Assembly (NCBI GenBank): GCA_944327845.1
Contig: CALVHN010000003.1
Coordinates: 1 to 64,000, forward strand
Origin: an uncultured Bacilli bacterium
Lineage (GTDB): Bacteria > Bacillota_I > Bacilli_A > RFN20 > CAG-826
DNA length: 64,000 nt
Reading direction: 5' to 3'
Below the pieces are notes generated by a model that was not told the origin of the DNA, did no database searches, and saw only the letters and a list, made by a program, of their open reading frames with translations. Below are positions 1-64,000 of this stretch, piece by piece. Each line of letters begins with the position of its first letter. Position 1 is the stretch's first letter. The position numbers were made by a program, and so were the translations under genes.

Positions 1-95
1 AGGGAAGCATCCATGTTAGTCTTATGATATAATCCAGTTAACAAACATTTAATGTCTAGGAAACTGGGTACCTCTCATTATTAGAGGTTTTTTAT
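1..95 (+). ncRNA. 3' part of an unidentified structured RNA
   Basis: The first 69 bases are noncoding and can fold. CCAGTT near base 34 can pair with AACTGG near base 62, enclosing a smaller ACAT/ATGT hairpin, and an intrinsic terminator follows directly. This looks like the 3' end of a structured RNA or leader whose 5' part lies outside the window. I compared it by eye with T-box, purine, lysine, SAM, RNase P, tmRNA and 6S 3' ends and matched none, so I give no family. It could also be the 3' UTR of an upstream rightward gene. Confidence 0.35.
70..95 (+). terminator. Intrinsic terminator
   Basis: ACCTCT (70-75) pairs with AGAGGT (83-88) across a 7-base loop and is followed by a T run. The T run lies only on the + strand side, so it ends a rightward transcript entering from the left edge. 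It faces the leftward operon that ends at 156. Confidence 0.75.
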
Positions 96-155
96 TTGCT
101 TTTAAATTAAAATTTATTGTATTTTAATTATTTTCCTTACTAATCTTAATTATTT

Positions 156-407
156 TTACAATTTTTTAGGAGAAAAATATAAATCGTTGTTAGCTGTTAA
201 ATGTCCAACATTTTTAGAATTTAAATATATGTCACCATTTTCTTCAATGTGCCCAGCTTCATATTTTTCTTCAAGTAAAATTCTTCCATCATCAGTTAGA
301 TTTCCAAATTTTCTTTGATTAATATAGATAACGCCATGTTTATTTACATAACCAACTAATTCTTCACCTATATAAACATCTTTCCCAAAGCAATCAATAA
401 ATAGCAT
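156..407 (-). CDS. Small repeat protein, possible beta-flower fold
   Basis: This is an 83-aa protein of unknown function. It has no signal peptide or membrane segment. It contains a degenerate repeat of about 17-20 residues in which a Gly precedes an aliphatic pair and an aromatic-rich strand (GYVNKHGVIYIN, GHIEENGDIYLN, GHLTANNDLYF). This pattern suggests a small all-beta propeller-like or beta-flower fold; that is inference. The gene is the last of the leftward rpmH-ispE operon. Its start codon lies 2 bases from the ispE stop, and a GAGGG ribosome site sits inside the end of ispE, so translation is probably coupled. No function is assigned. Confidence 0.7.
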   Translation of the reverse strand: MLFIDCFGKDVYIGEELVGYVNKHGVIYINQRKFGNLTDDGRILLEEKYEAGHIEENGDIYLNSKNVGHLTANNDLYFSPKKL

Positions 408-408
408 T

Positions 409-1302
409 TTAATTTTCCCTCTTTAAATTATTAAAAACCCTAGTTTTTGTCAGCTCAATTTGATAATTTTCATTTTTAGAAAAATATTCTTCAGCTTGTT
501 TTGCTTTATTTAAATTAGTAGTTAAAGCAAAGACAGTGCTTCCAGCACCAGTCATTTGTACAAAATCAAAACCTAAACCAATCAATTTATTTTTAATATC
601 AATAATTTCAGGAAGCATTTGGGATGCAGGAAGTTCAAGTTCATTATAGCAAATCTTATTTAGTTCTTTTAAAGAAGTGCAAGAAATTAAAGAATTAGCA
701 ATTTCTTTAATTGTTTTTTTATTATCAGAAACGTCATTTGATTTTATTTCATCAAACTTATCAAAAACTTCCTTAGTCGATAAACCAATAGATGGTTTTA
801 CTAATAAACAATGATATTGTTGTTTAAAGTTTATAAAATCAACTTTTTCACCTTTTTGTTCAATAATTGCAGGTTGACTAAATAAAGACCAAGGAACATC
901 ACTACCAATTTTAATTGAAAGATCAATAAGTTCTTCTTTTGTAGGTTTGATTTTAAATAATTTAATTATTCCAATTAAAGTTGCTGCAGCATCAGCACTT
1001 CCGCCTCCTAACCCTGCTTGAATAAAAATATTTTTATGAATAGAAATTCTTAATTTCTTTGTAAATCCCCATTTTTTTCTTGCTTCATCAATTACTTTAT
1101 GACAAAGGTTGTATTTTACTGTTTTTAGACAAAAATCATCACAAGTTACAAAATCATCTGCAGCAAGATTATCAATTTTAATTTCAATTACGTCATGCAT
1201 TTCTAAAGGTAATAAAATAGATTCAATATTATGATATCCATCATCCCTTTGGTTTAGTACTTTAAGTGCTAAGTTAATTTTGGCAAAAGCTTTTATATTC
1301 AT
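409..1302 (-). CDS. ispE: 4-diphosphocytidyl-2-C-methyl-D-erythritol kinase
   Basis: This 297-aa GHMP kinase phosphorylates CDP-methylerythritol with ATP in the cytosolic MEP pathway to isoprenoid precursors. Visible family features are the N-terminal strand with AKINLAL (residues 7-13), the GHMP glycine-rich ATP loop GLGGGSADAAA (97-107), and the C-terminal TGAGS motif near residue 255. The length is normal for IspE. Its presence shows that the organism makes isoprenoids by the MEP route, or recently did. It lies 14 bp downstream of rsmA. In Bacillus subtilis, rsmA and ispE also lie near each other in the tatD-rnmV-rsmA region, so the order is an ancestral remnant. Confidence 0.95.
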   Translation of the reverse strand: MNIKAFAKINLALKVLNQRDDGYHNIESILLPLEMHDVIEIKIDNLAADDFVTCDDFCLKTVKYNLCHKVIDEARKKWGFTKKLRISIHKNIFIQAGLGGGSADAAATLIGIIKLFKIKPTKEELIDLSIKIGSDVPWSLFSQPAIIEQKGEKVDFINFKQQYHCLLVKPSIGLSTKEVFDKFDEIKSNDVSDNKKTIKEIANSLISCTSLKELNKICYNELELPASQMLPEIIDIKNKLIGLGFDFVQMTGAGSTVFALTTNLNKAKQAEEYFSKNENYQIELTKTRVFNNLKREN

Positions 1303-1316
1303 ATAAGTATTAAATA

Positions 1317-2138
1317 TTATAATTTGAAAACTTGAAGTTTCAATAAAACATTTGTAATATTTTCAAAATCTTCAAGCTTTAATTGTTCTGCTCTTAAGTT
1401 AGGTTCTAAATTTGTGTCTTTTAGTACTTTTAAAGTATTTTCTTTATTTTTTAATAAAGTATTTAAATTATTAAATATAGTTTTTCTTCTATTTTGAAAT
1501 AAAATTCTTGCTATTTTATATAAAATCTGTGCAAAACCTATGTTTTTTTCTTCTTTTTTAGTTAATTTGATTACAATCGAATTTACACTAGGGACTGGAT
1601 AAAATGATGTTTTATTTACTTTTAAAACTTTTTCAATATTAAATAAATACTTTAAGAAAACATTTATTGAGTTAAAATCTTTTCCTTTTAAAGCTGTAAT
1701 TCGCTCAAAACATTCTTCTTGCATCATAAATACAGCTAATTTAATTGATTCAAAATTTAACAATAAATATTCAATAATATCTGTAGTTATATAATAAGGT
1801 AAATTACCTATAACTTTATTTTGATAAATGTCTTTAAACTTCAAAATATTAGAATGAATAATTTTAATATTCTTCCCTTCATACGAATTATTTAAAAATT
1901 TTACAAACTTTGTATCATACTCAACAGCTGAAAAATCTATTGTTTTCCCGACTAAATCATCTGTTAAAGAACCAAGTCCAGGGCCGACTTCAAGAAGTTT
2001 ATCCTCTTTTTTTAAATCTAAACTATCAATAATTTTTAATATTGCGTCGTGGTCTATAAGAAAATTTTGTCCAAGATCTTTGTTTGGACTGGAATTTTCT
2101 AATTTAAAATATTCCTTTATTTCATTAATCGTTAACAT
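1317..2138 (-). CDS. rsmA: 16S rRNA (adenine1518/1519-N6)-dimethyltransferase
   Basis: This 273-aa RsmA/KsgA enzyme dimethylates two adjacent adenines in the 3' hairpin of 16S rRNA during small-subunit assembly, using S-adenosylmethionine. The N-terminal DLGQNFL segment (residues 21-27), the SAM-binding LEVGPGLGSL (49-58) and the NLPYY target-base motif (112-116) are all present. The lysine-rich C-terminal domain is typical. The start codon lies inside the end of rnmV (14 bp overlap), which implies coupled translation. rnmV (5S maturation) and rsmA form the classic Firmicutes rRNA-processing pair. Confidence 0.96.
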   Translation of the reverse strand: MLTINEIKEYFKLENSSPNKDLGQNFLIDHDAILKIIDSLDLKKEDKLLEVGPGLGSLTDDLVGKTIDFSAVEYDTKFVKFLNNSYEGKNIKIIHSNILKFKDIYQNKVIGNLPYYITTDIIEYLLLNFESIKLAVFMMQEECFERITALKGKDFNSINVFLKYLFNIEKVLKVNKTSFYPVPSVNSIVIKLTKKEEKNIGFAQILYKIARILFQNRRKTIFNNLNTLLKNKENTLKVLKDTNLEPNLRAEQLKLEDFENITNVLLKLQVFKL

Positions 2139-2676
2139 TATGTAATACCTCTAGAATTTTTTCTTTTGTTAAATTTAACATATTTAACTTTTTTAATAAT
2201 GCCTTTCCATTAGAAACACCAATTTTTAAATAATTACATAAATAAACTCGTTTTATTTTCGAATTTTCTTTACCAATTAATCCTAAATCAAATAAATCTA
2301 AATAAGATAAATTATTGTTCATTGTTTTATCATTTTTAAACAAGATTAATGAATTTAAAGCCTTTAAAACTTCTTCCTTTGTTGATTCAGCAACACCAAC
2401 TTTATTTCTTTTAATAGAAACTTCTTTATTTATATAAGCATTATAACAATTAGGGATGTTCTCATTTAAATAATTTCTTATTTTAGTTCCAGGATAATCT
2501 GGATCAGTTAGAATGATAATATTTTGATTTAATTGAGCTTGTTTTAAGAATTCAACATCATTCTTATTAACAGCTGAACCATTAACTGAATAAAAACTTG
2601 CATCTAAAAACGAACTTAAAAATGATATATCAGTTATTCCTTCAACAACAATTAAACCATTAATCTTTATTTTCAT
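2125..2676 (-). CDS. rnmV: Ribonuclease M5 (5S rRNA maturation)
   Basis: This 183-aa Toprim-domain nuclease cleaves precursor 5S rRNA to its mature ends with help from ribosomal protein L18. The Toprim signature is complete: VVEGITD with the catalytic Glu at residues 10-16, and DPDYPG (58-63), the acidic DxD-type metal site. The C-terminal half is the lineage-specific rRNA-binding region. The gene overlaps tatD by 17 bp at its start and rsmA by 14 bp at its end. This tatD-rnmV-rsmA order matches Bacillus and most Firmicutes. Confidence 0.93.
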   Translation of the reverse strand: MKIKINGLIVVEGITDISFLSSFLDASFYSVNGSAVNKNDVEFLKQAQLNQNIIILTDPDYPGTKIRNYLNENIPNCYNAYINKEVSIKRNKVGVAESTKEEVLKALNSLILFKNDKTMNNNLSYLDLFDLGLIGKENSKIKRVYLCNYLKIGVSNGKALLKKLNMLNLTKEKILEVLHNVND

Positions 2677-3451
2677 AAGTTTTCACGTGAAAAATATTAA
2701 TTGAATTCATATATGTAATTTTACACAACTCTTCAAAACTAATATTTCTTAATTCTGAAGCATATTTAACTGTCTCAACAATATATTCTGGAAGATTTAT
2801 TTTTCCTCTAAAAGGAGTAGGACTTAAATAAGGTGCGTCAGTTTCAAATACAATGTCTTTTAAATCTAAATTTAGAAATACATCTTTGCTTGTTTTAGCA
2901 TTTTTAAAAGTCAAAACTCCTCCAAAAGCAATTTTATAGCCTAATTTGATAAATTCCCTTGCCATTTCTAAAGAACCAGAATAGCAATGCAAAATTCCTT
3001 TTTGATTACAAATACGACTTTTAAGAATATTATAAGCGTCTTGATGTGCATCTCTTATATGAAGTGATAGAGGTAAATTGTATTTATTTGCTAGTTCAAT
3101 TTGTTTTATAAACATATCTTTTTGGATTGTTTTTATCTTTTCCTCTTTTTCCCAATAATAGTCAAGACCAATTTCACCAATGCATACTACCTTTTTTGAA
3201 GATAAAATAAGCTTTTCTAAATCACTTATACTTTGGTCATTATATTGCTTCCACTCTGTTGGAATAAGTCCAACACTAGCATAGACAAAATCAAATTGAT
3301 CCGCAATTTCAATAGCTTTTTTACTACTTTCTATATCATAACCAACACACAAAAAATTAGTTACACCTTTATTTTTTGCATTATTTAATAAGTCTATTAA
3401 GTTATCAGTATATTCTTCAGAATTTAAATGGATATGAGTATCAAAAATCAT
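2660..3451 (-). CDS. tatD: TatD family metal-dependent hydrolase
   Basis: This 263-aa TIM-barrel amidohydrolase belongs to the TatD/YabD DNase family, whose members act on DNA 3' ends with divalent metals. Metal ligands are visible in order: DTHIHLN at residues 4-10 (HxH), the Glu of CIGEIGLDYYW, the His of LHIRDAH, the His of ILHCYSG, and the Asp of ETDAPYLSP. The length is normal. Family members act in DNA repair or quality control, but the exact substrate in Firmicutes is not settled. It starts 2 bp after mnmE and overlaps rnmV. Position right after mnmE is unusual: mnmG normally sits there, and tatD normally follows metG. Confidence 0.92.
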   Translation of the reverse strand: MIFDTHIHLNSEEYTDNLIDLLNNAKNKGVTNFLCVGYDIESSKKAIEIADQFDFVYASVGLIPTEWKQYNDQSISDLEKLILSSKKVVCIGEIGLDYYWEKEEKIKTIQKDMFIKQIELANKYNLPLSLHIRDAHQDAYNILKSRICNQKGILHCYSGSLEMAREFIKLGYKIAFGGVLTFKNAKTSKDVFLNLDLKDIVFETDAPYLSPTPFRGKINLPEYIVETVKYASELRNISFEELCKITYMNSINIFHVKTYENKD

Positions 3452-3452
3452 A

Positions 3453-4784
3453 TTATTTTCCTACACAAAAACGAGAAAAGATCTCTTTAGTAATATCAAA
3501 ATCACAATCTTCGCCAGTTAAAGATAAGATTTCTAAATAAATATCCTTTATCATAACACTAATTAAATCAATACTTGTCTTATTTTGAACTTCATTTAAA
3601 ACATCAATAATTGATTTTTTAATATTTTGTAATATTCCCAATTCTCTTGCATTATTAATTGAAGGATTTTCATAATTATCCTTGCTAATCTTAAATATTT
3701 TTAAAATTTGTTCTTTTAAAATATTAATATCATTCTTTAAAGCAGAAATATAGATTTTATCATCATCTAAATTAGTTAATTTATCCTTTTTATTATAAAC
3801 AACAATATGTTTTTTATTTTTAACTAAATCTAATATTTCTTCATCTTCTTTAGATAAATCGGTGGAATCAAAAACAACAATTACTAAATCAGAAGATTCA
3901 ATCTTTTGTTTTGACTTTAATATTCCAATTTCTTCAATTTCATTATCAGATTCTCTAATTCCTGCTGTATCAAAGAAATTTATAATTATCCCATTTAAAT
4001 TAATTTTTCCTTCAACAACATCTCTTGTTGTTCCTTTAATTGAAGAAACAATAGCTTTATCTTCGTTTAAAAAAGAGTTAAGTAATGAAGATTTCCCAAC
4101 ATTAGGTTTACCAACAATTGCAATATTTATACCATCTTTAATAATTTTTCCTTGTTGACCATTATTAATTAAATTCTCGATATATTTTAAATTTTTATTG
4201 CAAATCTCAACTATTTTTTCAAAAGTTATTACTTCAATATCTTGATATTCAGGATAATCTATATTTACTTCGATGTTGCTTAATAAACTAGCAAAGTCTT
4301 CTTTTAAAGGAGCTATTAATTTAGATGTTTTCCCTTGTAAAGATAGTAATGATAATTTTTGACTTTCTAAACTTTCTGCATTTATTAAATCATTAATCGA
4401 TTCAGCTTGAATTAAATCAATCTTTCTATTTACGTAACTTCTAAAAGAATATTCTCCACCTTTTGCTAACCTTGCACCAAATTTAATTGATAACTCAATA
4501 ATTTTTTCAAAGATAAGAGGGGAGCCATGACATATAATTTCAACACTATCTTCTCCAGTAAAAGAATAAGGATTTTTATAAGCTAATAAAATTACTTCAT
4601 CAATAGTTTCTTCTTTTTCTTTATCAACTATATATCCATAAAATATTTTATTTTTATCCTTAAATTTAATTTCTCTATTAAAAAAATTGTTTACTATCGT
4701 AAAACAATTTTCTCCGCTTAATCTTATTATTCCTAAGGCACTTTTTATTTGAGGTGTAGCTAAAGCGACAATAGTATCAAACAT
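3453..4784 (-). CDS. mnmE: tRNA uridine-5-carboxymethylaminomethyl modification GTPase
   Basis: This 443-aa MnmE (TrmE/ThdF) forms, with MnmG, the complex that modifies wobble U34 of certain tRNAs. The N-terminal tetrahydrofolate-binding domain occupies roughly residues 1-118. The G domain has G1 GKPNVGKS (225-232), G2 GTTRD (about 251-255), G3 DTAG (272-275) and G4 NKKD. The protein ends in FCVGK, the conserved C-terminal Cys-x-Gly-Lys box needed for modification chemistry. It follows jag by 7 bp. The partner mnmG, which usually comes next, is not in this window; tatD takes that place. Confidence 0.96.
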   Translation of the reverse strand: MFDTIVALATPQIKSALGIIRLSGENCFTIVNNFFNREIKFKDKNKIFYGYIVDKEKEETIDEVILLAYKNPYSFTGEDSVEIICHGSPLIFEKIIELSIKFGARLAKGGEYSFRSYVNRKIDLIQAESINDLINAESLESQKLSLLSLQGKTSKLIAPLKEDFASLLSNIEVNIDYPEYQDIEVITFEKIVEICNKNLKYIENLINNGQQGKIIKDGINIAIVGKPNVGKSSLLNSFLNEDKAIVSSIKGTTRDVVEGKINLNGIIINFFDTAGIRESDNEIEEIGILKSKQKIESSDLVIVVFDSTDLSKEDEEILDLVKNKKHIVVYNKKDKLTNLDDDKIYISALKNDINILKEQILKIFKISKDNYENPSINNARELGILQNIKKSIIDVLNEVQNKTSIDLISVMIKDIYLEILSLTGEDCDFDITKEIFSRFCVGK

Positions 4785-4791
4785 TTTTTAT

Positions 4792-5511
4792 TTATTCAGA
4801 AATATTAACTTCATCATTTGAAGATACATTCACTTCTTCATTTGTTGTAGGAATATTATCGTTATTTACTTCTTGCTCATTTAATTTATTACTACGTTTA
4901 TTTTTTACACCAGTATATTTGATAACAATAGATCTATCTTTTCCATCACCGACAGATTCTGTTTTAATATTTTTCCAACTAGAAAGTGCATTGTGAACTT
5001 TCTTTCTTTCATCTGGTGTCATTGGATCAAGTTTAGTATCAATATGAGTTTTTAAGACGTTTTTAGCAACTCTTTTTGCAATTCCAATTACTTTATTATA
5101 TTTTTTGTTTTTATATTCAGAAATATCTAATAATATTCTAAATTTTCTTTTAAATTTATTTGATACTGCTAATTTAACAAGTTCGTTTAAAGCTTGTAAA
5201 GTTTCACCATTTTTACCTATTAAAACAGGATTGTGATTTGTTTCAATTAAGATTTTAATTAATCCTTCTTGAGCAATAGTTTTAATTGAAACTTCAATTC
5301 CAGTTGCCTTACAAATATTTGAAATATATGTTTCAGCGTAAGCTATTACATCAGGAATCTCAACAACTGATATTGTTGCACTTTTTCCTAAGCCAAATAA
5401 TCCTTTCTTTTCTTCATCAACAGTATAAATAAGATCTTCAATTGAACAATTTAATTCTTTTGCTGCTTGATTTAAGCATTCTTCAACTGATTTACATGTA
5501 ATTTGTTTCAT
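4792..5511 (-). CDS. jag: RNA-binding protein Jag/KhpB (Jag-N, KH, R3H)
   Basis: This 239-aa cytosolic RNA-binding protein has the Jag-N domain at residues 1-50 (with KKGLFGLGKS near 36-45), a KH domain whose GxxG-type loop is LIGKNGETLQ, and an R3H domain around residues 155-215. A low-complexity acidic Asn/Glu-rich tail of about 30 residues follows. KhpB/EloR proteins pair with KhpA and influence cell elongation and division in streptococci; a similar role here is inference. It sits between yidC and mnmE as in nearly all Firmicutes. Its start lies 16 bp after the yidC stop, with an AGGACG-like ribosome site. Confidence 0.93.
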   Translation of the reverse strand: MKQITCKSVEECLNQAAKELNCSIEDLIYTVDEEKKGLFGLGKSATISVVEIPDVIAYAETYISNICKATGIEVSIKTIAQEGLIKILIETNHNPVLIGKNGETLQALNELVKLAVSNKFKRKFRILLDISEYKNKKYNKVIGIAKRVAKNVLKTHIDTKLDPMTPDERKKVHNALSSWKNIKTESVGDGKDRSIVIKYTGVKNKRSNKLNEQEVNNDNIPTTNEEVNVSSNDEVNISE

Positions 5512-5526
5512 TTTGAATCGTCCTTT

Positions 5527-7374
5527 CTATTTTCTCTTTTTTTCTCTTTTTATTAATATAAAATGTAATAACAATGTTTGAATAATACTAAATATTGCTC
5601 CACAGAACCAATAAACTCCCATAGCACTAGGAAGTGTAAAGCCCATAAAAATAACCATTATAGTCATAACCCATTGTACAATTTTCATTGTTTTTTGTTG
5701 TGAATTTTGATTTTGTACAACATTAAGTTTTGGAACATCCTTTAATCTTTTTTTATTTAAAATTTGAGGAATAAACATCGCAAGAATTTGTGCTGCTGAC
5801 ATTAAAATAATTAAAACTAAAGCAGTCCACCAACCTGGAACAGAAGGCCAGCCACTAAGATTGGTTAAAGTTGACCAAATTGTATCAGATAAAGTAAGAC
5901 CTAAAACAGAATCTCTCGATAATGATGCAGCACCTTGCATAGCATTCCAAACACAAATAAATACAGGAAACTGAATAAATACAACAAGCAAAGATAAAAA
6001 TGGATGTATTTTATGTTTTTTATAAAGAGCCATTTGTGCTTGGGCATATTTTTGTTTTTCAATATCGTTTGTATTGAAGTTTGGATATCTTTGTTGTAAT
6101 TTAGCTAGTTCAGGTTGTATTAATTGAAGTTTTTGTTGGCTTAAAGTTGAAGGTAATGTAACTAGCATAAATAAACCTCTAACAATAAAAGTAACAAGGA
6201 TAACACTTAATATTTGACCAACACCATTCATTCCAAAAGAATGAGAAAAAGTTTCAATCATCATCGAAATTGGATAGACAAGTAAACCTTCAAAGGGACC
6301 ATGTTGAGTGAAAGCATTACCCCATCCAGCCCAGAAATCAATAGCTTTTCCTTCAATACGAATTGTACTATTTAATGGATCGTTATTAATATGACCATAA
6401 AAACCATCTTGTTGAGCTATACATGTTCTTATAGTACTAACTTGTCCGTTTAAAGTATTTTGATATAAATTTAAAAAAGAAGTAGTTGGTACTTGATCAA
6501 AACCGATTTTGTTTGAAATCTCTTTATTCCATTCTTCTATTTGTTGATAAAAATCAAAGTTTTCTTCGTCTAAATTAGAATTATCAAACTTTAAAAAACC
6601 AAGCGTTGTAGTTAAAGAATAATTACGACCAAATCCAATATTATTAGCTTCTGTTACATCTCTTGTTGGATTTCCTTTCCCGTCATCTTCACCAAGTAAT
6701 AAATTTAAATTTTCTTCTGTTGGATTTTCTTCATAAGTTAAATAATTTTCATAGGTATAACCATAAATATCTTTAAAAGAAATGTTTTCTTTAGTTAAGT
6801 TTTGATTTTCTATCCATTCATAACCACAATCCTTACTTACCTCAATCATTTTATCAAGAGTAAGCATATCTAATTCTTCATAATATGAAAAAGAAGGAGT
6901 GATAATTCCTTGAGTTATAGCATTATTTATTAAAGAAATTGTAAATCCGCTTAATCCAACTGTAACAAAAGTAGTGTCAGTAACTTCTGAATCTTCTGAC
7001 TGATAATTTACATAAACATTGTTTGGAACTAAATAAACTAAATTGTCGTTATATCTTTTAATGAGTAAATTAATGTTGGTATCGTTAATATTTTGAAGTG
7101 TTTTTTCTGTTCCTTCCTCGTTTAAAACATAAATTTGTAAATCAGAAATACTAATATCAGCTTTATCATCAATTTCTTCTAAACTTTTAACTTGATCAAT
7201 AATGTAATCTTCTGCTTGTTCTTGTGTTTCAAAAAAAGTGGTGTTTATTGGATCATACCCATATCTAAAATGTGAACTATCTTCATTGGAACAAAAAGAA
7301 TTACATGATGTTAAAATAACAGTTGTAAGAAGTAATGCACCGACACCTAATGTTGTTTTAATTTTTTTGTTCAT
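5527..7374 (-). CDS. yidC: Membrane protein insertase YidC with large lipoprotein-type ectodomain
   Basis: This 615-aa protein inserts and folds membrane proteins in the cytoplasmic membrane. The N terminus is a lipoprotein signal ending in LTSC (21-24), so Cys24 should be lipidated. About 320 residues with no obvious membrane segment follow. The 60KD_IMP insertase core with its usual hydrophobic segments fills roughly residues 360-610, including the intramembrane Arg in TFIVRGL near 400 that defines the hydrophilic groove. Gram-positive YidC proteins are normally 250-300 aa, so the ectodomain is a large addition. The tail is basic (KREKKRK), as expected for ribosome contact. The start overlaps the rnpA stop by 17 bp. 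Confidence 0.93.
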   Translation of the reverse strand: MNKKIKTTLGVGALLLTTVILTSCNSFCSNEDSSHFRYGYDPINTTFFETQEQAEDYIIDQVKSLEEIDDKADISISDLQIYVLNEEGTEKTLQNINDTNINLLIKRYNDNLVYLVPNNVYVNYQSEDSEVTDTTFVTVGLSGFTISLINNAITQGIITPSFSYYEELDMLTLDKMIEVSKDCGYEWIENQNLTKENISFKDIYGYTYENYLTYEENPTEENLNLLLGEDDGKGNPTRDVTEANNIGFGRNYSLTTTLGFLKFDNSNLDEENFDFYQQIEEWNKEISNKIGFDQVPTTSFLNLYQNTLNGQVSTIRTCIAQQDGFYGHINNDPLNSTIRIEGKAIDFWAGWGNAFTQHGPFEGLLVYPISMMIETFSHSFGMNGVGQILSVILVTFIVRGLFMLVTLPSTLSQQKLQLIQPELAKLQQRYPNFNTNDIEKQKYAQAQMALYKKHKIHPFLSLLVVFIQFPVFICVWNAMQGAASLSRDSVLGLTLSDTIWSTLTNLSGWPSVPGWWTALVLIILMSAAQILAMFIPQILNKKRLKDVPKLNVVQNQNSQQKTMKIVQWVMTIMVIFMGFTLPSAMGVYWFCGAIFSIIQTLLLHFILIKREKKRK

Positions 7375-7705
7375 TATTTTCCCCTTTTAAAGAAAAAAGT
7401 ATTGTTTTAAGAGCTTTTTTATATTGATGAAAGCAATTAATATCATAATTTTTAGCAAAAGTTATAATAAAATCATATTCTTCATTAAATGATAATAATT
7501 CACTTATCATCTCTCTAATTTGTCGTTTTATCTTATTCCTGATAACCGCATTTCCATGTTTTTTAGTAATTAGAATCCCAACTCGTGAATAAGAATATTT
7601 TCTGTTGTTATAATAAATTACAAACGGGTAATTTTTTTTAAATTTTTTAGTATTTAAAATCTCTTGAAATTCGGAATATTTTTTTACGACATTCTTTTTC
7701 TTCAT
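7358..7705 (-). CDS. rnpA: Ribonuclease P protein component
   Basis: This 115-aa basic protein is the RNase P protein subunit, which helps the catalytic RNA remove 5' leaders from tRNA precursors. The family RNR motif is clear in GNAVIRNKIKRQIRE. The length is normal. Its start shares one base with the rpmH stop (TAATG), and its end overlaps yidC. The rpmH-rnpA-yidC-jag order is one of the most conserved blocks beside bacterial origins. Confidence 0.96.
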   Translation of the reverse strand: MKKKNVVKKYSEFQEILNTKKFKKNYPFVIYYNNRKYSYSRVGILITKKHGNAVIRNKIKRQIREMISELLSFNEEYDFIITFAKNYDINCFHQYKKALKTILFSLKGENNEQKN

Positions 7706-7845
7706 TAATCACTAACAGTTAATACTTTTCTTCCTTTTGCTCTTCTAGCAGCTAATACCTTTCTTCCATTAGCATCAGACATTCTAGCTCTAAATCCGTG
7801 AGTTCTAAGTTTGTGAATTTTGCTTGGTTGATAAGTTCTTTTCAT
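7705..7845 (-). CDS. rpmH: 50S ribosomal protein L34
   Basis: I translated this by hand on the minus strand. It is a 46-aa protein beginning [20 protein letters not shown] and ending in [10 protein letters not shown], a clear match to bacterial L34. A GGAGG ribosome site lies 6-7 bases before the ATG. The sigma-A promoter at 7888-7916 drives it and probably the whole leftward operon. The UAA stop overlaps the rnpA start by one base. Confidence 0.97.
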
Positions 7846-7887
7846 AATTTTCCTCCGATAATCGTTTCGTATAAAATACGTGAGAAT

Positions 7888-7916
7888 ATTATATATTTAT
7901 CTAACTATCTAGTCAA
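7888..7916 (-). promoter_or_regulatory. Sigma-A promoter of the rpmH operon
   Basis: Read leftward, TTGACT (7911-7916) and TATAAT (7888-7893) are separated by exactly 17 bases. This is the best housekeeping promoter I see in the window, and it fires away from oriC into rpmH-rnpA-yidC-jag-mnmE-tatD-rnmV-rsmA-ispE. Confidence 0.85.
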
Positions 7917-7938
7917 TTTTAAAAATGTCACTTTTAAC

Positions 7939-8172
7939 ATATCCACATAGTATTAAATTGTTAGTTTAAGATATGTTAAAAACAACTAAAAAATTTGGTT
8001 TTATCATAAAAACTTTAATGTGGAAAATATATTTAATGTGGATTATTTTTAACCAATTCAACTTTTTCATTTTTGTGGATAATAATTTTCCACAAGTTTT
8101 CCACATTAAAGATGTTGAAAACTTTTTTTCTTCGATTATATCGATAAAATCGAGACTTTTTAATGTGGAAAA
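7939..8172. other. oriC: Origin of replication (oriC) with DnaA-box cluster
   Basis: Seven DnaA boxes fitting TTWTCCACA with at most one or two mismatches lie between rpmH and dnaA. Forward boxes are at 7939-7947, 8086-8094 and 8097-8105. Reverse boxes are at 8019-8027, 8037-8045, 8074-8082 (perfect TGTGGATAA) and 8164-8172. The dominant form here is TTTTCCACA. The surrounding DNA is very AT-rich, and the 8106-8163 and 8173-8227 stretches are candidate unwinding elements. Gene order (rpmH leftward, dnaA rightward) and the divergence of coding strands agree. A further box lies at 9627-9635 between dnaA and dnaN. Confidence 0.92.
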
Positions 8173-8227
8173 CTTAAAATTGTGATTTTTAAAATTTTAT
8201 TACTTAACTAAAAGTGATAATATTTAA

Positions 8228-9604
8228 ATGTTTATGGCCTTACAAACATTAAATTCTCAACAAAAATTACGGCAACGCATATTAGAAAACTTAAAAGAAA
8301 TAATAACTGATAAAAGTTATTATAATTTGTTTTTTAAAGATACCTATATTTATGCTGTAGATGGTAATAGAATTATTGTTTGTTGTGATAATAATGTATC
8401 TTTAATTGAAGTTATAAAATATTCTGATATAATCACAGAAAAAATACGTGAAGCAACTGAGACTGATTTTTCTATCGAATTTGTTTCAAAAAAAGATTTA
8501 GAATCAAAAAATAAAAAAGATATTCTTGGTTCAACTTATACTCAACCATTTTTTAAGAACGCAAAATTAGAACCTTCTTTTACTTTTGATACTTTTGTTG
8601 TTGGTGAAGCTAATAACGACGCTACTCAAGCAGCTTATGTTATTTCAAGAAACCCAGGACAATTTTATAATCCATTATTTATTTTTGGCGATAGCGGCTT
8701 AGGAAAAACTCATTTATTAAATGCAATAGGAAACTATATAAAACATAAATTTGTTACTTTAAAAGTATTATGTATTGGTGCAAATGACTTTTTAACAGAA
8801 TATGTTTCTTATACAAGAGACACAAAAAATAAAGAGGATTTGCAAGGTTTTTTGAAAAGTTACGATGTTTTACTGCTTGATGATATTCAAATGTTAGAAG
8901 GAAGAATTAAAACTTTAGAATTCTTTTTTGATATATTTCAATATTTTATTCAAAATAAAAAACAAATAGTTTTAACTAGCGATAGAAAGCCTTCCGAACT
9001 TCAAGGAATAAGTGATAGATTGATAACTCGTTTTATGGACGGTTTAACTATTCAAATTACAAAACCTGATATTTCACTTATTGAAGACATTTTAAAAAAG
9101 AAAATTGAATTCAATAAAATGGATTTAAATTCTTTTGATAACGATGCAATCTCATTTATCGCTAATAATTTTCAAAATAACGTTCGAGAATTAAATGGTG
9201 CATTAACAAGAATTTTATTTTTTAATACATTAAACGGTATAACTCACGTCACATTAGAAACAGCTCAAAATGCATTAGCAGATTTAGTTAATGTTAAATC
9301 AAACAAAAATAAATCAAGTTTAACCCCAGAAACAATTATTTCAGTTGTTTCAAATTATTATCATCTTAGTAAATCTCAAATCACTGGAAAATTAAGAAGA
9401 GAAGATATAGCAATTGCTCGACATATTGCGATTTATTTAATTAGAACCTATCTTGATATACCTTATAAACAAATAGGTAAATATTTTTCTGATAAAGATC
9501 ATTCAACTGTCATGAGTAGTGTTAAAAAAGTGGAAAATAAGTTGAAAACAGACACACAGTATCAAGCAGTTATAAATGAAATAAAAGCTCGATTAAATCT
9601 ATAA
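8228..9604 (+). CDS. dnaA: Chromosomal replication initiator protein DnaA
   Basis: This 458-aa AAA+ initiator binds DnaA boxes and unwinds oriC. Domain I covers about residues 1-85. The ATPase domain has Walker A GDSGLGKT near 155-162 and Walker B LLLDDIQ near 218. The C-terminal DNA-binding domain contains DIAIARHIAIYL and the DHSTVMSSVKKVE signature. There is no SD. A TGATAATAT extended -10-like element (8215-8223) sits just before the first ATG, so transcription may begin between this ATG and a second in-frame ATG at 8234 (MALQTLNSQ). I keep 8228, but 8234 is equally plausible. DnaA boxes upstream suggest autoregulation. Confidence 0.97.
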   Translation: MFMALQTLNSQQKLRQRILENLKEIITDKSYYNLFFKDTYIYAVDGNRIIVCCDNNVSLIEVIKYSDIITEKIREATETDFSIEFVSKKDLESKNKKDILGSTYTQPFFKNAKLEPSFTFDTFVVGEANNDATQAAYVISRNPGQFYNPLFIFGDSGLGKTHLLNAIGNYIKHKFVTLKVLCIGANDFLTEYVSYTRDTKNKEDLQGFLKSYDVLLLDDIQMLEGRIKTLEFFFDIFQYFIQNKKQIVLTSDRKPSELQGISDRLITRFMDGLTIQITKPDISLIEDILKKKIEFNKMDLNSFDNDAISFIANNFQNNVRELNGALTRILFFNTLNGITHVTLETAQNALADLVNVKSNKNKSSLTPETIISVVSNYYHLSKSQITGKLRREDIAIARHIAIYLIRTYLDIPYKQIGKYFSDKDHSTVMSSVKKVENKLKTDTQYQAVINEIKARLNL

Positions 9605-9626
9605 AATTTCAATATTAGGAATTAAA

Positions 9627-9635
9627 TTTTCCACA
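9627..9635 (+). promoter_or_regulatory. DnaA box in the dnaA-dnaN spacer
   Basis: A TTTTCCACA match lies in the 97-bp spacer between dnaA and dnaN. It is identical to the majority box type in the main oriC cluster. It may help control dnaN or form part of a bipartite origin, as in Bacillus. Confidence 0.6.
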
Positions 9636-9701
9636 GTTTCCACTAATTAAACAGTGCTTATTATTATAAATATATTATTAAGAATAAGGAGATAAATTAT
9701 T

Positions 9702-10823
9702 ATGAATTTCACAATCAGTACACAAGAATTCTTAAAAACATTAAACATTGCAAATAAAGCATTTACACCTCGCCCAGTTAATCCGATTTATTCTAATTTT
9801 AAACTTGAAGTTGGAGAAAATGGATTAGATATAACTTCTTCAAACGGAGAATTATCTTTAATAACAAACATTCCTTTAATAAAAAATAATGTTCAAATTA
9901 TTCGTGATGTATTACCTGGAGCAATTTTAGTAAAAGGAGATAAATTAACTAAAATTATTACAAACCTTATTGATGAAGAAGTTACATTCCAAGTTTTAAT
10001 TGATAATATTGTTGAAATTAGAACAAAAAATTCTAAATATACTCTTAATTGCATTCGAGCTGATGAATATATGGATATTGATTTTAGTCTTGAAGGAACA
10101 AAAGTTACTTTAGATAGCAAGAAATTTATTGATGCAGTTACTCAGGTTGCATTCTGTGCTTCTCAAAAACAAACAAAATTAGCCCTTACAGGAATAAATT
10201 TAGAAAATAATGATGGCAATATATGCTTTACTGCAACCGATGGCTCTAGACTTGCTAAAACAACTATAGAAGCAAATACAAAAGATCGCTTTAATATTAA
10301 TGTTCCGGTTAAAACTATGGTTGAAGTTGCTAGAACTATTTTTAACGAAAGTGAAATTGACATGTATGTTGGAATAAGAAGAATCTGGTTTCAATTAGAT
10401 CACACATTACTTACTTCTACTCTAATTGAAGGTGATTATCCACGTACATCAAATATTATTCCAAAGAATTTTAGTGCTAAATTAGAAGTTAATTCTCAAG
10501 ATTTTTTAAATATATTAAACCGCGTTTCATCAATTACTGATGAAAGAGAAAATATAGTTGCTATTACTATGAATGAAATGAAAGTAACTGTATCAACAAA
10601 AGCTTCTCAAGTTGGATCAGCAAATGAAGTTTTAACTAATTTTAAGTATTCTGGAGAAGAATTAACAATGGCGTTTAATTGTGATTATGTATCAAGTGCA
10701 ATTAAAGCTTTAAAATCAGAAGATGTTGTTTTAAATTTTGTTGGCCAAATGAAGCCTTTTACAGTCTCTACAACAAACAATCCTGAAGTAATCCAATTAA
10801 TTACACCAGTTAGAATTTATTAA
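9702..10823 (+). CDS. dnaN: DNA polymerase III subunit beta (sliding clamp)
   Basis: This 373-aa protein has the three-domain clamp fold. It forms a homodimeric ring that tethers polymerase and other partners to DNA. Recognisable parts are the N-terminal MNFTISTQEFLKTL, the FTATDGSRLAK motif near residue 180, and the C-terminal VSTTNNPEVIQLITPVRI end, where the hydrophobic partner-binding pocket sits. The length is typical. A clear AAGGAG site precedes the ATG. It follows dnaA in the universal order, and the terminator-like hairpin at 10867-10899 follows it. Confidence 0.97.
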   Translation: MNFTISTQEFLKTLNIANKAFTPRPVNPIYSNFKLEVGENGLDITSSNGELSLITNIPLIKNNVQIIRDVLPGAILVKGDKLTKIITNLIDEEVTFQVLIDNIVEIRTKNSKYTLNCIRADEYMDIDFSLEGTKVTLDSKKFIDAVTQVAFCASQKQTKLALTGINLENNDGNICFTATDGSRLAKTTIEANTKDRFNINVPVKTMVEVARTIFNESEIDMYVGIRRIWFQLDHTLLTSTLIEGDYPRTSNIIPKNFSAKLEVNSQDFLNILNRVSSITDERENIVAITMNEMKVTVSTKASQVGSANEVLTNFKYSGEELTMAFNCDYVSSAIKALKSEDVVLNFVGQMKPFTVSTTNNPEVIQLITPVRIY

Positions 10824-10866
10824 GCGTTAAAGCGTGCTTAAAAGCGAATTATTCTTTAAATAAAAA

Positions 10867-10899
10867 ACCCTTTAATATATAATATTAAAGGGTGTTTTT
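10867..10899 (+). terminator. Terminator-like hairpin abutting yaaA
   Basis: A perfect 12-bp stem (10867-10878 with 10882-10893) and a 3-base loop are followed by GTTTTTA and then directly by the yaaA ATG at 10900. The 3' arm contains AAAGGG, the only SD-like sequence for yaaA. The hairpin could therefore both end the dnaN transcript and hide the yaaA ribosome site. Confidence 0.7.
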
Positions 10900-11124
10900 A
10901 TGTTTGAAGAAAAATATCAAAAAGTAAAGATAAAAACTGAGTATATTACCCTAGGGCAATTTTTAAAATACCAAGGAATTGTTTCAAGTGGTTTTGAAGC
11001 AAAAATTTTTATTAACGAAAATAAAATTTTTGTTAATGGTGTATTAACTAATGCTCGTGGTAAAAAACTTTATCCTCAAACAAAAATAAATATTAATAAC
11101 ACCATGTTCTTTGAAATAGATTAA
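10900..11124 (+). CDS. yaaA: S4-domain RNA-binding protein YaaA
   Basis: This 74-aa S4-fold protein is the small YaaA homologue found between dnaN and recF in Firmicutes. The S4 core reads ITLGQFLKYQGIVSSGFEAK followed by the strand with GVLTNARGKKLYP. It probably binds structured RNA; its precise role is not established, though relatives associate with ribosome assembly. The UAA stop shares one base with the recF start. Its ribosome site lies in the terminator-like stem just upstream, so expression may depend on that structure opening. Confidence 0.9.
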   Translation: MFEEKYQKVKIKTEYITLGQFLKYQGIVSSGFEAKIFINENKIFVNGVLTNARGKKLYPQTKININNTMFFEID

Positions 11125-12212
11125 TGATTGTAAAAAGTTTGGAACTAATTAATTTTAGAAATTTAAAAAAAGAGAAAGTTGAATTCCTAAAAGGTATAAA
11201 TTTTCTTTATGGAAATAACGGAAGTGGTAAAACATCGATTGCTGAAGGAATTTATTATCTATCTTCAATGAGAAGTTTTAGAACTTCTAAAGAAAATTTA
11301 TTAATTAATCAAGAATCGGATTATTTTCAAATTTTAGCTGAGATTTGCAATAATTTTGAAAAGAATAAGCTAATTATTACCTATGATTCAAAAGGGAAAC
11401 ACATCTTTTTAAATGGTAATAAAATTTCTAAAATTTCTGAGTTATTTCATTTAATTAATTGTCTTTATTTTATACCTAAAGATACCGAATTTTTTAAAGG
11501 TCCACCAAAAATTAGAAGAAACTTTATTAATATGAATATCTCTAAAATTGATACTGAGTATTTAAAATTATTAATGAATTATGAAAAACTTTTAAAAAGT
11601 AGATCTGATATTTTTAAAAAAGAAAAATTGGATTATAGATTAATTAATATTTTAACTAATCAAATGATTGAAATTAGTTATAAAATTTATCAAAAAAGAA
11701 AAAAGTATATTGAACAATTAAATACTGTTTTACCTACTGTTTTTAATAAAATAGTTGGGAAAACATATGGTAATATACATTTTAAATACTTATCTTTTAT
11801 TGATAATAAATTAAATTATAAAGAAATTGCTAAAGCAAAATATCAAGAATCTTTAGAGGAAGATAAAATAAAGAAAATTACAACAATTGGTATTCATAAA
11901 GAAGATTATGCATTATTTATTGATGACAATAATATTGGACTTTATGGATCTCAAGGAGAAAATAGATTAGCAATCTTATCTTTAAAATTATCTCCTTATT
12001 ATCTAATCGATAATAACAAACCAATTGTAATATTAGATGATGTTTTATCTGAACTTGATAATAACAATCAAAATAATCTACTTAATTTAATTAATGAATT
12101 TGAACAAGTTTTTATCACTTCTACAACAAAAATAAGTAATAAAAACATCAATTGTAATTATTTTAAATTAGAAAAAGGAAAAATTAATTTCGAAGGAGGA
12201 AATTATGAGTAA
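11124..12212 (+). CDS. recF: DNA replication and repair protein RecF
   Basis: This 362-aa SMC-like ATPase loads RecA at gaps together with RecO and RecR. The Walker A motif NGSGKTS falls near residues 33-39. A signature-like SQGENRLA lies near residue 275, and the Walker B with D-loop is VILDDVLSELD near 308-318. The length is typical. It overlaps yaaA by one base and gyrB by 8 bases. A GAAGGAGG site for gyrB lies in its last codons. Confidence 0.96.
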   Translation: MIVKSLELINFRNLKKEKVEFLKGINFLYGNNGSGKTSIAEGIYYLSSMRSFRTSKENLLINQESDYFQILAEICNNFEKNKLIITYDSKGKHIFLNGNKISKISELFHLINCLYFIPKDTEFFKGPPKIRRNFINMNISKIDTEYLKLLMNYEKLLKSRSDIFKKEKLDYRLINILTNQMIEISYKIYQKRKKYIEQLNTVLPTVFNKIVGKTYGNIHFKYLSFIDNKLNYKEIAKAKYQESLEEDKIKKITTIGIHKEDYALFIDDNNIGLYGSQGENRLAILSLKLSPYYLIDNNKPIVILDDVLSELDNNNQNNLLNLINEFEQVFITSTTKISNKNINCNYFKLEKGKINFEGGNYE

Positions 12213-14319
12213 AGAAAACACTGTTGAAGAAAAAGTTAACGAAACTCCACTTGATTCTTCTGATAAAAATGAAGAAGTTTTAGAAGATGGAGAAAATAAA
12301 GTTAATGAAAATATCAAAGGTGATGTTATTGAATTAAAAGAAGATGAAGTATATGGTAAAGGTGATACACATTATACCGGGGGAAGTATTGAAGTTTTAG
12401 AAGGACTTGAACCAGTTAGAAAAAGACCAGGCATGTATATTGGAACAACTTCATCTACTGGATTACATCATTTAATATGGGAAATTGTTGATAATGCAAT
12501 TGATGAAACTTTAGCTGGATATTGCGATACAATCGAAGTTATTTTAAATAATGATGGTAGTGTTACTGTTAAAGATAATGGACGTGGAATCCCAGTTGAT
12601 ATTGTTGGAAAAACCGGGTTAAGTGGTGTAGAAACTGTTTATACTGTTTTACATGCAGGTGGTAAATTTGGTGATGGTGGAGCTTATAAAGTAAGTGGAG
12701 GACTTCATGGAGTTGGTGCAAGTGTTGTCAACGCTTTATCAACTAAAGTTATTGTAAATGTTCATAAAGATGGTGGAATTTACGAGATTGTTTTTGAACA
12801 TGGTGGAAAAACAACAAAACCTTTAACAAGAATTGGAGATTGTACTGATAGTGGAACTAGTGTTACTTTTTATCCAGATCCAGAAATTTTTAAAGAAACA
12901 ACAACCTTTAATTATGAAACAGTTAAAAACCGTTTAAGACAAATGGCTTTCTTAAATAAAGGTGTAAAAATAATTTTAACCGATAAAAGAGATGATCCTG
13001 AAACAGTTGAAACTTTCTGCTATCAAGGTGGAATTAAAGAATATGTTCAATTCATAAATAGAAATTATCAAAAGGTTCATGATGATATAATTTATTGCGA
13101 AGGTGCACAAATTTTTGAAGAAAATGGTGTAGAAGAAACAATTTTAGTTGAAGTTGCTATGCAATATACAAAAGGTTATAACAACCAAATTCTTTCTTTC
13201 TGTAATAATGTTGCAACAGGAAATGGTGGAACACATGAAGAAGGTTTTACATTAGCTTTAACTAGAATTTTTAATAATTATGCTCGTGAATTTAAAGTTT
13301 TAAAAGATAATGATAAAGATAAATTTACTGCAGAAGATTGCAAAGAAGGATTAACTGCTATTATTTCTGTAAAACATCCTAATCCACAATATGAAGGACA
13401 AACAAAAGGAAAATTAGGAAATTTAGAAGTTAAAAAGATTACTTCAAATGTTGTTGGTGAACAATTAAATAAATATTTGTTAGAAAATAAACCAGAAGCA
13501 ACCGCAATTTGTGCTAAAATCCGCTCTTCTTATGAAGGAAGACTTGCAGCACGTGCAGCAAAAGAAAATATCCGCAGAAAAACAGGTTTAGAAATTACAA
13601 CTTTACCTGGAAAGTTAGCTGATTGTATTTCTAATAATCCTGAAGAATGCGAATTATTTATCGTCGAAGGTAATTCTGCAGGAGGTTCTGCAAAAGAAGG
13701 AAGAGATGTTAGAATTCAAGCTATTTTACCTTTAAGAGGAAAAATTTTAAACGTTCAAAAAGCACAAACACATAAAATATTTGATAATGCAGAAGTTGGC
13801 AATATGATTTCTGCGATCGGTGCTGGATATGGTGCTGAATTTGATATTTCAAAATCAAGATATCATAAGATTGTTATTATGACTGATGCTGATGTTGATG
13901 GTTCACATATTAGAATTTTGCTTTTAACTTTCTTTAATAGATTTATGAAACCATTAATTGAGCATGGATATGTTTATATTGCTCAACCTCCACTTTATAA
14001 AATTGGATATAAAAATAAATTTTATTATGCATATAGTGATGAACAACTTGATTTAATCAAGAAAACTCTAAACATTTCATCAAATGATATTAATAATAAG
14101 AAAGTTACTCAACAAAGATATAAAGGTCTTGGTGAAATGAATGCAACAGAACTTGAAGAAACAACAATGGATCCAACAAAGAGAAAAATGTTGCGTGTAA
14201 CAATTGAAGACGCTGCAGCAGCTGATCAAGTTTTTAATGATTTGATGGGTGAAGAAGTTGAACCAAGAAGTGAATTTATTAAGAAAAATGCTAAATTTGT
14301 TAAGAATTTGGATATTTAA
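12205..14319 (+). CDS. gyrB: DNA gyrase subunit B
   Basis: This 704-aa ATPase subunit of gyrase introduces negative supercoils with GyrA. The GHKL domain begins at GLEPVRKRPGMYIG (about residues 67-80) and contains EIVDNAIDE and DNGRGIPV. The Toprim domain has EGNSAGGSAKEGRD and the TDADVDG metal site, and PLRGKILNV is intact. Compared with typical GyrB, which begins 10-20 residues before VLEGLE, there is an extra N-terminal stretch of about 45-60 residues that is strongly acidic (Glu/Asp/Asn). The strong GAAGGAGG site before this ATG supports the long start. The gene sits 13 bp before gyrA. Confidence 0.97.
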   Translation: MSKENTVEEKVNETPLDSSDKNEEVLEDGENKVNENIKGDVIELKEDEVYGKGDTHYTGGSIEVLEGLEPVRKRPGMYIGTTSSTGLHHLIWEIVDNAIDETLAGYCDTIEVILNNDGSVTVKDNGRGIPVDIVGKTGLSGVETVYTVLHAGGKFGDGGAYKVSGGLHGVGASVVNALSTKVIVNVHKDGGIYEIVFEHGGKTTKPLTRIGDCTDSGTSVTFYPDPEIFKETTTFNYETVKNRLRQMAFLNKGVKIILTDKRDDPETVETFCYQGGIKEYVQFINRNYQKVHDDIIYCEGAQIFEENGVEETILVEVAMQYTKGYNNQILSFCNNVATGNGGTHEEGFTLALTRIFNNYAREFKVLKDNDKDKFTAEDCKEGLTAIISVKHPNPQYEGQTKGKLGNLEVKKITSNVVGEQLNKYLLENKPEATAICAKIRSSYEGRLAARAAKENIRRKTGLEITTLPGKLADCISNNPEECELFIVEGNSAGGSAKEGRDVRIQAILPLRGKILNVQKAQTHKIFDNAEVGNMISAIGAGYGAEFDISKSRYHKIVIMTDADVDGSHIRILLLTFFNRFMKPLIEHGYVYIAQPPLYKIGYKNKFYYAYSDEQLDLIKKTLNISSNDINNKKVTQQRYKGLGEMNATELEETTMDPTKRKMLRVTIEDAAAADQVFNDLMGEEVEPRSEFIKKNAKFVKNLDI

Positions 14320-14332
14320 GGAGGTTTTTTAA

Positions 14333-16903
14333 ATGGAAAACGAAAAGAAAATTGATGAAAATCAACAAGAAGAAGCAACACTTGAAGAAGAAAACGCTTC
14401 TTTAGAGTCAGGAATAACTGCTTCCTTAGAAAATGTTGAAATAGTTGGTGAAGTTCAACAATCGTTCTTGGATTATGCAATGTCTGTCATTATTTCAAGA
14501 GCAATTCCAGATGTTAAAGATGGTTTAAAACCTGTCACTAGAAGAATTATCTATGGTATGTATAATGGTGGTTATTCTAGCGATAAGCCTACTGTAAAAT
14601 GTACTAAAATTGTTGGTGAAGTTATGGGTAGATATCACCCACATGGTGACTCAGCAATTTATGAAGCTTTAGTAAGATTAGCTCAACCATTCTCAATGAG
14701 ATATCCTCTTGTCCAAGGACAAGGTAACTTTGGTAACGTCGATGGAGATGATGCAGCTGATGCTCGTTACACCGAAGCTAAAATGAATAAACTATCTTAT
14801 GAGATGGTAAAAGATTTAAAATATGAAACCGTTGATACAATGCCAACATATGATGGAAGTGAAGAAGAACCTACTGTTTTGCCATCTAAATTACCAAATT
14901 TATTAGTTAATGGAAGTGATGGTATTGCTGTTGGTATGGCTACAAAAATGCCTCCACATAATCTTGGAGAAGTTATTGATGGAATTAATGCTTATGTTCA
15001 TAATAAAGATATTTCAATTGAAGAATTAATGAAATATATTAAAGCTCCAGACTTTCCAACAAGTGGAATTTTATATGGATTAGGTGGAGTAAGAGACGCT
15101 TATTTAACAGGAAGAGGAACTTTTAAATTAAGAGCAAAAACTGAAATAATTCAACTCGAAAATGGAAAAAGTAAAATTATAGTTAGTGCAATTCCTTATC
15201 AAGTAAGAAAAGCTGATTTAGTTAAAAATATTGGTGAGTTAGCTAGAGAAAAAGTAATTGATGGAATTACATCGATTAAAGATTTTTCTAAAAGAGATAT
15301 TAGAATTGAAATTGAATTAAGAAGAGATGTTGAACCACAGGTAATTCTTAATAAATTATTTAAAGCGACACAACTTGAAATCTCTTTTGGTATTATTAAT
15401 TTATGCATTGTTGATGGTGTTCCAAAGATTTTAGGGTTAAAAGATATCCTTAAAAACTATGTTGATTTCCAATTAAGTATTATTAAAAGAAAGACAATAT
15501 ATTTAAAGAATCAAGATGAAGCAAGACTCCATTTAATTGATGCTTTATTAGTTGTAAGAGCTAATATTGATGATGTAATACAAATGGCAAAAGAATCTGA
15601 AAACCCAGCGATTTTTGGAGAAAAGCTTGCAAAAGCCTATAATTTTGATGAAAAACAAATTCAAGCAGTTGTTGCAATGACACTTGGAAGATTAACTAAT
15701 ATTGAATCTCAAAAATTAATTGACGAACAAAAAACATTAACTGATAACATAAATCGTTATATTAAGATTTTAGGCAGTGAAGAAGAACAAATTAAGATTT
15801 TACTTGACGAACTTGATCAACTTAAAAAGAAATTTAACGATCCAAGAAGAACTGAAATTTCAAATACTATTACATCAATGGATGATGAAGATTTAATCCC
15901 ACATGACGATATCGTTATTTGTTTAACCAAAAATGGTTATGTAAAACGTATGTCGACTTCTGAATTTAAAGCTCAAAATAGAGGTGGAGTTGGTGTTAAA
16001 GGTATGAGTATTTATAATGATGATTCAGTTATAAAAGTAGAATATGCTTCAACTCACGCTGATATCTTATTCTTCTCTTCAAAAGGACAAGTTTACCGTA
16101 AACGCGGATATGAAATAGTTGAAGCTAATAGATTAGGTAAAGGAATACCTTTAGTTAATTTATTAAATCTTGAAAAAGATGAAAACATTGTTTCAATTAT
16201 TTGCATTCAAGATAAAAATGAAGAACAAGAATATCAAGATAAATATCTATTCTTTGCAACTAAACAAGGTATTGTTAAAAGAACATCATTATCTGAATTT
16301 AAGAGAATTAATGTTAATGGTAAAAAAGCTCTTACTTTTAAAGAAGATGATTGTTTACTTGATGTTAAAGAGACAAATGGAGAAGCTAAAATCTTACTTG
16401 CAACAAAGGATGGTCAACTTTGTATGTTTGAAGAAACAGAAGTTAGAAGCATGGGAAGAAATGCAGCTGGTGTCATTGGAATGAATATTAAAGATAGTGA
16501 ACTTATCGGTGTTGCAACATCTTTAGAAGGCAATAAAGTACTTGTTTTAAGTGAAAATGGATTAGGAAAATATTCTGATATTGAAGAATATCGTTTAACT
16601 CATAGAGGTTCTTCAGGCGTTAAAACAATGAAGATTAATGATAAAACAGGTAAAATTATTACAATGAAAGTTGTTAATGGTGATGAAGATTATTTAGCTA
16701 TTAAAACAAACGGAGTAATTATTAGAAGTTCATTAACACAATTAAGAGAAATTGGAAGAAATACTTCAGGAGTTAAAATGGTTAATCTTCAAAACGATGA
16801 AAAAGTCTCATCTTGTGCTATTCTTCCAAAAGAGGAAGATGAAGAAACTTCATTAGAAGAAAACACAAATGAAGAAAACAAAAATTCTAATCAAGAGGAA
16901 TAA
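14333..16903 (+). CDS. gyrA: DNA gyrase subunit A
   Basis: This 856-aa subunit breaks and rejoins DNA. The catalytic Tyr is at about residue 146 in ADARYTEAKM. The quinolone-determining region reads HPHGDSAIYEALVR, with Ser and Glu at the key positions. The C-terminal pinwheel carries a GyrA box (QNRGGVGVKG near 552), which makes this GyrA and not ParC. The first 35-40 residues and the last 25 or so are highly acidic extensions. GGAGG precedes the ATG. The stop codon lies in the loop of a long hairpin (16884-16920). Confidence 0.97.
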   Translation: MENEKKIDENQQEEATLEEENASLESGITASLENVEIVGEVQQSFLDYAMSVIISRAIPDVKDGLKPVTRRIIYGMYNGGYSSDKPTVKCTKIVGEVMGRYHPHGDSAIYEALVRLAQPFSMRYPLVQGQGNFGNVDGDDAADARYTEAKMNKLSYEMVKDLKYETVDTMPTYDGSEEEPTVLPSKLPNLLVNGSDGIAVGMATKMPPHNLGEVIDGINAYVHNKDISIEELMKYIKAPDFPTSGILYGLGGVRDAYLTGRGTFKLRAKTEIIQLENGKSKIIVSAIPYQVRKADLVKNIGELAREKVIDGITSIKDFSKRDIRIEIELRRDVEPQVILNKLFKATQLEISFGIINLCIVDGVPKILGLKDILKNYVDFQLSIIKRKTIYLKNQDEARLHLIDALLVVRANIDDVIQMAKESENPAIFGEKLAKAYNFDEKQIQAVVAMTLGRLTNIESQKLIDEQKTLTDNINRYIKILGSEEEQIKILLDELDQLKKKFNDPRRTEISNTITSMDDEDLIPHDDIVICLTKNGYVKRMSTSEFKAQNRGGVGVKGMSIYNDDSVIKVEYASTHADILFFSSKGQVYRKRGYEIVEANRLGKGIPLVNLLNLEKDENIVSIICIQDKNEEQEYQDKYLFFATKQGIVKRTSLSEFKRINVNGKKALTFKEDDCLLDVKETNGEAKILLATKDGQLCMFEETEVRSMGRNAAGVIGMNIKDSELIGVATSLEGNKVLVLSENGLGKYSDIEEYRLTHRGSSGVKTMKINDKTGKIITMKVVNGDEDYLAIKTNGVIIRSSLTQLREIGRNTSGVKMVNLQNDEKVSSCAILPKEEDEETSLEENTNEENKNSNQEE

Positions 16904-16937
16904 AGACTCTTGATTAGAATAAAAAACTATTGTTTTT
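16884..16937 (+). terminator. Hairpin over the gyrA stop codon
   Basis: A perfect 14-bp inverted repeat (16884-16897 with 16907-16920) encloses a 9-base loop that contains the UAA stop. A shorter A/T stem and TTTTT follow at 16921-16937. The T run is not immediately after the long stem, so this is either a two-part terminator or a 3'-end stabilising structure. Confidence 0.6.
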
Positions 16938-17009
16938 CCACATGAATTTATTAAATAAGTAATTAACAAAGATAAAAAGTTTTATAATCATAAAATTAAA
17001 GGAGAATTT

Positions 17010-18287
17010 ATGCTAGATATCAATTATATTTTAAAAAATAAAGATGAAGTTAAAGAGTTGCTTAGAAGAAAAGAATTTGAAGCTGATATTGATGGTCTTT
17101 GTGAATTAATCGAAGAAAAAAGAAAAATTCAAAAGATGGTTGAAGACAATAAAGCTGAACAAAATAGATTATCAAAATCTGTTCCTCAAGTTAAAAAAGA
17201 AGGAGGAGATGTTAATGCTTTATTTGCAAAAGTTAAAGAATTAGCAAAAACAAATTCTGAAAATGAAGCAAAATTAGCGGACTTAGAAAATAAAATTAAT
17301 GCTATTTTATTTGCTCTTCCTAATTTACCTGATAAAGATTTATTAGAAGGTGGAAAAGAAAACAATAAACCTATTTATTTTTATAAAGAAAAACCTGAAT
17401 TTGACTTTGAAATTAAATCTCATGTTGATTTAGCTGAATCTCTTCATTTAATTGATTATGAAAGAGGTGCAAAGGTTGCAGGACATGGTTCTTGGTTTTA
17501 TACAAATTTAGGAGCTAGACTTGAATGGGCTTTAATAAATTATTTTATTAGTGAACATTTAAAAGATGGATTTGAATTTATTCTTCCTCCACATTTATTA
17601 AATTATGAAAGTGGATTTACTGCAGGACAATTCCCAAAATTTGAAGAAGATGTCTTTGTTTTAAAAGATGTTTCTCCATTTAAATTTTTATTACCTACCG
17701 CAGAAACAGCATTAGTTAATTATCATCGAAATGAAATTTTAACAAGTGATCAACTTCCTAAAAAATATTTTGCCTATACACCTTGCTATAGAAAAGAAGC
17801 AGGAGCATATCGTTCTGAAGAAAGAGGAATGATTAGAGGATATCAATTTAATAAAGTAGAAATGGTCGAATATACAGAAGATAATGATTCGGATAGAGCT
17901 TTTGAAGAATTAGTAAATAAAGCAAAGAACTTAATGGAGGGTTTAGGTTTACATTTTAGAATTTCAAAACTTGCTGCCGCAGATTGTTCTCATTCAATGG
18001 CAAGAACTTACGATATCGAAGTTTATTTACCTTCATTAGGAATATATAAAGAAGTTTCATCAGTTTCTAATGCAAGAGATTATCAAGCAAGAAGAGGTAT
18101 GATGAGATATAAAGATAAAGATGGTAAAACCCATTATTGTCACACTTTAAATGGTAGTGGTTTAGCAACTAGTAGAGTTTTTCCAGCTATCTTAGAACAA
18201 TATCAACAAAAGGATGGTTCTGTTTTAATTCCAGAAAAATTACAACCATTCATGGGTGGAATTAAAGTAATTAAACCTGTTAAATAA
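17010..18287 (+). CDS. serS: Serine--tRNA ligase
   Basis: This 425-aa class II synthetase charges tRNA-Ser. The N-terminal antiparallel coiled coil (about residues 25-100) binds the long variable arm of tRNA-Ser. The catalytic core shows motif 2 with YRKEAGAYRSEERGMIRGYQF near residues 265-285 and motif 3 NGSGLATSRVFPAILE near 385-400. The length matches bacterial SerRS. AAAGGAGAA precedes the ATG. No T-box leader is visible in the 106-bp upstream gap. Position after the gyrase genes and before the SRP RNA and tadA follows Firmicutes order. Confidence 0.96.
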   Translation: MLDINYILKNKDEVKELLRRKEFEADIDGLCELIEEKRKIQKMVEDNKAEQNRLSKSVPQVKKEGGDVNALFAKVKELAKTNSENEAKLADLENKINAILFALPNLPDKDLLEGGKENNKPIYFYKEKPEFDFEIKSHVDLAESLHLIDYERGAKVAGHGSWFYTNLGARLEWALINYFISEHLKDGFEFILPPHLLNYESGFTAGQFPKFEEDVFVLKDVSPFKFLLPTAETALVNYHRNEILTSDQLPKKYFAYTPCYRKEAGAYRSEERGMIRGYQFNKVEMVEYTEDNDSDRAFEELVNKAKNLMEGLGLHFRISKLAAADCSHSMARTYDIEVYLPSLGIYKEVSSVSNARDYQARRGMMRYKDKDGKTHYCHTLNGSGLATSRVFPAILEQYQQKDGSVLIPEKLQPFMGGIKVIKPVK

Positions 18288-18310
18288 TTAAGAAAATATA
18301 TATAATAATG

Positions 18311-18396
18311 ATTGCCACTGCGATTTATAACTTCGAACCAGGTCAGGATGGGAACATAGCAGCCTTAAGATACTTATAATTGTGCGGTGGTTTTTT
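18311..18396 (+). ncRNA. ffs: Signal recognition particle RNA (small bacterial type)
   Basis: The 5' strand GCCACTGCG pairs with the 3' strand GTGCGGTGG. The conserved distal region reads AACCAGGTCAG ... GGGAAC ... AGCAGCC, with a GGAA tetraloop closed by AUG/CAU and the asymmetric loop that Ffh binds. The 3' stem runs straight into TTTTTT, so the RNA's own end acts as the terminator. At about 80 nt it is the short form without an Alu domain, as in Gram-negatives and Mollicutes and unlike Bacillus scRNA. It sits between serS and tadA. Confidence 0.9.
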
Positions 18397-18403
18397 AATT
18401 TTT

Positions 18404-18865
18404 ATGGATAGATATCAAGACGAAGAATTTATGAAATTAGCTTTAAAAGAAGCTAAAAAAGCTCTTTTAATAAACGAGATTCCAATTGGATGCATTATTG
18501 TTGATGAAAATAATCAAATAATTGCAAAAGCTCATAATATTAAATATAAAAATCATGATGCATCAGCTCATGCTGAAATTTTAGCAATCAGAAAAGCTGG
18601 CAAAAAAAGAAATGATTGGAGACTTGATGGTTGTACAATGTATGTTACAGTTGAACCTTGTTTAATGTGTGCAAGTTGTATTTTACAATCAAGAATATCA
18701 AGACTGGTGTTTGGTTTAAGGGAAGAAGAAAGTGGTGGATTTGGTTCAAAATACGATATTTTGGAAAAAGAAATCTTTAATTTTGATGTTAAAAAAGATG
18801 TTTTAGCAGGTGAATCTAAGCAACTTTTGCAAGGTTTTTTTAAAAATAGAAGAAAAAATCAATAA
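18404..18865 (+). CDS. tadA: tRNA-specific adenosine deaminase
   Basis: This 153-aa zinc deaminase converts A34 to inosine in tRNA-Arg(ACG). The active site is complete: SAHAEILAI supplies the zinc His and catalytic Glu, and VEPCLMCASC supplies two zinc cysteines. I chose the ATG at 18404. A longer frame from the TTG at 18380 would start inside the SRP RNA 3' stem. No free SD exists; a GGTGG lies in that stem about 13 bases upstream. dnaX and recR, which normally follow in Firmicutes, are not here; recR lies at the right edge in reverse orientation. Confidence 0.95.
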   Translation: MDRYQDEEFMKLALKEAKKALLINEIPIGCIIVDENNQIIAKAHNIKYKNHDASAHAEILAIRKAGKKRNDWRLDGCTMYVTVEPCLMCASCILQSRISRLVFGLREEESGGFGSKYDILEKEIFNFDVKKDVLAGESKQLLQGFFKNRRKNQ

Positions 18866-18879
18866 AAGTTTATGACAGT

Positions 18880-18925
18880 GTAAAAATTTGTTGCTTTTTA
18901 AATTTTTACTTTTATACTTTTATTG
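18880..18925 (+). terminator. Terminator after tadA
   Basis: GTAAAAATTT (18880-18889) pairs perfectly with AAATTTTTAC (18900-18909), followed by a T-rich tract. It separates tadA from the ABC transporter gene. Confidence 0.65.
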
Positions 18926-18935
18926 AGGTTTCTTG

Positions 18936-21788
18936 ATGCTTGAATTAAAAAATATATATAAAGATTATTATGTAGATAAAAAACCTATTAGTGCACTTAA
19001 AGATATAAATTTATTTTTTCCAATATCGGAATTTTGTGCAATTTTAGGTCCTTCAGGCTGCGGAAAAACAACTTTATTGAATATAATTGGCGGTTTAGAT
19101 CGATATACAAGTGGAGATTTAATTATCGAAGGAATTTCCACAAAAACATATACTGATAGAGAGTGGGATAATTACCGTAATAAGAAAATTGGTTTTGTTT
19201 TTCAAAGTTATAATCTTATTCCTCACCTTTCAATATTGTCTAATGTTGAATTAGCAATGAATTTAAAAGGTGTAAGCAAAAAAGATAGAATTAAACGAGC
19301 AAAAGAAGCATTAAATAAAGTAGGCCTTTCTGATATTTATAATAAAAAACCTAATCAACTTTCTGGTGGTCAAATGCAACGTGTTGCTATTGCTAGAGCA
19401 TTAGTTAATGATCCTGATGTAATTTTAGCAGATGAACCAACTGGAGCTTTAGATTCAAAAACCTCAATACAAGTAATGGAAATTTTAAAAGAAATTTCAA
19501 AAGAAAAACTTGTAATTATGGTTACACATAATGAAAAACTTGCTTATTCTTATGCAGATAGAGTAATTATCTTTAAAGACGGTGAAATTGAATCTGATTC
19601 AAAAGATGGCGAAAAAGATGTTCAAGAAAAAGAAAATCAAATTTATTATAAAATGACTGAATTAGAGGTAATTGACGAAAAAGAAAAGTTTAAAATTAAG
19701 AAAAAATATAAAAAAGATAAGTCTCGAATTTCTTTATTATCAACTATAAAACTCTCGATTACATCGATGTTTCAGAAAAAAGGAAGAACAATTTTAACAA
19801 GTATTGCTGCCTCTTTTGGTATTATTGGAATAGCTTTAGTTTTAGCTTTAAGTAATGGATTTAGTAATTATGTTTCTCGAATCGAAGAAGAAACTGCATC
19901 ATCTTTACCAATCAATGTTCCGAGTTATACTATAACTAATTCAAAAATTACTTCAATTAACTATAATTCAACTGATAGATTTACAGATAAAGAAGAAATT
20001 TATCCTTATATACCTAATCAAACAACTGCATCTTATGAATATAAATATAATATTTTTTCTAATAAATACTTTGCATATCTTGAATATTTAAAAAATAATT
20101 TAGGTTTAATTAATGATTATATTGTTAATTACAATTATAACTATGAATATCATTTATTAACTGAGTTTCCTGAATCTATTGATAAAGAAACACCAAGTAA
20201 TATTAGACAAGTAAATACAAGTTATCGTTCTTCTTATTCGTTATCATCGATAATTAATTCAACTACAGGAGTTCCATATAATGCTTTCCATACTTTATAT
20301 GGAGAAGAAAAATATATTCGACAAAACTACGATCTAATCGAAGGAAAATATCCAACTAAGAGTGATGAACTTGTTTTAGTTGTTGATCAATATAATCGAA
20401 TAAGTTTTGAAACATTACGAGCACTTGGCTTTTTCTCAAGCCAAGATTCGATATCTGATATTATTTCTGAAATTGAAAAAAATGATGATGATAAAAAACA
20501 AGTAAAAGGTTTTTCTTTTAATGATCTATTAAATAAAACTTATAAAATTTATAGTAATGATGAATTTTATGATATTAGACCAATTTATTCTGGAGATACA
20601 TTTAAAGGAAATGCATATTTGCAAAAAAACTTAAGAACTATCTATGAAGATGAAAGTTTAGGTAGAGAATTAAAAATAGTAGGTATTTTAAGACCAACAA
20701 GATCCTCAACAATTTCTTTAATGGCAGAAGGATTATGCTTTTTACCATCTTTACAAGAAGAAATTGTAAAAACTAATAATAATTCCTATCTAGCAACTCA
20801 TATTTTAGATAATATTACTTTAAAAAGTGGAATGACTTTTGATGAATTTTCTAGAAACTTAATTTCTATTATTCAAAGTGGTGACGTTTCTACAAATTCT
20901 ATTTACAGTTTATTTAATACTTATTTTGATACTCTTAATTATATTCCATCTAATGGCGATTACGCTTATTACACAACAATTTCTTCTTTTATTTCAAATT
21001 GTCGTTATTTTGGACTTGATTTAATTCCTCTTGAATTAAAAGAGAAGCCATTATCAAATAATGAAGAATCTATTTCTTATTTTATCTATTATGTTTTATC
21101 AAATATTGTATTTGATAATGATGTTAATAATCAGAAAAAAGCTTTGTTAGGTCTTTTAGCTTATTTAAATAATTATAGCGATATTGCAAATGTTGTTATT
21201 TTTCCTACTGATCTAAGTAACAAAGAAATTTTACTTAATTATTTAAATGAATATAACGATATAACTTTAGCAGATGGAATAGATGATCCATATCATGCAA
21301 TAAATAGTAGTGAACAAGTATTTTTTAGTGATATTGTTGGCACTGTAACTGATACTTTAGCTCAAGTAATTAATGTTATTACTATTGTTTTAGTAATTTT
21401 AGCTTCAGTTAGCTTAATTGTTTCTTGTGTAATGACTGGATTAATTACATATGCTGGAGTTATTGAAAGAACTAGAGAAATAGGAATTTTAAGGGCAATA
21501 GGTGCTAGAAAAAAAGATGTTGGAAGAATATTTCAATCAGAAAGTGCAATGATAGGCCTAATGGCTGGAGTAATTGGATGTTTAGTTGCTTTTATTGTGT
21601 GTTTTCCAATTAATTTTATTGTTAATAGCATCTATTATTCTTATAACATTGGAAGTATTGCTAGTTTAAATTGGATTATTATTTTGATTTTAATAGCTAT
21701 TTCAATGTTATTAACTTTTGTATCTGGATTAATTCCTGCAAGAGTTGCAGCTAAAAAAGATCCTGTTGAAGCTTTAAGAAGTGAGTAA
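18936..21788 (+). CDS. MacB-like ABC protein (ATPase fused to FtsX-type permease)
   Basis: This 950-aa protein has an N-terminal ABC ATPase (about residues 1-225) with GPSGCGKTT, LSGGQMQR, ILADEPTGALD and the switch His in VTHNEK. A basic linker follows, then one membrane helix near 280-300, a large ectodomain of about 500 residues, and three helices with an FtsX/MacB C-terminal signature (RTREIGILRAIGA, VSGLIPARVAAKKDPVEALR). Such type VII ABC proteins couple ATP hydrolysis to mechanical work across the envelope (peptide or lipid extrusion, antimicrobial resistance). The substrate is unknown. I chose the ATG at 18936 over the adjacent TTG; GAGG lies upstream. It overlaps the P-type ATPase gene by 8 bp. 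Confidence 0.88.
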   Translation: MLELKNIYKDYYVDKKPISALKDINLFFPISEFCAILGPSGCGKTTLLNIIGGLDRYTSGDLIIEGISTKTYTDREWDNYRNKKIGFVFQSYNLIPHLSILSNVELAMNLKGVSKKDRIKRAKEALNKVGLSDIYNKKPNQLSGGQMQRVAIARALVNDPDVILADEPTGALDSKTSIQVMEILKEISKEKLVIMVTHNEKLAYSYADRVIIFKDGEIESDSKDGEKDVQEKENQIYYKMTELEVIDEKEKFKIKKKYKKDKSRISLLSTIKLSITSMFQKKGRTILTSIAASFGIIGIALVLALSNGFSNYVSRIEEETASSLPINVPSYTITNSKITSINYNSTDRFTDKEEIYPYIPNQTTASYEYKYNIFSNKYFAYLEYLKNNLGLINDYIVNYNYNYEYHLLTEFPESIDKETPSNIRQVNTSYRSSYSLSSIINSTTGVPYNAFHTLYGEEKYIRQNYDLIEGKYPTKSDELVLVVDQYNRISFETLRALGFFSSQDSISDIISEIEKNDDDKKQVKGFSFNDLLNKTYKIYSNDEFYDIRPIYSGDTFKGNAYLQKNLRTIYEDESLGRELKIVGILRPTRSSTISLMAEGLCFLPSLQEEIVKTNNNSYLATHILDNITLKSGMTFDEFSRNLISIIQSGDVSTNSIYSLFNTYFDTLNYIPSNGDYAYYTTISSFISNCRYFGLDLIPLELKEKPLSNNEESISYFIYYVLSNIVFDNDVNNQKKALLGLLAYLNNYSDIANVVIFPTDLSNKEILLNYLNEYNDITLADGIDDPYHAINSSEQVFFSDIVGTVTDTLAQVINVITIVLVILASVSLIVSCVMTGLITYAGVIERTREIGILRAIGARKKDVGRIFQSESAMIGLMAGVIGCLVAFIVCFPINFIVNSIYYSYNIGSIASLNWIIILILIAISMLLTFVSGLIPARVAAKKDPVEALRSE

Positions 21789-24288
21789 AATTATGTTTAA
21801 AAAGAGAAAAAATAAAGAAATTGAAAATATTAAAAGATACAAAGTTAAATACAACCGAGGTTTAACAACTTATCAAGCAAATAAAAGAGAAAGCGAAGGT
21901 TATCTTAATGTAAATAATGTTGAAACATCAAGAACTTATCAAGAGATTATTATTAAAAACTTATTTAGTTTCTTTAATATTTTATTAGTTATTATTGGTA
22001 TTATTTTAATTGCTTTTGGTCTTTGGTCAAGTTGTGTATTTTTACTAATTTTATTAATGAATGTGATAATTGGTTTAGCTCAAGATATTCGTTCAAAAAG
22101 AATTGTTGATAAATTATCTTTATTAAATGAAGAAGAAATTACTGTAATTAGAGAAGGAAAAGAAAGAAAAATACCAAGTTCTAAATTAGTATTAGATGAT
22201 GTTTATATTATTAAAAAAGATATGCAAATCCCATGTGATTCTAAAATTTTATATGGCGATTGTTTAATAAATGAAGCATTAGTCACAGGAGAATCTATTC
22301 CACTTAAAAAAGAAGAAGGAGATATAGTTTTAAGTGGAACTTATGCAACAAATGGAAGAGCTTATGCTCAAGTAGAGCAAGTTGGGGATAAAAATTATGT
22401 AACTCAACTTCAAAAAAAATCTAAGCTTAAGAAGACTCCTAAATCAAAAATGTATGTTACTTTAAATAAATTATTTAAAGTTATTTCATTTTTTGTCATT
22501 TTATTAGGGATATTTGAAATTGTTTTAATAAGTACTGTAACCTATTCAGATATTACTCAAGGTACGAGTATTTATGAACGGTTAAAAGAGGATGTTGTAA
22601 GACAAGTAAGTGGTGCATTAATTTCAATGATTCCAAGTGGAATGTATTTATTAACTTCAGTTTCTTTAGCAGCAGGAGTCATTGCTTTATTTAATCAAAA
22701 AATAGTAGTTCAAGATATGTATAGTATTGAAACTATTGCTCGAGTTGATACTTTATGTATAGATAAAACAGGGACCATCACCGATGGGACAATGTCAGTT
22801 TTTAATTATGAGATTATAGACAAAAATATTAATGAAAATTTATTTAAAGCTTTAATTGGATCTTATAATGGTGCAATAAAAGAAGATAATTATACTGCAA
22901 AAGCTTTAATTGAAAAATTTGGTGAAGAGATTTTATTCGATGTAGACGAAACAATTCCGTTTAATAGTGTTTTTAAATATGGTGCAGTTTCGTTTAAACA
23001 ATATGGAACAATAGTTGTAGGAGCATATGGTTTTGTTCCTTTAAAAAACAATGCATTAAAAAAGAAAATTGATGATTATTCAAAACTTTCTTATCGTTCT
23101 TTAGTAGTTGCAATTAGTGATAATAAAATTGTTAATGGAGTTTTACCAAATGATTTAAAACCATTAGGCATTGTTGTTTTACAAGATAGAATTAGAAATA
23201 ACGCAAAAGAAATAATTTCGTGGTTTCAAGACAATGATGTTAATGTTAAGGTTGTAAGTGGAGATAATGAGCTTACTGTTAGTGAAATTGCTAAAGCTGT
23301 TAATATAAAAAATGCTGAAAAATATATTTGTTTAGCAGGGAAAAGTGATGAAGAAGTTGAAAAAGCGGCTTTAGAATATAATGTTTTTGGTAGGGTTTCT
23401 CCAGAACAAAAAGAAATAATTGTTAATGCTTTAAAAAAAGAAAAAAGGACTGTTGCAATGTTTGGTGATGGAATGAACGATTTATTAGGATTAAAAAGTG
23501 CTAATGTTTCAATTTCAATTAATTCCGCAGTTAAACCGGCGAAAGATATATCCTCATTTGTTTTAATGGATAATGATTTTGCTAAGTTAACTAACGCTGT
23601 TGCTCAAGGTAGAAGGGTAATTAACGATTTAGAAAAAACTTGTTCATTATTTTTGACTAAAACTTTATTTTCAATAATTTTAAATATCTTCTTCTTAATT
23701 TTAGGAAGTGTTATGTTTTGTTTTTATAATGAAACAGTTTTATGGCCATTTTATCCAAACACTTTCTATGCATGGGAAATTGCAACAATTGGCTTATCAT
23801 CTTTCTTCTTAGCTTTAGAGCCTAATAAAGAGAGAATAAAAGGGTCGTTTACAAAGAATATTTTAAAGAAATCTTTCCCAACAGGAGCAATTTTAAGTGC
23901 AGTAATTATGGGATATTATTTATTTTCTAAATTTACAAATTTTAGTAATAATCCTGATATAGATCGAACAATTTCAACTTATGTTATTTCTCTTGCTTCA
24001 ATTGTTATTTTATTTGAAGTATGTTTCCCATTTAATCTTTATCGAGGAATGGTGTTTATTGGTTCAATATTAATTGTTACGCTTATGTTTATTTTCTCAA
24101 TTTATACAATTCCAGCCTTAAATATTTTAGAGTTATATCCTAATGATGCTCCTAGATATTTAGATTTAAAATATAATATTGCAATTATTATATTAATTCT
24201 TATTTCAATTACTTTATTGTTATTAAATTTCTTTATAAAAAAATATATAGAAAAACATAGGAAAGGAAATAAAGATGAAAGCAACTGA
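21781..24288 (+). CDS. P-type (E1-E2) cation ATPase
   Basis: This 835-aa P-type ATPase has the actuator motif VTGESIP, the phosphorylation site DKTGTITDGT, the hinge GDGMNDLLG, and the expected membrane pairs around residues 55-110, 230-310 and six C-terminal helices. The layout is nearest to the CtpE/Exp7-type cation pumps (Ca or Mg related); that is inference from overall architecture. In helix 4 the proline motif reads IPSGMYLL, where cation pumps of this type usually have PEGL, so a main ion-ligating Glu is absent. It overlaps both its neighbours, which implies one operon with the ABC protein and TetR regulator. Confidence 0.85.
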   Translation: MSKIMFKKRKNKEIENIKRYKVKYNRGLTTYQANKRESEGYLNVNNVETSRTYQEIIIKNLFSFFNILLVIIGIILIAFGLWSSCVFLLILLMNVIIGLAQDIRSKRIVDKLSLLNEEEITVIREGKERKIPSSKLVLDDVYIIKKDMQIPCDSKILYGDCLINEALVTGESIPLKKEEGDIVLSGTYATNGRAYAQVEQVGDKNYVTQLQKKSKLKKTPKSKMYVTLNKLFKVISFFVILLGIFEIVLISTVTYSDITQGTSIYERLKEDVVRQVSGALISMIPSGMYLLTSVSLAAGVIALFNQKIVVQDMYSIETIARVDTLCIDKTGTITDGTMSVFNYEIIDKNINENLFKALIGSYNGAIKEDNYTAKALIEKFGEEILFDVDETIPFNSVFKYGAVSFKQYGTIVVGAYGFVPLKNNALKKKIDDYSKLSYRSLVVAISDNKIVNGVLPNDLKPLGIVVLQDRIRNNAKEIISWFQDNDVNVKVVSGDNELTVSEIAKAVNIKNAEKYICLAGKSDEEVEKAALEYNVFGRVSPEQKEIIVNALKKEKRTVAMFGDGMNDLLGLKSANVSISINSAVKPAKDISSFVLMDNDFAKLTNAVAQGRRVINDLEKTCSLFLTKTLFSIILNIFFLILGSVMFCFYNETVLWPFYPNTFYAWEIATIGLSSFFLALEPNKERIKGSFTKNILKKSFPTGAILSAVIMGYYLFSKFTNFSNNPDIDRTISTYVISLASIVILFEVCFPFNLYRGMVFIGSILIVTLMFIFSIYTIPALNILELYPNDAPRYLDLKYNIAIIILILISITLLLLNFFIKKYIEKHRKGNKDESN

Positions 24289-24811
24289 AACACTAATTCA
24301 AACTAAATTTTTAAAGTTACTTAACAAGTACAAAATCGATGAAATAAATGTTGATAAGCTTTGTGAAGCAGTCAATATTAAACGACAAACTTTTTATTAT
24401 CATTATAAAAATATATACGATGTAATTTATTCTATTTTTTATTCTAAAAGACTGGAAACTACTAATCCAAAGGTTTACGATCAAATTATTTTAGATTATT
24501 TAAATTTCTTATTTTCTGATGATGTATTTTATCGAGAGATTAATGAATCAAATGCTAAAGAGGTTTTAATTGAGTTTTCAGTATCTTTTTTATATCGTTC
24601 AATGCTTGTTTATTTATCTAAATATAAATTATCTACTGAAATAAAAAAAGAAATTAGTCGTTTTGTTTCAACTTCAATTGCTCAACAAGCTCTTTATTAT
24701 TATGCAAATCCTGATTTAAATAAAAAAGAAATAAAACAGCGTCTTTCTTTATTTATTAATGAAAAATATATTGAAGATGTAATTTATAATTACATGAAGG
24801 CAAATATTTAA
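24275..24811 (+). CDS. TetR/AcrR family transcriptional regulator
   Basis: This 178-aa protein has a TetR-type N-terminal helix-turn-helix (roughly residues 8-55: IDEINVDKLCEAVNIKRQTFYYHYKNIYDVI) and an all-helical C-terminal domain. The YYHYKNI segment is the family hallmark. It overlaps the end of the P-type ATPase by 14 bp. It is therefore probably the local regulator of the ABC protein/ATPase operon, or of the membrane protein that follows. The ligand is unknown. Confidence 0.88.
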   Translation: MKATETLIQTKFLKLLNKYKIDEINVDKLCEAVNIKRQTFYYHYKNIYDVIYSIFYSKRLETTNPKVYDQIILDYLNFLFSDDVFYREINESNAKEVLIEFSVSFLYRSMLVYLSKYKLSTEIKKEISRFVSTSIAQQALYYYANPDLNKKEIKQRLSLFINEKYIEDVIYNYMKANI

Positions 24812-24899
24812 TTGTTAATTTATAGTATTAAGTATAGACTTATAAAAGTTTAACTTAATTCTTATTAATAGACGTATTGTCATTAAGGAGGATTAATTT

Positions 24900-26036
24900 A
24901 TGACAAAAGAAGATGTATTTAGTTTAATTATCTATATTGGAATGCTTGGTATAGCTCTTACTGTTGGATTTTTGGTAGTTATGCCTGCTTTTAATAATGG
25001 ATCTTTATTTGATGATTCTGGAGCAAGAATCGGATTTTTATTAGGAGCAATTATTGTTGCAATTTTATTTAATGCTATATTACTTGAAGGTGGACATTTA
25101 ATCGGCTCAAAACTTGGGGGTTATACTATTTTAAGTTTTAATCTTCTTGGATTTTGCTATTATAAAGAAAAAATGGATGATGGAAGTTATAAAGGAAAAT
25201 TTAAATTTCCAAAAAGTTTTGATGGATTAACTGGAGAAACTCAAATTTATCCTAATAAAGAAAAAGCAAATCCAATGTTTTGTGTTTTTACACCTTTAGT
25301 TTTATTTTTATTAGAAATTGTTGCAATGTATATCTCTATTATTATGATTCCTGATACAGTAAATGGAATTGCTAATGATTTAAATTGGATAAAATACGGC
25401 TTAATTATTTTTGCAACAATTGGTTGCATGTTTATTTTATATAATTATTTTCCAACAAGACTTGATAGTTTAACAGATGGTTATAAATTAACTTTGTTAA
25501 CTAAAAAAATAAATGTTGAAGCATATAATGAATATTTAACTATTTTAGGTTTAGGTTTAGTTGAAGATGAAACAAAAGAAATTAAAACATTTGATGAATT
25601 AACTGATTTTACAGCAGATGTTAATATGCTATCAGTTTATCAGGCGATGATTTTTGATAAATACGATTATGCAAATACCTTGCTTGAACAAATGATTTTA
25701 AATGGAAAATTATCAAAATATACTGTTTTAGAAGCAAAAATTGAAAAAGCTTTTATTTATTTTTTAACTGAAAATAATGAAGAAATGCTTAAAAAATACT
25801 TTAATGAAACGTTTAATAGTGAAGAAAGAAAATATATTAAAAAAGTAAATTGTTTACAAACTTTGAGATTATATTTACTTTTTGAAGGATTGATTGAACA
25901 ATCAAAATCTGAAATTGAGTATTGTAAAAATAAATATAAAAAGTTAAAAGATAACGAAAACTTAGCTTTAGCTAATATTGAAGAAAAACTTTATTTAAAG
26001 GCTTTAAAAAGAATTGAAACTAAAAACAATAACTAA
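24900..26036 (+). CDS. Membrane protein with degenerate M50-like protease motifs
   Basis: This 378-aa protein has about four membrane helices in its first 200 residues and a soluble helical C-terminal half, possibly tetratricopeptide-like. Helix 2 carries [14 protein letters not shown] (62-75), which aligns with the HExxH...G-Y signature of site-2-type (M50) metalloproteases: Glu63 and His66 match, but the first His is Leu62. A later [13 protein letters not shown] (182-194) resembles the NxxP...DG second zinc motif. It may be an inactive or altered intramembrane protease homologue. A strong AAGGAGG precedes the ATG. It follows the TetR gene by 88 bp and ends converging with mscL (4-bp overlap). 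Confidence 0.6.
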
Positions 26037-26746
26037 TTGTTTTTAGTTTCTTCTTTTGTATTGTTATTTAATTTTGATGCATTTAATTTCTTTAATTCGT
26101 TATTAATTTCAGATAATAAATCGAGTTCTGTAGGTTTTTTCTCTTCAACAACAGGAGTTTCTTCTTCTTTTGCTTCCACTTTATTCTTTTCTTGTAAAGC
26201 TTTTTCAATGGCTAATCTTTTATTTTTAAGGTAATTATATATTTTTAAAATAACAAATAAAGTTAAAGCAATGATTAAGAATGAGATAATTGCATTAATA
26301 AATGATCCCCAATTAATTATTGAAGCTTGATTATAAGCATAAGTATCTCCGAATAAAGTATAATTGCTTGTTATTGTAGATTTAACACTTTCAATTGTTG
26401 TTGAATCAACACCTGTACCATAAAGACTTTGAGCATACTTTTCTGCTAAGGTGTTAAGTTCATTTTTATTAAAGCTTTGATCTAATCCTAAAGAAGGATT
26501 TATACCTTGTTGAGAGGCACTTACTGCAGGTAAAATTGTGATTAACCCAGTTAATCCACCTGGAACGCCCCATGTACATACACTTAATAAAATATTAACT
26601 AATGATGTAACAATAGCTGAAAAAGCACCACCAATAACTACACCAACAGCCATATCAACGACATTACCTCTTGATATAAATTTTTTAAAATCAGCCCATA
26701 ATGATTTTACTTTTGTAAATTTTTCTTTTTTGCTTGTTTTTTCCAT
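26033..26746 (-). CDS. mscL: Large-conductance mechanosensitive channel MscL (enlarged)
   Basis: This 237-aa channel protein opens under membrane tension to release osmolytes. The N-terminal amphipathic segment and TM1 with [17 protein letters not shown] are typical. TM2 is near residues 143-172. Normal MscL is 120-150 aa. Here the extracellular loop between TM1 and TM2 is about 90 residues, and a C-terminal tail of about 65 residues includes an acidic linker and a heptad-like helix ([14 protein letters not shown]). AAAGGAG precedes the ATG. It is convergent with, and overlaps by 4 bp, the upstream rightward gene. Confidence 0.93.
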
Positions 26747-26833
26747 ATTAATCTCCTTTTATAAAAACAAAATATTTAATTTATTACTGTTTTAACTGTA
26801 AAATATTATAGTAGAACAAAAGAGGTAATGCTA

Positions 26834-27703
26834 ATGAATAAAATTTTAATAATGAGTGATTCAACTTGTGATTTAGGAGAGGAATTAACAAAAAAATATA
26901 ATATAAAAATAGTTCCTTTACATGTTTCTTTCCCAAAAGAAAATATTGATTATTTAGATGGAGTAACTTTAACAGCAGAAGATGTTTATAAAAAAGTTGA
27001 AAAATATAAAGAAACCCCTAAAACTGGAGCAAGAAATGTTAAAGAATTTTTAGGTGATTTTAAAGAAGCTTTAGATCAAGGTTATGATGTAATTTATACT
27101 GGAATAGGAAGTGGTTTATCTTCTTCCTATGCAAACGCTTGCATTGCTGCAAGAGAATTTGAAGAAGGAAGAATTGAAGTAGTGGATTCACAAACCCTTT
27201 CAACAGGAATATCCCTTTTAGTTGTTAAAATGGCAGAACTTAGAGAACAAGGAAAAAATATTCATGAAATTGCTGATACCGCCAGACAACTTGTTCCACA
27301 ATTAAGTGTTAAGTTTTGTATTGATAAATTAGATTATTTATATAAAGGCGGAAGATGTAGCGGAATGGCAAAATTATTTGGTGGAATTTTAAATATCCAT
27401 CCAATTGCTAAAACAATTGATAATAAATTAACTGTGTATCGTATGCCACGAGGAAAATATAGAAAAGCAGTAGATATGCAAATCAAAATGTTCGTTGATG
27501 ACCTTGACTATATGGACAAATCCATCGTTTTTGTTACTGATAGTGGCCATATGGATGGAGAAGATGAATATGTTATTAGTGAATTAAGCAAATATATAGA
27601 TCCTAAAAACATTGTTCATACAAGAGCAGGTTGTGTCATCTCTTCACATTGTGGTCCAAAAACAATAGGTATATTATATATTGGAGAAAAACCAAATAAA
27701 TAA
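26834..27703 (+). CDS. DegV family fatty-acid-binding protein
   Basis: This 289-aa DegV-fold protein binds a fatty acid and, as FakB, presents it to FakA kinase. Key parts are the N-terminal ILIMSDSTCDL, the TGARNVKEF loop, and the C-terminal CVISSHCGPKTIGILYIG. An ATG at 26828 lies only 2 bases after the AGAGG site; the ATG at 26834 has the normal spacing of 8, so I start there. fakA is not in this window. The gene is monocistronic, with the bidirectional terminator 48 bp downstream. Confidence 0.9.
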   Translation: MNKILIMSDSTCDLGEELTKKYNIKIVPLHVSFPKENIDYLDGVTLTAEDVYKKVEKYKETPKTGARNVKEFLGDFKEALDQGYDVIYTGIGSGLSSSYANACIAAREFEEGRIEVVDSQTLSTGISLLVVKMAELREQGKNIHEIADTARQLVPQLSVKFCIDKLDYLYKGGRCSGMAKLFGGILNIHPIAKTIDNKLTVYRMPRGKYRKAVDMQIKMFVDDLDYMDKSIVFVTDSGHMDGEDEYVISELSKYIDPKNIVHTRAGCVISSHCGPKTIGILYIGEKPNK

Positions 27704-27750
27704 TTAAGATTTGCAAGGTTTTTAAAATTTTTAGTAAATAATTAGTAAAA

Positions 27751-27777
27751 AAATAGAGGTTACTAAACCTCTATTTT
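27751..27777. terminator. Bidirectional terminator between degV and tldE
   Basis: AATAGAGGTT (27752-27761) pairs with AACCTCTATT (27766-27775) across a 4-base loop. There is an A run on the left and a T run on the right, so it can end both the rightward degV transcript and the leftward tldD-tldE transcript. Confidence 0.85.
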
Positions 27778-27803
27778 TAAATGTTTTCTATGTTTTAAAT
27801 TTT

Positions 27804-29123
27804 TTAGCTCGCAGAAACCATTATATTTTTAAATGCGATTGAAGGAGAAGTTACTGCAGAGAAACTTGTCTCTGAGTCATTACCAACTGCAATTATTTCA
27901 TTAAATAATTTAAAGAGGTTTCCACTAACAGTAATTAATGTAAGTGGTGAAGTTATTTTACCATCTTCTATTAAAAATCCTTCAGCTTGTAAAGAAAAAT
28001 CACCACTATTAGAATTTAAACCAGCGTGTAATCCTTGAATTGAAGTGATATATACACCATTTTTGATTTTGTTGAATAAATCATTTAACGAAGATTTTCC
28101 ATTTGAAACAAATAAATTTAAAAAGCTAATACCAATTCTACTACCTCTACCAGAAGCATTTCCTGTTGAAACAGTGTTATCTTTTTTTGCTGTTGTTAAA
28201 TTATATAAGTAGGTTTCAATTACACCGTTTTTGATAAGGGTTTTGTTGTAGGTTGCAACTCCTTCATCATCAAAATATTTAAAGAATAAATTTTTATTTA
28301 AAGGTAAATCTTTAACGGTTAATTTAGAAGAAAATACTTTTTGGTGTAATTTACCTTCTAAATGAGATGAATGTTTTTGAATTTCTTCCGCTGAAAGCGA
28401 ATCACAAATAGCTTTAATAAAACTTGAAACAACATTTCTTTTTAAAACAGTTTTATATTTTCCGTTTTTTATTGTTTTTCCGTTAAATTTAGCTGAAACT
28501 TTTTCTTTAACTTGTTCAACTAATAAATCAATATTAAAATCATCAGGATTAGAAGATAAAACAAAAGAATAATCATCTTTTACTTCTTCATCAACCTTCA
28601 TTACTAAGGAGGCAACTACTAAAAAACTATTGTTTTTCTGCTTCAAATTTAATCCAAAAGAATTTTTAAAGACTGTTTCTGTTTCGTCTTTTGAAAAATC
28701 AACAGTGACTTCACTAACTCTTGGATCGCAATCTCTTAATTTATCTTCAAGTTTATGAAGTTTTGCTAAAATATCATTAACATCCCAAGCTTCAAGTGCT
28801 TTTGAAAAAACATTCTTTTTGTAATATTTTTCACTACCTTTAAATATAATAGGTTCTTCGTTTGTTTCAATTAATTTAGCAGTTTCTTTTATTCCATTTA
28901 TTAAATAATTAAAAGAAGAAGAATCGATATTTTCAGTTGAGCAGAATCCTGCTTTATTATTAAATATTCCTCTAGCTTCTAGTTTAGAAGAATTAGAAAT
29001 AGAATAATTAGATATTTCTCTATGAAAAAGTGAAATAGAAAGTGAATTATTTTTTGTATAAACTAGCTCACAATCATTAATTCCGTTTTCTTTTGCTAAT
29101 TCAAAAAACTTATTAGAATTCAT
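27804..29123 (-). CDS. tldE: TldE/PmbA-type subunit of the TldD/E metalloprotease
   Basis: This 439-aa protein is the noncatalytic-type partner of TldD. It lacks the HExxxH zinc site, but shares the same fold and ends with the typical SGDFSLQAEGFLIEDGKI ... GNLFKLFNEIIAVGND segment. TldD/E heterodimers degrade unfolded or modified peptides and process ribosomal peptide natural products such as microcin B17 in enterobacteria. No such precursor gene is visible here. It overlaps tldD by 11 bp. Confidence 0.9.
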   Translation of the reverse strand: MNSNKFFELAKENGINDCELVYTKNNSLSISLFHREISNYSISNSSKLEARGIFNNKAGFCSTENIDSSSFNYLINGIKETAKLIETNEEPIIFKGSEKYYKKNVFSKALEAWDVNDILAKLHKLEDKLRDCDPRVSEVTVDFSKDETETVFKNSFGLNLKQKNNSFLVVASLVMKVDEEVKDDYSFVLSSNPDDFNIDLLVEQVKEKVSAKFNGKTIKNGKYKTVLKRNVVSSFIKAICDSLSAEEIQKHSSHLEGKLHQKVFSSKLTVKDLPLNKNLFFKYFDDEGVATYNKTLIKNGVIETYLYNLTTAKKDNTVSTGNASGRGSRIGISFLNLFVSNGKSSLNDLFNKIKNGVYITSIQGLHAGLNSNSGDFSLQAEGFLIEDGKITSPLTLITVSGNLFKLFNEIIAVGNDSETSFSAVTSPSIAFKNIMVSAS

Positions 29124-30519
29124 TTATTGATCCTCCTCTTCCGCCAACTACAATATCATCAACTCTAATGGTTGGTTGACCTACATTAACAGGGATTGAA
29201 CCGCTACTTGCTCCACACATTCCTTGGCCAAGTGCGACATCATTTCCAACCATATCTATATGTTTTAAAATGTCTTTTGCGTTTCCAACTAATATTGCTC
29301 CACGAACTGGTTCTAATATTTTTCCGTCTTTAACAATGTAAGCCTCTGAACAGCCAAAGTTAAAGTCTCCGGTTGTTGGATCAACACTTCCTCCATTAAA
29401 AGAAACAGCATATAGGCCTAACTTGGTATTTTTAATAATTTCATCTTTTGTAGATTTTCCTTTTGCAATATAAGTATTAGACATTCTAGAAGTTGGTTCA
29501 TATTTATATGATTCTCTTCTGCATGCTCCATTTCCTTTTTCGTTCATTAATCTACCATTAAAATCATCAATTAAATAACCAACAAGAATACCATCTTTAA
29601 TTAAACAATTGTTTTGAGTTGGGTTTCCTTCGTCATCAACATTGTTTGAACCCCATTCATTAGACATAGTTCCATCGTCATAAGCTGAAACTATATCGTT
29701 AGCAATTTTTTGACCTTTCATGTTTGAAAAAACTGAAAGATTTTTAGCAACAGAGCTAGCTTCTAATTGGTGGCCACATGCTTCATGAAAAATAACTCCA
29801 CCCCAACCATTTCCAATAATGACAGGAAATCTTCCGCTTGGGCATTCTTTTGCATTTAACATTAAAATAACTTTTTTGGCATTTTCATATGAAATCTCTT
29901 CTAAATTGATGTTTTTTGTAAAATAATCCCAACCTAATTGGCTACCAGGACCATCAAATCTTGTTTCGATTTTTCCATTTTCGCTAGCAACAGAATTGAT
30001 TCCTAATCTTGAATATTCTTTAAAGTTTTTGATTATTTCGCCTTTAGAATTAAAGATCACATTGGTTGTATCTTTAACAGAAAAAGAAGTGGTACAACGA
30101 ACGATTCGAGGATCGTAATTTAAAATTGTGTTAGAACACTTTTTTAATAAATTAACAATTTCTTCGTTTTCAACATCTTTTACGAAATTAACTTTTTTAT
30201 TTATTTTATTAATTTTTTTTGCATGAAATTCTTTAATTTCAGGAATTTCTCTTTCACTATTGAATGAAACGGAAAGTTCTTTTGTTAATTTTAATAAACT
30301 GTTTTTTGATAAATCGTTAGTATATCCATAAACAGATTGAAATTTTTTTAATAAACGAATTCCAACTCCGTAAACATTAGTTTCACTCATTTCATTTAAT
30401 TCTTTATTTTCTAATACATATAATTTTTTAAATGTATTTTCAAAAAATATTTCAACAAAATCAGCGCCGGTAGAAGAACCTAAATTAATAATTTCTGCAG
30501 CAAGTTTATTACTAATCAT
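29113..30519 (-). CDS. tldD: TldD metalloprotease subunit
   Basis: This 468-aa zinc protease subunit has the diagnostic HEACGH motif (HExxxH) in GGVIFHEACGHQLEAS, and a further family motif near the C terminus (FGCSEAYIVKDGKI). With TldE it forms a heterodimer that cleaves small unfolded peptides. I chose the ATG at 30519. A TTG start 15 bases upstream would place the clear GAGAGGT ribosome site inside the coding region. It is the first gene of the tldD-tldE operon and is divergent from rpmE. Confidence 0.93.
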   Translation of the reverse strand: MISNKLAAEIINLGSSTGADFVEIFFENTFKKLYVLENKELNEMSETNVYGVGIRLLKKFQSVYGYTNDLSKNSLLKLTKELSVSFNSEREIPEIKEFHAKKINKINKKVNFVKDVENEEIVNLLKKCSNTILNYDPRIVRCTTSFSVKDTTNVIFNSKGEIIKNFKEYSRLGINSVASENGKIETRFDGPGSQLGWDYFTKNINLEEISYENAKKVILMLNAKECPSGRFPVIIGNGWGGVIFHEACGHQLEASSVAKNLSVFSNMKGQKIANDIVSAYDDGTMSNEWGSNNVDDEGNPTQNNCLIKDGILVGYLIDDFNGRLMNEKGNGACRRESYKYEPTSRMSNTYIAKGKSTKDEIIKNTKLGLYAVSFNGGSVDPTTGDFNFGCSEAYIVKDGKILEPVRGAILVGNAKDILKHIDMVGNDVALGQGMCGASSGSIPVNVGQPTIRVDDIVVGGRGGSINEF

Positions 30520-30593
30520 CTTATTACCTCTCAAAATACAATGTTAATTATAATAAATATCTAAAAAAATAAAACATAAAGACTTTGTAAGTC

Positions 30594-30622
30594 TTGTAAA
30601 CTTTCAAAATAAATGATATATT
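30594..30622 (+). promoter_or_regulatory. Promoter of rpmE
   Basis: TTGTAA (30594-30599) and TATATT (30617-30622) are separated by 17 bases, with TGA just before the -10 (extended type). The predicted start near 30629 gives a leader of about 48 bases containing GGAGGTGG. In other Firmicutes rpmE has a leader bound by L31 or regulated by zinc; I cannot confirm that structure here. Confidence 0.65.
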
Positions 30623-30677
30623 CTAATAACTTTCTTAAGAGAATGTAATTTAAATCTTAGGCTGGAGGTGGAAAGAA

Positions 30678-30881
30678 ATGAAAAAAGATATTCATCCAAA
30701 TTACCACAAATGTACTGTTACTTGTATCTCTTGTGGAAACACATTTGAAACAGAATCAACCTTAAAAGAAATAAGAGTTGATACATGTTCAAATTGTCAT
30801 CCATTTTATACAGGTAAACAAAGATTTGTACAAAATGATGGTAGAGTTGATCGTTTCAATAAAAAATACAATAGAAAATAA
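30678..30881 (+). CDS. rpmE: 50S ribosomal protein L31
   Basis: This 67-aa L31 has four cysteines that fit the zinc-binding (C+) type: TCISCG near residues 17-20 and [15 protein letters not shown]. It is therefore the zinc form and not the YtiA-like C- form. A strong GGAGGTGG lies before the ATG. It is monocistronic, with its own promoter and a terminator at 30891-30916. Confidence 0.96.
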
Positions 30882-30890
30882 GAAATTAAA

Positions 30891-30916
30891 AATGGTCCTA
30901 ACGGATCATTTTTTAT
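30891..30916 (+). terminator. Terminator after rpmE
   Basis: AATGGTCC (30891-30898) pairs with GGATCATT (30903-30910) with one G-U pair and a TAAC loop, followed by a T run. Confidence 0.8.
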
Positions 30917-31028
30917 TATTTAAAAACATATTTTAATTTAAATTTAAAAAACTAATGTTTTCCTACTTTATTTTTATATAGAAACTTATAAAACGATAAT
31001 AAATCTACAATATTAAATAAAATTTGAT

Positions 31029-31034
31029 TATAAT
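31029..31034 (+). promoter_or_regulatory. -10 box of metG (predicted leaderless)
   Basis: TATAAT (31029-31034) with TG four bases upstream lies 8 bases before the metG ATG. No SD is present, so transcription should begin at or within 1-2 bases of the start codon. Confidence 0.6.
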
Positions 31035-31042
31035 TTTGAAAT

Positions 31043-32632
31043 ATGAATAAGAAAAGATTTTATATTACAACACCTATTTATTATACAAGCGGAGAACCAC
31101 ATATCGGACACGCTTATTGTACTACACTTTGCGATGTGTTTGCTCGTTCAAAAAGAATGAGAGGATATGAGTGTTTCTTTTTAACTGGCGCAGATGAGCA
31201 TGGTCAAAAAATAGAACAAAACGCAGAAAGTGAAGGTAAAGATCCACAAACATATGTAAATGAAAAAGCTTTAATTTTTAAACATTTATGGGAAGCCTTA
31301 AAAATTAGTAACAATGATTTTATTCGTACAACTGAAGAGAGACATATAAAAGTTGTTCAAGATACTTTTACTAAGTTTTTAAATAATGATGATATTTATT
31401 TAGGTTCTTATAAAGGTTGGTATTGTAAATATTGCGAATCTTTTTGGACAGATACACAGGTCGGTGAGAATCGTCTTTGCCCAGATTGTGGAAGGGAAGC
31501 AATACAAAACGAAGAAGAGGCATATTTCTTTAAAACCAAAAAATATTTAAATGTTTTAGAAAAATTTTACGAAAATCCAAAATCAATTACCCCGGTTTCT
31601 AGAAAAAACGAAATGATCAATACTTTTATTAAACCAGGCTTAGAAGATTTATGTGTTTCTCGTACTTCCTTTAAATGGGGAGTCCCAATTAAAGAGAATG
31701 AAAAACATGTGGCTTATGTTTGGCTTGATGCGTTATTAAATTATATTTCAGCTTTAGGATATGATTCTTCAAATGAGGAATTATTTAAAAAATATTGGGA
31801 AGATGAAAACACTGAAATTATTCATGTAATTGGAGCTGATATTACTCGCTTCCATGCTATTTATTGGCCAGAATTTTTAAGTGCTTTAAATTTAAGACTT
31901 CCTGATAGAATATTTGTTCACGGTTTGTTAATGATGAAAGATGGGAAAATGTCAAAATCTAAAGGAAATGTTGTTTCACCTTATCCATTAATAGATAGAT
32001 ATGGTGTTGATGCTTTAAGATATTATTTGGTTAGAGAAGTAGTTTTTGGAAGTAATGGACAATTTACCCCAGAACAATTTATTGAAAGAATAAATGCAGA
32101 TTTAGTTAATAATTTAGGAAATTTATTAAGTAGAACTGTTTCAATGATCGCTAAATATAATAATGGTATAATTCCTGAATTTGTTGAAAAAACTACTGTT
32201 TTCAATACTGAATTAGAAAATTTAGTAATAAATACTGTTAAACAATACGAAGAATATATTGATGATTTAAAAATTACTGAGGCTTATATTGAAGTATTAA
32301 ATTTAACTGGAAGAGCTAATAAATATATTGAAGATACCAAACCTTGGATTTTAGCAAAAGACGAAATAAAGAAAGAAGAATTAAATCAAATATTAACTCA
32401 TTTAGCTTATATTTTATTTGTTGCTGGCAAATTATTAGAACCTGTTTTAGTTACTAAAGCTAGTGAAATTTATGCTCAATTAGGTTTAAAAGAGGAAGAA
32501 ACTTCTTATAAAAATATATTAAATGTTTCACTTTTAAATAACCGTATAGTTAAAAAAGGAGATGCTTTATTTCCTAGGTTAGATAGTAAAGTAGAAGTAG
32601 AATACATTAAATCTTTAATGAATAATAAATAA
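31043..32632 (+). CDS. metG: Methionine--tRNA ligase
   Basis: This 529-aa class I synthetase charges initiator and elongator tRNA-Met. The HIGH-type motif is PHIGHAY (about residues 18-24), the KMSKS loop is GKMSKSKGN near 300, and the zinc knuckle CKYC ... CPDC lies near 130-155. It ends after the anticodon-binding helical domain and lacks the C-terminal OB-fold tRNA-binding domain that makes Bacillus MetS longer. No T-box leader and no SD are seen; a -10 box lies 8 bases upstream. In most Firmicutes metG precedes tatD; here they are about 28 kb apart. Confidence 0.96.
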   Translation: MNKKRFYITTPIYYTSGEPHIGHAYCTTLCDVFARSKRMRGYECFFLTGADEHGQKIEQNAESEGKDPQTYVNEKALIFKHLWEALKISNNDFIRTTEERHIKVVQDTFTKFLNNDDIYLGSYKGWYCKYCESFWTDTQVGENRLCPDCGREAIQNEEEAYFFKTKKYLNVLEKFYENPKSITPVSRKNEMINTFIKPGLEDLCVSRTSFKWGVPIKENEKHVAYVWLDALLNYISALGYDSSNEELFKKYWEDENTEIIHVIGADITRFHAIYWPEFLSALNLRLPDRIFVHGLLMMKDGKMSKSKGNVVSPYPLIDRYGVDALRYYLVREVVFGSNGQFTPEQFIERINADLVNNLGNLLSRTVSMIAKYNNGIIPEFVEKTTVFNTELENLVINTVKQYEEYIDDLKITEAYIEVLNLTGRANKYIEDTKPWILAKDEIKKEELNQILTHLAYILFVAGKLLEPVLVTKASEIYAQLGLKEEETSYKNILNVSLLNNRIVKKGDALFPRLDSKVEVEYIKSLMNNK

Positions 32633-32633
32633 T

Positions 32634-33959
32634 ATGAAAGCAATAATTGAAGGTAAATGCGTTGATTATACACATGATGGACAAGGAGTAGTTAAGATAA
32701 ATAATCGTGTTGTTTTTGTTCCTTCATTATTAATTGGAGAAGTTGCTGAAATAGAAATTCTATATCGTAAAAAAGATTTTGATGTAGGTAAAATTAAAAA
32801 AATAATTAAATTTTCAGAAGATAGAATCACTCCCAAATGTCAATGTGCCACTGCTTGTGGTGGATGTTCTTTTCAAAATTTAAATTATAAAAAACAACTT
32901 GAATTAAAATATAATTTAGCTAAAGAAACTTTAAAAAGAATTGGTGGTATTGATTTACCAATTACTAAAATATATGGAATGGATGAGCCTTATTATTATC
33001 GTAATAAAATCCAAGTCCCATTTGGTTATGACAAACAAAAAAGATTAGTTTATGGTTTTTATAAATTTAAAAGTCATGACATAGTTCCTTTTAAAGAGTG
33101 TGTTATTCAAGATAAAGTTCATATAAATATACTCTCTACAATTAAAAAATTAATGTTTGATATGAATATTAAAGCATATAACGAAGATGATGGAAGTGGA
33201 GTATTAAGACATTGCTTAATTCGTGTTGCAAAAAAAACAAATCAAGTAATGGTTGTTTTAGTTGTGAAAAGTTTAAATTTTCCTTCTAAAAATAATTTTA
33301 TTAAAGCATTAATTAATGAGTGCAACGAAATTAATACCATTGTTTTAAATGAAAATCCCCGCAAAACTAATGTTATTTTAGGAAATAAGGAAAAAATAGT
33401 TTTTGGAAAAGGTTATATTATTGATGAATTATTAGGTATTAAATTTAAAATTTCTTCTAAATCTTTTTATCAAGTAAATCATTCTCAATGCGAAGTTTTG
33501 TATGATTTAGCTTTAAAAGAAGCTAATGTTAATTCTAATGACGTGATGTTAGATGCTTATTGTGGTATTGGCAGTATTGGTTTAATCTTTTCAAAATTTG
33601 TTAAATGTGTCGATGGCGTCGAAATAATTCCTAAAGCGATAAAGGATGCTAAAGAAAATATTAAGCTTAATAACATAACTAACGCACATTATTTTTGTAG
33701 CGACATAAACAATTTTGTTATAAATAAGCACTATGACCTTATGATAATTGATCCTCCAAGAAAAGGGATTGATGATAAATTCATGAATTCAATTTTAAAA
33801 TTAAAACCTACTAAAGTAGTATATATTTCTTGTAATGTTTCTACTTTAGCTAGAGATTTAAAGATTTTATCAAAATTATATAAAATTAAATCCATCAATT
33901 TGGTTGATATGTTCCCTCATACGTTTCATATTGAGAGTGTTGTTTCTCTTAGCTTATAG
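32634..33959 (+). CDS. rlmCD: 23S rRNA (uracil-C5)-methyltransferase, RlmD/RlmCD type
   Basis: This 441-aa TrmA-family enzyme methylates C5 of uridine in 23S rRNA. An N-terminal TRAM domain (about residues 1-55) precedes a cysteine cluster CQCATACGGC (about 74-83) that should bind an iron-sulfur cluster. The SAM domain shows DAYCGIGSIGL, then DPPRKGID and the catalytic ISCNVSTLARD. In Bacillus one such enzyme modifies both U747 and U1939; which positions are modified here cannot be told. It starts 1 bp after metG, so it is cotranscribed. The accessory island begins about 20 bp after its stop. Confidence 0.93.
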   Translation: MKAIIEGKCVDYTHDGQGVVKINNRVVFVPSLLIGEVAEIEILYRKKDFDVGKIKKIIKFSEDRITPKCQCATACGGCSFQNLNYKKQLELKYNLAKETLKRIGGIDLPITKIYGMDEPYYYRNKIQVPFGYDKQKRLVYGFYKFKSHDIVPFKECVIQDKVHINILSTIKKLMFDMNIKAYNEDDGSGVLRHCLIRVAKKTNQVMVVLVVKSLNFPSKNNFIKALINECNEINTIVLNENPRKTNVILGNKEKIVFGKGYIIDELLGIKFKISSKSFYQVNHSQCEVLYDLALKEANVNSNDVMLDAYCGIGSIGLIFSKFVKCVDGVEIIPKAIKDAKENIKLNNITNAHYFCSDINNFVINKHYDLMIIDPPRKGIDDKFMNSILKLKPTKVVYISCNVSTLARDLKILSKLYKIKSINLVDMFPHTFHIESVVSLSL

Positions 33960-34041
33960 TTATTATCCATTTTTGTTTTTTGTAATTGTTCAGACCAATA
34001 TATCTTGAATTGCACAAATTAATTTATAAAAAATAGAATCG

Positions 34042-34068
34042 CTGTCTTCGACGACAGTTTTTCTTTTT
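34042..34068 (+). terminator. Terminator at the left edge of the repeat
   Basis: CTGTC (34042-34046) pairs with GACAG (34053-34057), then TTTTTCTTTTT. The other repeat copy has the same hairpin with a 6-bp stem and a changed loop at 42933-42955. Here it may also serve to end the metG-rlmCD transcript. Confidence 0.7.
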
Positions 34069-34136
34069 ATGCCCCCGCATATAGTTTTCACCCTTCACCA
34101 TATTTTCATTACCCACACGCCTACACGAAAAAGAAA

Positions 34137-34163
34137 AAATATATATCTTTGTGATATATATTT
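34137..34163 (-). terminator. Terminator of the left repeat sORF
   Basis: Read leftward, an 11-bp perfect stem (34137-34147 with 34153-34163) is followed by a T-rich run. It lies 7 bases after the sORF stop codon. The same structure with a different loop sequence is present in the right copy. Confidence 0.8.
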
Positions 34164-34169
34164 AATTTC

Positions 34170-34301
34170 TTAGTTTTGATAGATGTGTAAGATGAAGATA
34201 TTAGAATCTGAGTATTGATTATAAATTGAGTCTAATTGATCTTCAGATAAGATCATGTAAATTACTTTTGTTGAAGTATAAATTACTGATTTAATCCGCA
34301 T
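34170..34301 (-). CDS. 43-aa repeat-encoded small protein (left copy)
   Basis: I translated this by hand: 43 aa, beginning MRIKSVIYTSTKV and ending FILHIYQN. A textbook AAAGGAGGA lies 6-7 bases before the ATG, and an intrinsic terminator follows the stop. The pattern of a beta strand (IKSVIYTSTKVIYMI), an acidic helix (SEDQLDSIYNQYS) and a second strand (NIFILHIY) suggests a tiny beta-alpha-beta fold without a membrane helix. The right repeat has the same ORF with 34 of 43 residues identical, no indels, and the same SD. A weak -10 (TATAGT) lies upstream. No function is recognised; toxin, antitoxin or element-borne regulator are all possible. Confidence 0.6.
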   Translation of the reverse strand: MRIKSVIYTSTKVIYMILSEDQLDSIYNQYSDSNIFILHIYQN

Positions 34302-34745
34302 GCGACTTCCTCCTTTAAAAAAGTTGTTGTACTATACAGTTCACACAGACCTTTTTTTCACACGCCAAAACTTTTATATACTTTGTATATAACTTTTTTC
34401 AAAAACTTTTTCCGTCGCTGTTGGACGCTGCCACAGCAAGCTTTAAACGACCGCTGTCAGACAAAACTACCACCTTAAGCAAATGTGTGTCGGGTCTCAA
34501 AACAGCTCCCAAAGCGCCCCGTTTCACAACAGCAAAAGAAAAGCTGAATTCGTCTACCCGCATACGCTTCAAAACTCGACATAATATTAATGAAGCAACT
34601 TGTGCAAAACTGAATGAATGGCTTTAAATAACGACATTATTTTTAATAAAAAATCTATATTTTCGAATAAAGACACGACCCATAAATACTACTTTTACTT
34701 AATAGAAATTTTATTTAGTAATTATACAAAGAGGATAGCCTATAT

Positions 34746-35170
34746 ATGGTTGTCAGTGGTAACATGTCTTTTATCTTTTTGTTGAAATGCAAAATGTGTT
34801 GTTTTATCATACAAGGATTTAAAGCGATACACTTTATGACAATAAATTCCAAATCGATGAGCCAAAAGTCCTCTCAGAAGCCAAAAAACAATATAAAAAT
34901 GATAATGACTGTCTTCAACAATTCATCAGTGAATGTTGTAAGAGAGAATCAACTGCTAAAGTAGGTGCTGGAGAGCTTTATGAAAAGTATCGAACCTATG
35001 CACGGAAGAGAAATGAATATGTTCGACAAGTACTGACTTTAAAAAAGCAATGGGAAACTGCTGGATTTATAAGCACTCATCCACACAACAAAACTTTCTA
35101 TCATGGCATTAGATTACTCACTAGTGCAGAGAACGACTTTGCTGTTCCTGAGGATGACTTTCTAAATTAA
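34746..35170 (+). pseudogene. Remnant of a phage/plasmid P4-type primase-helicase
   Basis: The frame from 34838 to the UAA at 35168-35170 encodes about 110 residues. They read like the C-terminal domain of P4/D5-family primase-helicases: NKFQIDEPKVLSEAKKQY, then QQFISECC, KVGAGELYEKYRTYAR, LKKQWETAGFI and FYHGIRLL. Upstream, that frame is closed by a stop at 34820. Family-like residues (FIIQGF) continue in another frame from 34746, so at least one frameshift is present, and the N-terminal primase and ATPase regions are missing. It marks the island as derived from an integrated phage, satellite or plasmid. Confidence 0.7.
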
Positions 35171-35558
35171 TAGGGTTAGGGGCTGTTAGGTTTCTATCCA
35201 CTAATCGTATAAGGAAATAAGTTTTTAATTGTCCTTATTACAATAGTGGTAGTCTGGGACCTAACGTGACCTAACCTTTTAATATTTATCCCCCCCGGTC
35301 TTGAAAATCTACTATCTTTGATAGTACCGTCGTCCCTACCTCAGAAATGTGCGGGACAGAATTTTTCAAAAAATAGATATTCCCTGGCCGTAAAATAGGA
35401 GGGGAGGTCAATATCTCTACAGCAGCATAGACGGACATCGGACCGGGGTTTCACGCGAAAAAATCGCGAAATCAAGAACGTAATAGGCTAACGCCAAACT
35501 ATGATATTACTTGAACAAAACAGGTTTTTGAATGATATGTGTTCAAGAGGAAATATTT
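35171..35558. other. Noncoding element-derived stretch with inverted repeats
   Basis: This 390-bp stretch has no convincing gene and is richer in G and C than its surroundings. It holds a spaced inverted repeat (35174-35191 and 35259-35276) built from paired CCTAAC units, a 7-bp hairpin TACTATC/GATAGTA (35310-35326), and a CGCGA/TCGCG hairpin (35454-35468). Such packed palindromes after a primase gene suggest replication or control sites of the former element. I see no promoter I can defend. Confidence 0.5.
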
Positions 35559-35801
35559 ATGAGAAAAGAAGATATTGAAACAGGCTTCATTGTAAAGGCA
35601 GTTTTTAGAAAATATGGCAATCATATTATTGTTGGCGAGGTAATAGAAATCTGCACTAATGAGCACGCTCTTGATGGCGATTGGGCCGGCATTAGAGTTA
35701 CTGGAGGAGACACTGAGGATAAACATGTTAGGTGGATGTTAAAAAAACGAATTTGTTCTTTAATTCCTTGTCGAGACATAAAAGAAATTGTTCATAAATA
35801 A
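35559..35801 (+). CDS. Hypothetical small protein upstream of the restriction operon
   Basis: This 80-aa soluble protein is of unknown function. It opens with MRKEDIETGFIVKAVFRKYGNHIIVGEVIEI, which looks like a small beta barrel, and contains the motif GDWAGIRVTGGD. I chose the ATG at 35559 because AGAGGAAA lies 6-10 bases upstream. A frame extending to 35532 would overlap that site. It sits 96 bp before the methyltransferase gene, with the probable operator between them, so it may be a control or accessory protein of the system. That is inference from position only. Confidence 0.55.
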   Translation: MRKEDIETGFIVKAVFRKYGNHIIVGEVIEICTNEHALDGDWAGIRVTGGDTEDKHVRWMLKKRICSLIPCRDIKEIVHK

Positions 35802-35897
35802 AAAAACTTAACAATAATAAATGTAATTTATAATTTTCCGGTTAGCATTTGTTAGTGCAAATATGGTTTTGAAAGTGATAGAATAGTGATACTGATT
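35802..35897 (+). promoter_or_regulatory. Promoter/operator region of the restriction operon
   Basis: The spacer contains a direct repeat GTGATA-n5-GTGATA (35874-35891), overlapping a TAGAAT -10-like box just before the methyltransferase ATG. It also contains TTAGCATTTG and TTAGTGCAAAT upstream. There is no SD. The first protein carries its own Xre-type HTH, so the repeats are candidate sites for autorepression. The exact promoter is uncertain. Confidence 0.4.
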
Positions 35898-38525
35898 ATG
35901 GATTACTCAAAGATTATTTATGAATTAAGACAAAGATTTTGTCTAACACAAAGCGAAATGGCAAATTTACTTGGTGTTGGTATTACTTCCATTTCGCGCT
36001 GGGAACAAGGTCATTTTGAACCTACAATGCAAATTAAGAAAAAAATCAAACAGATCATTGAAGAAAATCATTTATCAGAAAAAGAACTTGGGAATAGCAA
36101 CAACTCTTTTAATGCTCGTAATGAAAAAACATCTAAATCCAAAGGAGTCTCTCCAAGGACGTATATCAGTTTGTTTAGTAGCGCAGGTGTCGGTTGCTTT
36201 GGCTTTAAAAAAGCTGGCTTTCAATGTGTAGCAACAAATGAGCTATTGGAAAGAAGACTCAACATCCAAAGAATTAATAAAAAATGTAAATATGAGCATG
36301 GGTATATCGATGGCGATATAACTCAAGTTGAAAATCAAAAATTAATACTTAATGAAATTGAATTTTGGAAGAAAAACGAAAACGTTAACAAAATTGACGT
36401 TTTGATGGCGACCCCACCTTGTCAGGGCATGTCATCAGCAAATTATAAAAAAGGCGACGAAATCGATAGAAACTCTTTAGTTGTTGAAGCGATTCATTTA
36501 GTAAAAACGATACAACCACGTATTTTTGTTTTTGAGAATGTTAGGGCTTTTTTAACTACGATGTGTATTGACAAAGACAACGAAGCCCTTGTTATTTCAG
36601 AATGTATAGATAAAAATCTAAGCCAAGATTACAACATATTTAGAAGAGTCGTTAATTTTAGTGAGTTTGGCATACCATCAAGCAGACCAAGGACTCTAGT
36701 CATTGGAACATTGAAAACTGAGAGTAATTTCTCACCTTTGAATATTTTCCCATTGCGTTCAAAAACCGTTACTCTTAGAGAAGCTATTGGAGACCTTAGG
36801 TCTTTAGAATATGGTGATCGAGATCCTGATGATCTTTACCATTCTTTTAGAACCTATCCTAAATATATGCAGGATTGGATTCATGAATTAAAAGAAGGTG
36901 AAACTGCATTTAATAATTCTCCTGATAAAGTTCCTTATAAGTTTGTTAATGGTGAAAAGCAAACACTCAAATCCGGTTTTATGGGGAATAAGTTTTGCAG
37001 AATGTACTGGGACAAACCAGCTCCTTGCATTACCACACGTAACGACCAACTGGCAAGCCAGTCAACAATCCACCCTGTCGACGATAGAGTTTTATCCATT
37101 AGGGAACTTATGAGAGTAATGAGCATTCCTGAGGATTTTAAATGGACTTTCGCAGAAAATGCTGAAGATATCGATGATGCAGAAACCTTGATAAGACAAT
37201 CGATTGGAGAAGCTGTTCCAACAGGAATCATTCTTCAAATTGCAAACAACATAAACAAAATGTTGGATTATGACGAATTCATTAAAAACTACAGCAGTAA
37301 CACTGCTTATGCTGATAGTGATAATTTCTACATCAACGCCTTTTTATACGAAAAGAAATTAGCTGATGTAAATGAAACTGGATCTTTTTATACTCCACAA
37401 ATCGTTGTTTATAACACGATAAAAGACTACGTGCCTAAATCTGAAAATCAAAAGATTTTGGAGCCTGCAGTTGGTATGGGCGCTTTCATTCCTCAATTTT
37501 TGCGACTAATTGACACTTGCAAAAAAGTTGATATAGATCTTGTTGATATTTCTTACGGTTGCCTTTCTTTATTAAAGAAAGCGTTAACAAAATATAGCAC
37601 CAATAAAGCAGTCAAATTTAATTATATTAATGATGATTTTTTGACTCATAATTTTTCAGGAAAATATGATTGTATAATAACTAATCCACCTTATTTTAAG
37701 ATGAATGCCCTACTCAAGAAAAAATATAGTGACTATTCATTCTTGAATACAGATAACATCTATTGTCTTTTTATGCACAAGTATTCCCTTCTTTCTGATG
37801 AAATAATGTGCGTAATTCCAAAGACATTTATCATGATTCCTGATGCGAATGAAATAAGGCTTGAATATCAAAACAGCTATTATGTCTCCTCGATTTATGA
37901 TTACGGAGTCAAATTATTCAAAGAGGTTTTTATTGAAATTTTATCTATCTCTTTTTCAAAAACTAAAACAGAAACAACTTATGTAGAAAACCGCTCATTT
38001 AATATTTTTAGATATTTAAAACACGGATATATATTTCACGATAAAATGTGGCTAATATATCGAGATGAATGGTTTGATGAGTATATTAAAAAGCTAAAAC
38101 TTGACTGTTTTGATTTTTTCAGGGATAGACAACTAACAAACAAATATCTAAAGAACTCTGGCAAAATATGGGTTTTGCGCTCTAAGAATCTTCTTGATGA
38201 TGGGACCTTTATTCACAAAAGTGGTTATGACAAATATGTCGATTCTCTCGATGGATTCCAACTCTCAAAATATTACGGGAAAGAGAACTATGTGTTTATA
38301 AACTTTACATATAACACTAGAGGGGCGGTCTTACCTAAAAATTGCACAGTTAATGGTTCATTTTGTATCCTTTTACCTAAACAGAAAGATTTAAAAATTA
38401 ATCTGTCACTTTATGCAACCGAAGATTTTAGAAGATATTATGCTATTGTTAAGAATTTATCAAAATTTACGATTAATGTTGATAGCAATTCAATATATTA
38501 TATAGGAGTAGAGAATTATGATTAA
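35898..38525 (+). CDS. HTH / C5-cytosine / N6-adenine DNA methyltransferase fusion
   Basis: This 875-aa protein joins three parts. Residues 1-55 are an Xre-type HTH (FCLTQSEMANLLGVGITSISRWEQG). About 85-460 is a C5-cytosine methyltransferase with SAM loop SLFSSAGVGCFGF, catalytic PPCQGMSS, FENVR, RPRTLVIG and SIRELMRVMSIPEDF. About 490-670 is an N6-adenine methyltransferase of Eco57I/type I-like form with FYTPQIV, LEPAVGMGAF and NPPY; its recognition region follows. Both catalytic sites look intact. It should protect host DNA on two bases or both strands of an asymmetric site and may repress its own promoter. I chose the ATG at 35898, although GTG at 35886 is possible. It overlaps mcrB by 8 bp. 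Confidence 0.88.
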   Translation: MDYSKIIYELRQRFCLTQSEMANLLGVGITSISRWEQGHFEPTMQIKKKIKQIIEENHLSEKELGNSNNSFNARNEKTSKSKGVSPRTYISLFSSAGVGCFGFKKAGFQCVATNELLERRLNIQRINKKCKYEHGYIDGDITQVENQKLILNEIEFWKKNENVNKIDVLMATPPCQGMSSANYKKGDEIDRNSLVVEAIHLVKTIQPRIFVFENVRAFLTTMCIDKDNEALVISECIDKNLSQDYNIFRRVVNFSEFGIPSSRPRTLVIGTLKTESNFSPLNIFPLRSKTVTLREAIGDLRSLEYGDRDPDDLYHSFRTYPKYMQDWIHELKEGETAFNNSPDKVPYKFVNGEKQTLKSGFMGNKFCRMYWDKPAPCITTRNDQLASQSTIHPVDDRVLSIRELMRVMSIPEDFKWTFAENAEDIDDAETLIRQSIGEAVPTGIILQIANNINKMLDYDEFIKNYSSNTAYADSDNFYINAFLYEKKLADVNETGSFYTPQIVVYNTIKDYVPKSENQKILEPAVGMGAFIPQFLRLIDTCKKVDIDLVDISYGCLSLLKKALTKYSTNKAVKFNYINDDFLTHNFSGKYDCIITNPPYFKMNALLKKKYSDYSFLNTDNIYCLFMHKYSLLSDEIMCVIPKTFIMIPDANEIRLEYQNSYYVSSIYDYGVKLFKEVFIEILSISFSKTKTETTYVENRSFNIFRYLKHGYIFHDKMWLIYRDEWFDEYIKKLKLDCFDFFRDRQLTNKYLKNSGKIWVLRSKNLLDDGTFIHKSGYDKYVDSLDGFQLSKYYGKENYVFINFTYNTRGAVLPKNCTVNGSFCILLPKQKDLKINLSLYATEDFRRYYAIVKNLSKFTINVDSNSIYYIGVENYD

Positions 38526-40185
38526 AAAATTGCTTAAAAAACTAAATTCAGTTTCAATGAAGAGTGGTCGCTTTTTTGCTGATAAGAGCTATAAGTACGA
38601 TACTATCTTTTTCGGGGCGAAATTCATCCTAGAACTAGATGATGGGTCTCACCAAATTGATTTAAACACTAAACAGTCTGAACTCGTCGATAAGTTTGTT
38701 GAGGCATTTACATTAGATCCAAATTCTGCAGATGCAAATAGAAACTATGTGCTAGAGTCATTTGCTTTCTTCGAATATATAGGCGCAATCAGAAAAGTTG
38801 GCCAAAAGCTATATCACATTACTGATATTGAAATGTTGGAATACGCCACAGTCTCAATTGAAAATGCGTACATCCTTCAGTACCTAACAGCTTATAAAAC
38901 TTTCCTCAATGATGATATTTGGGATAAATATGTAGAATATGCTAATGATCATAATCTTTCTACTAAGTCGAGCAAATTAATCTCCTTAGCAGATACCATT
39001 AAAGAGTGTGCTCATAGTGTCGGAGAGAATCAAGATACCTCTTGGGCAAACAATTTTGTTAAATTTCAAATCTGCGTTTTAGCTTTGGCTAACGAAGACA
39101 ATTATATTTCTAGAACTTTGAATATTTCAGATTCTATAATTACTCCGCAACAGTTGTCTGCAAATGTTGAAGGAACACGATCCACATCAACAAAAAATAA
39201 TTTCTATATCCATGACTTTAGAATGTCTTATGTTTTGAATACTCTACAGCCTTATTTGGCGAGTGTTAAAAAAGAAGCGTTTTTGCCTTCCTTCGATAAA
39301 AGGACTTATAAAGAGTATCCGTTGAACTTTATTTTGTATGGTGCCCCAGGAACAGGAAAGACTTTTTCTACAGTAGAATATGCAGTCTCAATTATTGAGA
39401 AAAAACCAATCGACGCTATTAAAGTCAAATATGAAAACAGGCAAGGCATAAAAAAAGTCTATGACAAATATTTGAAAGCTGGGCGAGTGGTCTTCACCAC
39501 ATTCCACCAGAATTATAGCTATGAAGATTTTATTGAGGGACTAAGGCCAGATTCTAATTCCAATAAATTTAAATTTAAAGCAGTCCCTGGTGTATTTAAG
39601 AGAATAGTGGCAAGCGCTTTAGAAGATAAAAATAACAATTATGTTCTCGTTATTGATGAAATCAACAGAGCAAACATTTCTAGAGTGCTTGGTGAATTGA
39701 TAACGCTTTTGGAAGATGATAAACGCTGGGGTGAAGAGAACCAGATGATGGTTGTTCTACCTACCTCTAAAGATGTTTTTGTTGTTCCGAACAACCTATT
39801 TATCATTGGAACAATGAATACTGCTGACAAGTCAATTTCTATGATTGACGTGGCTTTGAGGAGAAGATTCTCTTTTATTGAGACTCCTGTGGATTTTTCC
39901 TTGATTAGCAACAACGCGTTAAGGGGAGTGCTTGAAAAAATAAACGATGGCCTTCAAAAAGACTTTGGTGATGGAACAGACTTGCTTGTTGGTCACGCGT
40001 ATTTCATTAATAAAAATGAAAACGATCTCGATCTCATTATGAACCAATCTGTTATTCCTCTATTGTATGAATATTATTTTGATAAGACATCAAAGGTCAA
40101 ATCTTTGGTAGAGACATCCCTTGCTGGAACCAATTTTGAAATTGATGGTTCCGCAACAGGACGTTTGAGAATTAAAAGAAAATAG
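38518..40185 (+). CDS. mcrB: McrB-like GTPase/AAA+ restriction subunit
   Basis: This 555-aa protein has an N-terminal region of about 240 residues, presumably for DNA binding. The McrB-type AAA+ domain has Walker A GAPGTGKTF near residues 278-286, Walker B VIDEINRANISRVLGEL near 375-391, the family signature TMNTADKS near 430, and the arginine-finger-like ALRRRFSF. McrB hexamers hydrolyse GTP and translocate DNA, recruiting McrC to cut. In methyltransferase-linked systems such as LlaJI and BsuMI the McrB-like subunit recognises the unmethylated site; the operon context supports this reading. It overlaps the methyltransferase gene and lies 8 bp before mcrC. Confidence 0.9.
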   Translation: MIKKLLKKLNSVSMKSGRFFADKSYKYDTIFFGAKFILELDDGSHQIDLNTKQSELVDKFVEAFTLDPNSADANRNYVLESFAFFEYIGAIRKVGQKLYHITDIEMLEYATVSIENAYILQYLTAYKTFLNDDIWDKYVEYANDHNLSTKSSKLISLADTIKECAHSVGENQDTSWANNFVKFQICVLALANEDNYISRTLNISDSIITPQQLSANVEGTRSTSTKNNFYIHDFRMSYVLNTLQPYLASVKKEAFLPSFDKRTYKEYPLNFILYGAPGTGKTFSTVEYAVSIIEKKPIDAIKVKYENRQGIKKVYDKYLKAGRVVFTTFHQNYSYEDFIEGLRPDSNSNKFKFKAVPGVFKRIVASALEDKNNNYVLVIDEINRANISRVLGELITLLEDDKRWGEENQMMVVLPTSKDVFVVPNNLFIIGTMNTADKSISMIDVALRRRFSFIETPVDFSLISNNALRGVLEKINDGLQKDFGDGTDLLVGHAYFINKNENDLDLIMNQSVIPLLYEYYFDKTSKVKSLVETSLAGTNFEIDGSATGRLRIKRK

Positions 40186-40193
40186 ATCCTTAT

Positions 40194-41591
40194 ATGCAGC
40201 CATTTTGTTACTACGAAGAAACAGAAATAAGAAAACATGATTTACCTGAATCGTGGAAAGACGAAAGTGTCCAGGAGAACTTAAAAGATTTTTTACAAGA
40301 AAACTGGAACCAGAGAAAAAGCTTTTATGATGACGGAGACAACAACTCAAATCAACAATTTTTAACTTTCTTAAATTTTGGAAGCATTAGGACTAATGAG
40401 TATGTTGGGACGATTGTTTTTAACGGAGAACAAGTTAATATCTTCCCAAAGGTTTTTGAGACAAAAAATAGTTCCAACAGTATAGATCATCTAATGTCAA
40501 ACTTAGTCCAGTGGTTGGACTATTGTTCTAAGCTAGATTTTCCTTTTGTTTCAATTAAAAGTGATTTAACCGGTATTGATAATTTTAAAGAACTGTTCAT
40601 TACACTGTTTGCAAAAAAACTGTCGCAGGTATTAGAACACGGCTCATATTATAAATATGAAGATGTTGTTGAAGACCTTAGAGTAATAAAAGGTAGATTA
40701 GACATCAACGATTATATTTCAAGAAAAATACCAAATGGTCAGTATGATGTTTTCAGATGTGAATTTTTTACATTCGAGTATGATAATTTGTTCAATCGCA
40801 TCATCAAATATGTGTGTAGAAAGCTTTTTAATCAAACCAGACCGGTAAATCAAAAAATATTTAGAAACGTTATCCTCAGAATGTCTGATGTTTCAGATGT
40901 CGTATGTATTGCAAGAGACTGTGAAAAAGTAACTTTAAATAGAATGCAAAGTGAGTATCGCAGCATTCTGTCTCTTTGTAAGATCTTCCTACTAAATGAT
41001 TTGCCTGGATATATGATGGATACAAACGATTCATTCTGTTTCTTGTTTCCAATGCCTTTGCTTTTTGAAGGATTCATTGGAGGATTCCTTAAATCTATCC
41101 TAGATGGTAAGGGCAGAGTTGAATTGCAAAAGAGTGATCAACCGCTTATTAACGACATTATATATGCTGGAAAATCATACGGTCCTGCTTTTATGATGCG
41201 TCACGATATACTTTGCACGATAGAAGATAAAGTATTTTTGATGGATACAAAGTATAAGAAAATACAAAGATTCGAGGATACAAAAGAAGATGAAACTCTT
41301 TGGAAAATGCAATTGATTCGAGGCGTTAACCAACAAGATTTGTATCAGGTTTCTACATATGCGGCAAAAAGAAATCTAAAAAAAGCCTATATCTTATATC
41401 CTTTGTTAAGATTTGAAGACGTAGAAAGCGATATGCCAATTTTACAAGAGCTAATACTCACAGGAAATTCATCTCTCGACGATATTAAATTTGTAGATGT
41501 TGTTTTAGTTAGAGTTCCATTTGTTTTTGAAGATGATATAGAAAAAACTAAAGAAGCTCTCACAAAAACGTTATTAAAGATATTTGAATAA
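40194..41591 (+). CDS. mcrC: McrC-like nuclease subunit
   Basis: This 465-aa protein has the McrC layout. A beta-rich N-terminal region (about 1-120, with NFGSIRTNEYVGTIVFNGEQ) contacts McrB. A helical middle follows. The C-terminal PD-(D/E)xK nuclease domain has RHDILCTIEDKVFLMDTKYKKI near residues 338-360, where the Asp and DxK pair are the catalytic residues. It forms the cleavage subunit of the McrBC-type complex. It lies between mcrB and the DUF2971 gene with gaps of 8 and 2 bp. Confidence 0.9.
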   Translation: MQPFCYYEETEIRKHDLPESWKDESVQENLKDFLQENWNQRKSFYDDGDNNSNQQFLTFLNFGSIRTNEYVGTIVFNGEQVNIFPKVFETKNSSNSIDHLMSNLVQWLDYCSKLDFPFVSIKSDLTGIDNFKELFITLFAKKLSQVLEHGSYYKYEDVVEDLRVIKGRLDINDYISRKIPNGQYDVFRCEFFTFEYDNLFNRIIKYVCRKLFNQTRPVNQKIFRNVILRMSDVSDVVCIARDCEKVTLNRMQSEYRSILSLCKIFLLNDLPGYMMDTNDSFCFLFPMPLLFEGFIGGFLKSILDGKGRVELQKSDQPLINDIIYAGKSYGPAFMMRHDILCTIEDKVFLMDTKYKKIQRFEDTKEDETLWKMQLIRGVNQQDLYQVSTYAAKRNLKKAYILYPLLRFEDVESDMPILQELILTGNSSLDDIKFVDVVLVRVPFVFEDDIEKTKEALTKTLLKIFE

Positions 41592-41593
41592 GA

Positions 41594-42628
41594 ATGAACA
41601 ACAAGGAAAAGCGAAAGTACATGTCAGATTTGTTGATCTTTCAATCAACGCCTTTTATGTCTGAATTTGAAACAAGGAAAGATTTTTTAAAAAAGACTCC
41701 TATTATCCTATATAAGTATAGAGCGTTTGATAAATATGCTTTCGAAATGATTGATGATGGATATGTATACTTGGCCCCAGTCAAAGGACTCGATGACCCG
41801 TTTGATTGTCTTAACGATTTCACAATAAATGATTTTTATAACGAAAAGACTCATAAGATTACCCCTAAAGCGGTTGATTTCATAATTAAGTTTGCTCGCA
41901 CTAAAGGTATTCAAAATTTGTCGGCAAAAGACGTTAAAAAGTTTGCGCTCCAGTGCATAAAAGAAGACGGCATAGATTATGATAAAGTTCCTAAGATTGT
42001 CACCTCTAACGGAGTTCTGACCAGAACAGAGGTTGAACCGTTATTTGTTGTCCTCAATACCTTTAACGAAAACTTTGAAAAGGTAATTGAAAGCGCAATG
42101 CTTGATGGTTTTGTAAAGAGTGCCATGTCTCCTGGTGATAGGGTAGGTATCTGCTCATTTTCAGAAAAAAGAGACAACAAAGTCATGTGGTCCTTATACG
42201 GAAAGAACTATGAGGGTTACTGTATTGAGTATGATATCCCTAAAAGACAAGAGATCACTCCAAATCTTTACCCAGTAATTTATACAAAAAGAAACAACAA
42301 CAGATTTATTGAAAAAATGATTGAATACGCTATGAGTGCATTCATGCGAGCTGTTACTGATGGCCACCTCAACGGAAACATCGGTGCTTCAATGGAATTA
42401 TTCTGCACAAAAGATACTGATTGGTCATATCAAGCAGAATGGCGTTTAATTGATAATGCAGATGGCAAATGTGGATTCTTGAATATCAAAGCAATTTATC
42501 TTGGGTTCAAAGTCAAAAAGTCAAATGAAAATAAAATGAAAAAGCTGGCGAAGGAAAAAGGATTTAACTTGTTTAAAATGAATCCACCAAACGGAAAAAA
42601 GAAAATCACTTACACCAAAATCGTATGA
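41594..42628 (+). CDS. DUF2971 family protein
   Basis: This 344-aa cytosolic protein matches the DUF2971 pattern: YKYRAFDKYAFEMIDDGYVYLAPVKGLDDPFDCLND near the N terminus, a central ICSFSEKRDNKVMWSLYGKNYEGYCIEYD, and a late WSYQAEWRLI. DUF2971 has no assigned biochemical activity. Members often sit in phage-defence or mobile islands. Its start is only 2 bp after mcrC, and a terminator follows its stop, so it is a true member of this operon. It may be an effector, sensor or accessory factor. It ends with UGA, showing UGA is a stop codon here. Confidence 0.8.
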   Translation: MNNKEKRKYMSDLLIFQSTPFMSEFETRKDFLKKTPIILYKYRAFDKYAFEMIDDGYVYLAPVKGLDDPFDCLNDFTINDFYNEKTHKITPKAVDFIIKFARTKGIQNLSAKDVKKFALQCIKEDGIDYDKVPKIVTSNGVLTRTEVEPLFVVLNTFNENFEKVIESAMLDGFVKSAMSPGDRVGICSFSEKRDNKVMWSLYGKNYEGYCIEYDIPKRQEITPNLYPVIYTKRNNNRFIEKMIEYAMSAFMRAVTDGHLNGNIGASMELFCTKDTDWSYQAEWRLIDNADGKCGFLNIKAIYLGFKVKKSNENKMKKLAKEKGFNLFKMNPPNGKKKITYTKIV

Positions 42629-42652
42629 GTGGCGAAATTGCCACTTTTCTTT
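42628..42652 (+). terminator. Terminator of the restriction operon
   Basis: AGTGGC (42628-42633) pairs with GCCACT (42640-42645), followed by TTTTCTTTT. The stem begins within the DUF2971 stop codon. Confidence 0.8.
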
Positions 42653-42869
42653 TGACATCGGCGCGATATGTTTTAAGGTCAAAATGCCACTTTTATATAA
42701 TACAATGCATTATATAAGTCCAAGGCCTTACACCCCGTATCAGAGAATATTTCAATTAAACACATGGTACCGGAATAGCCTCTACGTGTACGCTCATTGT
42801 AGCACTCCCGCGTAGCAAGGCACGTGGAAACAATCGTTAGCTTGATTTTAAAGAAATAAAACTTATTTA
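42653..42869. other. Noncoding spacer with a palindrome
   Basis: There is no gene here. The only structure I see is a perfect 9-bp inverted repeat TTATATAAT/ATTATATAA (42693-42717) with a 7-base loop. The rest is mixed-composition sequence with GC-rich patches (around 42770-42840), unlike the flanking chromosome, which suggests element-derived DNA. Confidence 0.4.
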
Positions 42870-42932
42870 TTTGTAATTGTTCAGACCAACTTATCTTGAA
42901 TTGTGCAAATCAATTTATAAAAGAATAGAATC

Positions 42933-42955
42933 GCTGTCTTAGATGACAGCTTTTT
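42933..42955 (+). terminator. Terminator at the left edge of the right repeat
   Basis: GCTGTC (42933-42938) pairs with GACAGC (42945-42950), followed by TTTTT. It is homologous to 34042-34068, with a changed loop and an intact stem. Confidence 0.7.
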
Positions 42956-43029
42956 ATGCCCCTGCCTGCATATAGTTTCCGCCTTTCACCATATTTTCAT
43001 TGCCCACACGCCTACACAAAAAAAAGAAA

Positions 43030-43056
43030 AAATATATATCTTTCTGATATATATTT
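43030..43056 (-). terminator. Terminator of the right repeat sORF
   Basis: An 11-bp perfect stem (43030-43040 with 43046-43056) is followed leftward by a T-rich run. It lies 6 bases after the sORF stop. Confidence 0.8.
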
Positions 43057-43062
43057 AATTTC

Positions 43063-43194
43063 TTAGTTTTGATAGATGTTTAAGATGAAGATACTAGAAT
43101 TTGAATATTGATTATAAATTGAATCTAATTCATCTTCAGATACGATCACGTAAATTACTTTTGTTGAAGTATAAATTATTAATTTAAACCGCAT
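43063..43194 (-). CDS. 43-aa repeat-encoded small protein (right copy)
   Basis: This is the homologue of the ORF at 34170-34301, beginning MRFKLIIYTSTKV and ending FILNIYQN. It has the same length and stop position, and an AAAGGAGGG ribosome site 6-7 bases before the ATG. Nine of 43 residues differ from the left copy, mostly conservatively. Eleven nucleotides differ in all, nine of them changing an amino acid, so the frame is preserved but strong purifying selection is not shown. No function is recognised. Confidence 0.6.
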   Translation of the reverse strand: MRFKLIIYTSTKVIYVIVSEDELDSIYNQYSNSSIFILNIYQN

Positions 43195-43515
43195 GCGACT
43201 CCCTCCTTTAAAAAAGTTGTTGTACTATACAGTATGACCAGACCTTTTTTTCACATGCCAAAACTTTTATATACTTTGTATATAACTTTTTTCAAAAACT
43301 TTTTCCGTCGCTGTTGGACGCTGCCGCAGCAAGCTTTAAATGACCGCTGTCAGACGAAAGCTACCGACCTAAGCAAAATGCCTGCCGCTCCCCATGCGCC
43401 CGTTTTCAAACTACTCAAAATTGCTAAAGTGGGGGCTCGCAAACGCATCCGACCACGACATAATATTTATGAAGCAACTTGTGCAAAACAGAATGAGTGG
43501 CTTTAGATAACGACA

Positions 43516-43720
43516 GTTTTGTATTAATTTTTAAAACTAATAATATTTGAAACTGAAAAAATATTTTTGCTTTGAAAAAATTTTTACCATAAAAGTGATA
43601 AAATAAAACAAAAAACCTACTAAACACTATTATTTTTTGATTTTTCTCATAATTTTAATAAACTATTTTTTTAAATTAAATAAGCCTTATTTTAAAAAAT
43701 AAGTTATCATAAATAAGATT
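43516..43720. other. AT-rich spacer before the 518-aa gene
   Basis: This 205-bp AT-rich stretch has no coding potential I can support. A TATCAT box (43705-43710) lies 10 bases before the ATG at 43721 and may be its -10 element. No SD is present. Confidence 0.4.
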
Positions 43721-45277
43721 ATGAAAAAGAAAAAGAGAAAAGTAAAAAGTGAAACAGAGGTGATGTTAAGAGACTATCGTAAACTTAATGATAGTATTAA
43801 CACTTTTTATGATATTCTTTTAAATAAAGAATATAAAAATAATAAGCAATATTTTACCGTTTCATTACTTTCCGAAGCTTTTATAGTTTTAAAAATGATT
43901 GCTTTTTCTTTTATATGTGAAGATTCTGTTCCTGAATTAACTTTAATTAATTATAGAAAAATGATTGAAATTCTAGCTATTAGTGAAACGTCCGAAAAGA
44001 TGGATGATACAAATTACCAACTTTTTAAAATTCAAGCAGAGCAAAGAGATATTGGAGAAAGGGAATTAACTAAATTAAGTAAAAAGTTAAATTTTAAACC
44101 AAATATTTTTAGAAGAATTGTTAATTTAAACCGTTGTTTTTATTTAATAGGAGCAACCGAAAATCATGAGAAATTTAGAGAAGTAGTTGCTTGTAATACA
44201 GATGCAAATCTTTTAAGCGTTTATGATGTTTTAGGTATAGGAATTCATTTAGCACCCTCATTTCATTGTTTAACTGCTATAAAGAAAATTTTGGAGAATA
44301 AAGCTTTTTCAACGTGTTTTGACTCGTTTTTTGAAGTGTCAAATAAAATTATGACAGTAAATAAAAAAATTATTACACCTATTCCTAAAATAGACGAAGA
44401 CTTTTTATTGGATTTTGGTGAGATAGGATTAAGATTTTCGATGTTAAGTGAACATTTTGAAGATTTGAAAGATTATTGTTTTGATAATAGTCAAGTAGAT
44501 AATCAATATTTAATCGAAACAGCTTCTTTTTGTATTTCTTCACTTAAATCATTAATTTATTCCTATTATAAAAACGAATATTTTGGTGTTATACCATTAT
44601 TAAAGGTATCTTATGAAAAGGTTTCTTTATATAACGAACTATTAAAATTAAATCCTGAAGATGCATCTATTCGTTTTAATACTTTATATTCAATAATAAT
44701 GAGAACATTTATGGATGTATTAGGTTCAGGAAATGATAGTTTAAGTGATAAAATATTTGATGTTGATTATAACTATTTTAAAGAAAAAACTCATTTAACA
44801 ATGTCAGAAACTAAAAGAATTATTAATAAAAGTCCTATTTTTGCGGTTACTTTAAAACATGAAAGTTTTATTGAACTTGTTAAAAGAAATATCGAAGAAA
44901 TAGATAAAGAAAATATTGAAGGACATCTTGATGCATATTTAAAAGGTGTTGAATATTCTCATGCAACAGGATTTTTAATTCATAGAAATAAAGAAGAATT
45001 TAAAGGAAATATTTTATTTGGAATTAAATACCTTATGATTTTCCTATTAAATGCATTTGAAAGCTTTGAAAAAGTGGAAAGAACCACGGAAATTGAAAGG
45101 GATGTTAAATCAAAAATAATTACTATGCTTAGTCAATGTTCAAGTGATTTAAGAATATTATTTAAATCTTTTATTTCTTTTTATAATAGTGATTTTGAAA
45201 GATATTTAAAAGTTGTTAAAGAAAACGAATCCAATATTGAAGAGCTTGAACATGAAATTAGTGATGATTTAGATTAA
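43721..45277 (+). CDS. Hypothetical helical protein with two similar halves
   Basis: This 518-aa cytosolic, mostly helical protein is of unknown function. The N terminus is basic (MKKKKRKVKSE). Two halves look alike: FTVSLLSEAFIVLKMIAF ... GIGIHLAPSFHCLTAIKKIL in the first and IETASFCISSLKSLIYSYY ... GVEYSHATGFLIHRNKEEFKGNI in the second. Each ends with a conserved His/Ser region and a helical pack. The layout recalls DUF5677-type proteins, but I cannot confirm it. It lies right after the accessory island but has host-like AT-rich codon use. The coiled, acidic C terminus ends in EHEISDDLD. It is probably monocistronic; a new promoter follows. Confidence 0.6.
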   Translation: MKKKKRKVKSETEVMLRDYRKLNDSINTFYDILLNKEYKNNKQYFTVSLLSEAFIVLKMIAFSFICEDSVPELTLINYRKMIEILAISETSEKMDDTNYQLFKIQAEQRDIGERELTKLSKKLNFKPNIFRRIVNLNRCFYLIGATENHEKFREVVACNTDANLLSVYDVLGIGIHLAPSFHCLTAIKKILENKAFSTCFDSFFEVSNKIMTVNKKIITPIPKIDEDFLLDFGEIGLRFSMLSEHFEDLKDYCFDNSQVDNQYLIETASFCISSLKSLIYSYYKNEYFGVIPLLKVSYEKVSLYNELLKLNPEDASIRFNTLYSIIMRTFMDVLGSGNDSLSDKIFDVDYNYFKEKTHLTMSETKRIINKSPIFAVTLKHESFIELVKRNIEEIDKENIEGHLDAYLKGVEYSHATGFLIHRNKEEFKGNILFGIKYLMIFLLNAFESFEKVERTTEIERDVKSKIITMLSQCSSDLRILFKSFISFYNSDFERYLKVVKENESNIEELEHEISDDLD

Positions 45278-45326
45278 AAACCTTGCAAAAACCTTATATT
45301 TTTTTTAAAAAAATAATTTATTTATT

Positions 45327-45353
45327 TTGACTTTTTTAAAAATATGTTAAAAT
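45327..45353 (+). promoter_or_regulatory. Promoter of the DUF1538 operon (leaderless)
   Basis: TTGACT (45327-45332), a 15-base spacer and an extended -10 TGTTAAAAT (45345-45353) place the transcription start at about 45360, exactly the GTG start codon. No SD exists. Confidence 0.65.
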
Positions 45354-45359
45354 GAAAAA

Positions 45360-46916
45360 GTGATAAAAGAGATATTAAAAAAAGTAAAAGATGCTTCATT
45401 TTCAATATTTCCAATAGTATGTATTATTATTGTTCTTTTTTTGCTTTCTTTAATTCCTAATGTTTTCCCAACTATTAATAATGAAAAGTTAATTGAAACA
45501 GATACTTTTTTGGTATTTTTACTTTGTAGTATCTTTTTATTACTTGGTTTTGTTCTTTTTGATATAGGTGCAGAGAACGCTCTAGCTAAAGTTGGTTCTT
45601 ATGTAGGTGCCAATATTTCAAAAAGAGGAAATATTATAATAATCGCGTTTATTACCATTTTGCTTGGGATTTTAATCGCTATTGCTGAGCCGGATTTATC
45701 TATTTTATCAGATCAAATTGTAAATAGTATCAACCCTTGGGTTTTTAAATTAGCTGTTGGAATAGGACAAGGAGTATATTTCTTTGTGGCTATTTTAAGG
45801 ATTTTATTTAATAAAAGTTGTAAGCATTTATATTTATTCTGCTATTTGATTGTATTTGCAATTGGTTGTTTTTATGGGCCAGGTAAGGATGCTTCGGCGT
45901 TTATTTCTTTAAGTTTTGATACTGCAGGTGTTTCAACTGGTGCAGCTACCATACCTTTTGTTATCGCTTTTGGCGCTAGTTTTGCTTCAACAAGAGGAGG
46001 TAAAGATCAATCCTCTAACTCTTTTGGATATGCTGGTCTTATGTCAGTTGGACCTGTTACTATAATGCTTTTGATGTGTTTACTTATTCAAAACGATGTT
46101 GTTTTGAGCAATACTCAAGAATTACAAAGTGTCACACAAGTTTTAAGCGATTCTTTACTTGAAGTCTTACTTGGAATCGCACCAATATTTATCTTTTTTA
46201 TTATTTATAATTTATTTTTCTTAAGAATAAACAAATTAGAGTTTATCAAAATATTTGTTGGATTTCTTTTTGCTTATATTGGTTTATATTGTTTTGTTTG
46301 CTCGGCAAAAATTGGATTTATACCTTTAGGGTATAATTTAGGACAAACATTGGCAAAAAATGAAAATTTATATTATTTATATGTTCTTTTACCATTAATT
46401 ATTGGTATTGTTTTAGTTTTAGCAGAACCATCTATTCATATATTGAATGAACAAGTTGAAGAAATTAGTGGTGGTGTTATTACTAAAAAAGGAATGATGC
46501 TTTCTTTAGGAATAGGAGTTTCTTTAGCCATTACTTTAGAAGTTTGTAGAATTGTTTTTTGGGGATATTTTTCGGTTTTATATATTTATGTTCCATTACT
46601 TTTAATTACTTTATTATTAGCTGTTTTTGTTGACGATATTTATGTTGCACTTGCCTTTGATAGTGGAGGAGCAGCAAGCGGAACGTTATGCGTTTGTTTT
46701 ATTTTACCTTTTGTTTTAGGAACAATTGAAATTTTAAATGAGCAAAACGGAACAAATTATTCTGGATTTGGAATAAGTGGAATAGTTTCAATTTTTCCAA
46801 TCCTTTCGGTCATTATTATGGGATTAATTGCTAAGATTAAAGGTAATGCATTACAAAAACGTGCAAGAAGAAGAGTTTACGACGAACAAAACGATGCTCA
46901 AATTATTCATTTTTAG
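45360..46916 (+). CDS. DUF1538 family membrane protein
   Basis: This 518-aa polytopic membrane protein is built from two tandem DUF1538 repeats (roughly residues 1-250 and 260-510). Each has an AEPDLSIL or AEPSIHIL motif and a later glycine-rich FDTAGVSTGAATIPF or FDSGGAASGTLCVCF motif. The symmetry suggests an inverted-repeat or duplicated transporter. The substrate is unknown. It starts with GTG and appears leaderless. The next two genes encode PII-like proteins, which in other transporters (for example GlnK-AmtB) gate the channel; that parallel is inference. It ends 8 bp before the first PII-like gene. Confidence 0.85.
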   Translation: MIKEILKKVKDASFSIFPIVCIIIVLFLLSLIPNVFPTINNEKLIETDTFLVFLLCSIFLLLGFVLFDIGAENALAKVGSYVGANISKRGNIIIIAFITILLGILIAIAEPDLSILSDQIVNSINPWVFKLAVGIGQGVYFFVAILRILFNKSCKHLYLFCYLIVFAIGCFYGPGKDASAFISLSFDTAGVSTGAATIPFVIAFGASFASTRGGKDQSSNSFGYAGLMSVGPVTIMLLMCLLIQNDVVLSNTQELQSVTQVLSDSLLEVLLGIAPIFIFFIIYNLFFLRINKLEFIKIFVGFLFAYIGLYCFVCSAKIGFIPLGYNLGQTLAKNENLYYLYVLLPLIIGIVLVLAEPSIHILNEQVEEISGGVITKKGMMLSLGIGVSLAITLEVCRIVFWGYFSVLYIYVPLLLITLLLAVFVDDIYVALAFDSGGAASGTLCVCFILPFVLGTIEILNEQNGTNYSGFGISGIVSIFPILSVIIMGLIAKIKGNALQKRARRRVYDEQNDAQIIHF

Positions 46917-46924
46917 GGTTTGAT

Positions 46925-47341
46925 ATGATTAAAAAAGTAAAGAATTTAAGAATTAAGAAAACAACTAAAGTTAAAGAAGATCTTCCTTTTGAAAAGAGGA
47001 ACGAAATTTTACCTTTAAAATTGATGATTGTTATTGTTGACCATGGGCAAGGAGAATATTTTTTAAATGGATTTTCTGAACTTAATGTTTCTTGTTCACT
47101 TTCTTTATATGGGAAAGGAACTGCTCCAAAAGAATTATATGACGTTTTAGGATTTGGTTCTAAAAAAGATATTGTTATTGGTATTGTTAAAGAAAACGAA
47201 TTAGAAAAGATTAAAGATTTTATTAAAAACAGATTCAATGTTTCTAAAAAAGCTAAAGGCGTAGCTTTTAGTATAAAAATCAATTCTATTGTTGGCGTTT
47301 TAATTTATAAGTTTTTGACAAATACTAGAAATTTTAAATAA
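46925..47341 (+). CDS. PII-like regulatory protein 1
   Basis: This 138-aa protein has a basic N-terminal extension of about 30 residues, followed by a PII-like ferredoxin-fold domain (LKLMIVIVDHGQGEYFLNGFSE ... YGKGTAPKELYDVLGFGSKKDIVIGIV ... GVAFSIKINSIVG). There is no long T-loop and no Tyr for uridylylation, so classic GlnB regulation is unlikely. It probably forms a trimer that binds a nucleotide or ion and regulates the DUF1538 protein encoded just upstream. Confidence 0.75.
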   Translation: MIKKVKNLRIKKTTKVKEDLPFEKRNEILPLKLMIVIVDHGQGEYFLNGFSELNVSCSLSLYGKGTAPKELYDVLGFGSKKDIVIGIVKENELEKIKDFIKNRFNVSKKAKGVAFSIKINSIVGVLIYKFLTNTRNFK

Positions 47342-47354
47342 AGAGGATATGAGT

Positions 47355-47720
47355 ATGAACATTAAAGGTGAATTAATTGTTGTTATTATCAATAAAGGTT
47401 ATAGTGATTTAGCAATGAATGCTGCAAGAAGCTGTGGAGCAAGAGGAGGTACTATTCTTAATGCTCGTGGAACCGGAAATGATGAAATTGAAAAATTTTT
47501 TGGTGTTCCAATACAGCCTGAAAAGGAATTAATATTAATTGTTGTTGATAAAGAAATTACAGAAAATGTTTTAATGCAAATTTATAAAGAAGCAGGATTA
47601 GAAACAAAAGGACAAGGAATAGCTTTTTCAATCCCTGTTGATGATATGATTGGTTTTCAAGCTTTTGAAGAGGATTTATCAAATTTAAAACTTGAAAACG
47701 AAAATAAAATTATCGAATAA
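47355..47720 (+). CDS. PII-like regulatory protein 2
   Basis: This 121-aa PII-like protein begins MNIKGELIVVIINKGYSD. The GARGGTILNARGTGNDEIEKFFGV region corresponds to the PII T-loop base and nucleotide site, and GQGIAFSIPVDDMIGF matches the C-terminal part. The Tyr of the GlnB T-loop is absent. I start at 47355 because AGAGGA lies 7 bases before this ATG but only 1 base before the ATG at 47349. It follows PII-like protein 1 by 13 bp. Two different PII-like subunits could form a heteromer. Confidence 0.8.
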   Translation: MNIKGELIVVIINKGYSDLAMNAARSCGARGGTILNARGTGNDEIEKFFGVPIQPEKELILIVVDKEITENVLMQIYKEAGLETKGQGIAFSIPVDDMIGFQAFEEDLSNLKLENENKIIE

Positions 47721-47752
47721 ACTTTGCTATTTAATTTTTAAAAATCTAAGTA

Positions 47753-47758
47753 TAAAAT
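47753..47758 (+). promoter_or_regulatory. -10 box of the ABC exporter operon
   Basis: TAAAAT (47753-47758) stands 6 bases before the ATG at 47765 and no SD is present, which predicts a leaderless mRNA. No convincing -35 is seen. Confidence 0.5.
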
Positions 47759-47764
47759 TATCAA

Positions 47765-49531
47765 ATGTTTAAGAAAATTTTTTCATACATAAAACCATAT
47801 AAATGGAAACTTATCATTGCAATATGTTGTGTTGTAGTTGAAAGCATTTTGGAGATGTTTGTTCCTTTTTTAATGAATTATATTATTCAAAATGGTGGAG
47901 GAATAACTTACGAACCTGTTACTGGCGAAGTGTTATCTATAAATTTAAATTATACTTTGTTTATTGGTGGATTAATGATTGGAGCTGCCTTAATTGCTTT
48001 TATCATAGGTATAATCAGTTCAAAAATGACAGCAATTGTTGGACGTGGATTAGGAGCAGAGATAAGAAAAGCAGAATTTAAAAAGGTTCAAGAATATTCT
48101 TTTAATAATTTAGATAGCTTTAGAGCAAGTAGTTTAATTACTCGCTTAACTAATGATGTAACAATTATTCAAGATTCTTTTTGTCAATCTTTTAGAGCAA
48201 CATTAAGAGCGCCTACAATGTTAATTTCTTCAATTGTTTTAGCTTTTATTGTTAATCCATTTTTAGGTCTAATTTTTTTAATAATCGTGCCAATCTTAGG
48301 TATTTTATTATATATTGTTGTTAAAAAAGCTGCTCCTAAGTTTGTTATTTTACAAAAAATAGTTGATAAATTAAATCGTACAACACAAGAATCAATAATT
48401 GCTATTAGAACAATTAAAGCTTATGTAAAAGAGGATTATGAGCAGGAAAAATTTAATAATGTAAATGATGAATTAGTTAAAACCTCTACTTCAGCTTTTT
48501 CTACAATTGCCTTAAATATGCCAATAATGCAACTTATGACTTATTGTTGTACTATTTGTATTCTTTTATTTGGTGCATATTTTCTTACAGAAGGATTAAT
48601 ACGTGATGTAGCAAACATAACAACATTTTTAACTTATATAAATCAATTATTAGCTTCTTTAAATATGTTATCTAACGTATTAATGAATGTTAATAGAGCA
48701 TCTGCAAGTGTAAGAAGGGTATATGAAGTTTTAAATACTGATAGTGAGATAGTAGATAATAAAAATTCTCGTGCAACGATTAATAGTGGAGATGTTACCT
48801 TTAAAAATGTTTATTTTAAATATAAAAATGATGCAGAAAATTATGTTTTAAATAATATAAATTTGGATATAAAATCTGGCCAATTTGTTGGAATAATTGG
48901 TCAAACAGGAAGTAGTAAAACCACATTAATAAATGTATTAGAAAGATTTTATGATATTACAAGTGGTGAAATTTTAATTGATAATAAACCTATTAAAAAT
49001 TATTCTTTAGAAGAAATTCACCGCAAAATCGCTATATCTTTTCAAAATCCAATATTATTTAGCGGAACAGTTAAAGAAAATTTATTATGGGGAAATAAAA
49101 ATGCAACTGACGAAGAAATAATAAACGCTTGTAAAATTGCTTGCTGTTATGATTTTATTATGAATCAACTTCCAAATGGTTTTGATACTGTTATTGGACA
49201 AAGTGGAACAAATGTTAGTGGTGGACAAAGACAACGATTATGTTTAGCTAGAGCAATACTTAGAGATCCTAAAATTTTGATTTTAGATGATTCTTTTTCT
49301 GCTTTAGATCGAATTACTGAAAAAACAATCAAAGAAAATTTAAAGAATCAATTAAGTGACAAAACAATTATTGTTATTTCTCAAAAAATTTCGTCAATCC
49401 AAGATGCTGATGTTATCTATGTATTAAATGAAGGAAAAATTAACCATTTTGGCAATCACAATGAATTAATGGAAAGTGATGATATATATAGAAGTATTTT
49501 TACTATTCAAAATGAGGGAGGTTTAAGATAA
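47765..49531 (+). CDS. ABC exporter half, degenerate ATP site subunit
   Basis: This 588-aa half transporter has a six-helix exporter membrane domain (about 1-310) and a nucleotide-binding domain with Walker A GQTGSSKT (379-386) and signature VSGGQRQRL. Walker B is LILDDSFSALD, with Asp where the catalytic Glu should be, and the switch His is Gln (VISQKISS). Its own Walker A/B site should thus bind ATP without hydrolysis, as in BmrC and TM287-type subunits. It pairs with the next gene, which starts 1 bp later, to form a heterodimeric exporter. The substrate (drug, lipid or peptide) is unknown. Confidence 0.9.
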   Translation: MFKKIFSYIKPYKWKLIIAICCVVVESILEMFVPFLMNYIIQNGGGITYEPVTGEVLSINLNYTLFIGGLMIGAALIAFIIGIISSKMTAIVGRGLGAEIRKAEFKKVQEYSFNNLDSFRASSLITRLTNDVTIIQDSFCQSFRATLRAPTMLISSIVLAFIVNPFLGLIFLIIVPILGILLYIVVKKAAPKFVILQKIVDKLNRTTQESIIAIRTIKAYVKEDYEQEKFNNVNDELVKTSTSAFSTIALNMPIMQLMTYCCTICILLFGAYFLTEGLIRDVANITTFLTYINQLLASLNMLSNVLMNVNRASASVRRVYEVLNTDSEIVDNKNSRATINSGDVTFKNVYFKYKNDAENYVLNNINLDIKSGQFVGIIGQTGSSKTTLINVLERFYDITSGEILIDNKPIKNYSLEEIHRKIAISFQNPILFSGTVKENLLWGNKNATDEEIINACKIACCYDFIMNQLPNGFDTVIGQSGTNVSGGQRQRLCLARAILRDPKILILDDSFSALDRITEKTIKENLKNQLSDKTIIVISQKISSIQDADVIYVLNEGKINHFGNHNELMESDDIYRSIFTIQNEGGLR

Positions 49532-49532
49532 T

Positions 49533-51389
49533 ATGCTAAATAAGTCAAGAAATCGCCCTCAAAATTTCCTTAAAACTTTTATAAGGGTTTTATCTTACTT
49601 TAAAGGCATAAAAGGTTTTCTTTTATTTATTGTTATTTTATTAACAATTTTTTCATCAGTAGTTTCTATAATTTGTACTTTCTTTTTACAAGATGTTATA
49701 CACACGATTGAAGGATTAGTAAATGGTACAAACACTTGGAATGACTTATTTAGCATTGTAGGTTTAATTGGTGGGTTATATGTATTAGGCGTAATTTCAA
49801 CAATTTTATATCCTCAAATTATGATTCGTTTATCTCAACAAATTATTGGCAATATTAGAAAAGAGCTGGAAAAACATATGCTTTATATGCCTTTAAGTGA
49901 ATTTGATAAACATCAACACGGTGAAATAATGAGCTATTTTACAAATGATATTGATACATTAAACATGGCATTAAACGATTCTTTTGCTAATATTTTTCAT
50001 TGTATTGCAAATATCATTGGAACTTTAATAGGAATGTTTTTAATTAATGTTTATTTATCATTAATTGTTGTTTTCTTTTTAAGCTTAATGGTTTTATTTA
50101 TTGTTGTTAATTCAAAACTTTGTCAAAAATATTTTAAAAAACAACAAGAAGAGTTGTCTAAAATGAATGGACTTATTGAAGAAAATATTAATGGAATAAA
50201 GGTTGAAAAAGCATTTAATCACCAAGAAGAGGATTTTATTAACTTTGAAAGACAAAATATAAGTTTGCAAAAAGCATCTACTAGCTCGTTCTTTCATACA
50301 CAACTTAATATTCCGGTAATTGTGTCTTTATCGTATTTTAACTTTGCTGTAAGTTGTGTAGTTGGAATTGTTTTTGCATATAATGGTTTATTAATTGGGG
50401 GTGTAGCGGCTTTAACTTCTTATTTAGTTTATGTTAGACAATCAGGTCAACCATTTAATATGTTTACACAACATATGAATAGTATTTTAACTGCTGTTGC
50501 TGGTGCTGAAAGAATATTTACTTATTTAGATCAAGAAGAAGAAATTGATGAAGGGAAAGTTAGATTAGTTAAAATAAATAATGAAAATTCAAATTTCAAA
50601 GATCATTATGTTTGGGAAGTCCCTTTAGAAAACGGATTAACAAAACAGATTCCTTTAAGAGGAAGTATTGAATTTAAAAATGTTGTTTTTGGTTATAATG
50701 ATGAAAAAATAGTATTAAATAACATATCTTTTTGGGCAGAACCAGGTCAGAAGATTGCTTTTGTTGGTTCTACTGGAGCTGGAAAAACAACTATAATTTC
50801 ATTGATTTCAAGATTTTATGAAATTAATAGTGGAGAGATTACTTATGATGGAATAAACATTAAAGACATTAAAAAAGAGTCTTTAAGAAGATCCATTTCT
50901 ATGGTTACTCAAGATACCCATTTATTTACTGGCACAATTAAAGAAAATATTAAATATGTAAGAAGACATTCTACTGATGAAGAAATAATTGAAGCGGCAA
51001 AAATAGCAAATGCTGACAGTTTTATAAAATTATTACCTAATGGTTATGATACTGAACTAACTGATGATGGTCATAATTTAAGTGAAGGACAAAGACAACT
51101 TTTAGCTTTAGCAAGAGCTGCAATTTCTCAGCCTCCTGTTTTGATTTTAGATGAAGCGACTTCAAATATTGATACCCACACTGAAAAGCTTGTTCAAAAA
51201 AGTATGGATAAGTTAATGGAAGGTAGAACCGTTTTAGTTATTGCTCATAGACTTTCAACTGTTAGAAATAGTGAAGCAATCCTTTGCTTAGAAAAAGGGA
51301 AAATTATTGAAAGAGGATCTCACGATAATTTATTACTCGAAAAAGGATATTATTATCGACTATATCATGGAATAAACGAACTCGATTAA
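49533..51389 (+). CDS. ABC exporter half, catalytic ATP site subunit
   Basis: This 618-aa half transporter has an exporter membrane domain (about 1-330), a linker with an extra 40-residue insert (near 345-385, EEEIDEGKVRLVKIN onward), and an ATPase domain. Walker A is GSTGAGKT, Walker B LILDEATSNID with the catalytic Glu, and the switch His is present in VIAHRLSTV. The signature reads LSEGQ rather than LSGGQ, the usual complement in asymmetric exporters where the partner supplies LSGGQ to the active site. It completes the BmrCD/TM287-288-like pair. Confidence 0.9.
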   Translation: MLNKSRNRPQNFLKTFIRVLSYFKGIKGFLLFIVILLTIFSSVVSIICTFFLQDVIHTIEGLVNGTNTWNDLFSIVGLIGGLYVLGVISTILYPQIMIRLSQQIIGNIRKELEKHMLYMPLSEFDKHQHGEIMSYFTNDIDTLNMALNDSFANIFHCIANIIGTLIGMFLINVYLSLIVVFFLSLMVLFIVVNSKLCQKYFKKQQEELSKMNGLIEENINGIKVEKAFNHQEEDFINFERQNISLQKASTSSFFHTQLNIPVIVSLSYFNFAVSCVVGIVFAYNGLLIGGVAALTSYLVYVRQSGQPFNMFTQHMNSILTAVAGAERIFTYLDQEEEIDEGKVRLVKINNENSNFKDHYVWEVPLENGLTKQIPLRGSIEFKNVVFGYNDEKIVLNNISFWAEPGQKIAFVGSTGAGKTTIISLISRFYEINSGEITYDGINIKDIKKESLRRSISMVTQDTHLFTGTIKENIKYVRRHSTDEEIIEAAKIANADSFIKLLPNGYDTELTDDGHNLSEGQRQLLALARAAISQPPVLILDEATSNIDTHTEKLVQKSMDKLMEGRTVLVIAHRLSTVRNSEAILCLEKGKIIERGSHDNLLLEKGYYYRLYHGINELD

Positions 51390-51479
51390 TAACTAAATAC
51401 ACTAGTTTTGCATTGTTATTATTTAAAAAAAGGAAACAAATTTATTATTAATTAAATTATTAAAGTATTTAATTAACTA

Positions 51480-51488
51480 TGGTAAAAT
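51480..51488 (+). promoter_or_regulatory. Extended -10 of the DUF1836 gene (leaderless)
   Basis: TGGTAAAAT (51480-51488) is a complete TGn extended -10 placed 6 bases before the ATG at 51495. No SD is present. Transcription should start on the A of the AUG. Confidence 0.6.
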
Positions 51489-51494
51489 TTTTTT

Positions 51495-52172
51495 ATGAAA
51501 CAAATTAACGACAGTATTAAAGATTTATATCAATATTTAGAAAAGCTAGAAAATTTTTCTTTGCCTACATATAAAGAATTACCTTCTATTCCTTTATATA
51601 TGGAGCAAGTAGTTAGTTATATTAGCGAAATTCTTGGGCCTTTATTTGATAATAAAGATCAACAAGTTATTACTCCATTCATGATTAATAATTATGTTAA
51701 AGCTAAAATTATTTCAGCTCCTGATCAAAAAAAATATAAGAAAAACCACATCGGATATTTAATTGCTATTTCTTTACTTAAAAATGTTTCTTCAATAAAA
51801 GATATTGCAACTTTAATTGAAGTAGATTCACGTTTTAACAAAGAAGATAAAGAGAACTTATTTTTTAAATTTAAGACAATGCAAGATGAAGTAATAAAAA
51901 ACCAATCAAGAAAGGTAATAACAAGGCTTGACGCTATTTCTAAAAAGAAAAATACTGATGAAGAGGAACTTGTTGCTTTATCATATATTGCTTTAAAACT
52001 TTATATAGAAAGCGAAGCTACAAAATTATTAGCAGATACAATTACTAACAAGATTTTCTCTCATTTATTTGAAAAAAATAATGATTTAGAAAAAGAAGAG
52101 AAGAAAGAGCTAGAATTAAAGAAGAAAAAAGTAAACGAAGAAGTTAATCAATTAAAAAAGACTAAAAATTAA
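51495..52172 (+). CDS. DUF1836 domain protein
   Basis: This 225-aa soluble protein carries the DUF1836 pattern: LPSIPLYMEQVVSYI, then ITPFMINNYVKAKIISAPDQKKYKKNHIGYLI and SSIKDIATLI. The central part resembles a MerR/HTH-like winged fold, so it may bind DNA; that is inference. The C-terminal 35 residues are a charged Lys/Glu helix (probable coiled coil). It appears leaderless from the extended -10 immediately upstream. galE follows 16 bp later with its own strong SD, so the two may be cotranscribed. Confidence 0.8.
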   Translation: MKQINDSIKDLYQYLEKLENFSLPTYKELPSIPLYMEQVVSYISEILGPLFDNKDQQVITPFMINNYVKAKIISAPDQKKYKKNHIGYLIAISLLKNVSSIKDIATLIEVDSRFNKEDKENLFFKFKTMQDEVIKNQSRKVITRLDAISKKKNTDEEELVALSYIALKLYIESEATKLLADTITNKIFSHLFEKNNDLEKEEKKELELKKKKVNEEVNQLKKTKN

Positions 52173-52188
52173 TTAAAAAGGGGGACTT

Positions 52189-53208
52189 ATGAAAAAAGTA
52201 CTTGTTACAGGTGGGTTAGGTTTTATTGGAAGTCATACTGTTGTTAATTTAATTGAAGAAAAATATGATGTTGTTATTATTGATAATCTATTTAATTCAA
52301 AACTTGAAGTTTTAGATAGAATTGAACAAATAACAGGAGTAAGACCAAAATTTTATCAATTTGATGTTCAAAATATTTCAAAACTTGATGAAGTTTTTAA
52401 AAATGAAAAACCTGATGTAATCATACATTTTGCGGGATATAAAGCAGTTGGAGAAAGCTGTAAAAAACCTTTAATGTATTATAAAAATAACTTAGAATCT
52501 TCCTTTGCATTAATTGAGATGATGGAAAAATATAATTGTAAAAACATAGTTTTTTCATCTTCTGCTACAGTTTATGGAATTCCTAAGAAAGTTCCTTTAA
52601 CTGAAGAAGATCCAGTACAAAGTTCAACTTCCCCATATGGTGAAACTAAAGTAATGATTGAAAGAATTCTTGAAGATGAAAGTAAAGTACATCCTGAATT
52701 TAATATTTGTTTATTAAGATATTTTAATCCTATTGGAGCTCATAAATCTGGATTATTAGGTGAAGATCCTAATGGTATTCCTAATAATTTATTACCTTAT
52801 ATTAATAAAGTTGCAGTTGGAAAATTAGATTGTGTTCATGTTTTTGGAAACGATTATCCGACTGTTGATGGAACAGGTGTAAGAGACTATATCCATGTTT
52901 GTGATTTAGCAAAAGGACATGTCTTATCTTTAAATAAATTAAAAGAAAATCCTGGTTTATGTATATATAATTTAGGAACAGGTAAAGGGACATCTGTTTT
53001 AGAAATTATTAAACTTTATGAAGAAGCTACAGGAGTAAAAATTCCTTATGTAATTGATCCTCGAAGAGATGGGGATGTTGCAATTAATTATGCATCAAAT
53101 GAAAAAGCTAAAAAAGAATTAGGATTTAACTGTGATTTTGATGTAAAGCAAGCATGCTTAGATGGATATAATTATCAAGTAGCAGAAGAAAAGAGAACTA
53201 AAAAATAG
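52189..53208 (+). CDS. galE: UDP-glucose 4-epimerase
   Basis: This 339-aa short-chain dehydrogenase-type epimerase interconverts UDP-glucose and UDP-galactose, with NAD bound at GGLGFIGSH (residues 8-16). The catalytic SSATVYG and SPYGETK (YxxxK) are present, and the length is typical. It supplies galactose units for glycolipids or polysaccharides or feeds galactose use. AAAAGGGGGA precedes the ATG. The tRNA-Gln gene begins 8 bp after its stop. Confidence 0.94.
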   Translation: MKKVLVTGGLGFIGSHTVVNLIEEKYDVVIIDNLFNSKLEVLDRIEQITGVRPKFYQFDVQNISKLDEVFKNEKPDVIIHFAGYKAVGESCKKPLMYYKNNLESSFALIEMMEKYNCKNIVFSSSATVYGIPKKVPLTEEDPVQSSTSPYGETKVMIERILEDESKVHPEFNICLLRYFNPIGAHKSGLLGEDPNGIPNNLLPYINKVAVGKLDCVHVFGNDYPTVDGTGVRDYIHVCDLAKGHVLSLNKLKENPGLCIYNLGTGKGTSVLEIIKLYEEATGVKIPYVIDPRRDGDVAINYASNEKAKKELGFNCDFDVKQACLDGYNYQVAEEKRTKK

Positions 53209-53216
53209 TTCTTTAT

Positions 53217-53292
53217 TGGGGTGTCGACAAGTGGTAAAGTCACAAGTCTCTGAAACTTGTATACGTTGGTCCGAATCCAACCACCCCAGCCA
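53217..53292 (+). tRNA. tRNA-Gln (anticodon CUG)
   Basis: The cloverleaf is complete: acceptor TGGGGTG/CACCCCA, D arm GAC...GTC with GG in the loop, anticodon stem CAAGT/ACTTG with loop CTCTGAA (anticodon CTG), T stem GTTGG/CCAAC, discriminator G and encoded CCA. It reads CAG codons. The T loop is TCCGAAT where TTCGAAT is expected, so position 55 is C instead of the near-universal U. Its acceptor stem, beginning with a weak U-A pair, is typical of tRNA-Gln. Confidence 0.92.
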
Positions 53293-53413
53293 ATTTTTAT
53301 TAAGATTAAATTTCAAAATAAAATATATTCAAGTAAATTTTTAAAAAATATTCAAGTTTAGCAAGGATTTTTATATGTTTATGCATTTAAAATTAAAACT
53401 TCATTTAGAATAA

Positions 53414-53441
53414 TTGTATTTTAATTTTTTTATATTATAAT
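53414..53441 (+). promoter_or_regulatory. Promoter of the CNNM/CBS gene pair
   Basis: TTGTAT (53414-53419), a 16-base spacer and TATAAT (53436-53441) lie 24 bases before the GTG start at 53466. A normal AGGAGAAA ribosome site lies in between. Confidence 0.6.
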
Positions 53442-53465
53442 TTTAACAATTTCAGGAGAAATTAA

Positions 53466-54593
53466 GTGGACCCGTATTCGTGTTTTATATTCAGTGATGT
53501 TATTGAAACTAACTACTCTCAAGTATGGGGAGTAGATTCATATATTTGGTGGATTATAATTGTTATTTTACTTTTAGTAAGTGGTATTTTTTCTGCAAGT
53601 GAAAACGCTTATTCTAATTGTAATAAATATCATTTTAAGAATTTAGCTAATAAAGGAAGTTTTACTGCTAAATTAATTTGTCGCCTTATTGATAAATTTG
53701 ATAATACATTAATAACAGTTTTAGTTAGTAATAATATAGTTCAAACATTTATTTCTTATTTGGCAGCATTACTTTTTTATAATATTTGTCATCAAAACGG
53801 ATGGGGAAGCGGAATCGAAGCTATTTTATCAACAGTAATTGTTGCGTTTTTGGTTTATATTGTTTCAGATACTGTGCCTAAAATCTTATCAAAAGCTATC
53901 CCTAATAGAATGGCTTATATTTTGGTCTATCCTGTTACTTTTTTTAATATAATTTTGTTTCCAATAATTTATTTATTTAAAGGAATCTTAGTACTCGTTC
54001 ATAAAATTTTTAAGGTAAAAGATAATAATTTACTTTGGAAAGAAGAATTAATTCATTCAGCATCTATTGCGATTAATGATGAAGAAAATAATGTGAATGA
54101 TGCTGAAGAGCAGGAAAAATTATTTGAAAGTGACGAAAAAGACATTCTTAATAATGTTTTTGACTTTGATAAAGTATTAATTAAAGAAGTATATACTCCT
54201 AAAGATAAGGTTTTTTTATTAGATATTGATGATTTAACTAGCGAAAAGTTAAATAGCTTATTATTAGATTTAAGATATTCAAGAATCCCTGTATATGAAG
54301 GAAATAAAAATAATATTATTGGTGTTTTGGTTGTTAAATCATATTTAGAAGAATATTTTAAAGATTCCCATTTAGATATAAAGAATAATCTTGAAGATGT
54401 TGTTGCAGTTGATATTAATGATAATATTGATGATGTTTTTCAAATGCTAAATAAAGAAAAAATTCACCTTGGTATTGTTTATCAAAATAACGAATTTGCT
54501 GGAATCGTTACCATGGAAGATATTTTGGAAGAATTAATTGAAAATATCGATGAAGCACCATTTGATAATTTAGCAAAAGGAGATGATAAATAA
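53466..54593 (+). CDS. CNNM-domain/CBS membrane protein 1
   Basis: This 375-aa protein has a DUF21/CNNM membrane domain (about residues 20-185) with the family SASENAYSNCNKYHFKNLA segment, then a CBS pair (about 235-365) with EVYTPKDKVFLLDID and VTMEDILEELIENI. Such proteins (CorC/HlyC/MpfA family) take part in magnesium export or homeostasis. The start is GTG, supported by AGGAGAAA four bases upstream. It lacks the C-terminal CorC_HlyC domain present in the next protein. Stop and next start overlap (TAATG), so the two are cotranslated and may form a complex. Confidence 0.88.
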   Translation: MDPYSCFIFSDVIETNYSQVWGVDSYIWWIIIVILLLVSGIFSASENAYSNCNKYHFKNLANKGSFTAKLICRLIDKFDNTLITVLVSNNIVQTFISYLAALLFYNICHQNGWGSGIEAILSTVIVAFLVYIVSDTVPKILSKAIPNRMAYILVYPVTFFNIILFPIIYLFKGILVLVHKIFKVKDNNLLWKEELIHSASIAINDEENNVNDAEEQEKLFESDEKDILNNVFDFDKVLIKEVYTPKDKVFLLDIDDLTSEKLNSLLLDLRYSRIPVYEGNKNNIIGVLVVKSYLEEYFKDSHLDIKNNLEDVVAVDINDNIDDVFQMLNKEKIHLGIVYQNNEFAGIVTMEDILEELIENIDEAPFDNLAKGDDK

Positions 54594-55909
54594 TGAATCC
54601 TATTGTTTTATCGATTGTTTATGGTGTTGTTTTATTAATTTTTATTGGTTTAAGTTTTTTCTTTTCATCTTCTGATATGGTATATGGTAGTGTAGATACT
54701 TATTTACTTGAAGATAATTTAAATAAAAATCCAAAAAAGAAAAGTGCAATTTATTCAACAAAACTTTCTCGAAATTATGATCAAACTATTTCAACAATCT
54801 TATTATTAAATGATACTGTTAATGCCGGTCTTGATTCTATTACAACTCTTTTAGGTGTTAATCTTTGCTATATAATTCTTGGAACAAATACTCCTGATAT
54901 AATTGCTGAAATGTGGGGCTTTGTTGCTTCTTTAGTTTGTTTAGTTATTAAAATTATTTTTGGAGAAATTGTTGCTAAATCAATTGGAAAAATTTATAAC
55001 TTTAGACTTTCTTTAGCTTATTCGCGCGTAATTAATGCCTTAACATATGTTTTTTATCCTATTACATTTTTTGTTGCTGGTTTTGGTAAAGGAGTTTCTT
55101 TTCCAATTACTCACAATATTAAAGATGTTGGTATAAATGAAGAAGATCTCCATGAAATGGTGGATGATATTGAAGCTCAGGGTAGTGTTGATGATAAACA
55201 AGCTAATTTATTGCATGATGCAATTACTTATACCCACACCGAAGCTTATGAAATAATGACTCCTCGAGTTGATATGTTTGCAATTGATATTGATGATGAA
55301 ATAGAAAATTATATAAACGATCCAAGATTATATAAATTTACACGAATACCTGTTTATCAAGAAACAATCGATAATATTATTGGTTATGTTAATTCACGTA
55401 ATTTAATCTTATTATACTTAAATAAAAAAGAAGTTAATTTAAAGGAATTACTTTTAAAACCACTACGTTTTCCAAGATCAATTGAAATAAATGACATTTT
55501 AAAAATCTTTAAAAAGGAAAAACAACACTTTGCTTTAATAATGGATGAGTATGGTGGTGTTGAAGGTTTAATTACAATGGAAGATATTTTAGAAGAAATT
55601 GTTGGTGATATTTGGGATGAGAACGATGATAAAAATGATAGTTATTCTATAAGAAAAGATGGTTCTTATATTGTAGATGGAAAATTAAATTTAGAGGATT
55701 TTTGCGACTTATTTAATATAAATCACGATGATATTGAAACTGAGTATGTTACAATTGGTGGATTTTGCGTAGAATTATTAGACGATAAATTTGCTAAATT
55801 AAATGATGTTATTCATTTTAAGAATTTAACTATGCGAGTAATTGCTATTGATAAAAATAATGCAATTGAAAAATTGCATGTGAAAATCGATGATGAAATA
55901 AAAGAATAG
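54593..55909 (+). CDS. CNNM/CBS/CorC-domain membrane protein 2
   Basis: This 438-aa protein has a CNNM membrane domain (1-180), a CBS pair (about 210-335, EIMTPRVDMFAIDID and MDEYGGVEGLITMEDILEEIVGDIWDE) and a CorC_HlyC transporter-associated domain (about 345-435). MDEYGGVEGLIT is diagnostic. It is probably a magnesium or divalent-cation transporter or efflux regulator, paired with the overlapping upstream gene. In place of the usual small residues, the first helix carries FFFSSSDMVYGS. Confidence 0.9.
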   Translation: MNPIVLSIVYGVVLLIFIGLSFFFSSSDMVYGSVDTYLLEDNLNKNPKKKSAIYSTKLSRNYDQTISTILLLNDTVNAGLDSITTLLGVNLCYIILGTNTPDIIAEMWGFVASLVCLVIKIIFGEIVAKSIGKIYNFRLSLAYSRVINALTYVFYPITFFVAGFGKGVSFPITHNIKDVGINEEDLHEMVDDIEAQGSVDDKQANLLHDAITYTHTEAYEIMTPRVDMFAIDIDDEIENYINDPRLYKFTRIPVYQETIDNIIGYVNSRNLILLYLNKKEVNLKELLLKPLRFPRSIEINDILKIFKKEKQHFALIMDEYGGVEGLITMEDILEEIVGDIWDENDDKNDSYSIRKDGSYIVDGKLNLEDFCDLFNINHDDIETEYVTIGGFCVELLDDKFAKLNDVIHFKNLTMRVIAIDKNNAIEKLHVKIDDEIKE

Positions 55910-55930
55910 TTAACAAAACGTATATTTTTT

Positions 55931-55998
55931 GTTAAAGTATTTAACTGACTCGAGTGTCTTTCCCATGACTAACCACTCGTAAAATTTAACAGGGGGAT
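55931..55998 (+). promoter_or_regulatory. Structured queT leader, candidate preQ1-type riboswitch
   Basis: A GTTAAA/TTTAAC hairpin (55931-55945) is followed by a 6-bp stem CGAGTG/CACTCG (55951-55956 with 55974-55979) enclosing a 17-base loop that contains TTTCCC. An A/U-rich linker leads to the SD AGGGGGA (55991-55997). TCCC in the loop can pair with GGGA of the SD, giving an H-type pseudoknot that hides the ribosome site. All preQ1 riboswitch classes use SD- or tail-pairing pseudoknots and occur upstream of queT. The exact class consensus is not matched by eye. Confidence 0.5.
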
Positions 55999-56003
55999 TT
56001 TTT

Positions 56004-56579
56004 ATGAAAAAAGAAAGTAAATTTCTTTTGTGGTTTAAAAGAAATTTAACAATCAAAATGATTGCAGCAAATGCATTAATTGCTACACTTTATGCAGTAA
56101 TTACTGTAATTTGTGGACCGCTAAGTTATGTAGGCGGTTCATTACAATTAAGATTTTCTGAAATCTTGAACTTACTAGTGTTCTTTAATCCTATCTATTC
56201 TATAGGTTTGACTATCGGATGTTTGATTGCGAATCTTGTTTCACTTTATGGAATTTTTGATATCGTTTTTGGAACATTAGGAACACTTATTAGTTGTTTA
56301 CTCATTGTTTTAATCTCGAAAACAATTAAAAATCTACTTGTATCCGGCTTAGTACCATGCATTATTAATGCTTTAATAGTACCGCTAATTGTTTATTTAT
56401 ATACTCCAACAATGGAAATGAATGCCTTAATATATTTAACCTTCTTTGGTTGGACTTTTTTAGGTGAATTTATATGTATTATATGTGTTGGATATCCTAT
56501 TATTTTAGTTTCTAGTAAAAAATATAAGGGATTCAGTCAATTAATAAATTCTACGCAAAATTTTACCTATAAATTTTAA
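56004..56579 (+). CDS. queT: QueT family queuosine-precursor transporter S component
   Basis: This 191-aa membrane protein has about five hydrophobic segments and the QueT pattern ALIATLYAVITVICGPLSYVGGSLQLRFSEILNLLVFF ... GLTIGCLIANL ... DIVFGTLGT. QueT is the substrate-binding S component of an ECF transporter for preQ1 or related queuosine precursors. The shared energising module is not in this window. A structured leader with SD pairing precedes it. The gene implies that the cell salvages, rather than makes, queuosine precursors. Confidence 0.88.
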   Translation: MKKESKFLLWFKRNLTIKMIAANALIATLYAVITVICGPLSYVGGSLQLRFSEILNLLVFFNPIYSIGLTIGCLIANLVSLYGIFDIVFGTLGTLISCLLIVLISKTIKNLLVSGLVPCIINALIVPLIVYLYTPTMEMNALIYLTFFGWTFLGEFICIICVGYPIILVSSKKYKGFSQLINSTQNFTYKF

Positions 56580-56669
56580 TTTTTAGAAAATAATTAAGTT
56601 TAGCAAGTTTTTTTAATAAAATATTGAATTAATTTAATTTATTTTTAGTTTTAGTTTAAATTATATCTG

Positions 56670-56678
56670 TGATATAAT
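56670..56678 (+). promoter_or_regulatory. Extended -10 of mgsA (leaderless)
   Basis: TGATATAAT (56670-56678) is a perfect extended -10 element placed 7 bases before the mgsA ATG at 56686, with no SD. The transcript should start at the start codon. Confidence 0.65.
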
Positions 56679-56685
56679 TTTTTGT

Positions 56686-57057
56686 ATGAGAATTGCATTG
56701 ATAGCACACGATAAAAAGAAACAAGAAATGATCGAATTAGCTTCAAAATATGAAAGCGTTTTAAGAGAACATGAATTGTTTGCAACTGGCACAACTGGAA
56801 TGCTTGTTATGGGTGCAACAGGCTTGAAACTTACTTGTATGAAATCAGGTCCTTTAGGTGGAGATCAACAAATTGGGTCTATGATAGCTGAGAAAAAATT
56901 AGACATGATAATTTTTTTAAGAGATCCTTTAACATCTCAACCTCACGAACCTGATGTAAGTGCGCTTTTAAGGTTATCAGATGTTTATTGTATTCCTTTA
57001 GCGACAAACCATGCTAGTGCAGAAATTATGTTAGACTATTTAAAAAGTCTTAAATAA
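56686..57057 (+). CDS. mgsA: Methylglyoxal synthase
   Basis: This 123-aa enzyme converts dihydroxyacetone phosphate to methylglyoxal and phosphate, a bypass that releases phosphate when sugar phosphates accumulate. The family motifs [31 protein letters not shown] (with the catalytic Asp) and [15 protein letters not shown] are all present. The length is slightly short but complete. It appears leaderless. The ROK glucokinase gene follows 26 bp later, which joins a glycolytic overflow enzyme with a sugar kinase. Confidence 0.95.
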
Positions 57058-57083
57058 TTGCTTAATATTTTAGGAGTTTTTCT

Positions 57084-58046
57084 ATGGATCAATTATTTAT
57101 TGGTGTCGATATTGGCGGCATGTCAATTAAAGCTGCTTTAGTAAATCGACAAGGGGAAATAAAATATAAAACACACTGCAAAACGGATGCAAAACAAGGT
57201 CCAGGTGTTTTTTTAAAAGACGTTAGAAATTTAATTCTTGAAATCATTGATTTTTCAAAAGCTCATGATAGCTTCGTTGGCGGCATTGGTTTTGGTGTCC
57301 CGGGAGTTGTAAATAATATAAAAGGAACTATAGATTATGCTCCTAATCTCTACATGGAAAATGTTTCTTTTAAAGAGTATTTTAAAGATCTTAATATTCC
57401 AATTTTTCTTTCAAATGATGCAAATGTTGCATGCTTAGCCGAAGTTAGATTTGGTGCAGCTAAAGATTATAACAATGTTGTTTTATTAACTTTAGGTACT
57501 GGTATTGGTGGCGGAATCGTTATTAATAATGAACTTTATGAAGGAAACGAAGGAAAAGGCGCTGAAATTGGTCACACTGTTTTAGTAGTTGATGGGGAAC
57601 AATGTGGATGTGGAAGAAAAGGGTGTTTTGAGGCTTATGCTTCTGCAAGTAGTTTATTAAGATATACTCGCAATGAAATGATTAATAATCCTAACTCTTT
57701 GATGTGGAAATATTGTAAGGGCAACATTGAAAATGTTGATGGTAAAACTTCTTTTGAATGTGCAAAAAAAGGTGATATTTCTGCTAATTTTGTAATTGAT
57801 AAATATATAAAATATTTATCTGAAGGCGTTTTAAATATATGTAATATTTTTAGACCTGAAGCAATCTTAATTGGTGGAGGTTTATCTAATCAAGGAGATT
57901 ATTTATTAAGCAAAATTATTAAATATTGTTCCGAAAGAGATTATGGTTATAAAAATACTCCTAAACCTGAATTCTTAATTTGTAAGCTTAAAAATGATGC
58001 CGGTGTTATTGGTGCTGCTGCATTAGCAATGGAAAAAATGGATTAA
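57084..58046 (+). CDS. glcK: ROK family glucokinase
   Basis: This 320-aa kinase of the ROK family phosphorylates glucose with ATP. The N-terminal phosphate loop is VDIGGMSIKAALV. The sugar-binding region includes SNDANVACLAE, GTGIGGGIV is typical, and the ROK zinc motif CGCGRKGCFEAYAS lies near residues 175-190 with the ExGH element (EIGHTV) before it. GGAG precedes the ATG. It stands 4 bp before pyrG. A kinase role is likelier than a repressor role because there is no N-terminal HTH. Confidence 0.88.
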   Translation: MDQLFIGVDIGGMSIKAALVNRQGEIKYKTHCKTDAKQGPGVFLKDVRNLILEIIDFSKAHDSFVGGIGFGVPGVVNNIKGTIDYAPNLYMENVSFKEYFKDLNIPIFLSNDANVACLAEVRFGAAKDYNNVVLLTLGTGIGGGIVINNELYEGNEGKGAEIGHTVLVVDGEQCGCGRKGCFEAYASASSLLRYTRNEMINNPNSLMWKYCKGNIENVDGKTSFECAKKGDISANFVIDKYIKYLSEGVLNICNIFRPEAILIGGGLSNQGDYLLSKIIKYCSERDYGYKNTPKPEFLICKLKNDAGVIGAAALAMEKMD

Positions 58047-58050
58047 CATT

Positions 58051-59667
58051 ATGAAAAAAGAAATGAAATTTATATTTGTAACAGGCGGAGTTGTTTCCTC
58101 TTTAGGTAAGGGGATAAGTGCTGCAATGATTGGCAGGCTTTTAAAAAGAAGAGGATTAAATGTTTTCTCTATGAAACTAGATCCTTATTTAAATATAGAT
58201 CCAGGTACAATGTCACCTTATCAACATGGTGAAGTTTTTGTTACAAAAGATGGTGGAGAAACTGACCTCGATTTAGGGCACTATGAAAGAATTATAAATA
58301 CATCATTAACAAAAGAAAGTAGTGTTACTAGTGGTAAAGTTTATTCAACTGTCATTGAAAATGAAAGAAAAGGCTTATATTTAGGCGCTACTATACAAAT
58401 TATTCCACATATTACTAACGAAATAAAAAGAAGAATTATTGCTGGTTTTAATGCAAAAGATGATACAGATGTTTGTATTGTTGAAATTGGTGGAACAGTT
58501 GGTGATATTGAATCTTTACCTTTCTTAGAAGCGATTCGTCAAATGAGAAGAGAACTAGGATATGAAAATACCTTTTTTGTTCATAATACCTTAGTTCCAT
58601 ATTTACATACTACTGGTGAAATTAAAACAAAACCTACTCAACATAGTGTTAAAGAATTAACTGGATTAGGAATTCAACCTGATGCTTTGCTTTTAAGATG
58701 TGAAAAGAAAGTTGATAAAGCTAGTAAAGAAAAAGTTGCTTTATTCTGCAATTTAGCTACAAATGCTGTTTTTTCTGTTGAAGACATGCCTTTTATATAT
58801 GAAGTTGCTATTTGTTTACAAAAGCAACATCTGGATGATTTAATTGTTAAACATCTTCAATTAGATTGTGAACCAGAAGCCAAAATGGATGATTGGATCG
58901 AATTTATTAATCGAATCAAAAAGATAAAAGAAAGTGTAACTATTGCACTTGTTGGCAAATATGTCGAACTTCACGATGCTTATATTTCTGTTTATGAATC
59001 GTTAAAATATGCAGGTTATAAATATAATAAAAATATTAAAGTTTTATGGATTGATTCTGAACAACTTGAAACCGATGATGAACTCTTTGAATCTTTAAAA
59101 AGTGCAAGTGGAATTATAATCCCTGGTGGTTTTGGAAAAAGAGGAGTTGAAGGAAAGATTAAAGCTATTCATTATGCTCGTGTTAATAAGATTCCATTCT
59201 TAGGTTTATGTTTAGGTATGCAACTTTCATTAATTGAATTTGCTCGAGATGTTTTAGGCTATAAGGATGCTAATTCGACTGAATTTGATGAAAATACAAC
59301 TCACCCAATTATTGATTATCTTCCAGAACAATATAAGGGTATAAAGATGGGTGGAACCATGAGACTTGGTGACTATGATTGCGAATTAACAGAAGGCACA
59401 AAGACCTATGATTTATATCAATCTAAATTTATTAAAGAAAGACATAGACACCGTTATGAATTTAATAATAAATTTAAACAAGATTTTATCGATAATGGCG
59501 TTGTTTTTTCAGGAATTAATCCTCAAACCCATTTATGTGAAATAATCGAATTAAAAGATCACCCTTATTTTATTGCTTGTCAGTTCCATCCAGAATTTCA
59601 ATCCCGCCCTTTAAAACCACATCCTTTATTTGATGGTTTTGTCAAAGCCGCAATAGAATATGAATAA
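58051..59667 (+). CDS. pyrG: CTP synthase
   Basis: This 538-aa amidoligase makes CTP from UTP, ATP and glutamine. The synthase domain begins TGGVVSSLGKGISAA with the P-loop. CTP/UTP site residues SVKELTG and the lid follow. The C-terminal glutaminase domain has the nucleophile Cys in GLCLGMQL and the catalytic His/Glu in CQFHPEFQSRP. The length is standard. It overlaps the next gene by 8 bp. Confidence 0.97.
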   Translation: MKKEMKFIFVTGGVVSSLGKGISAAMIGRLLKRRGLNVFSMKLDPYLNIDPGTMSPYQHGEVFVTKDGGETDLDLGHYERIINTSLTKESSVTSGKVYSTVIENERKGLYLGATIQIIPHITNEIKRRIIAGFNAKDDTDVCIVEIGGTVGDIESLPFLEAIRQMRRELGYENTFFVHNTLVPYLHTTGEIKTKPTQHSVKELTGLGIQPDALLLRCEKKVDKASKEKVALFCNLATNAVFSVEDMPFIYEVAICLQKQHLDDLIVKHLQLDCEPEAKMDDWIEFINRIKKIKESVTIALVGKYVELHDAYISVYESLKYAGYKYNKNIKVLWIDSEQLETDDELFESLKSASGIIIPGGFGKRGVEGKIKAIHYARVNKIPFLGLCLGMQLSLIEFARDVLGYKDANSTEFDENTTHPIIDYLPEQYKGIKMGGTMRLGDYDCELTEGTKTYDLYQSKFIKERHRHRYEFNNKFKQDFIDNGVVFSGINPQTHLCEIIELKDHPYFIACQFHPEFQSRPLKPHPLFDGFVKAAIEYE

Positions 59668-60586
59668 AAACTATAAAGATAATTTAAAAAAAAGAGACAT
59701 TAAAGAAACTAAAAAAAATATAGATTTTAAAGAATATAAGGTTAAAAGTGAAAGTATTTTAATCGTTTTTTTGATGAAGGAAATTGGTTTTTCTAGAAAC
59801 AACGCTAAAAAAATATTATCACATCATTTAGTTAGTGTTGATGGTGCTCCTGTATCTCAATTTGATTTTTCATTATTTAAAGGTGATACAGTAATTATTG
59901 CTAAAAGACCAATTAGAAAGAAGGAAAATAATTCTTTAAAAATCATTTATGAAGACGACGAGATAATTGTAATAAATAAACCTTATGGAGTGCTATCGGT
60001 TGCTTCTGATAAAGAAAAATGCATAACTGCATATCGAATGGTTACAGATTATGTCCAACAAAAAGATAAACATAATCGTGTTTTTGTTGTCCATAGAATA
60101 GATAAAGAAACATCTGGAGTTTTAATGTTTGCAAAAAATAACAAATTAAAGGAAGAATTGACAAATAATTGGAATGAATTAGTACAAAAAAGAGGGTATT
60201 ATGCAGTTTGCGAAGGTGTTTTTAAAGAAAAAAGCATGCATATTGAAAATTATTTAAAACAAAACTCCTTAAATTTAGTTTATATTACAAAAAATAGTAA
60301 AGGTGCTCAAAAAGCTATAACAGATTATAAAGTTATCAAGGAAAACGATAAGTATTCTTTGGTTGATGTTGATATTAAAACTGGTAGAAAAAATCAAATA
60401 AGAGTTACTCTTGGTAGTTTAGGTCATTATATTTTGGGTGATGATAAATATGGTGAGCCAGCAAATCCAATAAATAGATTATGTTTACACGCTTATGAAT
60501 TAAAATTAACCCACCCTTTAACTAAAAAAACATTAACTTTTAGAGCACCAATTCCTAAAGAATTTTTGAATTTCTTTAAAAATTAA
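59660..60586 (+). CDS. RluA-family 23S rRNA/tRNA pseudouridine synthase
   Basis: This 308-aa pseudouridine synthase has an N-terminal S4 domain (about residues 40-95) and the RluA/RluD catalytic domain. The signature is VVHRIDKETSGVLMFAKN, with the catalytic Asp in HRID, where most family members have HRLD. INKPYGVLSV and GRKNQIRVTLGSLGHYILGDDKYG are typical. The substrate (RluD-like positions in helix 69, or others) cannot be assigned. It overlaps pyrG by 8 bp and converges on rsmI with a 4-bp overlap. Confidence 0.9.
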   Translation: MNKNYKDNLKKRDIKETKKNIDFKEYKVKSESILIVFLMKEIGFSRNNAKKILSHHLVSVDGAPVSQFDFSLFKGDTVIIAKRPIRKKENNSLKIIYEDDEIIVINKPYGVLSVASDKEKCITAYRMVTDYVQQKDKHNRVFVVHRIDKETSGVLMFAKNNKLKEELTNNWNELVQKRGYYAVCEGVFKEKSMHIENYLKQNSLNLVYITKNSKGAQKAITDYKVIKENDKYSLVDVDIKTGRKNQIRVTLGSLGHYILGDDKYGEPANPINRLCLHAYELKLTHPLTKKTLTFRAPIPKEFLNFFKN

Positions 60587-61410
60587 AGCATATTCTTTTC
60601 TTTTAATAAATCATAAAGTTCATTTTTTCTTATATTTAAAGATAATGAAGTTGCTAGTATAGAATCCTTTTTTGAAAAACCATTTTCTAAAAATTTATTA
60701 TATAAATTGATTATTGAATCTTTATTAATTTCTTCTTTTGTATTTTGAGCGCCTTCGATGACAATAACTAATTCACCAATTAAGGTTTGATTTTGTTCGA
60801 TAATATTTTTAAGACTATCGCGAATAAATTCTTCATGAAGTTTTGTTAATTCACGAGCTATTGAAACTTTTCTATCTCCAAATACATCATATATATCTTT
60901 TAAAGTTTCTTTAATTCTATGTGGTGATTCATAAAAAATAATGGTAAATGGAATGGTTTTTAATGAAAATAGCTCTTTTTTTCTTTGTGAAGATTTTGCT
61001 GAAAGAAATCCGTAGAAAAAGAAGTGGTCAGTATTTAAACCACTACCAACTAAGGCATTTAACATTGCATTTGGACCAGAAATAGGGACAATTGTTATTC
61101 CTTTATTAATTGCTTCTTTAACTAAAATATAACCAGGATCAGAAATGCAAGGATAACCTGCATCAGATAAATAACCTATTGTTTTCCCATCTAAAATATC
61201 ATTTATTATATTAATTGAGGAAGATTTTTCGTTGTGTTCGTGACATGAAATGCATTTTTTTGAAATATTTAAGATGTTTAAAAGTTTTAAAGTGTTTCTG
61301 GTATCTTCACATGCTAAATATGAGCAATCTTCAATTGCTTCAAAAAATCTAGGAGAAACTTCTTTTAAGTTTCCAATAGGGGTAGGGATTAAATATAATT
61401 TTCCAATCAT
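60583..61410 (-). CDS. rsmI: 16S rRNA (cytidine1402-2'-O)-methyltransferase
   Basis: This 275-aa tetrapyrrole-methylase-fold enzyme adds a 2'-O-methyl group at C1402 of 16S rRNA. It begins LYLIPTPIGNLKEVSPR, with LACEDTRNTLKLL, PGYILVKEA, PISGPNAMLNALVGSGL and FYESPHRIKETL as family motifs. The length is standard. It is the last gene of the recR-tmk-holB-ricT-rsmI operon, overlapping ricT by 4 bp. This order is the usual Firmicutes one. Confidence 0.95.
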   Translation of the reverse strand: MIGKLYLIPTPIGNLKEVSPRFFEAIEDCSYLACEDTRNTLKLLNILNISKKCISCHEHNEKSSSINIINDILDGKTIGYLSDAGYPCISDPGYILVKEAINKGITIVPISGPNAMLNALVGSGLNTDHFFFYGFLSAKSSQRKKELFSLKTIPFTIIFYESPHRIKETLKDIYDVFGDRKVSIARELTKLHEEFIRDSLKNIIEQNQTLIGELVIVIEGAQNTKEEINKDSIINLYNKFLENGFSKKDSILATSLSLNIRKNELYDLLKEKNML

Positions 61411-62234
61411 TTTTTCTTTTTGTTATTCAATTTATTAAACTCTTCAAGAGTTAAAAAGTCGATATTTTCTTCATTTTCAATTTTTATTGTTTTAGAAATA
61501 ATATTTATACCAGTTACTTTATATTCTTTTTTATCATAGGTAATAATAGTTCCAATTTGTGGGAAATTTTTCTTTTCTTCTGTATAAAGATCGTCTTCAT
61601 ATTTTAAACAACACATTAATTTGCCACATTGTCCAGACAATTTTGGAAGATTTATTGAGAGCATTTGATTTTTTGCTTTTGATAATGTTATTCCTTCAAA
61701 TACATTTATAAATTTTGTGCAACATAATTCTAGACCACAAATTCCAATTCCACCGATTTTTTGGGCTTTTTCACGTGGGCTTATTTGTTTTAATTCAATT
61801 CTACATCCTAATTTATTTGCTAAAACTTTTAATAATTCTCTAAAATCAACTCTTTCTGAAGCTAAATACGTAAATAATATTTTAGTTTTATCTAAAGTAT
61901 ATTCAGCATTTAATAAATTCATATCTAGATTCAAACTCTTAATAGATTCATTAAAGATAGTCATTGCTTTTTTTGCAGCTTTATCGTTTTCTCTTTTTTG
62001 AGTTATATCAAATCTTGTAGCTTTTCTTAAAATTGGTTTAATTTGTAGGTGAAAATTAATCTCCTCTAAAGGTTTTATTTCGCCTACAACTTTTCCTATT
62101 TCTATTCCGACAATAGATTCAACAACTACATAATCATTTTCTTTAATAGTTTCATCGTCTGTTTTGAAATAGTATGTTTTATTAGCGTTAGCAAACTGTA
62201 TATTTAAGCAATATTCCATATTGTTATTCTCCAT
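61407..62234 (-). CDS. ricT: PSP1-domain protein RicT/YaaT
   Basis: This 275-aa protein matches RicT (YaaT), one of three proteins of the Ric complex that in Bacillus binds iron-sulfur clusters and promotes RNase Y-dependent mRNA processing. The conserved cysteine region GICGLELCCTKF ... LSGQCGKLMCCLKYE (about residues 170-212) carries six cysteines that fit the cluster ligands. The partners RicA and RicF are not in this window. It overlaps holB by 11 bp and rsmI by 4 bp. Confidence 0.92.
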   Translation of the reverse strand: MENNNMEYCLNIQFANANKTYYFKTDDETIKENDYVVVESIVGIEIGKVVGEIKPLEEINFHLQIKPILRKATRFDITQKRENDKAAKKAMTIFNESIKSLNLDMNLLNAEYTLDKTKILFTYLASERVDFRELLKVLANKLGCRIELKQISPREKAQKIGGIGICGLELCCTKFINVFEGITLSKAKNQMLSINLPKLSGQCGKLMCCLKYEDDLYTEEKKNFPQIGTIITYDKKEYKVTGINIISKTIKIENEENIDFLTLEEFNKLNNKKKK

Positions 62235-63198
62235 AAACTTTATTTATTAAATTAATTATTAATAGATTAACGTTAATATTATAATTCATTTCTTCTTTTA
62301 AATTCATTAATAAGAGTATGGCTTTATTTATATTTGAAATATATTTAATGATGTTGGTTAATAAATCTATTTCATTTGTTAATGCTGTTGAATTTGTAAT
62401 TTTATAATTGAGACTTTCTTTAAACATTATAATTAATAAATCTAAAAATAATTTAATAACATTAAGATTTTTTGAGTTAACGCTTAAAAAATTATGTTCA
62501 ATACTCAATCTTAATAGCTTTCTATTTGGTAAATTTTCGATAAATAAAATCATGCCATCTTTTGATTTTAAATAATCTTCATTTAAAGAAAATTCTTTAA
62601 TTGCTTCTTCGCTATTAAACATGTTTGAAAGTAAAAAAGCATCTAATTGAGAAATCCCTAAAACAATTGAATTTTCGATTAAAACCCTTCTATTTAAAGG
62701 TGAAAATTTAATAATTTGTGTTCTAGATTTTATTGTTGGTAAAATTTTATATTCATTTTCTGTAGTTAAAAATGCATAAGTATCTTTAGGTGGTTCTTCT
62801 AAAAATTTAAGTAAAACGCTAACAGCATTATCTCTTAAATTCTCAACACAGTTAATAATATAAATTTTAATATTATTTTTACTAGCAGTAGTTTTTGAAA
62901 ATATATTTTCAAGATTTCTTATTTCATCAATTTTTATTTTTTGATCTTTTCCATCGATAATTAAAAAATTATCAATGTAACTATTTTTTAACTTTTCTTC
63001 AAAATTTTCATCATAATTATAAAAAGTATGATTATCTTGATAAATAGATTTTGCAATGAAAAGAGCAATATCTAAAAGAGGAGTTCCTTGTTGACCACTA
63101 AGTAGGTAAGCGTGCGAAAAACTATTGTTTTCTAATGCCTTTTTAAATAATTGATAAGGAATTTTTTGATAGTCTTTTAAATAATTATATATTTCCAT
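62224..63198 (-). CDS. holB: DNA polymerase III delta' subunit (degenerate clamp-loader ATPase)
   Basis: This 324-aa clamp-loader subunit opens the sliding clamp as part of the gamma/tau complex. It has the AAA+ delta' arrangement: SHAYLLSGQQGTPLLD at the P-loop position (28-43) without GKT, then VLLKFLEEPPKDTYAFLTT and TIKSRTQIIKF, where delta' and gamma usually have SRC. The cysteine zinc module seen in many DnaX and HolB proteins is missing. Sequence divergence is high but gene order is decisive. It overlaps tmk by 14 bp and ricT by 11 bp. Confidence 0.88.
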   Translation of the reverse strand: MEIYNYLKDYQKIPYQLFKKALENNSFSHAYLLSGQQGTPLLDIALFIAKSIYQDNHTFYNYDENFEEKLKNSYIDNFLIIDGKDQKIKIDEIRNLENIFSKTTASKNNIKIYIINCVENLRDNAVSVLLKFLEEPPKDTYAFLTTENEYKILPTIKSRTQIIKFSPLNRRVLIENSIVLGISQLDAFLLSNMFNSEEAIKEFSLNEDYLKSKDGMILFIENLPNRKLLRLSIEHNFLSVNSKNLNVIKLFLDLLIIMFKESLNYKITNSTALTNEIDLLTNIIKYISNINKAILLLMNLKEEMNYNINVNLLIINLINKVYGE

Positions 63199-63814
63199 TT
63201 GTTAATTTATTTGTTATTACTAAATATGTTTCATTAAAAACTTCATCTATCGATTTTGATGCATCGATTATGTAATATCTTTCAGGATATTTTTTTGCTA
63301 AATCTAAAAAGGTATTACGAACCGTATTATAAAAGGATAAAGATTCAAGATCCAAACGATTAATTTCTCTATCTTTATTGGCAGAAATTCTTTCTAAACC
63401 TAATTTAGGATCGATATCAAACAATAATGTTAAATCTGGAAAAGTGTTTTCTGTTGCAAAAAGATTTACTTTAAGAATTTCTTCAACCCCTAAATGTTTT
63501 CCTCCGCCTTGGTAGGCTAAAGAGCTATCAATATAACGATCGCATAAAACAATTTCACCTCGTTTTAATGCAGGCCAAACTTTTTCGACTAAGTGTTGTC
63601 TTCTACTTGCTGCAAATAGTAAAGCTTCTGAACGATCATCTAATGTTACATTTTCTTTGTTAAGAATAATTTTTCGAATATCTTCAGCAATTTTAACTCC
63701 GCCTGGTTCTCTAGTTAACATTACTTGAAAATTATTTTCTTTTAATTTGTTATATATTAATTTGGCAATTGTTGATTTTCCACAACCTTCCACACCCTCA
63801 AATGTAATAAACAT
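63185..63814 (-). CDS. tmk: Thymidylate kinase
   Basis: This 209-aa kinase makes dTDP from dTMP. The P-loop FEGVEGCGKST (residues 4-14), the TREPGG motif, the DRYIDSSLAYQGGG motif and the lid region (about 140-155) are all visible. The Arg-poor P-loop and Arg-containing lid arrangement cannot be judged without alignment. AAGGAGA lies upstream of the ATG. It stands 14 bp after recR and overlaps holB. Confidence 0.96.
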   Translation of the reverse strand: MFITFEGVEGCGKSTIAKLIYNKLKENNFQVMLTREPGGVKIAEDIRKIILNKENVTLDDRSEALLFAASRRQHLVEKVWPALKRGEIVLCDRYIDSSLAYQGGGKHLGVEEILKVNLFATENTFPDLTLLFDIDPKLGLERISANKDREINRLDLESLSFYNTVRNTFLDLAKKYPERYYIIDASKSIDEVFNETYLVITNKLTNGNI

Positions 63815-63828
63815 ATTGAAAAGTCTCC

Positions 63829-64000
63829 TTAATTTATTTTTTTTCTTTGTTCAATCGCTTTTGAAATAGTTAATTCATCAACATAATCTAAGTTGCTTCC
63901 CATAGGAATACCAAAACCTACTCTAGAAACTGTTACATCATAATTTTCTAAGATACTAGCTAAATATAAAGCGGTTGTTTCTCCTTCTAAAGTAGAGTTA
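63829..64000 (-). CDS. recR: Recombination protein RecR (C-terminal part, cut by window edge)
   Basis: The last 56 codons of recR enter from the right edge. I translated them as NSTLEGETTALYLASILE, continuing through VSRVGFGIPMGSNLDYVDE, which matches the RecR Toprim C terminus (NPTxEGExTAxYL ... GxPxGGDLEYxDExTL). RecR acts with RecF and RecO in gap repair. The N-terminal helix-hairpin-helix and zinc finger lie outside the window. It heads the recR-tmk-holB operon here; dnaX probably lies further right. Confidence 0.9.
   Translation of the reverse strand, partial: NSTLEGETTALYLASILENYDVTVSRVGFGIPMGSNLDYVDELTISKAIEQRKKIN

Follow-up and report, generated by a model that had tools for sequence, protein, structure and literature searches.

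Tn7 and its relatives are characterized by TGT/ACA ends, arrays of TnsB sites and a 5-bp duplication (PMC11406308). The site recognised by TnsD spans 36 bp within the 3' end of glmS, and insertion takes place ~25 bp beyond it (PMC2918618). Defence genes are well known as cargo of Tn7-like elements (PMC8649781). We have analysed a 64,000-nt window (the whole stretch of DNA examined) of an uncultured Bacilli genome in which a short repeated unit shows many of these features. Like Tn7 and the Tn7-like elements (attTn7 at glmS, and the tRNA-targeting TnsD/TniQ types), the unit has TGT/ACA ends, arrays of ~20-bp sites and a 5-bp TSD, and it is found in a fixed orientation and at a fixed distance behind the 3' end of a conserved gene or a tRNA gene, together with defence cargo; the layout closely resembles that of Tn7. 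It is unlike Tn7 in that neither the element nor the window genome contains tnsA, tnsB, tnsC or tniQ, and in its 650-bp minimal form, its occurrence as paired units and its built-in mimic of rlmD, a gene that is not named as an attachment site in the two Tn7-like surveys that we searched. TGT/ACA ends are also present in IS481-type elements, which counts against a Tn7 reading.

Three other groups of elements are relevant for comparison. MITE-type and other non-autonomous elements, which are presumably moved in trans, resemble the unit in being short, in having terminal inverted repeats and in lacking a transposase, but the unit carries a conserved protein gene, uses fixed sites, is present in two copies per genome and brackets cargo. 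The unit end (TGTCGTT...) resembles the IR of the Tn5053/Tn402 family, a lead only, and this family shares the 5-bp TSD class, although the unit lacks tniABQR and is not targeted to resolution sites. Finally, the streptococcal ICEs that target rumA/rlmD use the 3' end of the same host gene and are integrase elements, whereas the unit has no integrase and its 5-bp duplications differ by site.

Ends and insertion sites of the unit

The first-pass annotation of this DNA had seen the repeat only as the carrier of a 43-aa ORF, a description that now gives way to that of a putative Tn7-like element that sits behind rlmD and whose copies enclose defence genes. The repeat is a sharply bounded unit of ~650 bp with TGT...ACA terminal inverted repeats, and its boundaries are common to related copies. 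The window contains two of them, R1 (33981-34636, minus strand; LE at 33981, RE end at 34636, end scores 53.1 and 49.2) and R2 (42872-43515, minus strand), which has the same structure as judged by its boundaries and the end matrix. The unit runs from about -336 to +321 relative to the ATG, limits that were constant across genomes and positions, and its ends were identical in R1, R2, G086, G242, G246a and G246b (G numbers denote other genomes of the order, a and b two copies in one of them). The inverted-repeat ends begin with TGT (RE TGTCGTTATCTAAAGCCATTCATTCTGTTTTGCACAAG, LE TGTAATTGTTCAGACCAACTTATCTTGAATTGCACAAA). The LE terminal repeats are located at 33981-34022 (R1, the rlmD-proximal one) and 42872-42913 (R2), both on the plus strand, and the RE terminal inverted repeats at 34595-34636 (R1, TGTCGTTATTTAAAGCCATTCATTCAGTTTTGCACAAG...) and 43474-43515 (R2), both on the minus strand. 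The end matrix gave scores of 48-53 for these four ends and no more than 15.3 in three shuffled windows; as the matrix was built from these ends, high scores in the window were expected, and its value is in delimiting ends elsewhere. Arrays of ~20-22-bp putative transposase sites, as in Tn7-like elements, were found in the LE, which contains two ~20-bp sites at a lag of exactly 24 bp that match at 16/20 positions in the window (measured on the R2 LE), 17/20 in G201 and 19/20 in G190. They are also present, with 18/20, in the end of G203 on the tRNA side, and in each case 0 of 500 shuffles reached the observed match. None of the RE ends tested had a significant 24-bp-lag repeat. A terminator hairpin within the R1 LE (34041-34068, plus strand), detected by folding and by a terminator scan, faces rlmD.

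Elements with these ends span 650-950 bp in their minimal form and contain only the 43-aa ORF; in the smallest element, that of G201 (~950 bp), this ORF is the sole gene seen. The ORF is missing from two others. In a second tandem element of G070 with the same ends (L023, 5249-7885), an MFS-like transporter gene and one for a 240-aa protein replace it, and in G008 (L119, C122, 201-3055) a 799-aa surface protein is encoded between an outward-facing RE and LE with CTAAG next to each of them, which makes an outside-in duplication. The RE tip of G070 has diverged. A divergent LE (TGTAAAAGCACAAG...) was also seen in G003 (L100, 241), 52 bp behind the rlmD HVE codons and near genes that look AbiE-like by eye, but a search for a matching RE found none. 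R1 and R2 are 85% identical at the DNA level, and R2 is 91% identical to the G246b unit although the RlmD proteins of the two hosts are only 42% identical, which points to horizontal transfer of the unit.

The putative target locus is an rlmD-type 23S rRNA methyltransferase gene (32634-33959, plus strand), which is found in metG-rlmD synteny in most congeners. The attachment site would be the 54 bp from the HIE codons at the 3' end of this gene to the insertion point (33927-33980, plus strand). At every rlmD site the att-side end is the LE, and it starts 51-54 bp on, counted from the first nucleotide of the HVE/HIE codons, in a set of placed copies that includes the LE-like ends of G003 and G005; the rlmD stop codon varies in position, at one extreme about 30 bp in and at the other within the element, while this spacing is maintained. 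A spacing of 51-52 bp is also found at four short mimics of the rlmD 3' end on the far side of an island (R2, G086, G242 and G246b). The window mimic (HVETIVSLILKK plus stop; 42821-42871, plus strand) is located 51 bp before R2, and motifs of its class (HVET.V.L...) occur only five times in the 128 kb of the window strands. In G190 and G203 it is a tRNA-Ala(CGC) gene that precedes the element, at a distance of 12-15 bp. The possibility that an 88-bp unit end is the native 3' UTR of rlmD was ruled out, as most congeners do not have the 88-bp sequence.

Exact 5-bp duplications flank the outermost ends in G201 (TTCTC), G246 (GCATT) and G190 (CCTGT), with a local chance of 0.0013-0.0021 for each of them. 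In the window the outer flanks, TTTTT on the left (33976-33980) and GTTTT on the right (43516-43520), match at 4/5 positions, and the inner flanks, right of R1 (34637-34641) and left of R2 (42867-42871), are both TTATT, all four being read on the plus strand. Inner flanks also match in G008 (CTAAG/CTAAG) and are mismatched in G246.

Paired units, defence cargo and mobility

R1 and R2 are in direct orientation and flank an island of MTase, McrBC and PDC-S31 genes, all on the plus strand, that encode an HTH, 5mC methylase and Eco57I-type methylase fusion (5mC/N6; 35886-38525), an McrB-like AAA protein (38518-40185), McrC (40194-41591; PF10117, 1.3e-59) and a DUF2971/PDC-S31 protein (41594-42628). 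According to PADLOC, defence cargo is present at five loci. In G013 the cargo at this rlmD site comprises an Mrr-like PDC-S02 and SoFic, and in G246, from another family, two units enclose PtuA/AriA-like and IetA-like genes, a methylase fragment and SoFic; in G086 and G242, whose contigs show a single unit each, this unit is adjoined by Ssp/Pbe phosphorothioation genes and a HEC-06 relative. The Fic cassettes of G013 and G246 are 98% identical and differ in order. Two further observations concern the DNA between R1 and the methylase gene. Inverted repeats (ggttagg.../...cctaacc) and unusual G+C-rich patches are found in the intergenic stretch 35160-35500, and an 89-aa ORF (35532-35801) lies before the methylase gene and has a 31%-identical relative adjoining the methylase fragment in G246; the ORF may be part of the methylase system.

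No transposase or recombinase was found among the ORFs of the window island, which has no tns/tni gene, and the window genome did not yield any gene of the TnsB, Mu or TniQ type. TniQ was detected in 0 of 220 genomes of the family and Mu-transpos_C in 1 of 195 genomes of the order, plus one decayed stretch, although the control genomes gave no match with either profile. The single Mu-transpos_C match, a Mu-type protein in G086, was discarded as a helper as its contig does not have the unit ends. With the rve profile, for which the controls were positive, the window genome gave only proteins that we judged from their sequences to be of IS3 type. An end motif scan of the retrieved loci found no autonomous parent with the same ends, and neither the unit nor the end patterns were found in phages, plasmids or viral contigs. 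Because the TnsB, TnsC and TniQ/TnsD proteins encoded by Tn7-like elements were not found in the island or the window genome, the unit is not an autonomous member of this group and could at most be a derivative of it, but the view that it behaves like a Tn7-like element is upheld.

Considering the ends, the sites and the duplications, the 43-aa gene is probably the cargo of a ~650-bp non-autonomous, trans-mobilised Tn7-like element. A TnsB-type transposase supplied in trans, from a plasmid or another cell lineage, would mobilise the unit, and a target selector reading the rlmD 3' end would be provided in the same way. The two direct units and the defence island between them would move as one via the outermost ends, for which the outer duplications of G246 and G190 speak. 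The matching inner flanks would be consistent with the fusion into the site of a donor circle carrying one unit, through either replicative cointegration or homologous recombination of two units; a cointegrate, or a circle whose unit has recombined into a resident unit, would leave duplications on both the outer and the inner side. As R1 and R2 are only 85% identical, this would not be a fresh cointegrate, and either the event took place long ago or the partners differed beforehand.

An alternative that needs no movement of the unit itself is that 650-bp repeats at a hotspot swap defence cassettes by homologous recombination. The repeats are indeed direct, the cargo between them differs in the window, G013 and G246, the nearly identical Fic cassette has been reordered, and no transposase was found. 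We consider this explanation improbable, because it leaves unexplained the 5-bp duplications of differing sequence, the TGT/ACA inverted repeats and the 24-bp-lag sites, as well as the fixed distance of 51-54 bp and the insertion at two unrelated genes. Homologous recombination between units may well act after insertion.

The 43-aa protein and its gene

The 43-aa ORF is present as copy 1 in R1 (34170-34301, stop codon included, minus strand; product MRIKSVIYTSTKVIYMILSEDQLDSIYNQYSDSNIFILHIYQN) and as copy 2 in R2 (43063-43194, minus strand), with 79% identity between the two proteins and homologs within the order. We found exactly two copies, and no third, in the 1.135-Mb window genome, each ORF being preceded by a strong SD (AAAGGAGG) 7 nt 5' of the ATG, in agreement with the first-pass annotation, whose count of nine amino acid changes from eleven nucleotide differences between the copies we also obtained. 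The 11-bp terminator that it described is correct as to structure, since a perfect 11-bp stem starts 6 nt past the stop and leads into a T-rich tail (hairpin and start of the tail at approximately 34133-34163 after copy 1, minus strand). This stem folds with -11.7 kcal/mol (z = -5.4 and -4.5 for the two copies) and is largely kept among copies while its 5-nt loop varies; but as it consists almost entirely of A-T pairs, it is no GC-rich terminator, and it was absent from the plain terminator-scan list. A dyad located 5' of the ORF (TTATATAC-AAA-GTATATAA; 34374-34392, minus strand) has kept its arms around a free centre, with a paired change in G075, and is possibly an operator or part of a promoter.

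A profile search revealed the family in 12 of the 279 genomes of the order, belonging to two families and six genera; the named carriers are uncultured gut and rumen Bacilli, including Candidatus Scatoplasma merdavium. Frameshifted or start-lost copies had been named beforehand as evidence against a real gene, and some copies of this kind do exist. Ten homologs are intact and align without internal gaps, so that the proposed constancy of length and frame holds for them, and at least three are broken, by a 1-nt deletion (G086), by a stop directly after the start (ATG-TGA, G070) or by a cut after codon 34 (G013b). The high-GC members G190, G201 and G203, in which silent sites are saturated, are still 40-48% identical to the window copy at the protein level, which indicates a similarity beyond chance. 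dN/dS was 0.07 for G201/G203 and 0.17 for both G190/G201 and G190/G203; among close copies it scattered from ~0.3 to 1.9, with one pair at 3.4, on only 5-12 differences each. Because ratios near 1 are confined to these very close copies, the suggestion that the ORF may be evolving fast is not supported. Judged by these substitution patterns, the ORF is the gene of a real protein family under long-term purifying selection, and such selection implies a function.

AlphaFold models of nine sequences (mean pLDDT 92.5; β2-8, β13-19, α20-29, β34-41) confidently predict a folded beta-beta-alpha-beta mini-protein, which replaces the beta-alpha-beta shape proposed before. No significant match was found for its sequence in Pfam, NCBIfam, PHROGs or PDB, nor for its fold (Foldseek) in PDB or the BFVD viral models, and phages, plasmids and IMG/VR gave no match to the family by tblastn, blastn or pattern. 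The weak similarities to phrog_2626 (best E 0.007) and DUF493 (E 0.11) were rejected, and matches in the class and phylum outside the order were short, partial and inside longer frames, so they were judged to be due to chance.

Concerning the role of the protein, the ORF runs from RE to LE in the window and from LE to RE in G190 and G201, and because its orientation relative to the ends flips, the gene must be cargo beside the ends and not part of them. Being the sole gene of the minimal element, with its own signals and under long-term selection, it could be thought to keep the island stable as a toxin or addiction gene. This seems unlikely: the protein has no membrane helix, no antitoxin partner was seen, the databases gave no match and broken copies are tolerated in G086 and G070. 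The short hydrophobic membrane helix and antisense RNA of type I toxins were not found, as the model is soluble and the locus has no Rfam match, and the earlier view that the protein does not look like such a toxin is maintained. Our best guess, still a tentative one, is that the protein is a small protein-binding inhibitor or regulator serving the element or the host. It is harder to credit a wider scheme in which site-targeted Tn7-type defence islands in this order of gut Bacilli are moved by an unrecognised transposase and selector, and the 43-aa protein is not cargo but a dedicated mobility accessory (e.g. for exclusion, end binding or as a selector co-factor).

The rlmD 3' end and implications

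Other congeners carry different genes downstream of rlmD, such as a serine-recombinase-like ORF with phage-like genes in G002 (L104, 3631-5226) and another apparent restriction system in G012 (L115, 1377-10694), and read from these sequences rlmD appears to be a general hotspot. An arm (GATAGCCTCTA, with GGTACCGxGATAGCCTCTA shared) is located ~50 bp before the rlmD mimic in the window (42773-42820), at L022 12222 and at L039 4237 (minus strand), and could be an att arm left by an earlier integrase element specific for rlmD. The whole island could even be taken for an integrase element of the serine or tyrosine type, inserted at the 3' end of rlmD and with the rlmD fragment before R2 as its attR, as streptococcal ICEs are known to use rumA/rlmD, G002 has its recombinase-like ORF and the arm before the fragment is common to R2, G086 and G242. 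This is very unlikely, since neither a recombinase gene nor an identical att core at both ends was found in the window island, the duplicated 5-mers vary by site and thus provide no common core, and the boundaries are marked by the unit ends and not by the rlmD fragment. A related guess, that this fragment is the displaced native end of rlmD, meets the same objection that no integrase was found. That the ORF is a by-product of a conserved RNA or transposon end is the least probable reading, for although dN/dS is near 1 in close copies, their leader is as conserved as the ORF and some elements lack the ORF (the second one of G070, G008), the protein identity of G190, G201 and G203 persists with saturated silent sites and differing flanks, the ORF points the other way with respect to the ends in G190 and G201, and its fold is confident.

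The preferred reading, a trans-mobilised Tn7-like unit, has several consequences. Tn7-like elements are normally found via their transposase genes, so that such searches would miss units without a transposase, and the defence islands that these border would look like plain hotspots. The 43-aa family adds a new small protein with a confidently predicted fold. If the reading is true, the rlmD 3' end would join the list of Tn7 attachment sites, a single family of ends would use a protein gene as well as a tRNA gene as its site, and it would become possible to delimit and predict defence islands in poorly studied gut Bacilli.
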